A DNA stretch of 44,060 bases from Candidatus Kuenenia stuttgartensis (lineage in GTDB: Bacteria > Planctomycetota > Planctomycetia > Gemmatales > Gemmataceae), in the NCBI GenBank assembly GCA_945897965.1, contig CAMDHK010000008.1, positions 1 through 44,060 of the forward strand, read 5' to 3'. Every line of letters begins with the position of its first letter. Within the stretch, counting starts at the first letter, position 1. The position numbers and the translations under genes were made by a program. Of the stretch, positions 1 to 44,060 are shown in pieces. Below the pieces are notes generated by a model. The model made no database searches, was not told the DNA's origin, and worked only from the letters and a program-made list of their open reading frames with translations.

Positions 1-1
1 T

Positions 2-340
2 ATTTTCAGCGATCGTGATGATTCAGGTAACCCACAATGCGCTGAAGTCGCTACTGGTAAAGTTCTTTGGAAAAGGCCTAAGCCTGAAAACCGCGAAGCA
101 GGCAAAGGCTCTGCTTCCATGGTTTTTGCAGACGGGCATCTTTACATTCGTTACGACAATGGCGTAGTCGCTTTGGTTGAAGCTTCCCCCAAGGGTTATG
201 TAGAGAAGGGCTCTTTCAAAATCCCTAACTCAGACAAAAACAGTTGGAATCATCCCGTTGTTATTGGCGGAAAACTTTACCTTAAGGAAAAAGATACCCT
301 TTGGTGCTACGATGTTTCTGCAAAAGGGGCTGTCAACTGA
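2..340 (+). CDS. PQQ-like beta-propeller protein, 3' end only
   Basis: The open frame is already running at the left edge (frame of base 2) and stops at 338-340, so only the last 112 residues are present. The residues alternate short beta strands with motifs such as ATGKVLWK, ADGHLYIRYDNG and IGGKLYLKEKDTLWCYDV. These are typical blades of PQQ/BamB-type quinoprotein-like propellers, where 'A.TGK..W' and 'DG.LY.R' recur once per blade. In planctomycetes such proteins are usually secreted and bind no PQQ, so the substrate cannot be told. A Met at 119 could start a short frame, but the propeller signature continues upstream of it and argues against a start there. A hairpin terminator follows at 381-407. 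Confidence 0.75.
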   Translation: MFSDRDDSGNPQCAEVATGKVLWKRPKPENREAGKGSASMVFADGHLYIRYDNGVVALVEASPKGYVEKGSFKIPNSDKNSWNHPVVIGGKLYLKEKDTLWCYDVSAKGAVN

Positions 341-380
341 TCTAAGCTTTTAGTATTTATCAAAACTGCTCTCAACCTAT

Positions 381-413
381 ATACTGCAGACTCATCGTCT
401 GCAGTATTTGTTT
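381..413 (+). terminator. Hairpin terminator after the propeller gene
   Basis: A perfect 11-bp stem (381-391 with 397-407, ATACTGCAGAC / GTCTGCAGTAT) closes a 5-nt loop and is followed by TTGTTT. It lies 41 bases after the propeller stop codon and ends about 20 bases before the M16 peptidase start. The T tract is short and interrupted, so it may be leaky or act as a leader hairpin for the next gene. Confidence 0.6.
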
Positions 414-427
414 AAAAGGAGATTTCA

Positions 428-3163
428 ATGACAAGGATTTTTTTTATGGTTGTGCTTTCAATGCTTACTTCTCAAATAGGTTTGCTTTCGGCTTTTGCTC
501 AAGAAACCAAATCAACCATCAAAGAAGTAACTTCCATTGAAAATATCACCGAATACAAAATGGCTAATGGACTGAAGATTCTTCTTTACCCTGATCCTTC
601 CACTTCTAAAGTCACTGTTAATGCAACCGTTTTTGTAGGTTCTAGGCACGAAGGTTATGGCGAAGGTGGTATGGCTCACCTTCTTGAGCATATGGTCTTC
701 AAAGGTACGAAACTTCATCCCGATATTCCCAAGGCTTTGAAGGATCGTGGTGCGATTATGAATGGTACCACTTGGGTGGATCGTACCAACTACTTCGAAA
801 CCCTTTCCAGTGAAGGTGATAATCTTGAATTTGCAATCCGACTCGAAGCAGACCGTTTGTTCAACAGCTTTATCCGCAGGGAAGATTTGCTTTCGGAAAT
901 GACCGTTGTGCGAAATGAGTTTGAGCGTGGCGAAAATGATCCTGTTGGAATCCTTAGTCAACGCATGCTTTCCGCTGCATATGATTGGCACAATTACGGT
1001 AAATCCACCATTGGCAATAGAGCAGATATCGAAAGAGTTCCAATTGATAAGCTTCAAGGGTTCTACAAAAAGTATTACCGTATCGACAACATCATGCTGG
1101 TGATTGCTGGCAATTTTAAAAAAGAACAGGCCCTAGGTTTGATTGAAAAATACTTTGGCATGATCAAAAAGCCTGACACTCCCCTTGAATTAACTTACAC
1201 CGAAGAACCCGCTCAAGATGGACAAAGGCAAGTGGTACTAAGGCGTGTGGGCAAAGTTGGTGCTGTTGGAGTTGTTTATCATACTCCTTCAAGCTCACAC
1301 CCGGATTTCGCTGCCCTCGAAATCCTCGAAGAAGTGCTTACCAGCCAACCTTCTGGCATCCTTTACAAAACCATGGTCTTGGGAAAAGTTGCTACCAGCG
1401 TTTCGGGTTATGCTTTTGGTTGGCACGACCCGGGTGTATTTGAAATCATGGCAAGTGTTGATGGCACCGCAGATATCGACAAAACACGAGCCTTATTACT
1501 AGAAACGATCGACAAATTCCGCGCCTCGCCCGTTGATAAAACAGAAGTCGAAAGAGCTAAAACTAAATTCGCCCGATCCAGAAGCTTATTGATGTCCGAT
1601 AGCAATCGAATTGGCATTTCTCTAAGTGATTGGGCCGCTAAAGGCGATTGGCGCCTGTTCTTCCTCTTCAGAGATCTTATCACCAAGGTTACACCTGAAG
1701 ATGTTCAACGTGTCGCTCAAACTTATCTAACTGCAAACAATAGCACGATTGGAACCTATTATCCCACCGATAAAGCAGAGCGAATTAAAATCCCTGCGTC
1801 TCCCGACCTAAATGCTCTGCTTAAAGATTACAAAGGTGGGCAAGTCATGGTACAGGGGGAATTTTTCGACCCCTCCGTTGAAAATATCATTCAAACCACC
1901 ACCCTAGGCACTTTGTCTTCCACTGTGAAATACGCTTATCTTCCCAAAAAGACTCGTAACCAAGTGGTTAGTCTTTTAATCAACATTCATTATGGCAATG
2001 ATAAAGATTTGGCGGGAAAGAATACCGCCGCTGCCATCATGCCCCTGCTTTTAACCCGTGGAACGCAAAAGAAAACCAGGCAGGAAATTGATGACACGAT
2101 GGCAAAACTTCAGGCTCAATGGCGCATCAGTGGTTCCGTAGGCGAATTGCAAATTTCTATTCTTTGCAGAAAAGATGCAGTCAACGGCGTGCTCACACTC
2201 CTGCATGAAGTATTGCACGAACCAGCTTTTTCTTCAGAAGAATTGGAAATCATCAAGCGGCAATCCAAAGACCTTCTTGAAAAGAATAAAACCGAACCAG
2301 GGGCGCTTGCAAACCGCCTCTTACAAAGAAAACTCTCCCCACACCTTCCTACAGATGTCCGATACACTCCAACTTTCGAGGAATCTGCAGAACGACTTAA
2401 TAAACTTACTATCGAAGATATCAAAGATCTTTACAAAAACATCTTTGGTGTAGGTGAGGCTGAAGTTGTTGTTGTTGGTGACTTCGAACCCCAGATTGTT
2501 TCTGAACACGCAAAGAAAATCTTAGATCTAAAATCTAAAGTGGCTTTCAAGAAAATTGAAACAATCGCTAAGACTGCTGACAAAGGTGAAAAACTTGTCA
2601 TCGATACCCCAGATAAGGAAAACGCAATGTTCATGTCGGGCATTGTTTTTCCTCTCAAAGATTCAGACCCCGACTTTGCCGGCCTGGCAATGGCAGATTT
2701 CATCATCGGCAGCGGTAGCTTAAGCTCTAGACTTGGAAACCGGGTACGCCAGAAGGAAGGCCTTGCTTATGGTGTCCGCTCTGGCCTTGATGCAGATGCA
2801 GAAGACTTATCAGCCAGATTTACGGTGATGGCAAGTTGCAACCCGTCTAAAATAAAGAATGTCGATATTGCGGTTTTTGATGAAATCAAAAAATTCGTAG
2901 AGGCAGGAATCGATGCCACTGAATTTGCAGAAGGCCAAAAAGCTTTTCTTGCACAGATGAAAATCGAAAGAACCACGGATTCAAGATTAGCATCAATCCT
3001 TGCAGAAAACCTTGCAGCCAACCGATCCATGGAATTCTACAAGGCTCTTGAACTAAAAATCAAGAATCTGACCTCGAAGGAAGTTGTAGATGCTTTCAAA
3101 AAGCATGTTACTGCTGATAAAATGATTACCATCTGGGCAGGCGATTTTAACAAAAAGAACTGA
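428..3163 (+). CDS. Secreted M16 family zinc metallopeptidase (two M16 units in one chain)
   Basis: The protein has 911 residues. An N-terminal signal peptide (hydrophobic core about residues 4-23, ending AFAQ) suggests export to the periplasm. The first half carries the inverted zinc motif H84-L-L-E87-H88, with the distal ligand E164 in RNEFERGEN, giving the family spacing of 76 residues. The second half (about 480-911) is the inactive M16 partner domain, including the RQKEGLAYGVRS segment typical of M16_C. The length fits a fused alpha/beta M16B-type peptidase that degrades unfolded or small peptides. The start is supported by a strong Shine-Dalgarno sequence (AAGGAG, 6 bases before ATG). 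The gene is monocistronic between hairpins at 381-407 and 3186-3218. The peptide substrate is unknown. Confidence 0.93.
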   Translation: MTRIFFMVVLSMLTSQIGLLSAFAQETKSTIKEVTSIENITEYKMANGLKILLYPDPSTSKVTVNATVFVGSRHEGYGEGGMAHLLEHMVFKGTKLHPDIPKALKDRGAIMNGTTWVDRTNYFETLSSEGDNLEFAIRLEADRLFNSFIRREDLLSEMTVVRNEFERGENDPVGILSQRMLSAAYDWHNYGKSTIGNRADIERVPIDKLQGFYKKYYRIDNIMLVIAGNFKKEQALGLIEKYFGMIKKPDTPLELTYTEEPAQDGQRQVVLRRVGKVGAVGVVYHTPSSSHPDFAALEILEEVLTSQPSGILYKTMVLGKVATSVSGYAFGWHDPGVFEIMASVDGTADIDKTRALLLETIDKFRASPVDKTEVERAKTKFARSRSLLMSDSNRIGISLSDWAAKGDWRLFFLFRDLITKVTPEDVQRVAQTYLTANNSTIGTYYPTDKAERIKIPASPDLNALLKDYKGGQVMVQGEFFDPSVENIIQTTTLGTLSSTVKYAYLPKKTRNQVVSLLINIHYGNDKDLAGKNTAAAIMPLLLTRGTQKKTRQEIDDTMAKLQAQWRISGSVGELQISILCRKDAVNGVLTLLHEVLHEPAFSSEELEIIKRQSKDLLEKNKTEPGALANRLLQRKLSPHLPTDVRYTPTFEESAERLNKLTIEDIKDLYKNIFGVGEAEVVVVGDFEPQIVSEHAKKILDLKSKVAFKKIETIAKTADKGEKLVIDTPDKENAMFMSGIVFPLKDSDPDFAGLAMADFIIGSGSLSSRLGNRVRQKEGLAYGVRSGLDADAEDLSARFTVMASCNPSKIKNVDIAVFDEIKKFVEAGIDATEFAEGQKAFLAQMKIERTTDSRLASILAENLAANRSMEFYKALELKIKNLTSKEVVDAFKKHVTADKMITIWAGDFNKKN

Positions 3164-3185
3164 TCATTCTTGCCCGCTATCAAAC

Positions 3186-3218
3186 AAAAAAAGGAGTGGC
3201 ATTAGCCACTCCTTTTTT
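3186..3218. terminator. Bidirectional rho-independent terminator between convergent genes
   Basis: AAAAAAAGGAGTGGC (3186-3200), loop ATTA, then GCCACTCCTTTTTT (3205-3218). The stem is GC-rich with a poly-T on each strand, so it can stop both the M16 gene (+) and the leftward block ending at 3235 (-). Confidence 0.9.
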
Positions 3219-3234
3219 ATTTAAATCGAAACCT

Positions 3235-3957
3235 TTAGGGGAATACTGCAATCAGCAAAGCAATGGTAAGCAGTTCAGACACGGAACCTGTCACGCTTAC
3301 ATTAGGTGGATACCACATATAAGGAACTGGATCGCCTGGAAGGCAATACCCCGAGCTACTGTCATACCTTCGGAAAGGATCGGTTGCCATGTGATAAGGT
3401 AAAGTCACAAAATCGAAGAAGAAAGTAAGGGTGGAGACAAACGGTTGGACCGCGCCCAAATCCCAGCCATATCTTTCGCTGTTGATTTCCTGAAAGAAAA
3501 GCCTGTCGTAGGTAAGATAATAAGGTTCAACTTTTCGGTCATGCTTGGCCCAATTATTATTACGCCATTGATAATCATACTTCTTGTTACTAAGTACAAC
3601 ATCGGAAGGAAAAACCAAGCGTTCGAGTTGATCGACTGATTTCTTTTCCTGCCCCATTCGTTCGCGCAGGGAATCTTCAGATTCCAACCTAAATAGCCTC
3701 TCTGAGCCAGGGGGATCAAGCTGAATCTGATAGGCAGATAGCAAATCTTGGCCTGGCTTAGGGTCGTTAATCAAGGGCATTGGTTGGCCTGCAACATCCG
3801 TTGCACGGCTTGGGGCCTTTGATTTCAATCCAGTCGCAATTACCTGGCCTTGGGTTGGGGTAGAGCCGATTTTAACTTCAGCTTCCCCAGCATTTGCAAA
3901 AGCTGCAGCAAGTGAAAAACTTACTGCCAAGAATCTAGTTACTATCGCTGTGCGCAT
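3235..3957 (-). CDS. Planctomycete-type secreted protein of unknown function (ERYG...LPY signature)
   Basis: The protein has 240 residues. A signal peptide (about residues 1-24, ending AFANA) predicts export. The C-terminal half holds [14 protein letters not shown], an aromatic FFFDF segment, VTLPYHM, and a [11 protein letters not shown] tail. This order (ERYG, QP, aromatic run, LPY, PGD.vPY) resembles a family of secreted hypothetical proteins I associate with planctomycetes. A final hydrophobic stretch ([13 protein letters not shown]) sits at the very C-terminus. The start codon lies inside the 3' end of guaB (23-bp overlap) behind GAGGA, so translation is probably coupled to guaB. No enzyme motif is visible and the function is unknown. 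Confidence 0.85.
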
Positions 3958-5416
3958 GGTCTGTCCTCGAAGAATAATTCGGGGCCTCGTGCGTTATGGA
4001 GATATCGTGAGGGTGACTTTCCACCACGGAAGCTCCACTAACTTGAATAAATTTAGTTTTTGTTCTTAGCTCTTCAATATCTTTGGTACCACAATACCCC
4101 ATCCCTGCCCTTAGCCCACCAACGAGCTGATAAATAAAAGGGGCAAGCGGGCCTTTATATGGAACCCGACCCTCCACACCTTCCGGAACAAGCTTATCAA
4201 TGCTGGATTCACCACTTTGTTGGTAGCGATCTTTGGAACCTGCCATCATGGCACCTTGTGATCCCATTCCACGATAAGTCTTAAAACTTCGGCCTTTGTA
4301 AAGAATGATCTGACCAGGCGATTCCGCCAAGCCAGCCAGAAGACTCCCAAGCATTACGCAGTTTGCACCAGCGGCAATAGCTTTGGTAATATCTCCTGAG
4401 TATCGGATGCCACCATCACCAATGACGGGAACACCGAGTTCTTTAAGGCCGATTGCAACTTGGTTAATGGCAGTGATTTGTGGAACACCCACGCCAGAAA
4501 TCATTCTGGTGGTGCAAATGGAACCGGGACCGATTCCAACCTTCACAGCGTCAGCGCCCGCATCAACCAAGGCTTTAGCTCCTTCAAGTGTAGCAACATT
4601 TCCTGCAATCAAATCGATCGAAAACATAGACTTAATTTTCCTGACCGTTTCAATCACATTCTTGCTATGGCCATGGGCAGAATCAACAACCAAGACGTCA
4701 ACACCAGCTTTAATAAGGGACTCGACTCTTTCGAAATCAAAAACCCCTACAGCAGCTCCGACCCGCAGCCTACCTCGCCTATCTTTACAGGCACTTGGAA
4801 AGCTGCTCAATTTGTCAATATCTTTGATCGTAATCATACCCTTCAGTATAAACTTATCGTCAACCAGCAAAAGTTTCTCGACCTTATTTTCCGTTAAAAT
4901 CGTTTCAGCTTCCTCAAGAGTTGTATTTTCTGGTGCAGTTACTAGATTTTCCTTGGTCATAACCTCGGAAATTTGCTGATTAGTATTAGTTAGGAATCTT
5001 AAATCCCTTCTGGTTAAAATTCCTTTAAGGTGTCCATTGATGGTAATTGGCACACCACTTATCTTGTTTTGTTCCATTATTCTGCGCGCATTAACTACCT
5101 TCTCTTCTGGAGGCAAGGTAATCGGGTCAGTAATAATACCGTTTTCGCTCCGTTTAACTTTGTCTACTTCACGGGTTTGATCAATAATGGATAAGTTTTT
5201 ATGTATTATGCCCATCCCCCCTTCTTGCGCCAAAGCTATCGCAAGGTCACTTTCCGTAACGGTATCCATCGGGGAAGATAATATCGGAATATTTAGTTTG
5301 ATGTTTTTAGTCAGGAATGTACGTAAATCAACTTCTCTGGGAACCACATCACTGTACGCAGGCTCCAAAAAGACATCGTCAAAAGTAATACCCTTATAGC
5401 CAATTCGATCTAACAT
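3935..5416 (-). CDS. guaB: IMP dehydrogenase
   Basis: It oxidises IMP to XMP with NAD+, the committed step to GMP, in the cytoplasm. The 493-residue length is normal for the family. The catalytic loop GPGSICTTR places the nucleophile at C301, and the mobile flap [10 protein letters not shown] lies near residues 381-390. Two CBS domains are inserted at about 95-205 ([15 protein letters not shown]... and [15 protein letters not shown]...). An N-terminal [12 protein letters not shown] motif is also typical. The start is chosen because GAGGAG lies 7 bases upstream. A promoter with a consensus -10 is visible at 5449-5476. The following gene overlaps its end. Confidence 0.98.
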
Positions 5417-5448
5417 GATGAAACTCCTCAGAAAAGCTTGTTTTGCAA

Positions 5449-5476
5449 ATTATAGTAGGATGCAGGCTTGTTGGAA
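5449..5476 (-). promoter_or_regulatory. Likely sigma70-type promoter of guaB
   Basis: On the minus strand a perfect TATAAT (5449-5454) is preceded, 16 bp away, by TTCCAA (5471-5476), a weak -35. Transcription would start near 5442, giving a leader of about 26 bases that contains the GAGGAG ribosome site. The rest of the intergenic stretch to 5647 shows nothing else convincing. Confidence 0.55.
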
Positions 5477-5647
5477 CCTTCACCATCATCACTTGCCCGC
5501 TAAACATAAAGTTTCCGACAAGTAAAACAGGGTAAGATTCACTCCAACAAATCAATTAATCACCCGTTAAAATAATGGTTTTTAATGGCAACCTGCTAGT
5601 GGTTCCTTTTATTTAATCGTCATGCAATATCATCATGGAAAGTGAAC

Positions 5648-7087
5648 TTAATTTCCACAAGCAAGTTTAGCTTTTGCCTCAGCAAGGATATCAAGAATCT
5701 GATCGACTCGTTTTTTCTCTTTCGAGCTAAGAGTTCGTAGCCAAGTTTCGGTATTAATAAACAAAACCTCGATTTTTTTGATTGCAAAGGCTTTTTCTTG
5801 ACTGGCTGTACTGTTCCGATTGCACGAAAACAACGGGTTTGTATGGGCTTTAAGATCGGGCTTATTATTGTGGGAACTGATCACTCTGCCGCAAAGCCAT
5901 TCAAATTCACTTGGGTCTAACTCCCTGATAATTGTTACACTTGCCGAGCTTTTATCACGTTCAATCGTTGTGATTTTACCATCAATCACCAATTCAATTT
6001 CATCTTCAGGGGAAAGATCGTGGGCAATTAATTGGATTTTATTTAAAGGCGTGAGATTTAAGATCGTCAGTTCTAAAAATGGCCCAACACTAAAGAAGGA
6101 ATCTCCTTTACGAACTGCTTCCAACCAAGATAAATGAGCAGGTGAATCAGATAAAGACGGCATTTTGGACCAAGTTTTGGGATTTCCGAGAAAAACCGTA
6201 TTACTCTTTTTGCCACTGGCCCCAACTGCATTGGCTTTGATCCCAGCATTTAAAAGCATGTACCAAAAAAGCACAGGCGAATTGTCATCTAGGCTTAGAT
6301 TAGAAATTTCAAAAAGATCAATTTCATTCAAAATCAAGGCAGCAAGTGCTTCTCCCTGATATTCATTGGTGGCATCAAAAACCCAAGTAATGAGGCCATT
6401 CTTGCGATGCCCTTGCCTGCACCAATCAACAACAGACCAAATGTCAGGTGATTCAGCAGAAGAAGAAACGAGAGGAAAAACAGGCCGGTGAGAATGAATG
6501 ATGCCGATGGTTCCCAAAAAGGGATGATGATTAAGGGTGTTTATAAAAAGACTGCACCCAAATTTTTCAAAAGCGATTTCCTGACCTGAAAAGTCCAGAA
6601 TCCTAGAGGCATCAACTATATCAGTTCCCGGAAGAATATTTTCACAGGCAAGCAAATGCACTAGATCCAAGCCTTCAGATGAGCCTTCCAAAACCGCTGC
6701 GGGCCCAGAAAGATCATGACAACGAGCATCACCACTAATCCAATTCTCCCATGGGGAATTCGTTTTTCTCTCAATGTTAATGCGCAAGGCAGCCTGCCCC
6801 TGCTTAATCTCAAGGGTTTTAAAAACCATATGAAATCGCTCGCCCTTGGTTATTTCGAAGTTGTAAACACCAGGGGGAAGATTAATTTCGCAAGCCCCAT
6901 CAATGTAATAATATTTTTTGTTTTCAAATGCAACCTGCCCACCTACCGCCATATGAGGGCCGGTTAAAAAGAATTGCTGCCTTCCAAGGGGATGAAAAGA
7001 ATTCCCTAGAAGGTCAGCAACTCTAATACGAACAGGAACAGGCTTTTGGGTCTTTGAATCGCTAACACGGAGGTGAATCAGGGTCAT
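5648..7087 (-). CDS. CehA/McbA-like PHP-fold protein with degenerate metal motif
   Basis: The protein has 479 residues and no obvious signal peptide. Residues 1-105 resemble a carboxypeptidase-regulatory-like beta-sandwich (KPVPVRIRVAD, INLPPGVYNFEITKG). The region from about 115 (WENWISGDARCHDLSGP) aligns by eye with the CehA/McbA metallohydrolase family, where the usual motif is W.SGD.H.H. Here the first His is replaced by R122 and only H124 remains. Later, the spot where relatives have a 'GG.v.w.HP' His reads GLITWVFDATNE. It may therefore be an inactive or repurposed member. A His-rich segment LNHHPFLGTIGIIHSHRP could supply alternative ligands. It follows the TIM-barrel gene by 30 bp, with GAGG 8 bases before the ATG, and is likely in one operon with it and the adenosyltransferase gene. 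Family assignment is moderate; function is unknown. Confidence 0.75.
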   Translation of the reverse strand: MTLIHLRVSDSKTQKPVPVRIRVADLLGNSFHPLGRQQFFLTGPHMAVGGQVAFENKKYYYIDGACEINLPPGVYNFEITKGERFHMVFKTLEIKQGQAALRINIERKTNSPWENWISGDARCHDLSGPAAVLEGSSEGLDLVHLLACENILPGTDIVDASRILDFSGQEIAFEKFGCSLFINTLNHHPFLGTIGIIHSHRPVFPLVSSSAESPDIWSVVDWCRQGHRKNGLITWVFDATNEYQGEALAALILNEIDLFEISNLSLDDNSPVLFWYMLLNAGIKANAVGASGKKSNTVFLGNPKTWSKMPSLSDSPAHLSWLEAVRKGDSFFSVGPFLELTILNLTPLNKIQLIAHDLSPEDEIELVIDGKITTIERDKSSASVTIIRELDPSEFEWLCGRVISSHNNKPDLKAHTNPLFSCNRNSTASQEKAFAIKKIEVLFINTETWLRTLSSKEKKRVDQILDILAEAKAKLACGN

Positions 7088-7117
7088 GTCAAAAACCTCG
7101 ATTCTTCAAAAAATAAA

Positions 7118-7948
7118 TCAAGCGTATGTAGCCCCGGCTTTAGTAACAATTGCCCTGAAAGCTTCAATGGCTTTGGGAAACAATTCAGGACCAGTATTTC
7201 CACCAGTGGGCCCGCCACCAAGCAGATGGGGTTCCAAGGTTGCAAACCCCGTGTAGCCGCGCGCTTGAACATCCGCAATAATTTTGGGTATCATGCCGCC
7301 ACCCGTACCTGCCAAACATCCATGTTTTTCATTTGCAACCCAATCCTTGACATGAAAGTGGGTGGTGTAGTCACGGGCTTTAAGCCAACCTTCCCAAGGA
7401 TCATAACCACAAAAGACATAATTAGCTGGGTCGAAAGCAGCATGAAAATGATCACAGGAAAACCTTGAAAGCAACTCGTGAACCCTGTCCGGCGAATCGC
7501 CATAGATTCCATGTTCATTTTCGTGAAGCAAAACCACGCCGGCACTCTTGGCAAGTTCAACTTTCTTTTCCATTCTGCGAAAGACTTCGTCCTTCCATTT
7601 TGGCCATTGATCCCCTTCAGGAAGGTAGTAGCTGAAAATGCGAATGTTCTTGATACCAAAAACGCCACAAAGATTAATCGCCCGCTGAAAGCGAATTAAA
7701 TGAGGCTCGAAGGGTTGGTCCGCTTTGATTTTTCCGATAGGAGAGCCAATTGCACTGAGGCCAAAGCCATGCTGGTCAAGCAACTTTTTAAAGTCAGAGA
7801 TTTGCGTATCAGAGAGATCCAAAACATTGGTTTGGTAAATCGAACGAAATTCGATGAACTTAACCTTGCTGGCTTCAAGAACTTTAATTTGTTCCACAGG
7901 ATCTGGAGAGATCTCATCTGCAAAAGCGCTCAGCATAAAGTGTGCCAT
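7118..7948 (-). CDS. Sugar phosphate isomerase/epimerase family TIM-barrel protein
   Basis: The 276-residue protein fits the AP-endonuclease-2/xylose-isomerase-like TIM barrel. Likely divalent-metal ligands occur in the usual order: Glu in LLHENEHG, Asp/Asn in AAFDPANY, His in THFHVKD and Glu in ATLEPHL. These enzymes isomerise or epimerise sugars or cyclitols, but the substrate cannot be read from sequence. The N-terminus (MAHFMLSAFADEISPDP) shows no signal peptide, so it is cytoplasmic. The start is supported by GAGG 5 bases before the ATG. It lies 23 bp downstream of the cobalamin adenosyltransferase gene and 30 bp upstream of the CehA-like gene, suggesting one transcript. The glycine-rich tail HLLGGGPTGGNTGPE is characteristic of planctomycete members. 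Confidence 0.9.
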   Translation of the reverse strand: MAHFMLSAFADEISPDPVEQIKVLEASKVKFIEFRSIYQTNVLDLSDTQISDFKKLLDQHGFGLSAIGSPIGKIKADQPFEPHLIRFQRAINLCGVFGIKNIRIFSYYLPEGDQWPKWKDEVFRRMEKKVELAKSAGVVLLHENEHGIYGDSPDRVHELLSRFSCDHFHAAFDPANYVFCGYDPWEGWLKARDYTTHFHVKDWVANEKHGCLAGTGGGMIPKIIADVQARGYTGFATLEPHLLGGGPTGGNTGPELFPKAIEAFRAIVTKAGATYA

Positions 7949-7971
7949 CTTAACCTCAAATCTGTTTGGGT

Positions 7972-8544
7972 TTACTTGGATTGTGTTTTACCTGGGGCCC
8001 AAAGTACATCATCAGCCCCATTGTTGTTGTAGACTCTAGCCATCACAAAGAGAAGGTCTGAAAGCCTATTAAGGTAAATAATTGCATGTTCATTGACGGA
8101 TTCCAAGCTTGAAAGATGGACTACCAACCTTTCGGAGCGTCTGCAAACGGTCCTGCATATATGAAGCCAGCTGGCAACAATCGAACCGCCTGGCAATATA
8201 AAACTGTTTAAAGGTGAAAGCTTTTCATTCCATTCATCAATCTTTTTCTCGAGCCTTTCCCATTGTTCAGGGCGAATCCGCAGCCTATTATCTGGCGCCC
8301 CATCTGCTGATGGCACACACAAATCCGCTCCTAAATCAAAAAGATCATTTTGCACACTGCGTATAAACTCCAAATCTGCCCCCTGAGGCAAATGGCAAGC
8401 AAGAACACCTAGATTAGAGTTAAACTCATCCACAGTGCCATAGGCTTCGATTCTGGGGTGATCTTTTGAGACCATTGCCCCCGAACCAAGAGCCGTGTGA
8501 CCTTTATCGCCAGTCCGAGTGTAAATTTTCGAAAGATAAACCAT
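7972..8544 (-). CDS. Cob(I)alamin adenosyltransferase, PduO type
   Basis: The enzyme transfers the adenosyl group of ATP to cob(I)alamin, making adenosylcobalamin. Key motifs are the N-terminal ATP site YTRTGDKG, the EAYGTVDEFNSNLG segment, the RTVCRRSER helix and the NRLSDLLFVMAR C-terminal motif, all typical of PduO/MMAB enzymes. I place the start at 8544 (MVYLSKIYTRTGDKG) because GAGG lies 6 bases upstream; an ATG directly before it (8547) is equally possible. A longer frame to 8607 would add residues unlike the family and run to the nrdJ terminator. The neighbour upstream is nrdJ, an adenosylcobalamin-dependent reductase, which makes NrdJ the obvious consumer of the product. Confidence 0.95.
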   Translation of the reverse strand: MVYLSKIYTRTGDKGHTALGSGAMVSKDHPRIEAYGTVDEFNSNLGVLACHLPQGADLEFIRSVQNDLFDLGADLCVPSADGAPDNRLRIRPEQWERLEKKIDEWNEKLSPLNSFILPGGSIVASWLHICRTVCRRSERLVVHLSSLESVNEHAIIYLNRLSDLLFVMARVYNNNGADDVLWAPGKTQSK

Positions 8545-8615
8545 CATAGTCCTCGCTTTAATGTACTTTTGCCTAACCCAACAAGCATGGTAGTCATCAA
8601 ACTCCAAGAAGTCCT

Positions 8616-8656
8616 AAAAAAGAAAAAGCAGACCCAGATTTCTCGTGGTCTGCTTT
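8616..8656 (-). terminator. Rho-independent terminator of nrdJ
   Basis: Read on the minus strand: AAAGCAGACC (8656-8647), a 12-nt loop, GGTCTGCTTT (8634-8625), then a T-rich tail (TTCTTTTTT). The 10-bp stem is perfect. It separates nrdJ from the downstream adenosyltransferase gene, so the latter probably has its own promoter in the short gap or depends on read-through. Confidence 0.85.
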
Positions 8657-8675
8657 GATTAATCATCTGAAAAAG

Positions 8676-11600
8676 TTAACCGCAACCAGTAGTTGCACCG
8701 CAAGTATCGCATTTGCAACATGCGCCACTGCGTATCAAAGTAAGCTGGCCACACTCATTACATGGGTCGCCTTCATACCCTTTAAGCCTAGCAACGCGAA
8801 TTCGATCATCGGGCTTGGCAGCAAGGGATACCGAATGCGCTTCTTCGTGAGAGGCCGCAGTATGGTTACCATTGGTTGAGGAATAACGCTGTTCGCTAGA
8901 GCCCTTCATAGGGCGTAGATTTTCCGTACGGGGAATAAAGAAGGCCTTCTGCCTTGCAATAGACTTTTCATCCCTTTCATCAGCTTCTTCATCTGAAAGA
9001 TCAGCTTCATAATCTGGAGTCGCAGGAGTACGATCAATCGCATCCGCCCGAAGGTCTTCAGGTTGGACATGCGCCAAATCATGGCGACCAAGATAAGTGA
9101 TAGCCAATTCCCTAAAGATGTAGTCAATTACAGAAGTCGTCATCTTGATATGGGGATTACCCTGAACTGGGCCATTAGGCTCAAACCGGGTAAACACAAA
9201 AGCATCAACATATTCTTCAAGCGGAACACCATGTTGCAGGCCAAGGGAAACAGCAATTGCAAAGCAATTGGTCATGCTACGAAACGCTGCGCCTTCCTTA
9301 TGCATATCGATGAATATTTCACCGAGGGAATTATCATCGTACTCGCCTGTACGAACATAAATCTTATGATTCCCAATCCTTGCTTTTTGAGTATACCCTG
9401 CCCTGCGATCGGGCAGGCGCCTACGATTCGCAATGTAGCGATAGACGACTTTTTGCGCCAATCGTACGGGGGAATTAGGGTTTTCATCTGCTTTTGCTTC
9501 ATCATCAAAGGAATCAACATTGATGTCTTCTGCATCAGCAACACTATTCAAAGGCTGACTAAGTTTAGAGCCGTCACGATAAAGCGCATTAGCTTTGATC
9601 ATCAGTTTCCAACTCATCATGTAAGCATTCTTAACATCTTCGAAAGTTGCAGAATGTGGCATATTGATGGTTTTGGAGATAGCACCTGAGACAAAAGGCT
9701 GGGCCGCAGCCATCATAAAAATATGTGCTTCAGCTGAAAGAAAGCGTTTGCCATTCTTGCCACAACGATTTGCACAATCAAACACTGCATAGTGTTCTTC
9801 ACGAAGATGAGGAGCACCTTCAATCGTCATGGTTCCACATACAAACTCACTAGCCTCTTGAACTTGCTGCTTGCTAAAGCCCAGCGCATTCAACAAATCA
9901 AAAGTTGGGGCTTCGATTCGTTCCTTAGGAATATTAAGAGTTTTCTCTAAAGCTTCATCCCCAAGGCTCCAGCGATTGAAAGCAAAACCAAGTTCAAATA
10001 CTGAAGGTAGCTGGGTTTCAATTTTTTGGATAAGCTCTGGAGTGAATCCCTTTGCAGCCAAAGATTCAACATTAATGTGAGGGCAGCCTTTAAGAGTCCC
10101 TGCACCTTTGCAATAACGAACGATATCTTCAATTTGAGATTGGTTGTAGCCAAGCCTTTGCAACGAAGGTGGCATCGAAGAGTTGATAATTTTGAAGTAA
10201 CCACCACCTGCCAACTTCTTGAACTTAACCAATGAAAAGTCAGGTTCGACCCCAGTGGTATCACAATCCATTACCAAACCAATGGTTCCAGTTGGCGCAA
10301 TACATGTAACTTGCGCATTACGGAAACCATGTTTCTCGCCAAGAGAAAGCATCAGGTCAGCTTCATTTCTCGCAGCATCGAGAAGATAGCTCGGGCACTT
10401 GGATGGATTAATTTCGACGGGGGTAATGGTAAGGCCTTCGTATTCAGCAGCATTCGTTTTAAAGGCTGCCCTACGGTGATTTCGAATCACACGAAGCATC
10501 GAGTGTTTATTCGCTTCATATCTTGAAAAAGGCCCAACTTCAGATGCAATGCGTGCAGACATTACATAAGCGGCGTTATGCAAAATAGAAGATAAAGCGC
10601 CACACCATGCACGACCTTCAGGGGAATCATAGGGAATGCCCTGAACCATAAGGAGGGTGCCAAGGTTTGCATATCCCAAGCCCAAAGTACGGAAGTCATA
10701 AGACTTTTGTGCTACAGGAATACTGGGGAACTGTGCCATGTATACAGAGATTTCGAGAACCAGTGTCCACAGGTAGCAACCATGCCTATAAGATTCGACA
10801 TCAAACATGCCTGTTGAATTGTCATAAAACTTAATCATATTTAATGACGCAAGATTACAAGCAGTATCATCTAGGAACATATACTCACTGCAAGGATTGG
10901 AAGCATTAATGCGACCATCAGCAGGGCAAGTATGCCATTCATTAATCGTGGTATCAAATTGAACGCCTGGATCTGCGCACATCCAAGCAGCGTTACAGAT
11001 TTGGTCATAAAGATCTGCTGCCTTGAGAGTTTCGCAAGGCTTCGGATCGCGACCAGCTTTTAGAGCTTTTTCTTTTTCCGTGCGGAAATAAAGAGGCCAA
11101 TCACCATTATTGATAACCGCTTGCATGAACTTGTTGTCAATGCGAACTGAATTATTACTATTTTGACCCGATACCGTAGCATAAGCCTTTGAATTCCAAT
11201 CGGTATCATATTCATCAAAGGCAATTTCGGTTGCACCGAGTTTGGCCAATTGAACCGATCGTTCGATGTAATTGGCAGGAATCAAAAACTTAGTTGCATT
11301 TAAAACTGCTTTTCGCAGTGTCTGGTTCTTCTTGACATCAAATCGCTCTGCCATTTTGGGCCAAGCATGGCAGGCCTTGATGATTGCGTTCAATTCTCTC
11401 GATAGCAACTTGGAGCCCACTACTAACGATGCAACTTTTTGCTCTTCGACGACTTTCCAATTGATGAAATCCTGAATATCAGGGTGATCTAGATCCAGCA
11501 CTACCATTTTGGCAGCTCGTCGTGTTGTACCACCGGATTTTATTGCACCAGCGGCACGATCACCAATTCTAAGGAAACTCATCAACCCGCTAGAGCGACC

Positions 11601-12323
11601 GCCACCGGATAAAGGCTCAGCTTCGCCTCGGAGGTTGGAAAAATTGCTACCTGTACCAGAACCATATTTAAAAATTCGGGCTTCACGAACCCAAAGGTCC
11701 ATGATGCCACCCTCATTGACGAGGTCATCTTCGATAGACTGGATAAAGCAGGCATGCGGGGCAGGATGCTCGTAAGCAGAAGTAGAACGAACCATATCCC
11801 CGGAGATGGGGTCTACTCTATAATGGCCTTGTGCAGGACCATCAATGCCATAAGCCCAATGTAAGCCAGTATTAAACCATTGTGGTGAGTTAGGTGCGGC
11901 CATTTGATTGGCAAGCATAAAACAAATTTCGTCATGGAAGCTTTGGGCATCCTGAGGAGTAGAAAAATAACCACCCTTCCAGCCCCAATAAGCCCAGCAA
12001 CCAGCTAATCTTCGAAATACCTGCCTGCTATCTGTTTCGCAAAGGTCGCGGGTATCGCCTTCAGCGGGAATGCTGCGTTGCAAGAATTCTGGAACACCTT
12101 CTTCATGCACCTTTGATGCATTCCGGGGCAGACCAGCCTTGCGAAAATATTTCTGGGCTAGAATATCAGTAGCAACCTGAGACCATTTCTCAGGAACCAT
12201 GACATCCTTCATTTCAAACACGGATTTGCCATCCGGGTTCACGATCTTTGAAGTTCGTGGGACAAATTTGATTGACGCAAAGGGATCCATACCCTCAACG
12301 GTGAAGTTACGATTAATACGCAT
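8676..12323 (-). CDS. nrdJ: Adenosylcobalamin-dependent (class II) ribonucleoside-diphosphate reductase
   Basis: It reduces ribonucleotides to deoxyribonucleotides using a thiyl radical generated by adenosylcobalamin, independent of oxygen. With the start at 12323 it has 1215 residues. The catalytic loop NPCSEYM gives N476, C478 (thiyl) and E480. The redox partners are probably C192 (APHACFIQS) and C489 ([10 protein letters not shown]). The C-terminus carries the expected Cys-rich zinc-ribbon-like tail (CNECG...[14 protein letters not shown]), which ferries reducing equivalents. I prefer the second ATG because AGGA sits about 5 bases upstream; the first ATG (12341) has no ribosome site. No other RNR class appears in the window. 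The gene lies between dcd and the adenosyltransferase gene, so dNTP supply and its cofactor enzyme are clustered. Confidence 0.97.
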
Positions 12324-12420
12324 TAATATCCTATCTTTCATTTCTTACGCAGGGGTCGCCACCATCCATAGTAACACGACTGTTCGACGGGAAGAACCTG
12401 CTACTTAACTAGAACCGAGG

Positions 12421-12455
12421 TGTGTATCCTAATGACGATTCATCAAATGTACACA
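12421..12455. promoter_or_regulatory. Dyad-symmetric element upstream of nrdJ
   Basis: TGTGTA (12421-12426) and TACACA (12450-12455) form the outer arms, and ATGA/TCAT (12432-12435, 12440-12443) the inner arms, of an imperfect palindrome about 100 bases before the nrdJ start. It does not match the NrdR box layout (ACA...TGT outer ends). No B12-box was recognised in this leader, so a cobalamin riboswitch is not supported. Confidence 0.3.
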
Positions 12456-12526
12456 ATAAAATTTAATAAAAAAACCGATTGTTCCGAAGCCATTATTATT
12501 TAAGAGTTTAAGAACTAAACAAATAA

Positions 12527-13090
12527 TTATTGCGGGGGTTGTGACCCAAGAACAAAAGGAAGTGTCAGACCTTTCTGGTCTTGGTATTTTCCTTTTTTAT
12601 CCGCATAACTTGTTTTGCACATTGCGCTACCTTTAAAAAACAAAATCTGGGCAATGCCTTCATTTGCATATATTTTAGCAGGTAGTGGAGTAGTATTACT
12701 AATTTCAATGGTAACCCTGCCACGCCATTCGGGCTCTAGCGGTGTAACATTCACAATGATACCACAGCGGGCGTAGGTACTTTTCCCAACACAAACAGCA
12801 ATAATATCTCTTGGAATTTCAAGGTACTCAACTGTTTCTGCTAGGGCAAAACTATTGGGCGGTATAAGGCAATAATCGGCTTCGATATCTACAAAAGATG
12901 CTGGGTCGAAATTCTTCGGGTCAACCACTGTGCAACGAGCGTTGGTAAAAACTTTGAAATGCCTATCAACTCGTACATCGTAACCATAACTAGTAACGCC
13001 ATAAGAAATCAATCCCTTGCGGCCTGAACATTCTTCAAAGGGAACGATCTTAATATTTTCCTTGATCATCCAGTCAGGTAAAACAGCCAT
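12527..13090 (-). CDS. dcd: dCTP deaminase
   Basis: It deaminates dCTP to dUTP, feeding dTTP synthesis. The 187-residue protein has the dUTPase-like beta fold with SYGYDVRVD, the [13 protein letters not shown] strand, [10 protein letters not shown] and the catalytic [14 protein letters not shown] segment. The length fits a monofunctional Dcd rather than the shorter dUTPases. I place the start at the ATG at 13090 ([12 protein letters not shown]) because GAGGAA lies about 6 bases upstream. A longer frame beginning with TTG at 13132 adds 14 residues with no family support. It is the first gene of the leftward block, 203 bp upstream of nrdJ, and is functionally linked through pyrimidine dNTP balance. 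Confidence 0.96.
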
Positions 13091-13474
13091 GTTTTGTTCC
13101 TCGCTTCCAAATAAAAGCTTCATTAAACACAAGAATCATCATCCGGATGAAAAACAAGTGTAAGCCACATACATATTTATCATAGACTTAAAGATGTTTA
13201 TCCTTTCCAAAGTAGAAATCAACTAAGAAGTTTTGGAATTTATAAAGAGGTGTTTGAACCACTCGTCTTTAAGCCCGAATATTTATTTACAGAATTTAAA
13301 TTGTTGGAAATAATCTCTTGGCAAAAATAGATTTTGTGTGCATGATGACAAAAGAATTTCAAAAAAAGAGTTTCAGTATTGGGACCCGCCTGTTAAAAAT
13401 ACAGTTAGAAAGTACAGACTATTGTTTAAACCTGCTAATTGTTAAACCTGTTTTTAAAGTATGTAAGGATGATC
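13091..13474. other. Divergent intergenic region, dcd / thioredoxin-NHL gene
   Basis: This AT-rich region of 384 bases separates two divergent genes and must hold both promoters. No RNA gene or good open frame is visible. The only clear structure is a near-direct repeat: ATTGTTTAAACCTG (13421-13434) and ATTGTTAAACCTG (13438-13450), 17 bp apart, just upstream of the rightward gene. I could not settle on a convincing -35/-10 pair. Confidence 0.5.
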
Positions 13475-15160
13475 ATGAATTCTAAACCTATTCCAGCTGA
13501 AACATCTACCCCTGACTTATTAACTAAAAAGTCTTCTCCCAAATGGTTTACCTATTTGGTGCCGGTTGCAACCTTGTTAGGCTTGGCACTGCTTGGAAGC
13601 TACTTTTATATTCCAGGAAACACTCAAGCATTAGCTCAGGTTCCTGCTGAAAAATCAACCGCTCAGGATAAAGAAAAAGCGAAAGCTGAAAAAGTTTCTG
13701 CCCCTGATTTTGAAGGTGGGGTTGCTTGGCTTAACACTGCAAAACCCATCAGCATCAAAGATCTAAAAGGCAAAATCGTTCTTTTGGACTTCTGGACCCT
13801 TTGTTGCATTAACTGTATCCACACCCTCCCCGACCTAGCAAAGCTTGAAAAGAAATACGCCAACGAACTTGTCGTAATCGGCGTTCACTCTGCAAAGTTT
13901 GAAAACGAAAAAGAAACAGAAAGCATCCGCAAGGCAATTGCACGCTACGAAATCAAACATCCCGTAGTTAATGATGCCAACATGAAAATCTGGCGAACTT
14001 ATGGTGTTAACTCTTGGCCAACATTAGTCCTCTTGGATTCCGAAGGTAATTTTGTTGCAAAAGGTTCGGGCGAAGGCTTGCACGATGCGGTCGACTTGGC
14101 AATTGCAAAGCTAGTAAAGTCAGGCAGAGAAAATAAAACACTTAATGAAAAACCAATCGACTTCGGTCAATCTGTGGAAAAAGCCACTTCACCGCTTTAC
14201 TTCCCTGGAAAAGTTTTGGCAGATGCAGAATCTAAACGTATTTTCATCGCTGACAGCACCAATCACAGAGTCATCATCACTGATCTTGAGGGTAAGGCAC
14301 TTGCAACAATCGGCCAAGGTGGTAAACCTGGATTTAAAAATGGATCCTACACCGAAGCCATGTTTGATGATCCTCAGGGAATGGCACTGGTGGGCGATGA
14401 TCTATATCTTGCCGATAGAAAGAATCACTTAGTTAGAAAAATAGATCTGAAAAAACAAACTGTTTCCACTGCTGCTGGAACAGGCAAACAAGGCCATGAC
14501 CGTGATACTGGTGGTATCGCTACTTTGGTTGGCCTTAACAGCCCATGGGATTTACTCCGTAAAGGCGATACTCTTTTCATCGCTTTGGCTGGGCATCATC
14601 AAATCTGGACACTCGATATTAAATTTAAAAAGCTTCTCCCTTACGCAGGCAATGGCAGAGAGACACTTAAAGATAACCCACTAGCTTCTTCGAGTTTTGC
14701 TCAGCCCAGCGGGTTAACCACCGATGGCACAAACCTCTTTGTTGCAGATAGTGAGATTAGTGCCATTCGTTCGCTTCCCTTGGATGGTAAAGGCAATGTT
14801 AAAACCATTGTTGGGCTTGGCCTTTTTGATTTCGGTGACATCGACGGATTTGGCGATGAAGTACGAATCCAGCATGCTTTAGGTGTCGCTTGGCATCAGG
14901 GCCTGATTTATATTGCTGACACCTACAATAGCAAAATCAAAACCCTTGATCCTAAAACCCGAGAATGCAAAAACTATCTTTCCAGCACCAAAACCGGTTG
15001 GATGGGTGGCCCCATGTTCAACGAACCCGCAGGCATTAATATTTCGGGCGGAATGATTTATATCGCTGATACAAACGCCCACCGCATTCAAGTGGTGGAT
15101 TTAAAAACAAAAGCTGTCAGCACACTTAAAATTACCGGTGTCGATATCGTACCAAGGTAA
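13475..15160 (+). CDS. Membrane-anchored thioredoxin-like protein with C-terminal NHL beta-propeller (NHLRC2-like)
   Basis: The protein has 561 residues. One N-terminal transmembrane anchor (about residues 24-46, WFTYLVPVATLLGLALLGSY) is followed by a linker and a thioredoxin-like domain (about 75-205). The redox motif CCINC places the CxxC at C111-C114, in the FWTLCCINC context seen in eukaryotic and bacterial NHLRC2 proteins. The rest is a propeller of NHL-type repeats (FIADSTNHRV, YLADRKNHLVRKID, YIADTYNSKI, YIADTNAHRIQVVD). It is probably an extracytoplasmic thiol-disulfide protein whose propeller binds a partner. The start at 13475 has AAGGA 5 bases upstream; the first in-frame ATG (13439) has none. 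The next gene, 60 bp on, encodes a DsbD-like electron donor. Confidence 0.9.
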   Translation: MNSKPIPAETSTPDLLTKKSSPKWFTYLVPVATLLGLALLGSYFYIPGNTQALAQVPAEKSTAQDKEKAKAEKVSAPDFEGGVAWLNTAKPISIKDLKGKIVLLDFWTLCCINCIHTLPDLAKLEKKYANELVVIGVHSAKFENEKETESIRKAIARYEIKHPVVNDANMKIWRTYGVNSWPTLVLLDSEGNFVAKGSGEGLHDAVDLAIAKLVKSGRENKTLNEKPIDFGQSVEKATSPLYFPGKVLADAESKRIFIADSTNHRVIITDLEGKALATIGQGGKPGFKNGSYTEAMFDDPQGMALVGDDLYLADRKNHLVRKIDLKKQTVSTAAGTGKQGHDRDTGGIATLVGLNSPWDLLRKGDTLFIALAGHHQIWTLDIKFKKLLPYAGNGRETLKDNPLASSSFAQPSGLTTDGTNLFVADSEISAIRSLPLDGKGNVKTIVGLGLFDFGDIDGFGDEVRIQHALGVAWHQGLIYIADTYNSKIKTLDPKTRECKNYLSSTKTGWMGGPMFNEPAGINISGGMIYIADTNAHRIQVVDLKTKAVSTLKITGVDIVPR

Positions 15161-15220
15161 TCAAGCCTAACTTTGAAACCTGATAGTTATACAACCATCA
15201 TCCAATGAAAATGATTACAT

Positions 15221-17299
15221 ATGATGCAATTGAGATCTTTATTTGTAATTGCAGTGCTTATTCTGACGTCTGCTTTTTATGTGGTTGGACAAACCCCTGA
15301 AAAAATTTCGCCGCCCGCTACTGCATCACGAATCGATTTCTCCGCAACCTTAGGCGCAGTAGACCCTTTTTCTGATTCCAATATCGAAGAGCCAAAAGAA
15401 CTTGCCGTTCGCAGAGGCGAAGTTCTTGTCCTGCGTATCCAAGGAACCCCAAAAACGGGATTTCATACCTACCCCATAACCCAACGAACCGAAAACCAAG
15501 ACGAGAACGGTCTCTCAAAACTTACCTTCAAAAAAAACCCAGTATTCTCCCCTATATATCCTCTAAAAGAATCCGAACCCGAATGGAAAGAAGAGGGGGT
15601 GCTTGGCTACTTCCTTGAATTTGAAAAGCCATTCACTTGGACCCAGGAAATCTACATTCAACCCGATGCCACGGTTGGCAAAACCGAACTTAACTTTTCA
15701 ATCAAGTTGCAGGTTTGCGATTCAAAATGTGTTTGGGGGGAACACGTATTTAGCATCCCTGTATCTGTATCCAAATCAAACCCACTCGAAACTTCGGAAG
15801 AACTTAAACAAAGATTAGCCATCAAAGAAGATGCGCCTAAGATTGTTGCCGATCCTAAAAGCAGCAATCCCAAAAGCAATAAGCAGCAAACTAATACAGA
15901 TAACTCCAAGACTGGAACCGAAGGCTTATTGGCATTTGCACTACAGGGAATGTTTTGGGGAGCTATCTCCCTCGTAACGCCTTGCGTTTTCCCCATGATT
16001 CCAATCACGGTAAGTTACTTCCTAAAGCAATCAGAAAAAACCCATCACAGGCCGGTTGCAATGGCAGTAGTTTATAGCCTCACTATTGTTATTGTTCTTA
16101 CCATTGCCGCAGTGGCCCTACTCTCATTCTTTCGCTTACTTAGCGTGCACCCTGCCATGAACTTTGGCTTGGGATGCCTATTTGTTTTCTTTTCTTTAAG
16201 CCTGCTTGGTATGTATGAAATTGAGCTCCCAAGTGGGTTGGCACATTTCACCAGTTCCAAACAAGGCCAAGGCGGGATGGTTGGAACCATCTTCATGGCA
16301 CTTACTTTCACGATCGTCAGCTTTGCCTGTGTTGCTCCATTCCTTGGTGGTTTTGGTGGCACAGCTTCTGGATCAAATCTCACCTTCCTCCACCGCCTGC
16401 TTGGTGGGTTCGCATTCTCATTAACTTTTGCATCGCCATTTTTCCTGCTTGCATTGTTTCCCGGAATGTTGAAGAAGCTTCCCAAGAGTGGTAATTGGCT
16501 TAACAGCGTCAAGGTAGTGATGGGCTTTCTGGAATTGGCAGCTGCAATCAAGTTTTTCAGAGCAGGAGAACTTGTATTATTTCCCGAACCATTAATATTC
16601 ACTTACGATTTCTCGATGGCAATTACGGTTATTATTGCTCTTTGCTGCGGGCTGTATCTTTTGGGCTTTTTGCAACTCCCACACGATATGCCCTCCGAAC
16701 ACACGAGCGTTCCTGGAGTTGTACTAGGCTGCCTTTTCTTGGCATTTGGTTTATATCTGACACCTGCGTTATTAAAGTTAAAGGAAGATGGGTCGCGACT
16801 AAGGCCATCGGGAATGATTTTCGCCTGGGTTGATTCCTTCCTACTTCCAGAAGAAAACGATGATCTACCCTTCATCGGAGATTTAAATCGTGGTCTGGAA
16901 GAAGCAAAGAAACAAAACAAGATGGTTTTTATCGATTTCACCGGGGTAACCTGCACCAACTGCAAAATCAATGAGGCCAATGTTTTCCCGATGAAAGATG
17001 TTCGTGAGCTTCTCAAAAAGTTTGTGCTAGTGCAACTTTACACCGATCGTGTACCGGACAAACTTTACTCCCCCGAAGAACGATCCGCATTTCAAGGCAG
17101 TGCCACCAAACAACGCGCTGACGCGAATAAAAATCTCGACTTCCAAAAGTTAAAGTTCAACACAGAACAACTTCCTCTTTATGTAGTGGTCAAACCGGAT
17201 GCGAATAGCTTTGTTGAAGTCGCAAGGTATGATGAGGGAAAGATCAATGATGTTTCAGCATTTATAAAGTTTCTAAGGTCTGGGCTAAACGGCAAATAA
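15221..17299 (+). CDS. DsbD-like thiol:disulfide interchange protein
   Basis: The protein has 692 residues and three modules. A signal peptide (1-24) leads to an N-terminal DsbD-alpha-like domain with a C166-x3-C170 pair (VCDSKCVWG). The membrane module has about eight hydrophobic helices between 236 and 520, with the two conserved Cys C255 ([10 protein letters not shown]) and C370 ([11 protein letters not shown]) that carry electrons across the membrane. The C-terminal thioredoxin domain has C578-T-N-C581. Such proteins transfer reducing power from cytoplasmic thioredoxin to periplasmic substrates. The redoxin encoded just upstream is a plausible client. No strong ribosome site precedes the two adjacent ATGs (15221, 15224), so the exact start is uncertain. 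Confidence 0.93.
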
Positions 17300-17336
17300 A
17301 CCAAATTCGCAACTATCTCTCAAGGAGAATCATGCA

Positions 17337-18818
17337 ATGTCTTCCGCATCTAAATCAAAAATCATCAAAGCTCCCAAGGTTTCGAATCAGAAATTATTTA
17401 TCAATGGTAAATGGGTCAACAGTATATCTGGCAAAACATTTGCAACTTTAAACCCCTCAACTGGGCAGGAAATTTGCCAAGTGGCTGAGGCCGACTCTGC
17501 AGATGTCGATCTTGCAGTAAAAGCTGCAAGAAAAGCATTTGAATCAGGGCCTTGGAAAAAGATGAGCGCAGCAGAGCGAGGCCGTAGAATCAACAAACTC
17601 GCAGATCTTATGGAACAAAATCTTCCAGAGTTGGCTGCACTCGAATCACTCGACAATGGCAAACCTCTTCGTGATTCCCTTAATGCGGATCTCCCTCTTA
17701 GCATCAAGGCTTACCGCTATTACGCTGGTTGGTGCGATAAAACCCATGGCAAAACTATTCCAGTAGAAGGCGAATATTTCTGCTACACCAAGCATGAACC
17801 CGTTGGTGTTGTAGGCCAGATCATTCCTTGGAATTTCCCATTGCTAATGACCGCTTGGAAATGGGCCCCTGCTCTGGCAACCGGTTGCACGATTGTTTTA
17901 AAACCCGCAGAGCAAACCCCTCTTACAGCTCTGAGGATGGCAGCACTTGCCCAAGAAGCAGATATTCCAGATGGTGTTATCAATGTTGTGCCAGGATTTG
18001 GGCCCACTGCTGGCGCTGCAATCACATCGCACATGGATATTGATAAAGTCGCCTTCACAGGCGAAGGCAGCACGGGCCAACTAGTTATGCAGGCTGCGGC
18101 CAAGAGTAATTTAAAACGCGTCAGCCTTGAGTTGGGTGGCAAAAGCCCAAATGTGGTTTTTGCTGATGCTGATTTGGATGCTGCGGTAGAAGGAGCCTAT
18201 TTTGGTTTGTTTTTTAATCAAGGACAATGCTGTTGCGCAGGTAGCAGGCTTTTCGTTGAAGAAAAGATCCATGATGCTTTTGTGGAAAAACTAGTTGCTA
18301 GGGCAAAAAAACAACGCATAGGTGATCCCTTTGATATGACAACCACCCAGGGGCCCCAAATATCCCAAGAACAATGCGATCGCATTATGGGATATATCGA
18401 TATCGGAATTTCCGAAGGTGCCAACCTGTTAAGTGGTGGCAAAAGAGTTGGAAATAAAGGGTATTTCATCCAGCCAACCATTTTCGATGGTGTCAAAGAC
18501 AACATGCGAATTGCAAAAGAAGAAATTTTTGGCCCAGTGATGAACATTCTCAAGTTTAAAGATGTAGACGAAGTGGTTCAGCGGGGTAATAAAACCTTCT
18601 ACGGGCTTGCTGCTGCAATTTGGACCAAAGATATTACCAAGGCCCACCGCCTTGCGAATAGCTTAAGAGCTGGCACGGTTTGGGTCAATTGCTACGATGT
18701 TTTTGATGCTGCTGCTCCCTTTGGCGGTTTCAAAATGAGTGGCATTGGCAGAGAACTAGGGGAATACGCTTTAAGCCTCTATACCGAAGTAAAAACTGTC
18801 TACATAAACCTAGGCTAA
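17337..18818 (+). CDS. NAD(P)+-dependent aldehyde dehydrogenase
   Basis: The 493-residue protein is a standard ALDH-superfamily enzyme close in pattern to ALDH1/ALDH2. It has the PWNFPLLM cofactor region (164-171), the general base E265 in LELGGKSP, and the nucleophile C299 in [11 protein letters not shown], where the middle of three Cys is catalytic in ALDH2. GTVWVNCYD and [13 protein letters not shown] near the C-terminus are also family hallmarks. It oxidises aldehydes to acids; the exact substrate is not clear. It starts 37 bp after the DsbD-like gene with AAGGAGA upstream, so it may be co-transcribed with the thiol-redox pair. No signal peptide is seen, hence cytoplasmic. Confidence 0.96.
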
Positions 18819-18864
18819 CAAACCGAATAATGGTCAAATGTATACTATTCTTGCGTTCTGGCCT

Positions 18865-18893
18865 TTTATTCCCGCTTTGAACCATGCTATAAA
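18865..18893 (+). promoter_or_regulatory. Possible extended -10 promoter of the TIGR03009 gene
   Basis: TGCTATAAA (18885-18893) matches an extended -10 (TG-n-TATAAT-like) about 60 bases before the gene start. The -35 position (TTTATT, 18865-18870) is weak, as is common for extended -10 promoters. It is an inference from consensus only. Confidence 0.4.
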
Positions 18894-18953
18894 TTCTTCT
18901 AATGAAGCAGCGGATTGGCTTTACATTTATGCTGCTTGATTAGGAGAATCGAT

Positions 18954-19736
18954 ATGGTTAGGTCAATTTTATCTTTAGTAGCTTTGTTTCTTTGCGTGGG
19001 CAATTCGTTTGCCCAAACTAATGTTCCCGCAGTCGCCAATCAGGTTCCTTCTGCTGCACAACTCCAGCAATATCTCAATCGCTGGGAACAAGAAATGCTC
19101 AAGGTTCAAACTCTTGCAGCAACCATTAAATTAATTGAAAAAGATAAAACTTTTGAAACCACCTCTGCTTCCATAGGTGTTGCAAAATATATGAAATTGG
19201 GCTCAGGCTCAAGCACCGTGAATCTTGCAAGTTTGGAATTGCGCAGGGAAGGCAAAGCCGATTTAGACAAAAAATTTCTTTGCACTGGCAACTATCTCTA
19301 TCAGGTTTTGTTTGAAGCCAAAGAAATAAGGGCCTTTGAGATGCCCAAACCCAAACAAGGACAGGTCGCAGAAGATAGTTTCATGTCTTTATTGTTTGGA
19401 ATGAAGGCTGAAGAGGCGCTTCGCAGGTACGACATAAGGCTTACTAAGGAAGACCAATGGTATATTTACATGGATATCAGCCCAAGATTTCCAGCAGACA
19501 AAGCTGATTTTCAACGCGCAAGAATTGTTTTTAATCGGGCCAATTTCATGCCCAGACAATTATGGTTTGAGCAACCCAATGGCAGCGAAGTTACTTGGGA
19601 CATCCCGAAAATGGAAACAAATGTTAAACTCGAAAGAAGCGAATTTGATCCACCTCGTGCGCCTCAGGGATGGAAATTAGTTCAAGAACCCATCGCTCAA
19701 CAAGGGCAACCGAGGGTTGTTCGCCCAAAACCCTAA
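18954..19736 (+). CDS. TIGR03009 family secreted protein
   Basis: The protein has 260 residues. A signal peptide (about 1-20, ending SFAQ) predicts export. The mature part begins with a helix (LQQYLNRWEQEMLKVQTLAA), followed by antiparallel strands with the pattern LRREGKAD..., FLCTGNYLYQ and AKEIRAFEMPKPKQGQ. The last part (MPRQLWFEQPNGSEVTWDI) resembles LolA/LolB-like lipoprotein-sorting folds. This order matches the planctomycete TIGR03009 family as I know it. The function is not established; by fold it may bind a lipid or lipoprotein in the periplasm. The start at 18954 is preceded by TAGGAG 7 bases upstream; an ATG-like start at 18915 has no site. It has its own likely promoter. Confidence 0.85.
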   Translation: MVRSILSLVALFLCVGNSFAQTNVPAVANQVPSAAQLQQYLNRWEQEMLKVQTLAATIKLIEKDKTFETTSASIGVAKYMKLGSGSSTVNLASLELRREGKADLDKKFLCTGNYLYQVLFEAKEIRAFEMPKPKQGQVAEDSFMSLLFGMKAEEALRRYDIRLTKEDQWYIYMDISPRFPADKADFQRARIVFNRANFMPRQLWFEQPNGSEVTWDIPKMETNVKLERSEFDPPRAPQGWKLVQEPIAQQGQPRVVRPKP

Positions 19737-19805
19737 AGTATTCTCACTTAAGCATCTGAAACTTTTTTCTTATTCCTCATCATTCTTTCTTACATAAACC
19801 CTTTA

Positions 19806-19833
19806 TTGCTGGGCCGTTACAAGTTATTATGAT
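19806..19833 (+). promoter_or_regulatory. Likely promoter of the NYN/LOTUS gene
   Basis: TTGCTG (19806-19811) and TATGAT (19828-19833) are spaced by 16 bp, matching the sigma70 consensus at 4/6 and 5/6 positions, 45 bases before the GTG start. The rest of the 142-base gap shows nothing else of note. Confidence 0.5.
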
Positions 19834-19878
19834 GCTGGTTTTAAAAGTCTTCTTCTTTTATTTTAGAGGAGATCATCC

Positions 19879-20886
19879 GTGGCTCAAGATGGGGAACGAT
19901 CTCTAGCGGTTTTTGTCGATTTTGAAAACTTAGCCTTAGGCTTCCAAAACCGACGCGAAAAGTTTGACATCACCAGAGTGTTCGAACGACTGGTCGAAAA
20001 AGGAAAGATTGTTTTTAAAAAAGCCTACGCCGATTGGAATAGATTCAGTGCCTACACCGCAATGCTTCACGAAGCTGCAATTGAACTAACTGAAATCCCA
20101 CGCAGAAGCCAGACCGGGAAAAATTCCGCTGATATAAGACTTTGCGTTGATGCCATGGATATGGCGTATTCCAAAGAACATATCGATACCTTTGTGGTGA
20201 TCTCTGGGGATAGTGATTTTTCACCTCTGGTATCAAAGCTTAAAGAATTAGGCAAGCATGTTATTGGCCTAGGTATGCAAGAATCCACCTCCGAACTCCT
20301 AAGAGATAATTGCGACGAATTCATTTATTACGAAGATCTGGAACAAAAGCATGGCGTTCTGCCAGATTTCGATTCATCGGTTCCCGATAGTAAGAAAAAA
20401 GCATTTAAGCTGCTGCTTGATTCATTGCTTGCAGTTCGAAGAGAAAACAAAGAAATAATCTGGTCATCGATGGTAAAGGATACGATGAAGCGCAAAAAGC
20501 CATCCTTCAATGAAACTTACCACGGTTACAGGACCTTTAGCGAATTATTGGAAGATGCTGCAAAAAATGGATTGCTAGAACTGGAGATGGATAGCCGTGG
20601 GCGTAGTTACATTGTGACCCGCTTTGGTGCTGAGATGAAAACGCGAAAACCTTTTCCAGGTCGAAAGCCTGCGCCCGTAAAAATCCGGCCTCCTCAAACG
20701 CCCCCGCCAAGCTTAAAGCCCGCGGTTACGGAAGAATCTACCAATGTTATCAAAAGCGATATAGATGCTGCGATTTTGGCACCACCCGAAGAAATCCGTT
20801 ATACATCAACCGAACCGCTCGAAGAATCAATAATTCCTGAAGTACTCAAAACCGATGAAGATGATATTATTTTCTCTAGGCGATAA
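19879..20886 (+). CDS. NYN domain RNase-like protein with C-terminal LOTUS/OST-HTH domain
   Basis: The protein has 335 residues. Residues 7-150 form a NYN (LabA/DUF88, PIN-like) domain with acidic positions D14 (VFVDFEN), D85 and D91 (ADIRLCVDA) and D111/D113 (VISGDSDFSPL), as in metal-dependent RNases. Residues about 172-247 (KKAFKLLLDSLLAV...GRSYIVTRFG) look like an OST-HTH/LOTUS winged helix that binds RNA. The tail (250-335) is Pro-rich, then acidic, and likely disordered. The start is GTG at 19879 with AGAGGAG 8 bases upstream. The combination suggests RNA binding and possible cleavage, but no target is known. No co-transcribed partner is obvious; the next gene is 57 bp on and unrelated. 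Confidence 0.88.
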   Translation: MAQDGERSLAVFVDFENLALGFQNRREKFDITRVFERLVEKGKIVFKKAYADWNRFSAYTAMLHEAAIELTEIPRRSQTGKNSADIRLCVDAMDMAYSKEHIDTFVVISGDSDFSPLVSKLKELGKHVIGLGMQESTSELLRDNCDEFIYYEDLEQKHGVLPDFDSSVPDSKKKAFKLLLDSLLAVRRENKEIIWSSMVKDTMKRKKPSFNETYHGYRTFSELLEDAAKNGLLELEMDSRGRSYIVTRFGAEMKTRKPFPGRKPAPVKIRPPQTPPPSLKPAVTEESTNVIKSDIDAAILAPPEEIRYTSTEPLEESIIPEVLKTDEDDIIFSRR

Positions 20887-20943
20887 ACAAATGCGCTAAT
20901 TAAATTTGTTCCGCAATCAAGGAAAGTGCATTAAACTAAAGTT

Positions 20944-22341
20944 ATGCCAAGCGTAGCAATCATAGGTGGTGGTATTTCGGGACTAACTTTAGCCTTTAGG
21001 CTAAAGCAATACTTAGCTGATGTAGACATTCAGATTTTAGAAAGTGAAAAGAGTATCGGGGGCAAAATAGCCTCGTTTAGGGATCAGGGTTTTATTTACG
21101 AATCAGGGCCGAATGGGTTTCTAGACAGCAACCCATCTACTTTGAATCTCAGCAAAGAACTTGGCCTTTCTGAACAACTCGCACCTGCAAACGATGCTGC
21201 AGCTAAAAAACGCTTTCTCCTCATGGGAGGAAAACTACGCATGCTGCCCTCCTCTTTTCTGGGGCTTTTAACAACGGATGTACTTTCTTGGCGAGCTAAA
21301 CTATCACTCGCCTTCGAACGTTTTCAAAGCAACAAACAAAACATTCCCGATGAATCCATTTATGCTTTTGCCCAAAGAAGAGTAGGCACCGAAATTGCTG
21401 ATAAGCTTGTTGACCCTTTTGTGACGGGGATATTTGCTGGCGATGCCAAGCTCGTTAGTTATCAAGCGGGCTTTCCTAGGCTGGCAGCGATGGAAAAGAA
21501 TTATGGGAGTATAAGTCAGGGGCTAAAAGCTGCTCGCAAAGCCAAGCAAATTAGTAACCCAGAGGGAAGATCTTCAGGCCAGCTCTGGTCTTTTAACCAA
21601 GGGTTAGGGACTCTTACCGATGCCCTTGCAGAGAAATGCGGAAAATCAAACATCAGAGAATTTAAAGCTTCGAATTTGATTCATAACAAGGAATCCAACA
21701 AGTGGATTATTGAAGGCAGCAATGGTGAATCCGAATCGTTTGATATCGCTATCCTTGCCTGCCCTGCTTTTTCTCAAGCCGCTATTCTAAAAAACCTTGA
21801 TGAAATGCTTGCAGATAAAATAGCATCTATTCCTTATAACAGCCTGGCTGTAGTTGTGATGGGTTATCGGAGTGGCGATGTGCCGATTCCCCTGGAAGGA
21901 TTTGGTTACTTAACCCCCAGTTCCGAAAACCGAGCTATTTTAGGCGTTCAATGGTGTTCCTCGATCTACCGCGGGCGAGCGCCTGCAGGAACCGTGCTGC
22001 TAAGGGCAATGTGTGGCGGAGCTTCGAGGCCTGAAATGGTAGATCTCGACGATGACTCGATTGCAAAAATCGTGTACCGGGAATTACAGGCATCGATGCA
22101 AATCCAAGCGCCACCTTTTTTCCTCAAGGTGATTCGCTGGAAAAACGCAATACCTCAATATATGGTCAACCACTTGGAAAGAGTAAAGGAAATCGAGAAC
22201 TTACTTTCCAATCATCCGGGGTTGTATTTGACAGGCAATGCTTACAAAGGAATTTCGATCAACGACTGCGTTGAAAACGCTGAAAATCTTGCAGTTCAGA
22301 TTTCTAGATGGTGGAGTAGAGCTAGAGAAACAATTAGCTAA
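20944..22341 (+). CDS. hemG: Oxygen-dependent protoporphyrinogen oxidase
   Basis: It catalyses the six-electron oxidation of protoporphyrinogen IX (or coproporphyrinogen III in some lineages). The 465-residue length fits the FAD-dependent HemY/HemG family. The N-terminus is a dinucleotide-binding fold (VAIIGGGISGLTLAFRL), followed by YESGPNGFLDS, the LVDPFVTGIFAGD motif and the C-terminal FAD-contact LYLTGNAYKGISINDCVENA. Ferrochelatase, the next step of haem synthesis, is encoded about 8 kb further on at 30530, in a separate unit. Whether the route is protoporphyrin- or coproporphyrin-dependent cannot be decided here. The ribosome site is weak. It is one of the widely spaced genes of the rightward block. 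Confidence 0.93.
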   Translation: MPSVAIIGGGISGLTLAFRLKQYLADVDIQILESEKSIGGKIASFRDQGFIYESGPNGFLDSNPSTLNLSKELGLSEQLAPANDAAAKKRFLLMGGKLRMLPSSFLGLLTTDVLSWRAKLSLAFERFQSNKQNIPDESIYAFAQRRVGTEIADKLVDPFVTGIFAGDAKLVSYQAGFPRLAAMEKNYGSISQGLKAARKAKQISNPEGRSSGQLWSFNQGLGTLTDALAEKCGKSNIREFKASNLIHNKESNKWIIEGSNGESESFDIAILACPAFSQAAILKNLDEMLADKIASIPYNSLAVVVMGYRSGDVPIPLEGFGYLTPSSENRAILGVQWCSSIYRGRAPAGTVLLRAMCGGASRPEMVDLDDDSIAKIVYRELQASMQIQAPPFFLKVIRWKNAIPQYMVNHLERVKEIENLLSNHPGLYLTGNAYKGISINDCVENAENLAVQISRWWSRARETIS

Positions 22342-22427
22342 AACGATAATTTGTTTCACTAGCTTAGCAATTGTTTTAAAATGTGGGTTATAAATAAAAG
22401 GTACCTTTGTTGTGCAGGGAAGCAATT

Positions 22428-23714
22428 ATGAACGACATTATTAGCTTGATATTAGGTGGTGGTCGCGGAACTCGCTTATATCCTCTTACCCAACTACGCA
22501 GTAAACCAGCAGTGCCAATAGGCGGGAAATATCGATTGATCGATATCCCAATTAGCAACTGTATTAACAGCGGGTTTAACCGCATTTATGTTTTAACTCA
22601 ATTTCTCAGCGTCAGCCTTCACAGGCATATCGCAAACAGTTACAAGTTCGATCCATTCGGAAAGGGATTTGTTGAAGTTCTAGCGGCACAGCAAACAAAT
22701 GAAGGACAAAATTGGTATCAGGGTACTGCAGATGCAGTCAGGCAGCAAATCCGTTATGTGGTAGAAGACCAAGCAAAAGAAGTTCTGATTCTTTCCGGGG
22801 ATCAACTTTACCGGATGGATTTTCGCGAGTTACACAACTTCCATCAGGAAACAAAAGCTGATGTCACCATCGCAGTGCTTCCCGTATCACAAGAACAGGT
22901 ATCAGGGTTTGGGATTGTGCAGGTTGACGAAACATCCAAAGTACACGCATTCATTGAAAAGCCAAAAACCATCGAGGAAATCGAACCCTACGCAGTATCA
23001 CCAGATTGGCTTTCTAGAAGCGGGATACAGGCAAAAAATCGACCATACCTTGCTAGCATGGGCATCTATTTGTTTAACCGCAAAGCCCTATTAGATCTGC
23101 TCAACTCGCGCCCACTTGCCACCGATTTCGGAAAGGAAATCTTTCCTCGCAGTATCAAAAATTACAATGTGAAGGCTTTTCTTTTTGATGGTTACTGGGA
23201 AGATTTAGGAACCATCAAGGCTTATCACGAAGCAAATCTTGCGCTTGCAACTCATAACCCTCCATTCGATTTTCACAGCCCGAATGGCGTTATTTACACC
23301 CGGATGCGATTCCTTCCTGCGTCCAGATTTCACGGAGCAACTCTCTCCAACACGCTTGTAAGCGATGGTTGCGTGATCGAAGAAGGCTCGAATGTCAATA
23401 ACTGTGTGATAGGGGTACGAAGTAGAATTGGCAAAAATGTCACACTTAAGGAATGCGTTATCATTGGCGCGGATCGGTTTGAAACAGATAAAGAAAGAGC
23501 GGACAACCTCACTAAGGGTATACCCAACTTAAATGTAGGTGATAACTCTGTAATTCATTGCGCAATATTAGATAAAGATTGCAGAGTGGGAAAAAATGTC
23601 AGACTTGTTAACACAAGAAAAATTCAGCACGACGAAGGGAATAACTTTGTTATTCGGGATGGAATTATTTGCGTCCCAAGAGGAAGCATCATTCCAGATG
23701 GAACTGTAATATAG
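22428..23714 (+). CDS. glgC: Glucose-1-phosphate adenylyltransferase
   Basis: It makes ADP-glucose from glucose-1-phosphate and ATP, the committed step of glycogen synthesis. The 428-residue protein has the nucleotidyltransferase signature LGGGRGTRLYPLTQLRSKPA, the IDIPISNCINSG and WYQGTADAVRQ motifs, IEKPK (sugar-phosphate site) and a C-terminal left-handed beta-helix from about 290. DPFGKGFVEVLAAQQT is typical of the cyanobacterial/plant-like GlgC group. The start at 22428 (MNDIISLILGG) is chosen because AGGGA precedes it and the family begins there; a longer frame to 22407 adds seven unlikely residues. The convergent gap to 23771 has no convincing terminator. Confidence 0.97.
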   Translation: MNDIISLILGGGRGTRLYPLTQLRSKPAVPIGGKYRLIDIPISNCINSGFNRIYVLTQFLSVSLHRHIANSYKFDPFGKGFVEVLAAQQTNEGQNWYQGTADAVRQQIRYVVEDQAKEVLILSGDQLYRMDFRELHNFHQETKADVTIAVLPVSQEQVSGFGIVQVDETSKVHAFIEKPKTIEEIEPYAVSPDWLSRSGIQAKNRPYLASMGIYLFNRKALLDLLNSRPLATDFGKEIFPRSIKNYNVKAFLFDGYWEDLGTIKAYHEANLALATHNPPFDFHSPNGVIYTRMRFLPASRFHGATLSNTLVSDGCVIEEGSNVNNCVIGVRSRIGKNVTLKECVIIGADRFETDKERADNLTKGIPNLNVGDNSVIHCAILDKDCRVGKNVRLVNTRKIQHDEGNNFVIRDGIICVPRGSIIPDGTVI

Positions 23715-23770
23715 TAATTGCAACCATCAGCCTTTAAATCGTTTTTTCAAGCTATTTGAAAGTATCGGAT

Positions 23771-24565
23771 TTATGCGAATTGTTTCTTGAGAAAAGCCAA
23801 CTCCTTCTTCGCAAGGTCTTTTCGATTAGGAAGCCCTGATGCTTCATACTCACCATGCAAAACAATGGTTCCTTGAAATTTAGCATCTTTTACGCCCTTG
23901 GAAACATCATTCCAGCGCACAATACCCGAGCCTGCAGGAATAACCTTGAAAGCCCAATCCCCCTTGGCTTGCTCCCACAAAATATCTTTGATTGCAATGA
24001 TGGAAAGCCATGGTCGCAGGATTTCAAGTTCCATCTTTATGGGGCCACCATTGACAGCTAAATGCCCGGTATCAGCAAATGCACCAACATGATGTGGATC
24101 AAAATCGGTTAGCAACTCTTTAAGTGAAACGGCATTATTTCCAATGTTGTTGCCTGAATGTGTGTGGTAAACAGCCTTGACCTTTGTTGCCTGCGCAAGT
24201 TTCGAGAAGCCCTGAAGTTTTTTCCGGGCGACCTGCAGGTCATCACTAAAGTTTGCTTTATACGGGAAGTAACCGATTTTAATCATGGGTACACCCGCAA
24301 GTGCACAGGCTTCAAAAAGATTCTTCGCATCCTTACTATCGGCATCAATCAACGAAGTTGGCGCACTTACCAACGGAATATCTAATTTGTTTTGCTTCAT
24401 GATTGCAGCAAATTTAGGTAATTCTGTAAGTGCGTTACTAGGCTCGATTGGATACCCAGGCCTAACGGCCAAGTCTAATCCGTCCACCCCCGTTTCTTTG
24501 CAGAAATCAACCAAAGCTGGAGGAGCTAACTCTTTGAGTGTCTTAGTGAAGTAAATAAATTGCAT
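23771..24565 (-). CDS. Sugar phosphate isomerase/epimerase family TIM-barrel protein (second)
   Basis: The 264-residue protein belongs to the xylose-isomerase-like TIM-barrel superfamily. Likely metal ligands are in YHTHSGNN, the Asp of AFADTGHLA, and the late Glu of VLHGEYEA. It differs from the protein at 7118-7948 (shorter, no HFHVKD motif; instead IIAIKD), so they are distant paralogues. No signal peptide, so cytoplasmic. The substrate is unknown; its upstream neighbour is an FAH-family enzyme often linked to sugar-acid metabolism. The start has GGAG 9 bases upstream. It follows a 90-base gap containing a 10-bp palindrome (24583-24618). Confidence 0.88.
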   Translation of the reverse strand: MQFIYFTKTLKELAPPALVDFCKETGVDGLDLAVRPGYPIEPSNALTELPKFAAIMKQNKLDIPLVSAPTSLIDADSKDAKNLFEACALAGVPMIKIGYFPYKANFSDDLQVARKKLQGFSKLAQATKVKAVYHTHSGNNIGNNAVSLKELLTDFDPHHVGAFADTGHLAVNGGPIKMELEILRPWLSIIAIKDILWEQAKGDWAFKVIPAGSGIVRWNDVSKGVKDAKFQGTIVLHGEYEASGLPNRKDLAKKELAFLKKQFA

Positions 24566-24582
24566 GACAAAACACTCCTACC

Positions 24583-24618
24583 CATGATGGAACAATTAAA
24601 TAATTTCATTCCATCATG
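24583..24618. promoter_or_regulatory. Perfect 10-bp inverted repeat before the TIM-barrel gene
   Basis: CATGATGGAA (24583-24592) and TTCCATCATG (24609-24618), with a 16-bp AT-rich spacer. It lies 18 bases upstream of the start codon at 24565, with no T-run behind it on the minus strand. It could be an operator or a leader hairpin; a terminator is less likely. Confidence 0.45.
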
Positions 24619-24655
24619 AAGTATGGCCAAGAGCAAAAGAAAAAAAGTTCGAAAG

Positions 24656-25510
24656 TTATTCGACCGTATTTTCAAGTACGCCAATGCCTGCAATCTCAAT
24701 CCTGATGACATCACCAGAAAGCAGAGTAAATTGATCAGGAGGAACAACCCCCGTACCCGTCAAAAGGAAGGCACCATCAGGGAAATCGTTTTCTTTAAAG
24801 AGCCATGAAACCAGATCTTCAAGCTTTCTAGCCATGGATGCGAGCGATGTTTTTCCTTCGAAAACCTGAGCCCCTGCCCGATGAATTTGAAGATGAATGG
24901 AACAAGCTTCACCTTGGGGAAGGAACCTTGCAAGGGTGACAACAGGCCCAATCGCACAAGCCCCAGAGTACATCTTTGCTTGGGGGAGATAAAGTGGGTT
25001 TTCGCCTTCAATATCCCTGGCACTCATATCATTGCCGATGGTAAACCCGACAATTTTTCCTGCCGGAGAAACAACCAAGGTAAGCTCAGGCTCAGGGACA
25101 CTCCACTTGCTATCTTTTCGGATACGGACTTTTTGGCCAAAGCTTGCAACCTTTGCAGGAGGAGATTTAAAAAATAGCTCTGGCCTTTGGGCTTTATAAA
25201 CGAGATCGTAAAATTTGGCAGCCCCTTCCGATTCGCGCTCACGTGCTTCCCTACTACGCAAATAGGTTACACCAGCAGCCCAAACCTCTTGCTGATCAAT
25301 AGGCACCAAAGGGATTGTAGAAGCCAAAGGGATTTTTTTAGCAGATGACTTGGCATGACTTTCAACTTCATGCTCTGGGTTTGCTGCATGAAGTATTTTG
25401 GAAAAAAGCCCCGGGTCCTTGGCTAAGTCTCCAAGTACAACAACTTCCTGATCTTGAACCAAGCCAACAAATAATAATCCATCATTACTTTGAAATTTGC
25501 CAATTCTCAC
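24656..25510 (-). CDS. Fumarylacetoacetate hydrolase family protein
   Basis: The protein has 284 residues. The metal-binding motif of the FAH fold is visible as E140-x-E142 ([10 protein letters not shown]) with D161 in IGNDMSARD, followed by [17 protein letters not shown]. The segment [14 protein letters not shown] ... AQRPELFFK resembles 2-keto-3-deoxy-pentonate dehydratases (KdaD/XylX-like), so a sugar-acid dehydratase or hydrolase role is plausible but not proven. The start is GTG at 25510 with AGGGG 7 bases upstream. It begins 12 bp after the MnmE-like gene and is the last tightly packed gene of the obgE operon. The metabolic logic of that placement is not obvious. Confidence 0.92.
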
Positions 25511-25522
25511 AGCGATACCCCT

Positions 25523-26677
25523 TTAATTCAAATTTTTATTAAAAGATTCCCATAGTTTTGGAACATCCAACAAACGTCCTTTATCTACGAATTCAAATGA
25601 TTTTTCCAGTGCCGATTTTAATAAAGGATGAAATGCTACCGCCTGACATGGTTTAGGCACGGGCGACACAAGCTCCGCAATTATTTTCGATAACAAAGCT
25701 TCTATCCCCAATCCAGACAAAGCAGAAATGCCAATTGCCCCTCGAGGAATCGAAGCAGCCTGAAACGCATCCAGATCAATTTTATTAGTAACACCAAGAA
25801 TCTTTTTGTTGTGAAAAAGATCAGGGACTGGGATTTGCGCAGTAGAACAATCTTGAACCCAAAGAACCAAATCAGCCTGCTCCGTAGCATTAGTACCCAT
25901 GAGCATTCCCGCATTTTCCAATGGGTCGGAAGTGGTGCGCAATCCAGCAGTATCAGCAAAAGAAACAGGCCATCCTTCAATAGCTGTTTCAAGCCAAAGA
26001 ACATCCCGTGTTGTGCCCGGAATTTCTGAAACAATGCTGCGCTGATATCCTGCAAGAATATTCATCAAACTACTTTTCCCAGCATTCGTAGGGCCCGCTA
26101 AAACTACCTTCCAAGGTTCAACCAATCTGCCACTTAAATAAGAATACCGCCCTACATCAGAAAGCAAGGCTGTAGCGTTTCTAGAATCTCCTTGATTAAT
26201 AAAACTCAAGAATGAATTTAGCCAAAGCCTAAAAGCGCCCTGAAACTGATCAAGTAAAATTTTCGTAGGCTCACTAGTAGTTGCCTGATTAAGTAAAACT
26301 AGCGCCATCGCTTTCAGAGGATCTGCAGTGGTGTGGGTAATAAAGTCCTGCCAATTGCAAAGGGTTGCTCCCTCAGCCTGCAAAAACTCTAAGAGCATAG
26401 AAACAACTTGAGTACCACCATGAGGATGTATTTCCAAAAGCATGGGGCAATTAGTTTTACAACTCAAAACAACTTCATCGCCATGCCCCAGCCCCAATCG
26501 CCCAAGAAAAACAGAACCGGGGGTGGGAAGAATAGGCAAAGACTTTTTAGTTCTAGGTTTAAAAACCTTGAAGATAATTTCCCAGGCACGAGGCCCAAAA
26601 AGTGACAGAGTTGCAATTGCACTTTTACCAGGCGAAGTTAGGCGCGCCAGATAAGTTTCGCCTTGAGAATTATCCAT
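25523..26677 (-). CDS. mnmE: MnmE/TrmE-like GTPase lacking the C-terminal CxGK motif
   Basis: The protein has 384 residues against about 450 for MnmE. The N-terminal domain (1-115) retains the ETYLARLTSPGKSAIATLSL start, a weak match to the tetrahydrofolate-binding MnmE_N. The G domain has G1 GPTNAGKS (195-202), GTTRD (221-225), G3 DTAG (242-245) and G4 NKID (298-301). The helical domain is shortened on both sides. Canonical MnmE ends in CIGK, whose Cys is needed for 5-carboxymethylaminomethyluridine formation. This protein ends ...WESFNKNLN with no Cys in the last 40 residues, so I doubt it performs the standard tRNA modification. The ATG overlaps the coaX stop by 8 bases (ATGGATAA) behind GAGGA: translationally coupled. 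Confidence 0.85.
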   Translation of the reverse strand: MDNSQGETYLARLTSPGKSAIATLSLFGPRAWEIIFKVFKPRTKKSLPILPTPGSVFLGRLGLGHGDEVVLSCKTNCPMLLEIHPHGGTQVVSMLLEFLQAEGATLCNWQDFITHTTADPLKAMALVLLNQATTSEPTKILLDQFQGAFRLWLNSFLSFINQGDSRNATALLSDVGRYSYLSGRLVEPWKVVLAGPTNAGKSSLMNILAGYQRSIVSEIPGTTRDVLWLETAIEGWPVSFADTAGLRTTSDPLENAGMLMGTNATEQADLVLWVQDCSTAQIPVPDLFHNKKILGVTNKIDLDAFQAASIPRGAIGISALSGLGIEALLSKIIAELVSPVPKPCQAVAFHPLLKSALEKSFEFVDKGRLLDVPKLWESFNKNLN

Positions 26678-27424
26678 CTACTGATTCCTCAACAAGCAAG
26701 GAAAGCCCAGTAAGAACCAGGTTGGGAAAATACCCGTTCCCTTCGTTTAAATGGTTGGCTAAAAGGAAGCCATCACCTCCTGTAAAAAAGAGCGTGGCTT
26801 TTGTGCCAGATTGCTTTTCTAATTTTCGAATAAGCATAGAAATGCCACCTATAAAAGCATTGCCCACGCCAAAAGAAATCGCATCAATGGTGTTGGCCCC
26901 TGCTGTTTGTCGAATTTGATCCGTAATGGATATTTCTGGAAGTTGGGCTGTGTACTGGTTTAAAGAGCGAGCCATTAATTTTAGCCCCGGCATAATTGCT
27001 CCGCCTAAAAACCCATCTCTGCAGCTTGCTAAATCAACAGTAACCGCACTCCCCGCATCAACAATTATTACAGCATCGGTTTTGACTGTTAGTTTTAATG
27101 CAGCAAAAGAAGCTACTAGTCGATCGATTCCAGTTACTGAAGGATTATCAACTTTAATTTGCATCGGGAGATCAAGATGGGTAACCACTTTTACTTTATC
27201 ACAAATATCTAGGAGCCATCGTTGGTGTTTCTTAAGGGCATCAGGTACGACGCCACAAATCAAAATAGATTTGACCGAATCTTTACACCGGGTGTTCCAA
27301 GAGTCCTCCCAGGAAGAAACATCAGCTAGATCGAGTCTAAAATGTTCAAGAAGAACACCTTGATCGAAAAGCCCCCATTTAATCGAGCTATTGCCAACAT
27401 CGATAGCAAGAAAAGTTGGAATCA

Positions 27425-27425
<1 letters not shown>
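26670..27425 (-). CDS. coaX: Type III pantothenate kinase
   Basis: It phosphorylates pantothenate in the first step of coenzyme A synthesis. The 251-residue protein has the ASKHA-fold motifs of CoaX: the phosphate loop FLAIDVGNSSIKWGLFD, the substrate motif VTGIDRLVASFAA and the central VDAGSAVTVDL. FTGGDGFLLA near the C-terminus completes the fold. Type III kinases need a monovalent cation and resist CoA feedback. It shares its start with the stop of obgE (TAATG overlap) and its end overlaps the MnmE-like gene by 8 bases, showing a compact operon. No separate ribosome site is strong, which fits coupling. Confidence 0.95.
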
Positions 27426-28444
<1,019 letters not shown>

Positions 28445-28515
28445 TCATTGCTATAAGACAATTTTAGAGAGGGTGAGGAGTAATCAAAGGTATAAATTAA
28501 AACTTGAGGAAAAAA

Positions 28516-29910
28516 TCAGTAGGCATTTCGATGGATCATACCGTTAAAAATGGTCATCCAAAGGATACGAACATCCATCCAAGGGGTCCAATGGGTGATG
28601 TAATAAAGGTCGTATTGCAGCCTTTTTCGCAAAGAAGTGTTCCCACGCCAGCCATGAACTTGAGCCCAGCCAGTAATCCCCGCTTTGACGGTATGCCTAG
28701 CCATATAATTAGGAATAGTCTTGCGAAATTTATCAATAAAGACCGGACGTTCGGGGCGCGGACCAACCAAACTCATTTCTCCGCGAATAACATTAATCAA
28801 CTGGGGAAGCTCATCGATGCTGGTTTTGCGGAGAAAAGTGCCAAGAATTGTCCTGCGATCATCATTTTTCGCAGCCCAAACAGCCCCTGAAGCATTTTCG
28901 GCATCCATTTTCATGCTTCGAAATTTAAGCATTTGGAAAGATTTCCCATTCAACCCGCATCGCTCTTGGGTATAAAAAACCGGTCCACGACTAGTCAACT
29001 TGATCAGTACAGCAATGCAAACAAGAAGCGGAGAAATCAAAATAAAACCAACCAACGAAAGAATAATATCCATACTCCGCTTGAACATTACATTCAGGCC
29101 AAAGTGAGGGTTCTCTTTTAAAGAAATGAGGGGCATACCATCGACATCAACAGTAGAAAGGGCCATCCCCGCAAGATCCGGTATATCTGCTGCCAACCGA
29201 ACATCAACAAAAGTATCCGCAAGTATTTCATAAACATTGCGAACCTCATCATAACGGTTCATGGGCAAAGCAATAAAAACATGGCTAACGGAGTACTGAG
29301 CGATTAAATTGGGCAGGTCTTCAAATTTGCCCATAACATCGAGATCTTTGTTAAAAGCTGAGACTTGATTTTCAACATAGCCAACATTTTTAATGCCCAA
29401 CCAAGAATTTGTTTTGAGGATGGTTGCCATTTTTCTGGCCACCCTACCGGTGCCCACAATAATTGCAAAAGACTGATCATAACCCCTAGAGCGAAAATCT
29501 CTGATCAGTTTCCAATTGATTTGCCTTACAAAAAAAACAGCGAAGACATTAAAGGTGCCAAAGATTGAAACCATGGCCCTTGATCCAGAAAGATCCTTGC
29601 GGAAAAAATCGATCGCAAGTAATAACAAAACGAGAAAGAATGTCCCTTTGATCGAACAAAAAGCTTCCTCTCGCATCCTGCGCATGCGGCTAATTTTGTA
29701 TTGATCCGTGAAATGATAGGCCACAGCGGCGGTAAACAGAACCCATGGAATATGACTAAAAAGCGTGTCATTTTCATTCGGGCTTGAAACAAAAGGTATC
29801 CAACCAGATTCAAATCTCACATGGTAAGCAGCAAGCCATGCGATGCTTGTCGCAATGATATCGCAAACAAAAAACCAAACAATTATCAACTGACTTCTGC
29901 GCTGGATCAT
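28516..29910 (-). CDS. Undecaprenyl-phosphate sugar phosphotransferase (WcaJ/PglC-type)
   Basis: It transfers a sugar-phosphate (typically glucose-1-P) from a nucleotide sugar to undecaprenyl phosphate, starting exopolysaccharide synthesis at the inner membrane. With the start at 29910 it has 464 residues. About four N-terminal transmembrane helices (residues 5-115) are followed by a Rossmann-like CoA_binding_3 region (VGTGRVARKMATIL). Another membrane helix (about 280-305, KRSMDIILSLVGFILISPLL) leads into the bacterial sugar transferase domain with LKFRSMKMDAE, LRKTSIDELPQLINV, MSLVGPRPE and a GITGWAQVHGWRG tail. The ATG at 29910 is chosen because AGGGA lies about 7 bases upstream; a GTG at 29934 is less likely. 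No glycosyltransferase or export genes flank it. Confidence 0.94.
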   Translation of the reverse strand: MIQRRSQLIIVWFFVCDIIATSIAWLAAYHVRFESGWIPFVSSPNENDTLFSHIPWVLFTAAVAYHFTDQYKISRMRRMREEAFCSIKGTFFLVLLLLAIDFFRKDLSGSRAMVSIFGTFNVFAVFFVRQINWKLIRDFRSRGYDQSFAIIVGTGRVARKMATILKTNSWLGIKNVGYVENQVSAFNKDLDVMGKFEDLPNLIAQYSVSHVFIALPMNRYDEVRNVYEILADTFVDVRLAADIPDLAGMALSTVDVDGMPLISLKENPHFGLNVMFKRSMDIILSLVGFILISPLLVCIAVLIKLTSRGPVFYTQERCGLNGKSFQMLKFRSMKMDAENASGAVWAAKNDDRRTILGTFLRKTSIDELPQLINVIRGEMSLVGPRPERPVFIDKFRKTIPNYMARHTVKAGITGWAQVHGWRGNTSLRKRLQYDLYYITHWTPWMDVRILWMTIFNGMIHRNAY

Positions 29911-30060
29911 GATGCCATCCCTGGCTAATGCCACCTAAAATTACATAGGGTAAATTAAGCTTTGCAGGGCAAAAAAGTCTAGGCCAAGATGTATTTCCTA
30001 TTTTGACATCATTAGAATAATATTTGGTGTATGCTAATTTATCTGGAAATAGTTCGTGCA

Positions 30061-30084
30061 AACTACTATTAATGAATAATAGTT
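30061..30084. promoter_or_regulatory. Inverted repeat upstream of fdxA
   Basis: AACTACTATT (30061-30070) - aatg - AATAATAGTT (30075-30084), a 10-bp dyad with one mismatch. A TTGACA lies at 30003-30008, but its spacing to the nearest -10-like TATGCT (21 bp) is too long for a confident promoter. The element sits about 55 bases before the ferredoxin start and may be an operator. Confidence 0.3.
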
Positions 30085-30138
30085 GGCATGAAATGCATAA
30101 CTTATTTGACCATGTTAATTTGGGAAAGGAATTTTACG

Positions 30139-30444
30139 ATGGCTCATGTTGTAACCCAACCCTGCAATGACTGCAAATACACTGATTGTGTAGCTGTTTG
30201 CCCTGTAGAATGCTTCTACATGGATGATAAAATGGTATATATCGACCCAGCAGATTGCATCGATTGTGAAGCGTGCGTTCCTGAATGCCCAGTTGAGGCA
30301 ATCTTTTCCGAATCCAGCGTACCTGGCCAATGGAAAAGCTTTATACAGCTAAACACGGATCGAACCAAGATTCTCAAAACTAGCAAAGGCCATATCACAG
30401 AAAAGCAAGATCCGCTTGAAGGCCCTGAGTGCAAAAAGAAATAA
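30139..30444 (+). CDS. fdxA: 7Fe ferredoxin (one 3Fe-4S and one 4Fe-4S cluster)
   Basis: A small cytoplasmic electron carrier of 101 residues. The N-terminal cluster motif [18 protein letters not shown] and the second motif [16 protein letters not shown] give the pattern of FdxA-type 7Fe ferredoxins, where one Cys set lacks the residue for a full 4Fe cluster. The extended C-terminal half ([17 protein letters not shown]...) is also usual for this family. The start at 30139 is favoured by AAAGGA upstream and by the family N-terminus MAHVVTQPC. An upstream in-frame ATG at 30088 would add 17 unlikely residues. It is monocistronic, ending at a strong terminator. Confidence 0.96.
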
Positions 30445-30466
30445 GTTACCTGTCATATTTTTATCT

Positions 30467-30509
30467 AAAAGGTTCATCTGAAAATCCCTTTGTCAGATGA
30501 ACCTTTTTT
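30467..30509 (+). terminator. Rho-independent terminator of fdxA
   Basis: AAAAGGTTCATCTG (30467-30480), a 13-nt loop, CAGATGAACCTTTTTT (30494-30509). The ferrochelatase frame has an in-frame ATG at 30497 within the second arm, so that ATG is not used; the start lies downstream at 30530. Confidence 0.92.
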
Positions 30510-30529
30510 CAACTCAAATTGGAACATCC

Positions 30530-31504
30530 ATGAATCTAACTGGAATTTTGATCGTTCAGCTAGGCACACCGGACGAACCAACGGGTCCCGCTTTACGTAG
30601 GTACTTAAAACAATTCTTATCAGACCCAAGGCTTATTGAGATACCAAAGTTAATATGGTGGCCGATCTTAAACCTGTTGATACTTAATTTACGCCCAAAA
30701 CAATCAGCCAAAAAATATGCTCGCGTATGGGATGAAAAAACCGGCTCCCCTTTGATGCATTTCACACAAATGCAAACCAAATTATTGCAAGAGAAATTCC
30801 CTGGAACTCCTGTGGGATTCGGGATGCAAATTGGAAATCCTGCATTGCTTGAAACGATCAAAAAAATGGTTGCTCAAGGCATAGAAAAAATCATCGTTTT
30901 CCCAATGTATCCTCAATACTCAGCAACAACAACAGCTTCAGCAATGGATACCCTAGGCATGGCACTGCAGAAAATCCGCAGAGTACCCGCCATCAGGTTT
31001 ATTCCTCCTTATTACCAACACCCAGCATATATCAAGGCATTAGCTACCATTATCCGCGAACAGGAAGCCAAACTTAGCTGGAAACCCGACCACCACTTAA
31101 TCAGCTTTCATGGCATCCCGATTTCATACTGCCAGCGGGGCGATGTTTACGCAACGCATGTAAAACGAACAACTTTTGCGTTGGTCAAAGAGATGGGTTG
31201 GTCTCGAGATTACTGGACACAATCTTTCCAATCTTTGTTCGGAAGAGAAGAATGGCTTAAACCCTACACCGAAGAAACCTTGAAAAAGATGGCCAAAAAG
31301 GGCATTAAAAAGATCTTCGTAAGTACACCAGGATTCACCTCTGATTGCTTGGAAACTATTGACGAAATTGGTCACGAAGCCAAGGAAGTGTTTGTTGAAG
31401 CTGGAGGAGAAGAACTTTTCCAGTGCCCTTGCCTAAATGATCACCCAGCTTGGATTGAAGCAATGAAAACCATTGTTGAAGAAGAAGGGGCTGGCTGGCT
31501 TTAA
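30530..31504 (+). CDS. hemH: Ferrochelatase
   Basis: It inserts ferrous iron into protoporphyrin IX (or coproporphyrin III). The 324-residue protein has the family opening GILIVQLGTPDEP, the FPMYPQYSATTTAS segment, the catalytic His in ISFHGIPISY and the C-terminal Glu in SDCLETIDEIGHE. ARVWDEKTGSPL is also typical. The start is chosen downstream of the fdxA terminator, with GGA before the ATG. Protoporphyrinogen oxidase, the preceding step, is about 8 kb away at 20944. A SFHGIP motif plus a short length argue for a soluble or membrane-associated enzyme without the C-terminal membrane anchor seen in some cyanobacteria. Confidence 0.96.
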   Translation: MNLTGILIVQLGTPDEPTGPALRRYLKQFLSDPRLIEIPKLIWWPILNLLILNLRPKQSAKKYARVWDEKTGSPLMHFTQMQTKLLQEKFPGTPVGFGMQIGNPALLETIKKMVAQGIEKIIVFPMYPQYSATTTASAMDTLGMALQKIRRVPAIRFIPPYYQHPAYIKALATIIREQEAKLSWKPDHHLISFHGIPISYCQRGDVYATHVKRTTFALVKEMGWSRDYWTQSFQSLFGREEWLKPYTEETLKKMAKKGIKKIFVSTPGFTSDCLETIDEIGHEAKEVFVEAGGEELFQCPCLNDHPAWIEAMKTIVEEEGAGWL

Positions 31505-31723
31505 ACTAGATAAACCTTAGGGATTATTTCGACACTTAGGGTCATGCCCCTTGTAGTTGTTGTTCCGCATCGCTTTAATTCAACAACCAAAAATTAATCC
31601 ATCTTCCTGATTAGCAACCAACAACCAATCCGATAAGAATAGTGTCAGGGAGAACACCGAAGAGCACCTTGAAAGATTCTCACCCCACTTGTTTGAGTTT
31701 CGGCTTTTTGTTCTCTTGATTTG

Positions 31724-31762
31724 AAGTACGGCAGCGCATGGCAGCACTGCCGTACTTTTTTT
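31724..31762 (+). terminator. Terminator between hemH and the DUF1028 gene
   Basis: AAGTACGGCAG (31724-31734), 12-nt loop, CTGCCGTACTT (31747-31757), then a T-run to 31762. It is a perfect 11-bp stem with the T-run on the plus strand, overlapping the stop codon of the convergent minus-strand gene. The 219 bases between hemH and the stem show no gene. Confidence 0.85.
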
Positions 31763-32507
31763 ATTTCACCTTCAAAACCGCTTTAAATCTGCTAGTCAAG
31801 TTGGCAACACGAATAAGCTCATCGATAGGGTTTGGATGATCATCAACCCTGAAGTCCAACCATCGGTCGCCTAAAGAATTAGGTCCACCATTTGGTTTTA
31901 CCACTAAAAGAGCAGCGGATTGTTTCCCGCGCTTGTCTCCACCCGCTTTTTCGCCCGCTGCCAAGGAAAAAAGAAGCCTGACCCCCAACGAACCTTTAGT
32001 TTCTTCAAACCCTTTCGCCATAGAATCCAGCACCTCGGGGCCGGTTAGAAGATTACCTTGGCAAGTATAATTTTTCCCTGCTTTGGCCCCAGCCCACGGG
32101 TTACACTTTGCTCCCGTGTAATTTGCTGTCATGCCATTCTTATCAACAACACCTATCTGCCTAATTTCACGGCCCGAATCAGCTTTTATCAGTTCATCAA
32201 GAGTTTCCTTGGCGTTTTTCCCTTTACCCATTAGTTCAAGTGCCGCATTACCCAAAAGAACATTTACGCTTGCCTGAGTCGCAACTGCCCCTACCCCGGC
32301 TTTGGCCCATGAAACCGCACTACCAACTGCCAAGTATTTGGATGCAACTGCGATACCCCACTCGTTAGTTTCGGGATCAAATGCAACTATCGAAAAAGTG
32401 TTGCAAGTGGCGCGATCGTCGGCAGGTTGAGCCAATAAATCGACTCCAGCAAGCAAACAAGCCAATGGAATAAAAAAGAAAGTGCAGGTGAAGATAAACT
32501 TTTTCAT
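31761..32507 (-). CDS. Secreted DUF1028 family protein (Ntn-hydrolase-like fold)
   Basis: The protein has 248 residues. A signal peptide (about 1-26, ending LLAQ) predicts export. The mature start ATCNTFSIVAFDPETNEWGIAVASK and the following AVGSAVSWAKAGVGAVATQA are the DUF1028 hallmark, related to N-terminal nucleophile hydrolases. GNLLTGPEVLDSM and DRWLDFRVDDHPNPIDEL match the C-terminal part. A role in peptide or amide hydrolysis is an inference from the fold and not demonstrated for this family. The start has AAGGA 9 bases upstream. It is a single-gene unit between convergent hemH and divergent 32589. Confidence 0.9.
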   Translation of the reverse strand: MKKFIFTCTFFFIPLACLLAGVDLLAQPADDRATCNTFSIVAFDPETNEWGIAVASKYLAVGSAVSWAKAGVGAVATQASVNVLLGNAALELMGKGKNAKETLDELIKADSGREIRQIGVVDKNGMTANYTGAKCNPWAGAKAGKNYTCQGNLLTGPEVLDSMAKGFEETKGSLGVRLLFSLAAGEKAGGDKRGKQSAALLVVKPNGGPNSLGDRWLDFRVDDHPNPIDELIRVANLTSRFKAVLKVK

Positions 32508-32588
32508 AATTATAATTCCTTCTCAAAGGGAACAAGTATAAATAACGTAAGTAAGAAAGAATTTTACCAACAGAAAAAGTATGATGCC

Positions 32589-32906
32589 ATGAAAGAATAT
32601 ATTCTTGTTACCGTGTGTTCAAAAAAAGAGGAAAGCGAAAATACCTTTTCTCAAAGGCTGAGCCTATTTTGGACCCAAATGCTTAGGCAAAACCTAGAAG
32701 AATTCGAAAAAGTATATGCGGAATGCAGTGAATTTGAAAATCATGCAGGACTCCTGGGTCGAAAGTACGCCATCTTGCCAGAACTTGCTAGCCCCCTCAA
32801 AACTAAACTCCTTAACGAAGGATTCGATGTCTTGGACATTGAAATCGATGACTTTTACTCTCCCTATGAAATCACTGCCCCAGATTGGATGCAAATCGAA
32901 CACTAG
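32589..32906 (+). CDS. Small protein of unknown function
   Basis: The protein has 105 residues with no signal peptide or membrane segment. It begins MKEYILVTVCSKKEE and includes a Trp-containing helix (RLSLFWTQMLRQNLEEFEK) and a negatively charged C-terminus (IEIDDFYSPYEITAPDW). I do not recognise a family. It sits 94 bp upstream of lpxB on the same strand, and the intervening stretch has a GC-rich hairpin-like TCGGGG / CCCCGA and a 12-bp palindrome (32976-32987). Confidence that it is a real gene is moderate, based on start position, composition and coding on the same strand as its neighbour. Confidence 0.6.
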   Translation: MKEYILVTVCSKKEESENTFSQRLSLFWTQMLRQNLEEFEKVYAECSEFENHAGLLGRKYAILPELASPLKTKLLNEGFDVLDIEIDDFYSPYEITAPDWMQIEH

Positions 32907-33000
32907 GATTTTTACCCTCGGGGAACCCCTCTTGCCCCCGATGCAACTAAATCATTATTCTTGTGCTGGAATAAAGTTCTCCAGAACAAGAGCGGAAGTC

Positions 33001-34155
33001 ATGAACATTTTTATAAGTGCCGGCGAACCAAGCGGTGATTTGCATGGCAGCAATCTAGCCAAGGCACTGTTAGCCCATAACCCGGCGATCGAATTATTTG
33101 GGTTTGGTGGCAGCAAGATGCAAGAAGCGAACTGCAAGCTAATTTATCCCTTGGCAGATTTTGCGGTGATGGGATTGTACCAAGCGTTGAAAGCCTATCC
33201 GCAATTCAAAAAAATCCTGCAACTAGCAATTGATCATTTTGTACGATGTAAGCCAGATGTTTTAGTTCTAATTGATTACCCAGGATTTCACTGGCATCTT
33301 GCTGCTGCTGCCAAAAAGCTAGGCATACCAGTCATCTATTTTGTGCCACCGCAAATATGGGCATGGGCATCCTGGCGAGTGAAAAAGATGCGCAGGCTTA
33401 CCGACCTCGTACTCTGCAATTTCCCCTTTGAAGAAACATGGTTCAAGCAGAACAATGTTCCTGCAAAGCTAATAGGCCACCCGTTTTACGATCAGATCCT
33501 AAACCAAAAACTTGATGAAGAATTTATAGCAGGAGAAAAATCAAAACCGGGATTGGTAATCGGGCTTCTTCCCGGCTCAAGAAACCAAGAAGTTGCAATG
33601 AATTTTGAAACCCTATTTAAGGCAGCAACACTCCTTAACAAACAACATCCGGAAACAAGATTTCTGGTTGCAGCATTTTCTGAAGCTCAGAAAACAACCA
33701 TTCTCGAAAAAATCAAAAACACCAATCTTCCAATCGAAGTTCATACAAGAAAAACCCCTGAAATCATGAACATGGCTTATGCCTGCGCCTCGGTTTCCGG
33801 ATCGGTAAGCCTGGAGCTTCTTGGAGCACAAACTCCTTCCGTCATTATTTTTCAAACATCGCCTCTGATGTCGATTGCTGCCCGCATACTTAAGAATACG
33901 CCCTACATCACTTTGGTAAATTTACTAGCAAAGAAAGAGTTGTTTCCTGAACGATTTGGCTATTATTGCAGTTCAAAGTGGGTAAGCGATCAACTAAGTG
34001 AATGGGTGAAATTCCCAGAAAAACGCAATTCATTGACACAAGAATTAGGCGCATTAAAGGCCTCAATCATTTCAGCAGGCGCATCCAAAAAAGGTGCAAT
34101 TGAAATCATTAACTTTATAGAAAACAAAAAAGCTCAGACAGCAAGTGCTGCCTGA
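33001..34155 (+). CDS. lpxB: Lipid-A-disaccharide synthase
   Basis: It joins UDP-2,3-diacylglucosamine to lipid X to form the lipid A disaccharide at the inner membrane face. The 384-residue protein has the family markers ISAGEPSGDLHGSNL (1-18), FGFGGSKMQ, FVPPQIWAWASWRVKKMRR, IGHPFYDQ and LPGSRNQEV. The reading frame is open further upstream (to 32716), but the family begins at the ATG at 33001, so the longer version is rejected. Together with kdsB at 41887 it supports a lipopolysaccharide outer membrane. The last codons contain the hairpin (34130-34159) that terminates the convergent gene. Confidence 0.97.
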   Translation: MNIFISAGEPSGDLHGSNLAKALLAHNPAIELFGFGGSKMQEANCKLIYPLADFAVMGLYQALKAYPQFKKILQLAIDHFVRCKPDVLVLIDYPGFHWHLAAAAKKLGIPVIYFVPPQIWAWASWRVKKMRRLTDLVLCNFPFEETWFKQNNVPAKLIGHPFYDQILNQKLDEEFIAGEKSKPGLVIGLLPGSRNQEVAMNFETLFKAATLLNKQHPETRFLVAAFSEAQKTTILEKIKNTNLPIEVHTRKTPEIMNMAYACASVSGSVSLELLGAQTPSVIIFQTSPLMSIAARILKNTPYITLVNLLAKKELFPERFGYYCSSKWVSDQLSEWVKFPEKRNSLTQELGALKASIISAGASKKGAIEIINFIENKKAQTASAA

Positions 34156-34159
34156 GCTT
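34125..34159 (-). terminator. Terminator of the outer-membrane barrel gene, within lpxB 3' end
   Basis: Read on the minus strand: AAGCTCAGGCAG, 6-nt loop, CTGTCTGAGCTT, then TTTTTG. The stem is 12 bp with one G-U pair on the minus-strand RNA, but an A-C mismatch in the plus-strand RNA. It therefore works best for the minus strand, and it overlaps the last lpxB codons. Confidence 0.8.
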
Positions 34160-34177
34160 AAATGATTGAAAACCTAA

Positions 34178-35053
34178 TTAGAATTGAATCCCACCATTAT
34201 AAAGCAAAGAAATATTAGATAAATCGCTGTTGTTCTGGCTTTGCAAAACATCACTCCACATGTAATCCCACTCCAACCTAAGACCTGCAATCAAATTGAC
34301 CTTTCCAAAAGGTATTTGCAAATCAGAATGGATCGAAAGAAATACAGCACCAACAGTATCTTTCAAGTTTGGGAAACCAACAAATTCAGTTTTTGCCGAA
34401 CCATATCTACCACCAACATCGCCACCAATTCGCCAAGAGTTATCTTTATTAAACGCATCACCTCGGAGGTAATACTCTTTCCCACCCGATAAGTTAACAA
34501 AAGTGGTATTCAAAGAGATAATACCAACTGTGGGATTAAGTGTGATTGATCTATTAACACCAATACCAAATTCACCACTACGATCGAGATAAGGAAGGTT
34601 AAAAAGTTGAATATTCTGTTCTCGATTATTGCTGTTGTAATGTGTGTTTGAAATACCAAGATCAACAACCCAAGCTTGGTCTGCGTCGGCATTGAAGAAG
34701 AGCGAGCGAGCACCACCGCCAATATTCCAACCTGTCTGCAATACACTATTATAATTGCCACCGCCTACGGTAAATTCTGGCCCTGTCCTAAAATAGGTTT
34801 CAAGAAGAATGGGCCCGGATTTGCATTTGCCTGTGGGCCCGCAACAACCGGCGTCCCTAGGATATAAAATCCATTCCGAGAGGGTTGCCCGAGTGGGATT
34901 TATGGTCGGGCTTTGGTTATCAGAATCATTCAAGTTCCCAATGGAACTTGGAGTTGGAGTGCCATATCCCGCAGAGGGATCTTGCCCCCAACTTCGATTT
35001 CCAAGTATTCCAAGAATTCCCAAACTCAAAAACAAAATCTTCAATGCTTTCAT
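34178..35053 (-). CDS. Planctomycete-type outer-membrane beta-barrel protein
   Basis: The protein has 291 residues. A signal peptide (about 1-23, ending SWGQ) is followed by a linker with many Ser/Thr/Pro/Asn residues (24-70). A short Cys cluster (DAGCCGPTGKCKSG, about 68-81) precedes a region of alternating strands with aromatic residues (TVGGGNYNSVLQTGWNIGGG, WVVDLGISNTHYNSN, IIGIISLNTTFVN-like segments) ending in a terminal Phe (NGGIQF), the signature of an outer-membrane barrel. The pattern resembles BBP7-like barrels of planctomycetes. GAGG lies 5 bases before the ATG. It ends in its own terminator inside lpxB. Confidence 0.8.
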   Translation of the reverse strand: MKALKILFLSLGILGILGNRSWGQDPSAGYGTPTPSSIGNLNDSDNQSPTINPTRATLSEWILYPRDAGCCGPTGKCKSGPILLETYFRTGPEFTVGGGNYNSVLQTGWNIGGGARSLFFNADADQAWVVDLGISNTHYNSNNREQNIQLFNLPYLDRSGEFGIGVNRSITLNPTVGIISLNTTFVNLSGGKEYYLRGDAFNKDNSWRIGGDVGGRYGSAKTEFVGFPNLKDTVGAVFLSIHSDLQIPFGKVNLIAGLRLEWDYMWSDVLQSQNNSDLSNISLLYNGGIQF

Positions 35054-35434
35054 TCCAACCTCGCGACTAGAAGCGACGAGAAACTTCAGTGCTTGGCTTT
35101 ATCCAAACTCCTGAAACTTAATCACTACACTTGAACGCCTAAAGCCTTTTAAAGACAAAAAGGTATCCAATTATTCATCGGCTTATATTTGGGAAGAATT
35201 TAACAAGAATGCCGCTTGTGATGAAAATAAAGCTTTTGTGGCTTGTAAGCAATAAGATGGGCAATCATAAGGAACCCATTCTACCCATCTTTGCATAGCT
35301 TTACTCGAGGGCCCTGTTTATCGCGTTTGTTCAAAAAAAGGCAAAGCCCTACAAGATTTCAAATAGTTGGTTGCCCTCGCCCAAGTTTTCAAAGATAATT
35401 CGTTTACCCGAAAAAACGAAATGGAGACTTTAAA
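35054..35434. other. Divergent intergenic region, barrel gene / propeller-cytochrome gene
   Basis: This 381-base region between two divergent genes has no RNA gene and no credible open frame. It must hold both promoters, but I see no close match to a -35/-10 pair and no strong palindrome. Confidence 0.4.
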
Positions 35435-37324
35435 ATGTTAATCTGGAAAATGAATCCTCTGCTCTTAGCTATTTTAGCCTTTGCTTTGTTGAATCCAAAT
35501 CAACTCAGGGCGGGCCAATCCAACAGCCTTATGGATGTTTCGCTGGACGGGAAAAGAATTGCGGTTGCGAATACCGACAGTGGAACCGTAACTGTATTTG
35601 ATGTTCAATCGAGAAAACCCATTGCAGAAATCCCCGTTGGAACAAAACCTGAAGGAGTCACATGGATAGGGAAAAGCCCTCTCCTTGCAGTGACGCTTTA
35701 TTCAGAAGACAAAGTCGTGATCATTGATTGCGAAAAATTATCCGTGGTAAAAACCATCACAACTGAAGATGAACCCTACGGAATAGTATCAACGCTAGAT
35801 GGAAAAAAACTTTATGTTAGCCATGAATACCCCGGTAAGATCTCCGAAATCAATACTGCAGACTTCAAAGTTACCCAGCTATTTAATGCAGGAAAAATGA
35901 CCCGAGGAATTGCATTATCCCCTGATGAAAAGAACTTATTTGTAACGGAATTTTATACCGCCTCTGTCAATAAGCTGGATGCTACAACAGGTAAAAGGCT
36001 AGACCAATGGAAAGGAAGGGATGATGACAATCTTGCACGCCAAATCACCGCTCACCCAACCAGGCCCAAAGTTTATTATCCTCACATTCGTTCCCGCACC
36101 CATATCATCGATGCGGATGGCTCTATTTTTCCGGAATTTACTATTTGCGACACTTCAGGTTTGCCCGACAAAACAAGACGCATGACGGTTGCAATGGATA
36201 CCTTCAATGGAGTCTATGTTGTTGCAACTCCTTGGGAAACCGCAGTTTCACCTGATGGCAAAACCCTTTACGTAATTTATTCTGGCACGAATGATATGAA
36301 TATCTGCAAGGTAATGGATGATGATTATTCTGAAATTCAGAGGGTGGGAACTGCAGTAAGAATTGGAGTAAACCCGCGAGCTATCCGGGTGAACCCAAAT
36401 GGTAAAGAAGTTTATGTTTACAACGCACTAGAATTTACTTTAACTATTCATGAACCCACAACGATGACAAAACTGGCAAGCATGAAATCTTGCGACCCGC
36501 CCAAAAGCCCAGAATGGGTACGAGGCAAAATCCTTTTCGCCACCTCACTTTCCCCTATGACTTCGCGCAGATGGGTTGCCTGCTTCTCATGCCATCCCGA
36601 TGGCAATTCTGATGGCAGAATTTGGGACAACCCCGAAGGGTTACGAAAAACTCCACCAATGGCTGGATTGGCCCACACACACCCGTTGCATTGGTCTGCT
36701 GATCGGGATGAAGTTCAAGATTTCGAATACACGATCCGTGGCAAGTTGATGCGTGGGTACGGCCTAACGAGAGGGCCGCTCACCCCTAAAAACGGGTTTG
36801 AAAAAACCGAACTCAAGGAGAAACTTTCGGGCAAATCTGCAGACCTTGATGCGCTCGCAATTTACACGAACTCTTTTGGTTTTACTCTTTCGCCCCATAT
36901 CGAGGCCCCGGGCAAACTTTCGAAACAAGCCGAGCGGGGCAAGGCTTTGTTCTTTAACAATCAAGTAGCCTGCGCTTCATGCCATTCTGGCCCCTATTAT
37001 TCTGACAGCCAACTTGGGGCCAAAGGAAAAGTTCATGATGTGGGAACAGGCAACGATGACCCATCTGAAAAAATCGGGCCTCAGTACGATACACCAACTT
37101 TGCTAGGGCTTTACCGCAGTGCACCCTACCTTCACCACGGCAAAGCCAAAACCCTGATGGAAGTGCTAACTACCCAGAATTTAAAAGACAAGCATGGTAA
37201 AACGAGCCATCTTTCTATTTCCGAGAAAGAAGATTTAGTAGAATTTCTTAAGGCGTTACCTTACGAGATGCCGCCTGATGAAACGCCCAATACTGTCAAG
37301 TTTCGATTTACACCTAAAAAGTAA
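35435..37324 (+). CDS. YVTN beta-propeller fused to a di-haem cytochrome c domain
   Basis: The protein has 629 residues. A signal peptide (about 7-27) predicts export. Residues 30-345 form a propeller of YVTN-type blades (ISVANTDSGTV-like, KKLYVSHEYPGKISEI, KEVYVYNALEFTLTI). Two c-type haem motifs follow: C383-F-S-C-H387 and C513-A-S-C-H517, in a MauG/cytochrome-peroxidase-like C-terminal region with APYLHHGKAKTLMEVL, where a His/Met axial ligand pattern is typical. Such proteins are common in planctomycetes, but their redox partners are unknown. The start has GGAG 8 bases upstream. It begins the rightward unit that continues to mtnA with 15-bp and 6-bp gaps. Confidence 0.9.
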   Translation: MLIWKMNPLLLAILAFALLNPNQLRAGQSNSLMDVSLDGKRIAVANTDSGTVTVFDVQSRKPIAEIPVGTKPEGVTWIGKSPLLAVTLYSEDKVVIIDCEKLSVVKTITTEDEPYGIVSTLDGKKLYVSHEYPGKISEINTADFKVTQLFNAGKMTRGIALSPDEKNLFVTEFYTASVNKLDATTGKRLDQWKGRDDDNLARQITAHPTRPKVYYPHIRSRTHIIDADGSIFPEFTICDTSGLPDKTRRMTVAMDTFNGVYVVATPWETAVSPDGKTLYVIYSGTNDMNICKVMDDDYSEIQRVGTAVRIGVNPRAIRVNPNGKEVYVYNALEFTLTIHEPTTMTKLASMKSCDPPKSPEWVRGKILFATSLSPMTSRRWVACFSCHPDGNSDGRIWDNPEGLRKTPPMAGLAHTHPLHWSADRDEVQDFEYTIRGKLMRGYGLTRGPLTPKNGFEKTELKEKLSGKSADLDALAIYTNSFGFTLSPHIEAPGKLSKQAERGKALFFNNQVACASCHSGPYYSDSQLGAKGKVHDVGTGNDDPSEKIGPQYDTPTLLGLYRSAPYLHHGKAKTLMEVLTTQNLKDKHGKTSHLSISEKEDLVEFLKALPYEMPPDETPNTVKFRFTPKK

Positions 37325-37339
37325 CATGGAGCGATTCGA

Positions 37340-38122
37340 TTGAGTAATGATTTAAAATCCCGGTACGATGCGGGAATAGAGCTCGCCCAAAAGGCGGCAA
37401 AAATTGCGATGGGGTACTACGAAACTGCCCTCGATATTGAATGGAAAAACGATGAAAGCCCAGTTACCGTTGCAGACAGAGAGGCCGAAAAATTCCTGCG
37501 CTCCTCACTCAATAAATATTTTAAACACGATGGGTTCCTAGGCGAAGAGTATGACGATGAACCGGGCGATTCTGGTTATCGCTGGATAATCGACCCCATT
37601 GATGGTACTCGTAATTTCGTCCGCGGGATACCAATTTGGGCCACTCTTTTAGGCCTCGAATATAAGGGCGAAATGCTGGCAGGCATCACCGTCGCCCCCG
37701 GCCTTAATCAAACCTATCGGGCTCTTAGAGGCGATGGCGCTTTTCGCAATGACATCAAAATCAATGTCTCAACCATCAACTCTTTGGGCGCTTCTCAACT
37801 CTTTTACTCCAGCATTTCCTGGTTTGTTAAAGCTGGTATGGAAAAAGAATTCCTTGCACTTGCTAGTGCAACAGAAAAGCAGCGGGGCTTTGGCGATTTC
37901 TATGGCTTCGTTCTTGTAGCCCAAGGCGCTGGAGAAATAATGATTGAACATGGCGTTCATGCTTGGGATGTTGCTTCTATCATTCCACTCATTGAGGAAG
38001 CAGGCGGCAAATTCTCTGACTGGAAAGGCAATAAATCCATTTATGCACCCGATGTATTGGTAACTAATGGCATACTTCACCAGCAAATTCTTGACAGACT
38101 CGCCAACAAAATTCATAGGTAA
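37340..38122 (+). CDS. hisN: Inositol monophosphatase family protein, probably histidinol-phosphatase (HisN)
   Basis: The 260-residue protein has the metal-site motifs of the IMPase family: E69-E in LGEEYDDE, DPIDGTRNFVRGIPIW and HAWDVASIIPLIEEAGG. The segment RGFGDFYGFVLVAQGAGEIMIE resembles HisN-type histidinol-phosphatases, which perform the penultimate step of histidine synthesis; an inositol or other sugar phosphatase remains possible. The start is TTG at 37340 (MSNDLKSRYD) with GGAG 8 bases upstream. It follows the cytochrome gene by 15 bp and precedes mtnA by 6 bp, so all three are probably co-transcribed, though their functions are unrelated. Confidence 0.9.
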   Translation: MSNDLKSRYDAGIELAQKAAKIAMGYYETALDIEWKNDESPVTVADREAEKFLRSSLNKYFKHDGFLGEEYDDEPGDSGYRWIIDPIDGTRNFVRGIPIWATLLGLEYKGEMLAGITVAPGLNQTYRALRGDGAFRNDIKINVSTINSLGASQLFYSSISWFVKAGMEKEFLALASATEKQRGFGDFYGFVLVAQGAGEIMIEHGVHAWDVASIIPLIEEAGGKFSDWKGNKSIYAPDVLVTNGILHQQILDRLANKIHR

Positions 38123-38128
38123 GAAAAT

Positions 38129-39181
38129 ATGAAGAATTACAGCATCCCGAGATCCATGGAATGGATTGGTGGCATTGATGGGCACCTTCGTCTTTTAGAC
38201 CAAACACTTCTACCGATTGATGTTTGTTTCATTGATTGCATGGATATCGGCACGGTTCACGAAGCTATTCGAAGCCTAAGGGTGAGAGGTGCACCTGCAA
38301 TTGGAATTACTGCAGCAATGGGGGTTTTAGTCGGGCTGAAAAACATTCCTTCTGGTACTTCCCTTAAAAAGCACTACGAAGATACTGACAATTACCTACG
38401 CACCAGCAGGCCAACAGCGGTAAATCTTTTCTGGGCTCTCGACAGGATGAAAAGAAAATTCATCGAAATAGCAGCTTTGCCCGATCAACGAACCATTCTT
38501 TCAATCTTGCTTGAAGAAGCACTCTTAATTGAAAAAGAAGACCGCGCAATGTGTCAATCCATTGGCAAAATTGGAGCAAATCTTGTCCAAGATGGATTTG
38601 GCATTCTCACCCATTGCAACACCGGTGGCCTTGCAACAGCAGCGTATGGCACAGCTTTATCGGTTATTTTTACTGCTTACGAGCAAGGCAAATCCATCCA
38701 TGTTTTCTGCGATGAAACTAGGCCTCTCATGCAAGGCGCTCGTTTAACATCTTGGGAATTATTACAAGCTGGCATTCCTGCAACTCTTATTTGCGACAGC
38801 ATGGCTGCACAAGTCATGAAAGAAGGCAAAATCAATATGGTTATCGTCGGGGCGGATCGTATCGCAGCCAATGGCGATTCCGCAAACAAGATTGGAACTT
38901 ACGGGCTTTCTGTTCTTGCTCATGCTCACAAAATACCTTTTTATGTAGCTGCCCCATCAAGTACCTTTGATCTTTCAATCGAGGATGGATCTGGAATCCC
39001 AATTGAACAGCGAAACCCAAAGGAGATAACCGAACCCTTCGGCAAACAGGTTGCTCCCACGGGTGTTTCAGTTTACAACCCAGCCTTTGATGTAAGCCCT
39101 GCCCATTTGATTTCGGGAATCATTACTGAAAAATCGCTAATAACTCCGGTCAACGCCAAAAACATTAAAAACTCCCTTTGA
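38129..39181 (+). CDS. mtnA: S-methyl-5-thioribose-1-phosphate isomerase
   Basis: It isomerises 5-methylthioribose-1-phosphate to the ribulose form in methionine salvage. The 350-residue protein has the eIF2B-like fold with LRVRGAPAIGITAAMG near the N-terminus, the catalytic Cys in LTHCNTGGLATAAYG and the Asp in VGADRIAANGD. SRPTAVNLFWALDRM is also characteristic. No other mtn genes lie in this window. The ATG at 38129 lies 6 bases after the hisN stop, with AGG upstream. Confidence 0.97.
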   Translation: MKNYSIPRSMEWIGGIDGHLRLLDQTLLPIDVCFIDCMDIGTVHEAIRSLRVRGAPAIGITAAMGVLVGLKNIPSGTSLKKHYEDTDNYLRTSRPTAVNLFWALDRMKRKFIEIAALPDQRTILSILLEEALLIEKEDRAMCQSIGKIGANLVQDGFGILTHCNTGGLATAAYGTALSVIFTAYEQGKSIHVFCDETRPLMQGARLTSWELLQAGIPATLICDSMAAQVMKEGKINMVIVGADRIAANGDSANKIGTYGLSVLAHAHKIPFYVAAPSSTFDLSIEDGSGIPIEQRNPKEITEPFGKQVAPTGVSVYNPAFDVSPAHLISGIITEKSLITPVNAKNIKNSL

Positions 39182-39214
39182 ATTGGTCGTGTTTAAACAA
39201 GTGCAAAAACTAAC

Positions 39215-39243
39215 TTGGAATTGGCCTTAAACTCTATTACAAT
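39215..39243 (+). promoter_or_regulatory. Likely promoter of the cupredoxin gene
   Basis: TTGGAA (39215-39220) and TACAAT (39238-39243), spaced by 17 bp, match the sigma70 consensus at 4/6 and 5/6 positions. They lie 64 bases before the start at 39308. Confidence 0.55.
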
Positions 39244-39307
39244 AATTCAAGTGCTGTGATTGTGATCCATGTGGACATTTACCTACCCGTAGCTTCAAGG
39301 AACTAAC

Positions 39308-40084
39308 ATGAAATCGATTGCCAGAATGGGCCTCTTCTTTACCTTTTTAACTTCTGTTTTTGCTGCATCTGCAGATGTATCATTTGCACAAACTTGGGGA
39401 ACGATCAAAGGCCAAGTAGTATTTGCTGGCGCTAGCCCAACCCCTGAAAAACTTAAAGTCAACAAAGATGAGCAGCACTGCCTTTCCAAGGGCGATATCC
39501 TTTCGGAAAAGTTTGTAGTCGATCCTAAAAGCAAGGGCGTTCGTTGGGTAATGGTTTGGCTGGTTGATAGCAAAAACCCCAAGGCTCAAATTCCAATTCA
39601 TCCTTCTTTGCTAGAAGTTAAACAAAAGGATGTTGTTCTTGATCAACCTTGCTGCGTTTACGAACCCCATGTAATTGGAATGCGAACTGGGCAAGTGCTT
39701 TTAACCAAGAACAGCTCCCCCGTTAACCATAATGTCAACATCATCAGCACAGGAAATAACCCCAGTCAAAATCTGCTTATTCCCGCAGGAAAAGAAATTA
39801 AAGTTGAAGGATGGGGCGCTGCTGCAGCACCCACCAAAATCGAATGCAATATTCATCCTTGGATGACCGCATGGGTTAGGGTTTTTAATCACCCTTACTT
39901 TGCTGTCACCGACAAAGATGGAAACTTCGAAATGAAGAACGCCCCTGCAGGCGAATATAGTCTTGTCACTTGGCAAGAAGAAGTGGGCTGGGTTAAGGGT
40001 GGTAAAGTTGGTGTACCAATCAACATCAAAGCTGATGGTGTAACCGATGCAGGGAAAATTGAATTAAACCCTGCTGCCAATTAA
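39308..40084 (+). CDS. Secreted cupredoxin-like protein with carboxypeptidase-regulatory domain
   Basis: The protein has 258 residues. A signal peptide (1-28, ending SFAQ) predicts export. A beta-sandwich region carries likely type-1 copper ligands H141 (SPVNHNVNI), C180, H183 and M186 (ECNIHPWM), followed by a carboxypeptidase-regulatory-like domain (about 195-245, DKDGNFEMKNAPAGEYSLVTWQEE). Planctomycetes carry many such electron-carrier-like proteins, but the partner is unknown. The neighbouring propeller-cytochrome protein, about 2 kb upstream, is a possible redox partner by location only. AAGGA precedes the ATG. It has its own promoter and terminator. Confidence 0.88.
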   Translation: MKSIARMGLFFTFLTSVFAASADVSFAQTWGTIKGQVVFAGASPTPEKLKVNKDEQHCLSKGDILSEKFVVDPKSKGVRWVMVWLVDSKNPKAQIPIHPSLLEVKQKDVVLDQPCCVYEPHVIGMRTGQVLLTKNSSPVNHNVNIISTGNNPSQNLLIPAGKEIKVEGWGAAAAPTKIECNIHPWMTAWVRVFNHPYFAVTDKDGNFEMKNAPAGEYSLVTWQEEVGWVKGGKVGVPINIKADGVTDAGKIELNPAAN

Positions 40085-40110
40085 TCACCAAGTTTATCTG
40101 TAACAATTTG

Positions 40111-41780
<1,670 letters not shown>

Positions 41781-41781
41781 C

Positions 41782-41841
41782 TAAATCCATAAAGAACAAG
41801 AACATCCGCATAAAGCAAAAAATGTTCCTTGCGTGGATTTA
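41782..41841 (-). promoter_or_regulatory. Predicted stem-loop in the pyrG leader
   Basis: On the minus strand two nested arms pair: TAAATCCA (41841-41834) with TGGATTTA (41789-41782), and CAAG-g-AACAT (41831-41822) with ATGTTCTTG (41805-41797), with a bulged G. The apical loop of 16 nt contains a T6 tract. The structure ends about 20 bases before the pyrG ATG. It is not a terminator, since no U-run follows it. It may be a leader element in the pyrimidine regulon, but that is inference. Confidence 0.5.
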
Positions 41842-41886
41842 TACGACCCAATCGCTGTAAAATCCAGAATAATGTTGGATAAAGTT

Positions 41887-42648
41887 TTAAGCAGCGTTTA
41901 AGCGCTGGAAACGCCTATAATCTGCAATAAATTTTTCGTAATCTTCGCGGGTGTCCACGCCCATGGTTCTCTCTTCAACAATTCCAAGGTTTATCGAGAA
42001 ACCTGCACCTAAAACCCTCAATTGTTCAAGTTTTTCAAGTTTTTCGAACGGATGCATCGGGATTTTGGCCATTTGCATTAAAAATGACCTGCGATAGGCA
42101 TACATACCAATATGAAGCAAAAAAGGCGAAGGCCTTTGCGAAAAATCAGGCTTTCCATCTCGGACGTAAGGAATTGGGCTGCGACTGAAATAAAGTGCCT
42201 TCCCCTTCTGATCTTGCACCACTTTAACGCAGTTTGGATTCATCCAGTCTTTTTCATCATTGATGGGTGTTGCGAGTGTTGCCATCGGCACATCGGGGCT
42301 TTCAATCAATTGCCGAAAAAGCAAATCGATAGAATTTGGATCAATTAATGGCTCATCGCCTTGAAGATTTAGAAAGATATCGCAATCAAGATTTTGAGCA
42401 ACTTCAGCAACCCGATCGGTACCACTTTGATGAGATTTCAAAGTCATAGCACAATTGGCGCCAAAATTTCGCGCTGCGGCTTGAATCCGAAGGTCATCGG
42501 TTGCGATTATAACTTCTGAAGCAATTTTTGATTTTTTAGCCTGTTCGTAAACATGCTGGACCAAGTATTTACCTGTCTGCTTTAGCAACGGTTTTCCAGG
42601 TAATCGGGAAGAAGCATATCTAGCAGGAATAACGATGGCACACTTCAT
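41887..42648 (-). CDS. kdsB: 3-deoxy-manno-octulosonate cytidylyltransferase
   Basis: It activates Kdo with CTP to CMP-Kdo for lipopolysaccharide inner-core synthesis. The 253-residue protein has the cytidylyltransferase motifs VIPARYASSRLPGKPL (5-20), IATDDLRIQ, LNLQGDEPLIDP and SPIPYVRDG. It precedes pyrG by 124 bp on the same strand; CTP made by PyrG is its substrate, and the shared direction suggests co-regulation. With lpxB (33001) it indicates an LPS-bearing outer membrane. The start has no strong ribosome site. Confidence 0.97.
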   Translation of the reverse strand: MKCAIVIPARYASSRLPGKPLLKQTGKYLVQHVYEQAKKSKIASEVIIATDDLRIQAAARNFGANCAMTLKSHQSGTDRVAEVAQNLDCDIFLNLQGDEPLIDPNSIDLLFRQLIESPDVPMATLATPINDEKDWMNPNCVKVVQDQKGKALYFSRSPIPYVRDGKPDFSQRPSPFLLHIGMYAYRRSFLMQMAKIPMHPFEKLEKLEQLRVLGAGFSINLGIVEERTMGVDTREDYEKFIADYRRFQRLNAA

Positions 42649-42770
42649 TGTTTAAACGCTCCAGAAGTTAATAAAACTTATTTAGATGAACATTGAAACG
42701 GTTTCTGCGAAAATATGCAAGATTAGCCTGCTTTGTTCATCCTTATTCTGCAAGCTTCAGGAGTTTAATC

Positions 42771-43469
42771 ATGAGCGATTCCTTGGATTATTTGATCATT
42801 AGCCCACACCCGGATGATGCAGAGTTGGGAGTTGGAGGCACTATAGGCGTTTTGAAGGCTGAAGGAGCTTCTGTTGGCATTTTAGACTTAACCAATGGCG
42901 AACCTACCCCCCATGGTACCCCTTCAATTCGCGGGAAAGAAACCGAAGAGGCAACCAAGGTGCTTAAGCTGGATTATCGCAAAAATTTAGGTTTAAAGAA
43001 CCGAGAATTGGTTTCTAATCTTGAATCAAGAACCTTACTTGCAGAGGAAATTCGGCGAGTTAAACCAAAAAATTTGTTCGTTCCATACTGGGAAGATGTC
43101 CATCCAGATCATGTCGAAGCTTACGACTTGGCCCTTGGAGCACGATTTTGGAGCAAACTAAGTAAAACTCATCTTGCAGGCGAACCTCACTTCCCCTCCA
43201 GAGTCTTTTATTATTTCAGCATTCACCTTAGGATTCACCCCAAGCCCTCTTTTATTTTAGATATTTCAAACCACATTGAAACCAAAATGACAGCGTTGGC
43301 TTGTTATCAATCTCAATTAATTACGGGTAGAAACAATACGTTTCCTACACTTTTGGACGATGTTAAAGATCGAAATCGCTACTGGGGCTGGGCGATAGGA
43401 AAAGCCTATGGCGAACCATTTCTCACTAGGGAAGAAGTGGGATTAAAAAGCTTAGGCAATCTGGCTTAA
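42771..43469 (+). CDS. bshB1: PIG-L family deacetylase, BshB1-like
   Basis: The 232-residue zinc hydrolase matches the BshB1 group, which removes the acetyl group from N-acetylglucosaminyl malate in bacillithiol synthesis. The metal motif ISPHPDDAELGVGG (near 10-23) and the second HPDH (DVHPDHVEA) are visible, as is TNGEPTPHGTP. The family also includes other GlcNAc deacetylases, and no bshA or bshC appears in the window, so the bacillithiol role is likely but not settled. The start at 42771 is set by CAGGAG 7 bases upstream; the frame is open back to 42693, but without support. It is divergent from kdsB. Confidence 0.88.
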   Translation: MSDSLDYLIISPHPDDAELGVGGTIGVLKAEGASVGILDLTNGEPTPHGTPSIRGKETEEATKVLKLDYRKNLGLKNRELVSNLESRTLLAEEIRRVKPKNLFVPYWEDVHPDHVEAYDLALGARFWSKLSKTHLAGEPHFPSRVFYYFSIHLRIHPKPSFILDISNHIETKMTALACYQSQLITGRNNTFPTLLDDVKDRNRYWGWAIGKAYGEPFLTREEVGLKSLGNLA

Positions 43470-43592
43470 GTCTTCCTTCAGGGTAATCCAGCAAACCTTT
43501 TCCGCACTGCTTGCCCTTCTAACAAGAAGCCTACCTCCGCCACTTCTTTTCTCCTTTTTGGCTTGGGCAATTAAGCCGATAAGCCAACTACC

Positions 43593-43609
43593 GAGGAAGT
43601 TTTTTCCTC
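43593..43609 (+). promoter_or_regulatory. Small hairpin before the 95-residue protein
   Basis: GAGGAA (43593-43598) and TTCCTC (43604-43609) enclose five bases, 16 bases upstream of the next start. The stem is only 6 bp. The rest of the 156-base gap after the deacetylase gene holds nothing else I can identify. Confidence 0.25.
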
Positions 43610-43625
43610 AAGGGGAGTCGTAATA

Positions 43626-43913
43626 ATGCATAACAAGGATTTCCATGTCCTGGCGTTGGTCAAAGGCGAGCACCAATTTGTCTATATTTTTGACGAAATG
43701 GGCTGGGATGATCTCGTGGAAACACTTTGCCAGCAAGCTGAAGACCCAGATATAGAATTTAGCTGGTTTGATGCAGCTTTACTTTCTCATCGCGCAAAAA
43801 CTCAAATTGAGTCTGCGAATGAAGCCAATAGTGAAGACGAGCAATCTCCGCCAACTGATAACGAAACTGAAACAGAATTTAAAGCGCCCATAGCTTCGCG
43901 CTTACCCAGGTAA
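43626..43913 (+). CDS. Small conserved protein of unknown function
   Basis: The protein has 95 residues. The first 60 form a compact alpha/beta unit (HVLALVKGEHQFVYIFDEMGWDDLVETLCQQ..., then FSWFDAALLSHRAK), and the last 35 are acidic and likely disordered (ANEANSEDEQSPPTDNETETEF). The N-terminal pattern resembles short planctomycete hypothetical proteins, but I cannot name a family. AGGGGAG lies 8 bases before the ATG. The next gene, 28 bp downstream, starts a Xer-type recombinase, so they may be co-transcribed. Confidence 0.75.
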   Translation: MHNKDFHVLALVKGEHQFVYIFDEMGWDDLVETLCQQAEDPDIEFSWFDAALLSHRAKTQIESANEANSEDEQSPPTDNETETEFKAPIASRLPR

Positions 43914-43941
43914 TTTTAATTTTCACACAGAGATAATAGTT

Positions 43942-44060
43942 ATGAACCAGGCGCTAGCAGGATACCTGCGCCATCTTTCTCTGGAGAAAAATTCTTCCGA
44001 ACTGACTGTCAAGTCTTACCGTGAAGATTTGACTCAATCGATAAATTTTCTGCGTGGCCA
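43942..44060 (+). CDS. Tyrosine recombinase of the XerC/XerD type, 5' end only
   Basis: The frame starts at the ATG at 43942 and runs off the window end. The first 39 residues (MNQALAGYLRHLSLEKNSSE, then a segment ending SYREDLTQSINFL) match the N-terminal core-binding SAM-like domain of Xer recombinases, which resolve chromosome dimers. The catalytic part is not in view, so XerC, XerD and an integrase cannot be separated, though the position next to ordinary genes favours a Xer protein. Confidence 0.8.
   Translation, partial: MNQALAGYLRHLSLEKNSSELTVKSYREDLTQSINFLRG

Follow-up and report, generated by a model that had tools for sequence, protein, structure and literature searches.

A conserved gene pair in one planctomycete order joins an NHLRC2/SOQ1-like redoxin to a DsbD-like conduit and probably encodes an extracytoplasmic reducing pair

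Results and Discussion

The 44,060-nucleotide stretch of DNA analysed here (the window) carries a gene for an NHLRC2/SOQ1-like redoxin followed by a gene for a DsbD-like transmembrane thiol conduit. In one order, which we infer to be the Gemmatales, these genes are co-stranded and at most 2.3 kb apart in 77 of the 93 genomes having both. We consider it probable that their products form an extracytoplasmic reducing pair in which the DsbD-like protein charges the redoxin through its alpha domain.

Organization of the locus and of the two proteins

The redoxin gene (13475..15160, plus strand) encodes 561 amino acids, from an ATG at 13475 to a stop codon ending at 15160; a mechanical start lies 12 codons upstream, at a TTG (13439), but the ATG is the likelier start codon. 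The DsbD-like gene (P0002; 15221..17299, plus strand; 692 amino acids) follows after 60 bp and an aldehyde dehydrogenase gene (17337-18818; 493 amino acids; Pfam Aldedh, 1.4e-186) after another 37 bp. No terminator-like site was found on the plus strand of the 60-bp gap. The coordinates, cysteines, domains and spacings given in an initial annotation of this DNA were all recovered, and domains and alignments support the NHLRC2-like and DsbD-like identities that it had assigned.

The redoxin begins with a hydrophobic stretch at residues 28-46 (13556..13612, plus strand; hydropathy), an N-terminal anchor or long signal sequence that recurs in 35 of 39 order homologues. It lies ahead of the thioredoxin domain, and an extracytoplasmic placement is likely. 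The thioredoxin-like domain, of TlpA-like type, spans about residues 75-205 (13697..14089, plus strand; Pfam Thioredoxin_8 at 99-192, 1.8e-18, and AhpC-TSA at 75-192). It holds the CCINC redox site (FWTLCCINC; C110/C111/C114; 13802..13816, plus strand, with the C111 codon at 13805-13807), and the fourth cysteine of the protein is C498. An NHL beta-propeller occupies about residues 230-556 (14162..15142, plus strand; Pfam NHL, 3.7e-22; alignment to 7djj and 6gc1). A thioredoxin-like domain followed by an NHL propeller, seen with Pfam and in the alignment to 7djj and 6gc1 over residues 72-556, and a CC(I/V)NC active site place the protein in the NHLRC2/SOQ1 family. The alignment with 7djj stops at residue 556 of 561, so that the C-terminal domain of SOQ1 is missing and we do not call the redoxin a strict SOQ1 orthologue; one relative (L119) does align through that domain.

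The DsbD-like protein has cysteines at 166, 170, 255, 319, 370, 475, 476, 504, 578 and 581, among them all three pairs named in the annotation (C166/C170, C255/C370 and C578/C581). These six are invariant among 34 aligned order homologues, rows with a TGA at C578 having been left out. The DsbD-alpha-like domain with C166/C170 covers residues 33-185 (15317..15775, plus strand), where the structure model matches DsbD alpha domains with Z of 9.1-10.0; Foldseek ranked GH123 glycosidases beside the DsbD alpha entries, with low TM-scores. The membrane domain with C255 and C370 lies at about residues 232-518 (15914..16774, plus strand; DsbD_TM at 244-445, 1.7e-21; helices in the model). The C-terminal thioredoxin domain, DsbD-gamma-like and carrying C578-T-N-C581, spans residues 547-692 (16859..17296, plus strand; Thioredoxin_7, 4.8e-11), and its model matches 2fwe with Z 13.0 (rmsd 2.2 A over 114 residues) and 3f9u with Z 17.1. 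The VIA-align rows for the whole model were mostly to the C-domain; no membrane-domain structure was among the matches listed, which we do not count against one.

As in the DsbD of E. coli and Neisseria, alpha, membrane and gamma domains thus occur in the same order with a cysteine pair each, but the alpha pair here is CX3C, Pfam gave no family, DsbD_N included, on residues 1-227, and the score with NCBIfam PRK00293 (protein-disulfide reductase DsbD), 104.4 bits, fell below the curated cut-off, 330. In view of this last score we call the protein DsbD-like and do not assign it to the E. coli-type subfamily. A TsoB-type rhodanese/DsbD selenoprotein was rejected (NF045694, 129.8 bits against a cut-off of 805), and a pattern scan gave no viral relatives of P0002.

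Conservation of the gene pair

In the linked genomes the DsbD gene always lies downstream of the redoxin gene, and two loci (L089 and L111) show 4-bp overlaps at the start. Other neighbours are rarely kept. The genes upstream of the pair vary between loci, and the aldehyde dehydrogenase, which indeed follows 37 bp downstream as annotated, appears incidental, with a strong match in just 3 of 38 linked loci (and a 24 percent match in L118). Between redoxin and DsbD, 13 of the 38 linked loci (12 by filter, plus L092) encode a secreted DsbD-alpha-like CX4C protein; one of these intercalated relatives reached 23.3 bits against Pfam DsbD_N, where the cut-off is 25. The steady pairing amid changing neighbours, the terminator-free gap with the overlaps elsewhere, and the invariant DsbD cysteines with the modelled alpha and gamma folds and the intercalated alpha-like proteins all argue for the reducing pair.

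The annotation had called for a survey of redoxin and DsbD neighbourhoods across Planctomycetota. The linkage proved to be conserved within the one order, but no DsbD membrane domain turned up beside the redoxin gene in 40 loci from other planctomycete orders (tblastn, full-length DsbD profile and membrane-domain profile). With the two profiles, membrane-domain matches among the best 80 cross-phylum loci of a longer list occurred only in L191, L194, L197, L209 and L227, all of which belong or were matched to the same order. Across the two sets of loci there was also one partial C-domain match, in L147 (1.6e-5). Flanks covered about 7-8 kb, shorter at contig ends, and rarer linkage elsewhere could escape at this span and with this choice of cross-phylum loci. 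Nor was a P0002-type DsbD enriched with the redoxin outside the order (19/43 genomes with the redoxin vs 109/198 overall; Fisher p 0.12). The linkage within the order fits the annotated prediction that DsbD keeps the redoxin reduced outside the cytoplasm, and the annotated interpretation is partly supported. A literature search, outside which most subscription papers lay, returned no report of an operon of dsbD with an NHL-repeat gene.

Gene pairing points to co-function and not in itself to electron transfer. The two genes could share an operon and do separate jobs, with DsbD as a general thiol reductant outside the cytoplasm (for cytochrome c assembly and isomerases) and a redoxin that is only co-regulated and fed from another electron source. 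The redoxins without a linked DsbD outside the order are in keeping with this, as are at least three order members with the genes apart (G270, G271 and G272) and the extra redoxin copies, including the order's six TGA copies, that do not adjoin DsbD. These observations, together with the lack of DsbD enrichment outside the order, 5 of 50 redoxin-bearing genomes that gave no DsbD_TM match and the unmatched DsbD_N, also weigh against the reducing pair. Separate jobs would leave unaccounted for the pairing in 77 of 93 genomes in fixed gene order while other neighbours change, and the alpha-like modules placed between both genes, and we regard them as unlikely.

TGA codons and the nucleophile of the CCINC site

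In 10 of 177 aligned loci an in-frame TGA stands exactly at the second cysteine of CCINC, the C111 codon. The position is Cys or TGA in 175 of the 177; the other two, L150 (Ser) and L151 (Asp), are distant relatives lacking the cysteines. The TGA probably encodes selenocysteine, and its exact placement marks C111 as the nucleophile. SelB was found above cut-off in 9 of the 10 genomes, and the redoxin tree needs at least three changes between Cys and TGA. This was a second tree, built from a hand-chosen 74 of the 163 rows of a first one. The first tree excluded 14 closely similar cyanobacterial rows together with loci L108, L111 and L167. No selenocysteine insertion element was found in the ten TGA loci by an Rfam gathering search. 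Hairpins after the codon were slightly stronger with TGA (n=10) than with Cys (n=165; mean z -0.43 vs 0.14, one-sided p 0.02; 60 mononucleotide shuffles each, L150 and L151 having neither Cys nor TGA at 111), which lends the selenocysteine reading weak support. In L189 an in-frame TGA falls on a Trp position (107) and the cysteines are intact; we take it as a sequencing error or true break and not as selenocysteine.

A 2026 selenoproteome review includes a thiol:disulfide interchange protein (PF13098, UxxC) and a redoxin family protein (PF08534, UxxC), entries that may cover such redoxins; the available main text does not mention NHL, SOQ1 or propeller (PMC13188914). A search for selenoproteins with NHL repeat and thioredoxin listed only coral papers, most subscription papers being outside its reach.

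The TGA at C111, SelB and the repeated changes in the tree favour the reducing pair, as do the N-terminal stretch and the likeness to Mycobacterium tuberculosis DipZ (PDB 2hyx, 5cyy), the nearest thioredoxin-only solved relative of the redoxin's thioredoxin domain (E about 4e-24). The redoxin might instead be a DsbC-like isomerase or DsbA-like oxidising partner that DsbD merely resets or opposes: in E. coli, DsbD supplies electrons to the isomerase DsbC as well (complex 1jzd), and the large propeller fused to the thioredoxin domain could bind clients. We think this less likely still, as the domain resembles TlpA, ResA and DipZ (Pfam, PDB search), families that are mainly reductive, and reductases and peroxidases more commonly have selenocysteine at the nucleophile. 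A thioredoxin-like domain devoid of redox chemistry, with CCINC as a structural or binding site, would suit the cysteine-less L150 and L151 and the human protein discussed below, but is very improbable given that the TGA of ten relatives falls precisely on the C111 codon, with SelB in nine of their genomes, and that nearly all loci have Cys or TGA there.

Proposed electron route

In the reducing pair, the DsbD-like protein would draw electrons from cytoplasmic thioredoxin. From C255/C370 in the membrane they would move first to the CTNC domain and then to C166/C170 of the alpha domain, which would in turn reduce the C111-C114 disulfide of the membrane-tethered redoxin by direct contact. The redoxin, with C111 as nucleophile, would then reduce disulfides or other oxidised cysteines of extracytoplasmic proteins, its propeller probably picking the client. 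The annotation had proposed the CTNC domain as docking partner of CCINC. We expect the alpha domain in its place, and the redoxin is probably reduced through it, on the precedent of E. coli DsbD, whose alpha domain hands over the electrons (complexes 1jzd and 1z5y).

Relation to known systems

The lumenal part of Arabidopsis SOQ1 (SUPPRESSOR OF QUENCHING 1; PDB 7djj) shares the thioredoxin-like domain, cysteine motif and NHL propeller with the redoxin (phmmer E 8.6e-119, residues 75-556), and human NHLRC2 (PDB 6gc1) shares the CCINC thioredoxin-like domain and six-bladed propeller (E 1.6e-118, residues 72-553). SOQ1 differs in a HAD domain ahead of its membrane segment and in its C-terminal domain, the redoxin ending after the propeller. 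According to the available part of PMC6107167, SOQ1 is membrane-anchored with its thioredoxin-propeller part outside the stroma; in plants, as far as the available sources go, it has no fused or linked DsbD-type gene. Human NHLRC2 has an extra C-terminal domain and, by the same source, lacks an N-terminal membrane anchor.

In DipZ the thioredoxin domain is joined to a membrane domain of CcdA type, so that a single chain holds both functions; it differs from the pair in the window in being one protein and in lacking an NHL propeller. Its motif is given as SCINC (PMC6107167, available part).

The chemistry of the CCINC site in NHLRC2 and SOQ1 is unsettled in the available parts of PMC6107167 and PMC8614926, and the first agrees with the annotated statement that bacterial NHLRC2-like proteins have no established function. 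The same part of that study reports no insulin reduction by human NHLRC2 and suggests that there is no thiol-disulfide exchange and, judging by 7 genomes, that there is no operon; in soq1 plants the lipocalin change was not reversed by DTT (PMC8614926, available part). The insulin and DTT results weigh against the reducing pair; for the bacterial family, our data argue against both suggestions of the NHLRC2 study.

Tentatively, the whole NHLRC2/SOQ1 family might consist of thiol (in places selenol) reductases with the second CCINC cysteine as nucleophile. A dedicated DsbD operon that includes additional alpha-type carriers would charge the Gemmatales member, and a DsbD/CcdA-type conduit would likewise feed the members in chloroplasts and in other extracytoplasmic settings. 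If true, this would overturn the published suggestion that NHLRC2 performs no thiol-disulfide exchange. Mammals require NHLRC2, the gene for which is mutated in FINCA disease, and one form of photoprotection is under the control of SOQ1. The order-wide bacterial pair offers a testable system for their chemistry, with a candidate electron donor, extra carriers and a nucleophile. The FINCA disease mutation affects Asp148 of NHLRC2, a residue that lines up with Asp167 of the redoxin (manual count on the alignment).

Genes of the redoxin and the DsbD-like conduit

Gene 1 (13475-15160, + strand) encodes a redoxin of 561 residues, comprising a hydrophobic stretch (28-46), a thioredoxin-like domain with the FWTLCCINC site, and NHL repeats. 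When solved structures were searched, plant SOQ1 matched residues 75-556 (8.6e-119), human NHLRC2 matched residues 72-553 (1.6e-118), and mycobacterial DipZ came next, over the thioredoxin domain (4e-24). In 19 aligned redoxin rows C111 and C114 do not vary and C110 hardly does; the Asp167 column, also invariant, aligns by a hand count with human Asp148, the site of the FINCA disease mutation. Based on the N-terminal hydrophobic stretch, present in 35 of 39 homologues from the order and 33 of 40 from elsewhere, and on the DsbD partner, the redoxin is predicted to lie outside the cytoplasm. Two distant relatives (L150 and L151, 32-34 percent) keep the thioredoxin-propeller layout and lack the redox-site cysteines.

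The product of gene 2 (15221-17299, + strand) has 692 residues and matches DsbD_TM and Thioredoxin_7. The initial annotation had credited it with all three DsbD-type cysteine pairs (C166/C170, C255/C370 and C578/C581), and this was borne out, the six expected cysteines being invariant in 34 of 34 aligned rows. Pfam DsbD_N did not match the product, which also fell below the cut-off of the NCBIfam DsbD subfamily model. The domain comparisons come from an AlphaFold2 model fed with 33 homologues from the order (mean pLDDT 80.6, pTM 0.60). In the model, residues 33-185 resemble DsbD alpha domains, with Z of 9.1-10.0 and rmsd of 2.4-3.0 A over 103-108 residues; the N-terminal domain of ScsB also matches this region (Z 9.6 and rmsd 2.8 A over 124 residues). 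Residues 547-692 resemble DsbD gamma (2fwe) at Z 13.0 with rmsd 2.2 A, and Bacteroides 3f9u at Z 17.1 with rmsd 3.1 A. In Foldseek, GH123 glycosidase chains came out alongside the DsbD alpha entries at low TM-scores; the alpha assignment is therefore based on this second structural comparison, together with the cysteine pair and the order of the domains.

Linkage of the two genes

Within the window's order, which we infer to be Gemmatales, the redoxin was found in 96 of 102 genomes at E up to 1e-60 and DsbD in 95 at E up to 1e-15, with 93 having both. The linkage noted initially is kept here: in 77 of these 93 the pair lies on one strand with DsbD downstream, the matched stretches being 26-2286 bp apart. 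In the remaining 16 the matches fall on different contigs (15 genomes) or on a single contig with about 2.2 Mb between them (G270). Several kb around the redoxin are free of DsbD in genomes G271 and G272, and in G252 a DsbD-profile match adjoins the redoxin.

We examined 38 linked loci, one per genus save three from one genus. The genes are directly adjacent in 25, overlapping by 4 bp in L089 and L111, and no terminator-like site was found on the + strand between them in the window. In the other 13 the genes are separated by an intercalated protein, about 190 residues long, that has a signal-like N-terminus and carries a CX4C pair; a profile built from 12 of these aligned to the N-terminal part of DsbDs with probability 100, and one matched Pfam DsbD_N at 7e-5, slightly below cut-off. 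A separate thioredoxin_7 ORF also lies between the genes in L092 and L095, the DsbD ORF of L086 begins with an extra thioredoxin domain, and L099 and L104 have a further, unrelated-looking ORF. The aldehyde dehydrogenase gene downstream of gene 2 (17337-18818) has a strong match in only 3 of the 38 loci, and the genes upstream of the redoxin vary. In the window a putative ribonucleotide reductase of 1221 aa and a dCTP deaminase (TIGR02274) lie upstream on the divergent - strand (8676-13132); their relatives recur beside the pair in few loci only.

The expectation of linkage across Planctomycetota failed, the DsbD membrane domain being absent from the redoxin flanks in all 40 loci fetched from other orders. 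The redoxin occurs in 44 of 199 sampled planctomycete genomes, the window's own included. DsbD of the gene 2 type (P0002, E up to 1e-25) is present in 19 of the 43 others, a slightly lower share than the 109 of 198 overall (Fisher p 0.12), and in none of these 19 are the two genes neighbours, the closest same-contig pairs being about 44 and 48 kb apart. Among the best 80 of the matches listed from named genomes, the membrane domain adjoins the redoxin in five loci (L191, L194, L197, L209 and L227), all titled as or matched to the window's order; a locus titled Fimbriiglobus (L237) has none within about 2 kb of downstream sequence. Because the linked loci found were all of this order, the operon seems to be an order-specific trait. 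A DsbD_TM protein was found somewhere in 45 of 50 redoxin genomes from the best matches listed vs 10 of 14 controls. NHLRC2-like proteins also occur on contigs bearing the archaeal titles Nitrosotalea and Nitrosotenuis (L198, L224, L229); the genome of L198 gave no DsbD_TM match, so another electron donor or another location would be needed there.

TGA codons at the redox site

At position 111, 165 of 177 aligned redoxin loci encode Cys (TGC 121, TGT 44), 10 have TGA, a putative selenocysteine codon, and two encode other residues; L189 carries the sole further in-frame stop, a TGA at position 107. Six of the ten are extra, DsbD-unlinked Gemmatales copies (L239-L244) and four come from other planctomycete orders (L126, L134, L146, L148); the motif is C-TGA-INC, or G-TGA-VNC in L134. 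Of 28 genomes tested, 25 had SelB above the cut-off, the window's own among them, as against 2 of 14 controls; these include nine of the ten TGA-redoxin genomes, and the tenth (G131) has a partial match where a contig ends. No recognised selenocysteine insertion element was found at the TGA loci. Four Cys/TGA changes are needed on a 74-row tree, three of them forced by starred branches, and four, all forced, on a 163-row FastTree tree; on the 74-row tree, G291's copy with TGA (L243) and its DsbD-linked copy with Cys (L113) are sisters. Since TGA replaces C111 in relatives while some have Gly in place of C110 (7 of 80 cross-phylum rows among the best matches listed, plus L132, L134, L135 and L153), C111 is likely the nucleophile and C114 the resolving cysteine. 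The accessible text of a selenoprotein review (PMC13188914) apparently does not name such NHLRC2-like copies.

In gene 2 relatives L094, L116 and L117, the three in which the position was checked, TGA replaces the first Cys of CTNC. One in-frame TGA occurs in many DsbD-like relatives, in the planctomycete sample and in G235-G238, G260 and G295-G297.

Proposed electron pathway

Cytoplasmic thioredoxin would supply electrons to C255/C370, from which they would move on to CTNC, C166/C170 and finally C111/C114 of the redoxin, which would act on clients selected by its propeller. The early transfer steps are modelled on the E. coli DsbD pathway, and the complexes 1vrs, 1jzd and 1z5y were listed in structure searches with the gene 2 model. 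The last step, from C166/C170 to C111/C114, is suggested by the gene pairing and the intercalated alpha-like proteins.

Passages of PMC6107167 report that human NHLRC2 does not reduce insulin, suggest that it lacks thiol-disulfide exchange, and suggest from seven bacterial genomes that the bacterial gene is not operon-borne. For the bacterial family, the active-site TGA and the pairing across the order weigh against each of these views; for human NHLRC2, the bacterial data do not prove them wrong. According to parts of PMC8614926, the active-site cysteines of SOQ1 are required for qH suppression by a mechanism stated as unknown, CCDA and HCF164 deliver electrons to the lumen, and the lipocalin change is not reversed by DTT, which is evidence against a redox role on that target. 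A homologue from another planctomycete lineage (L119, 7631-9631) aligned to SOQ1 over residues 42-653, including the C-terminal domain, which is therefore not confined to plants.
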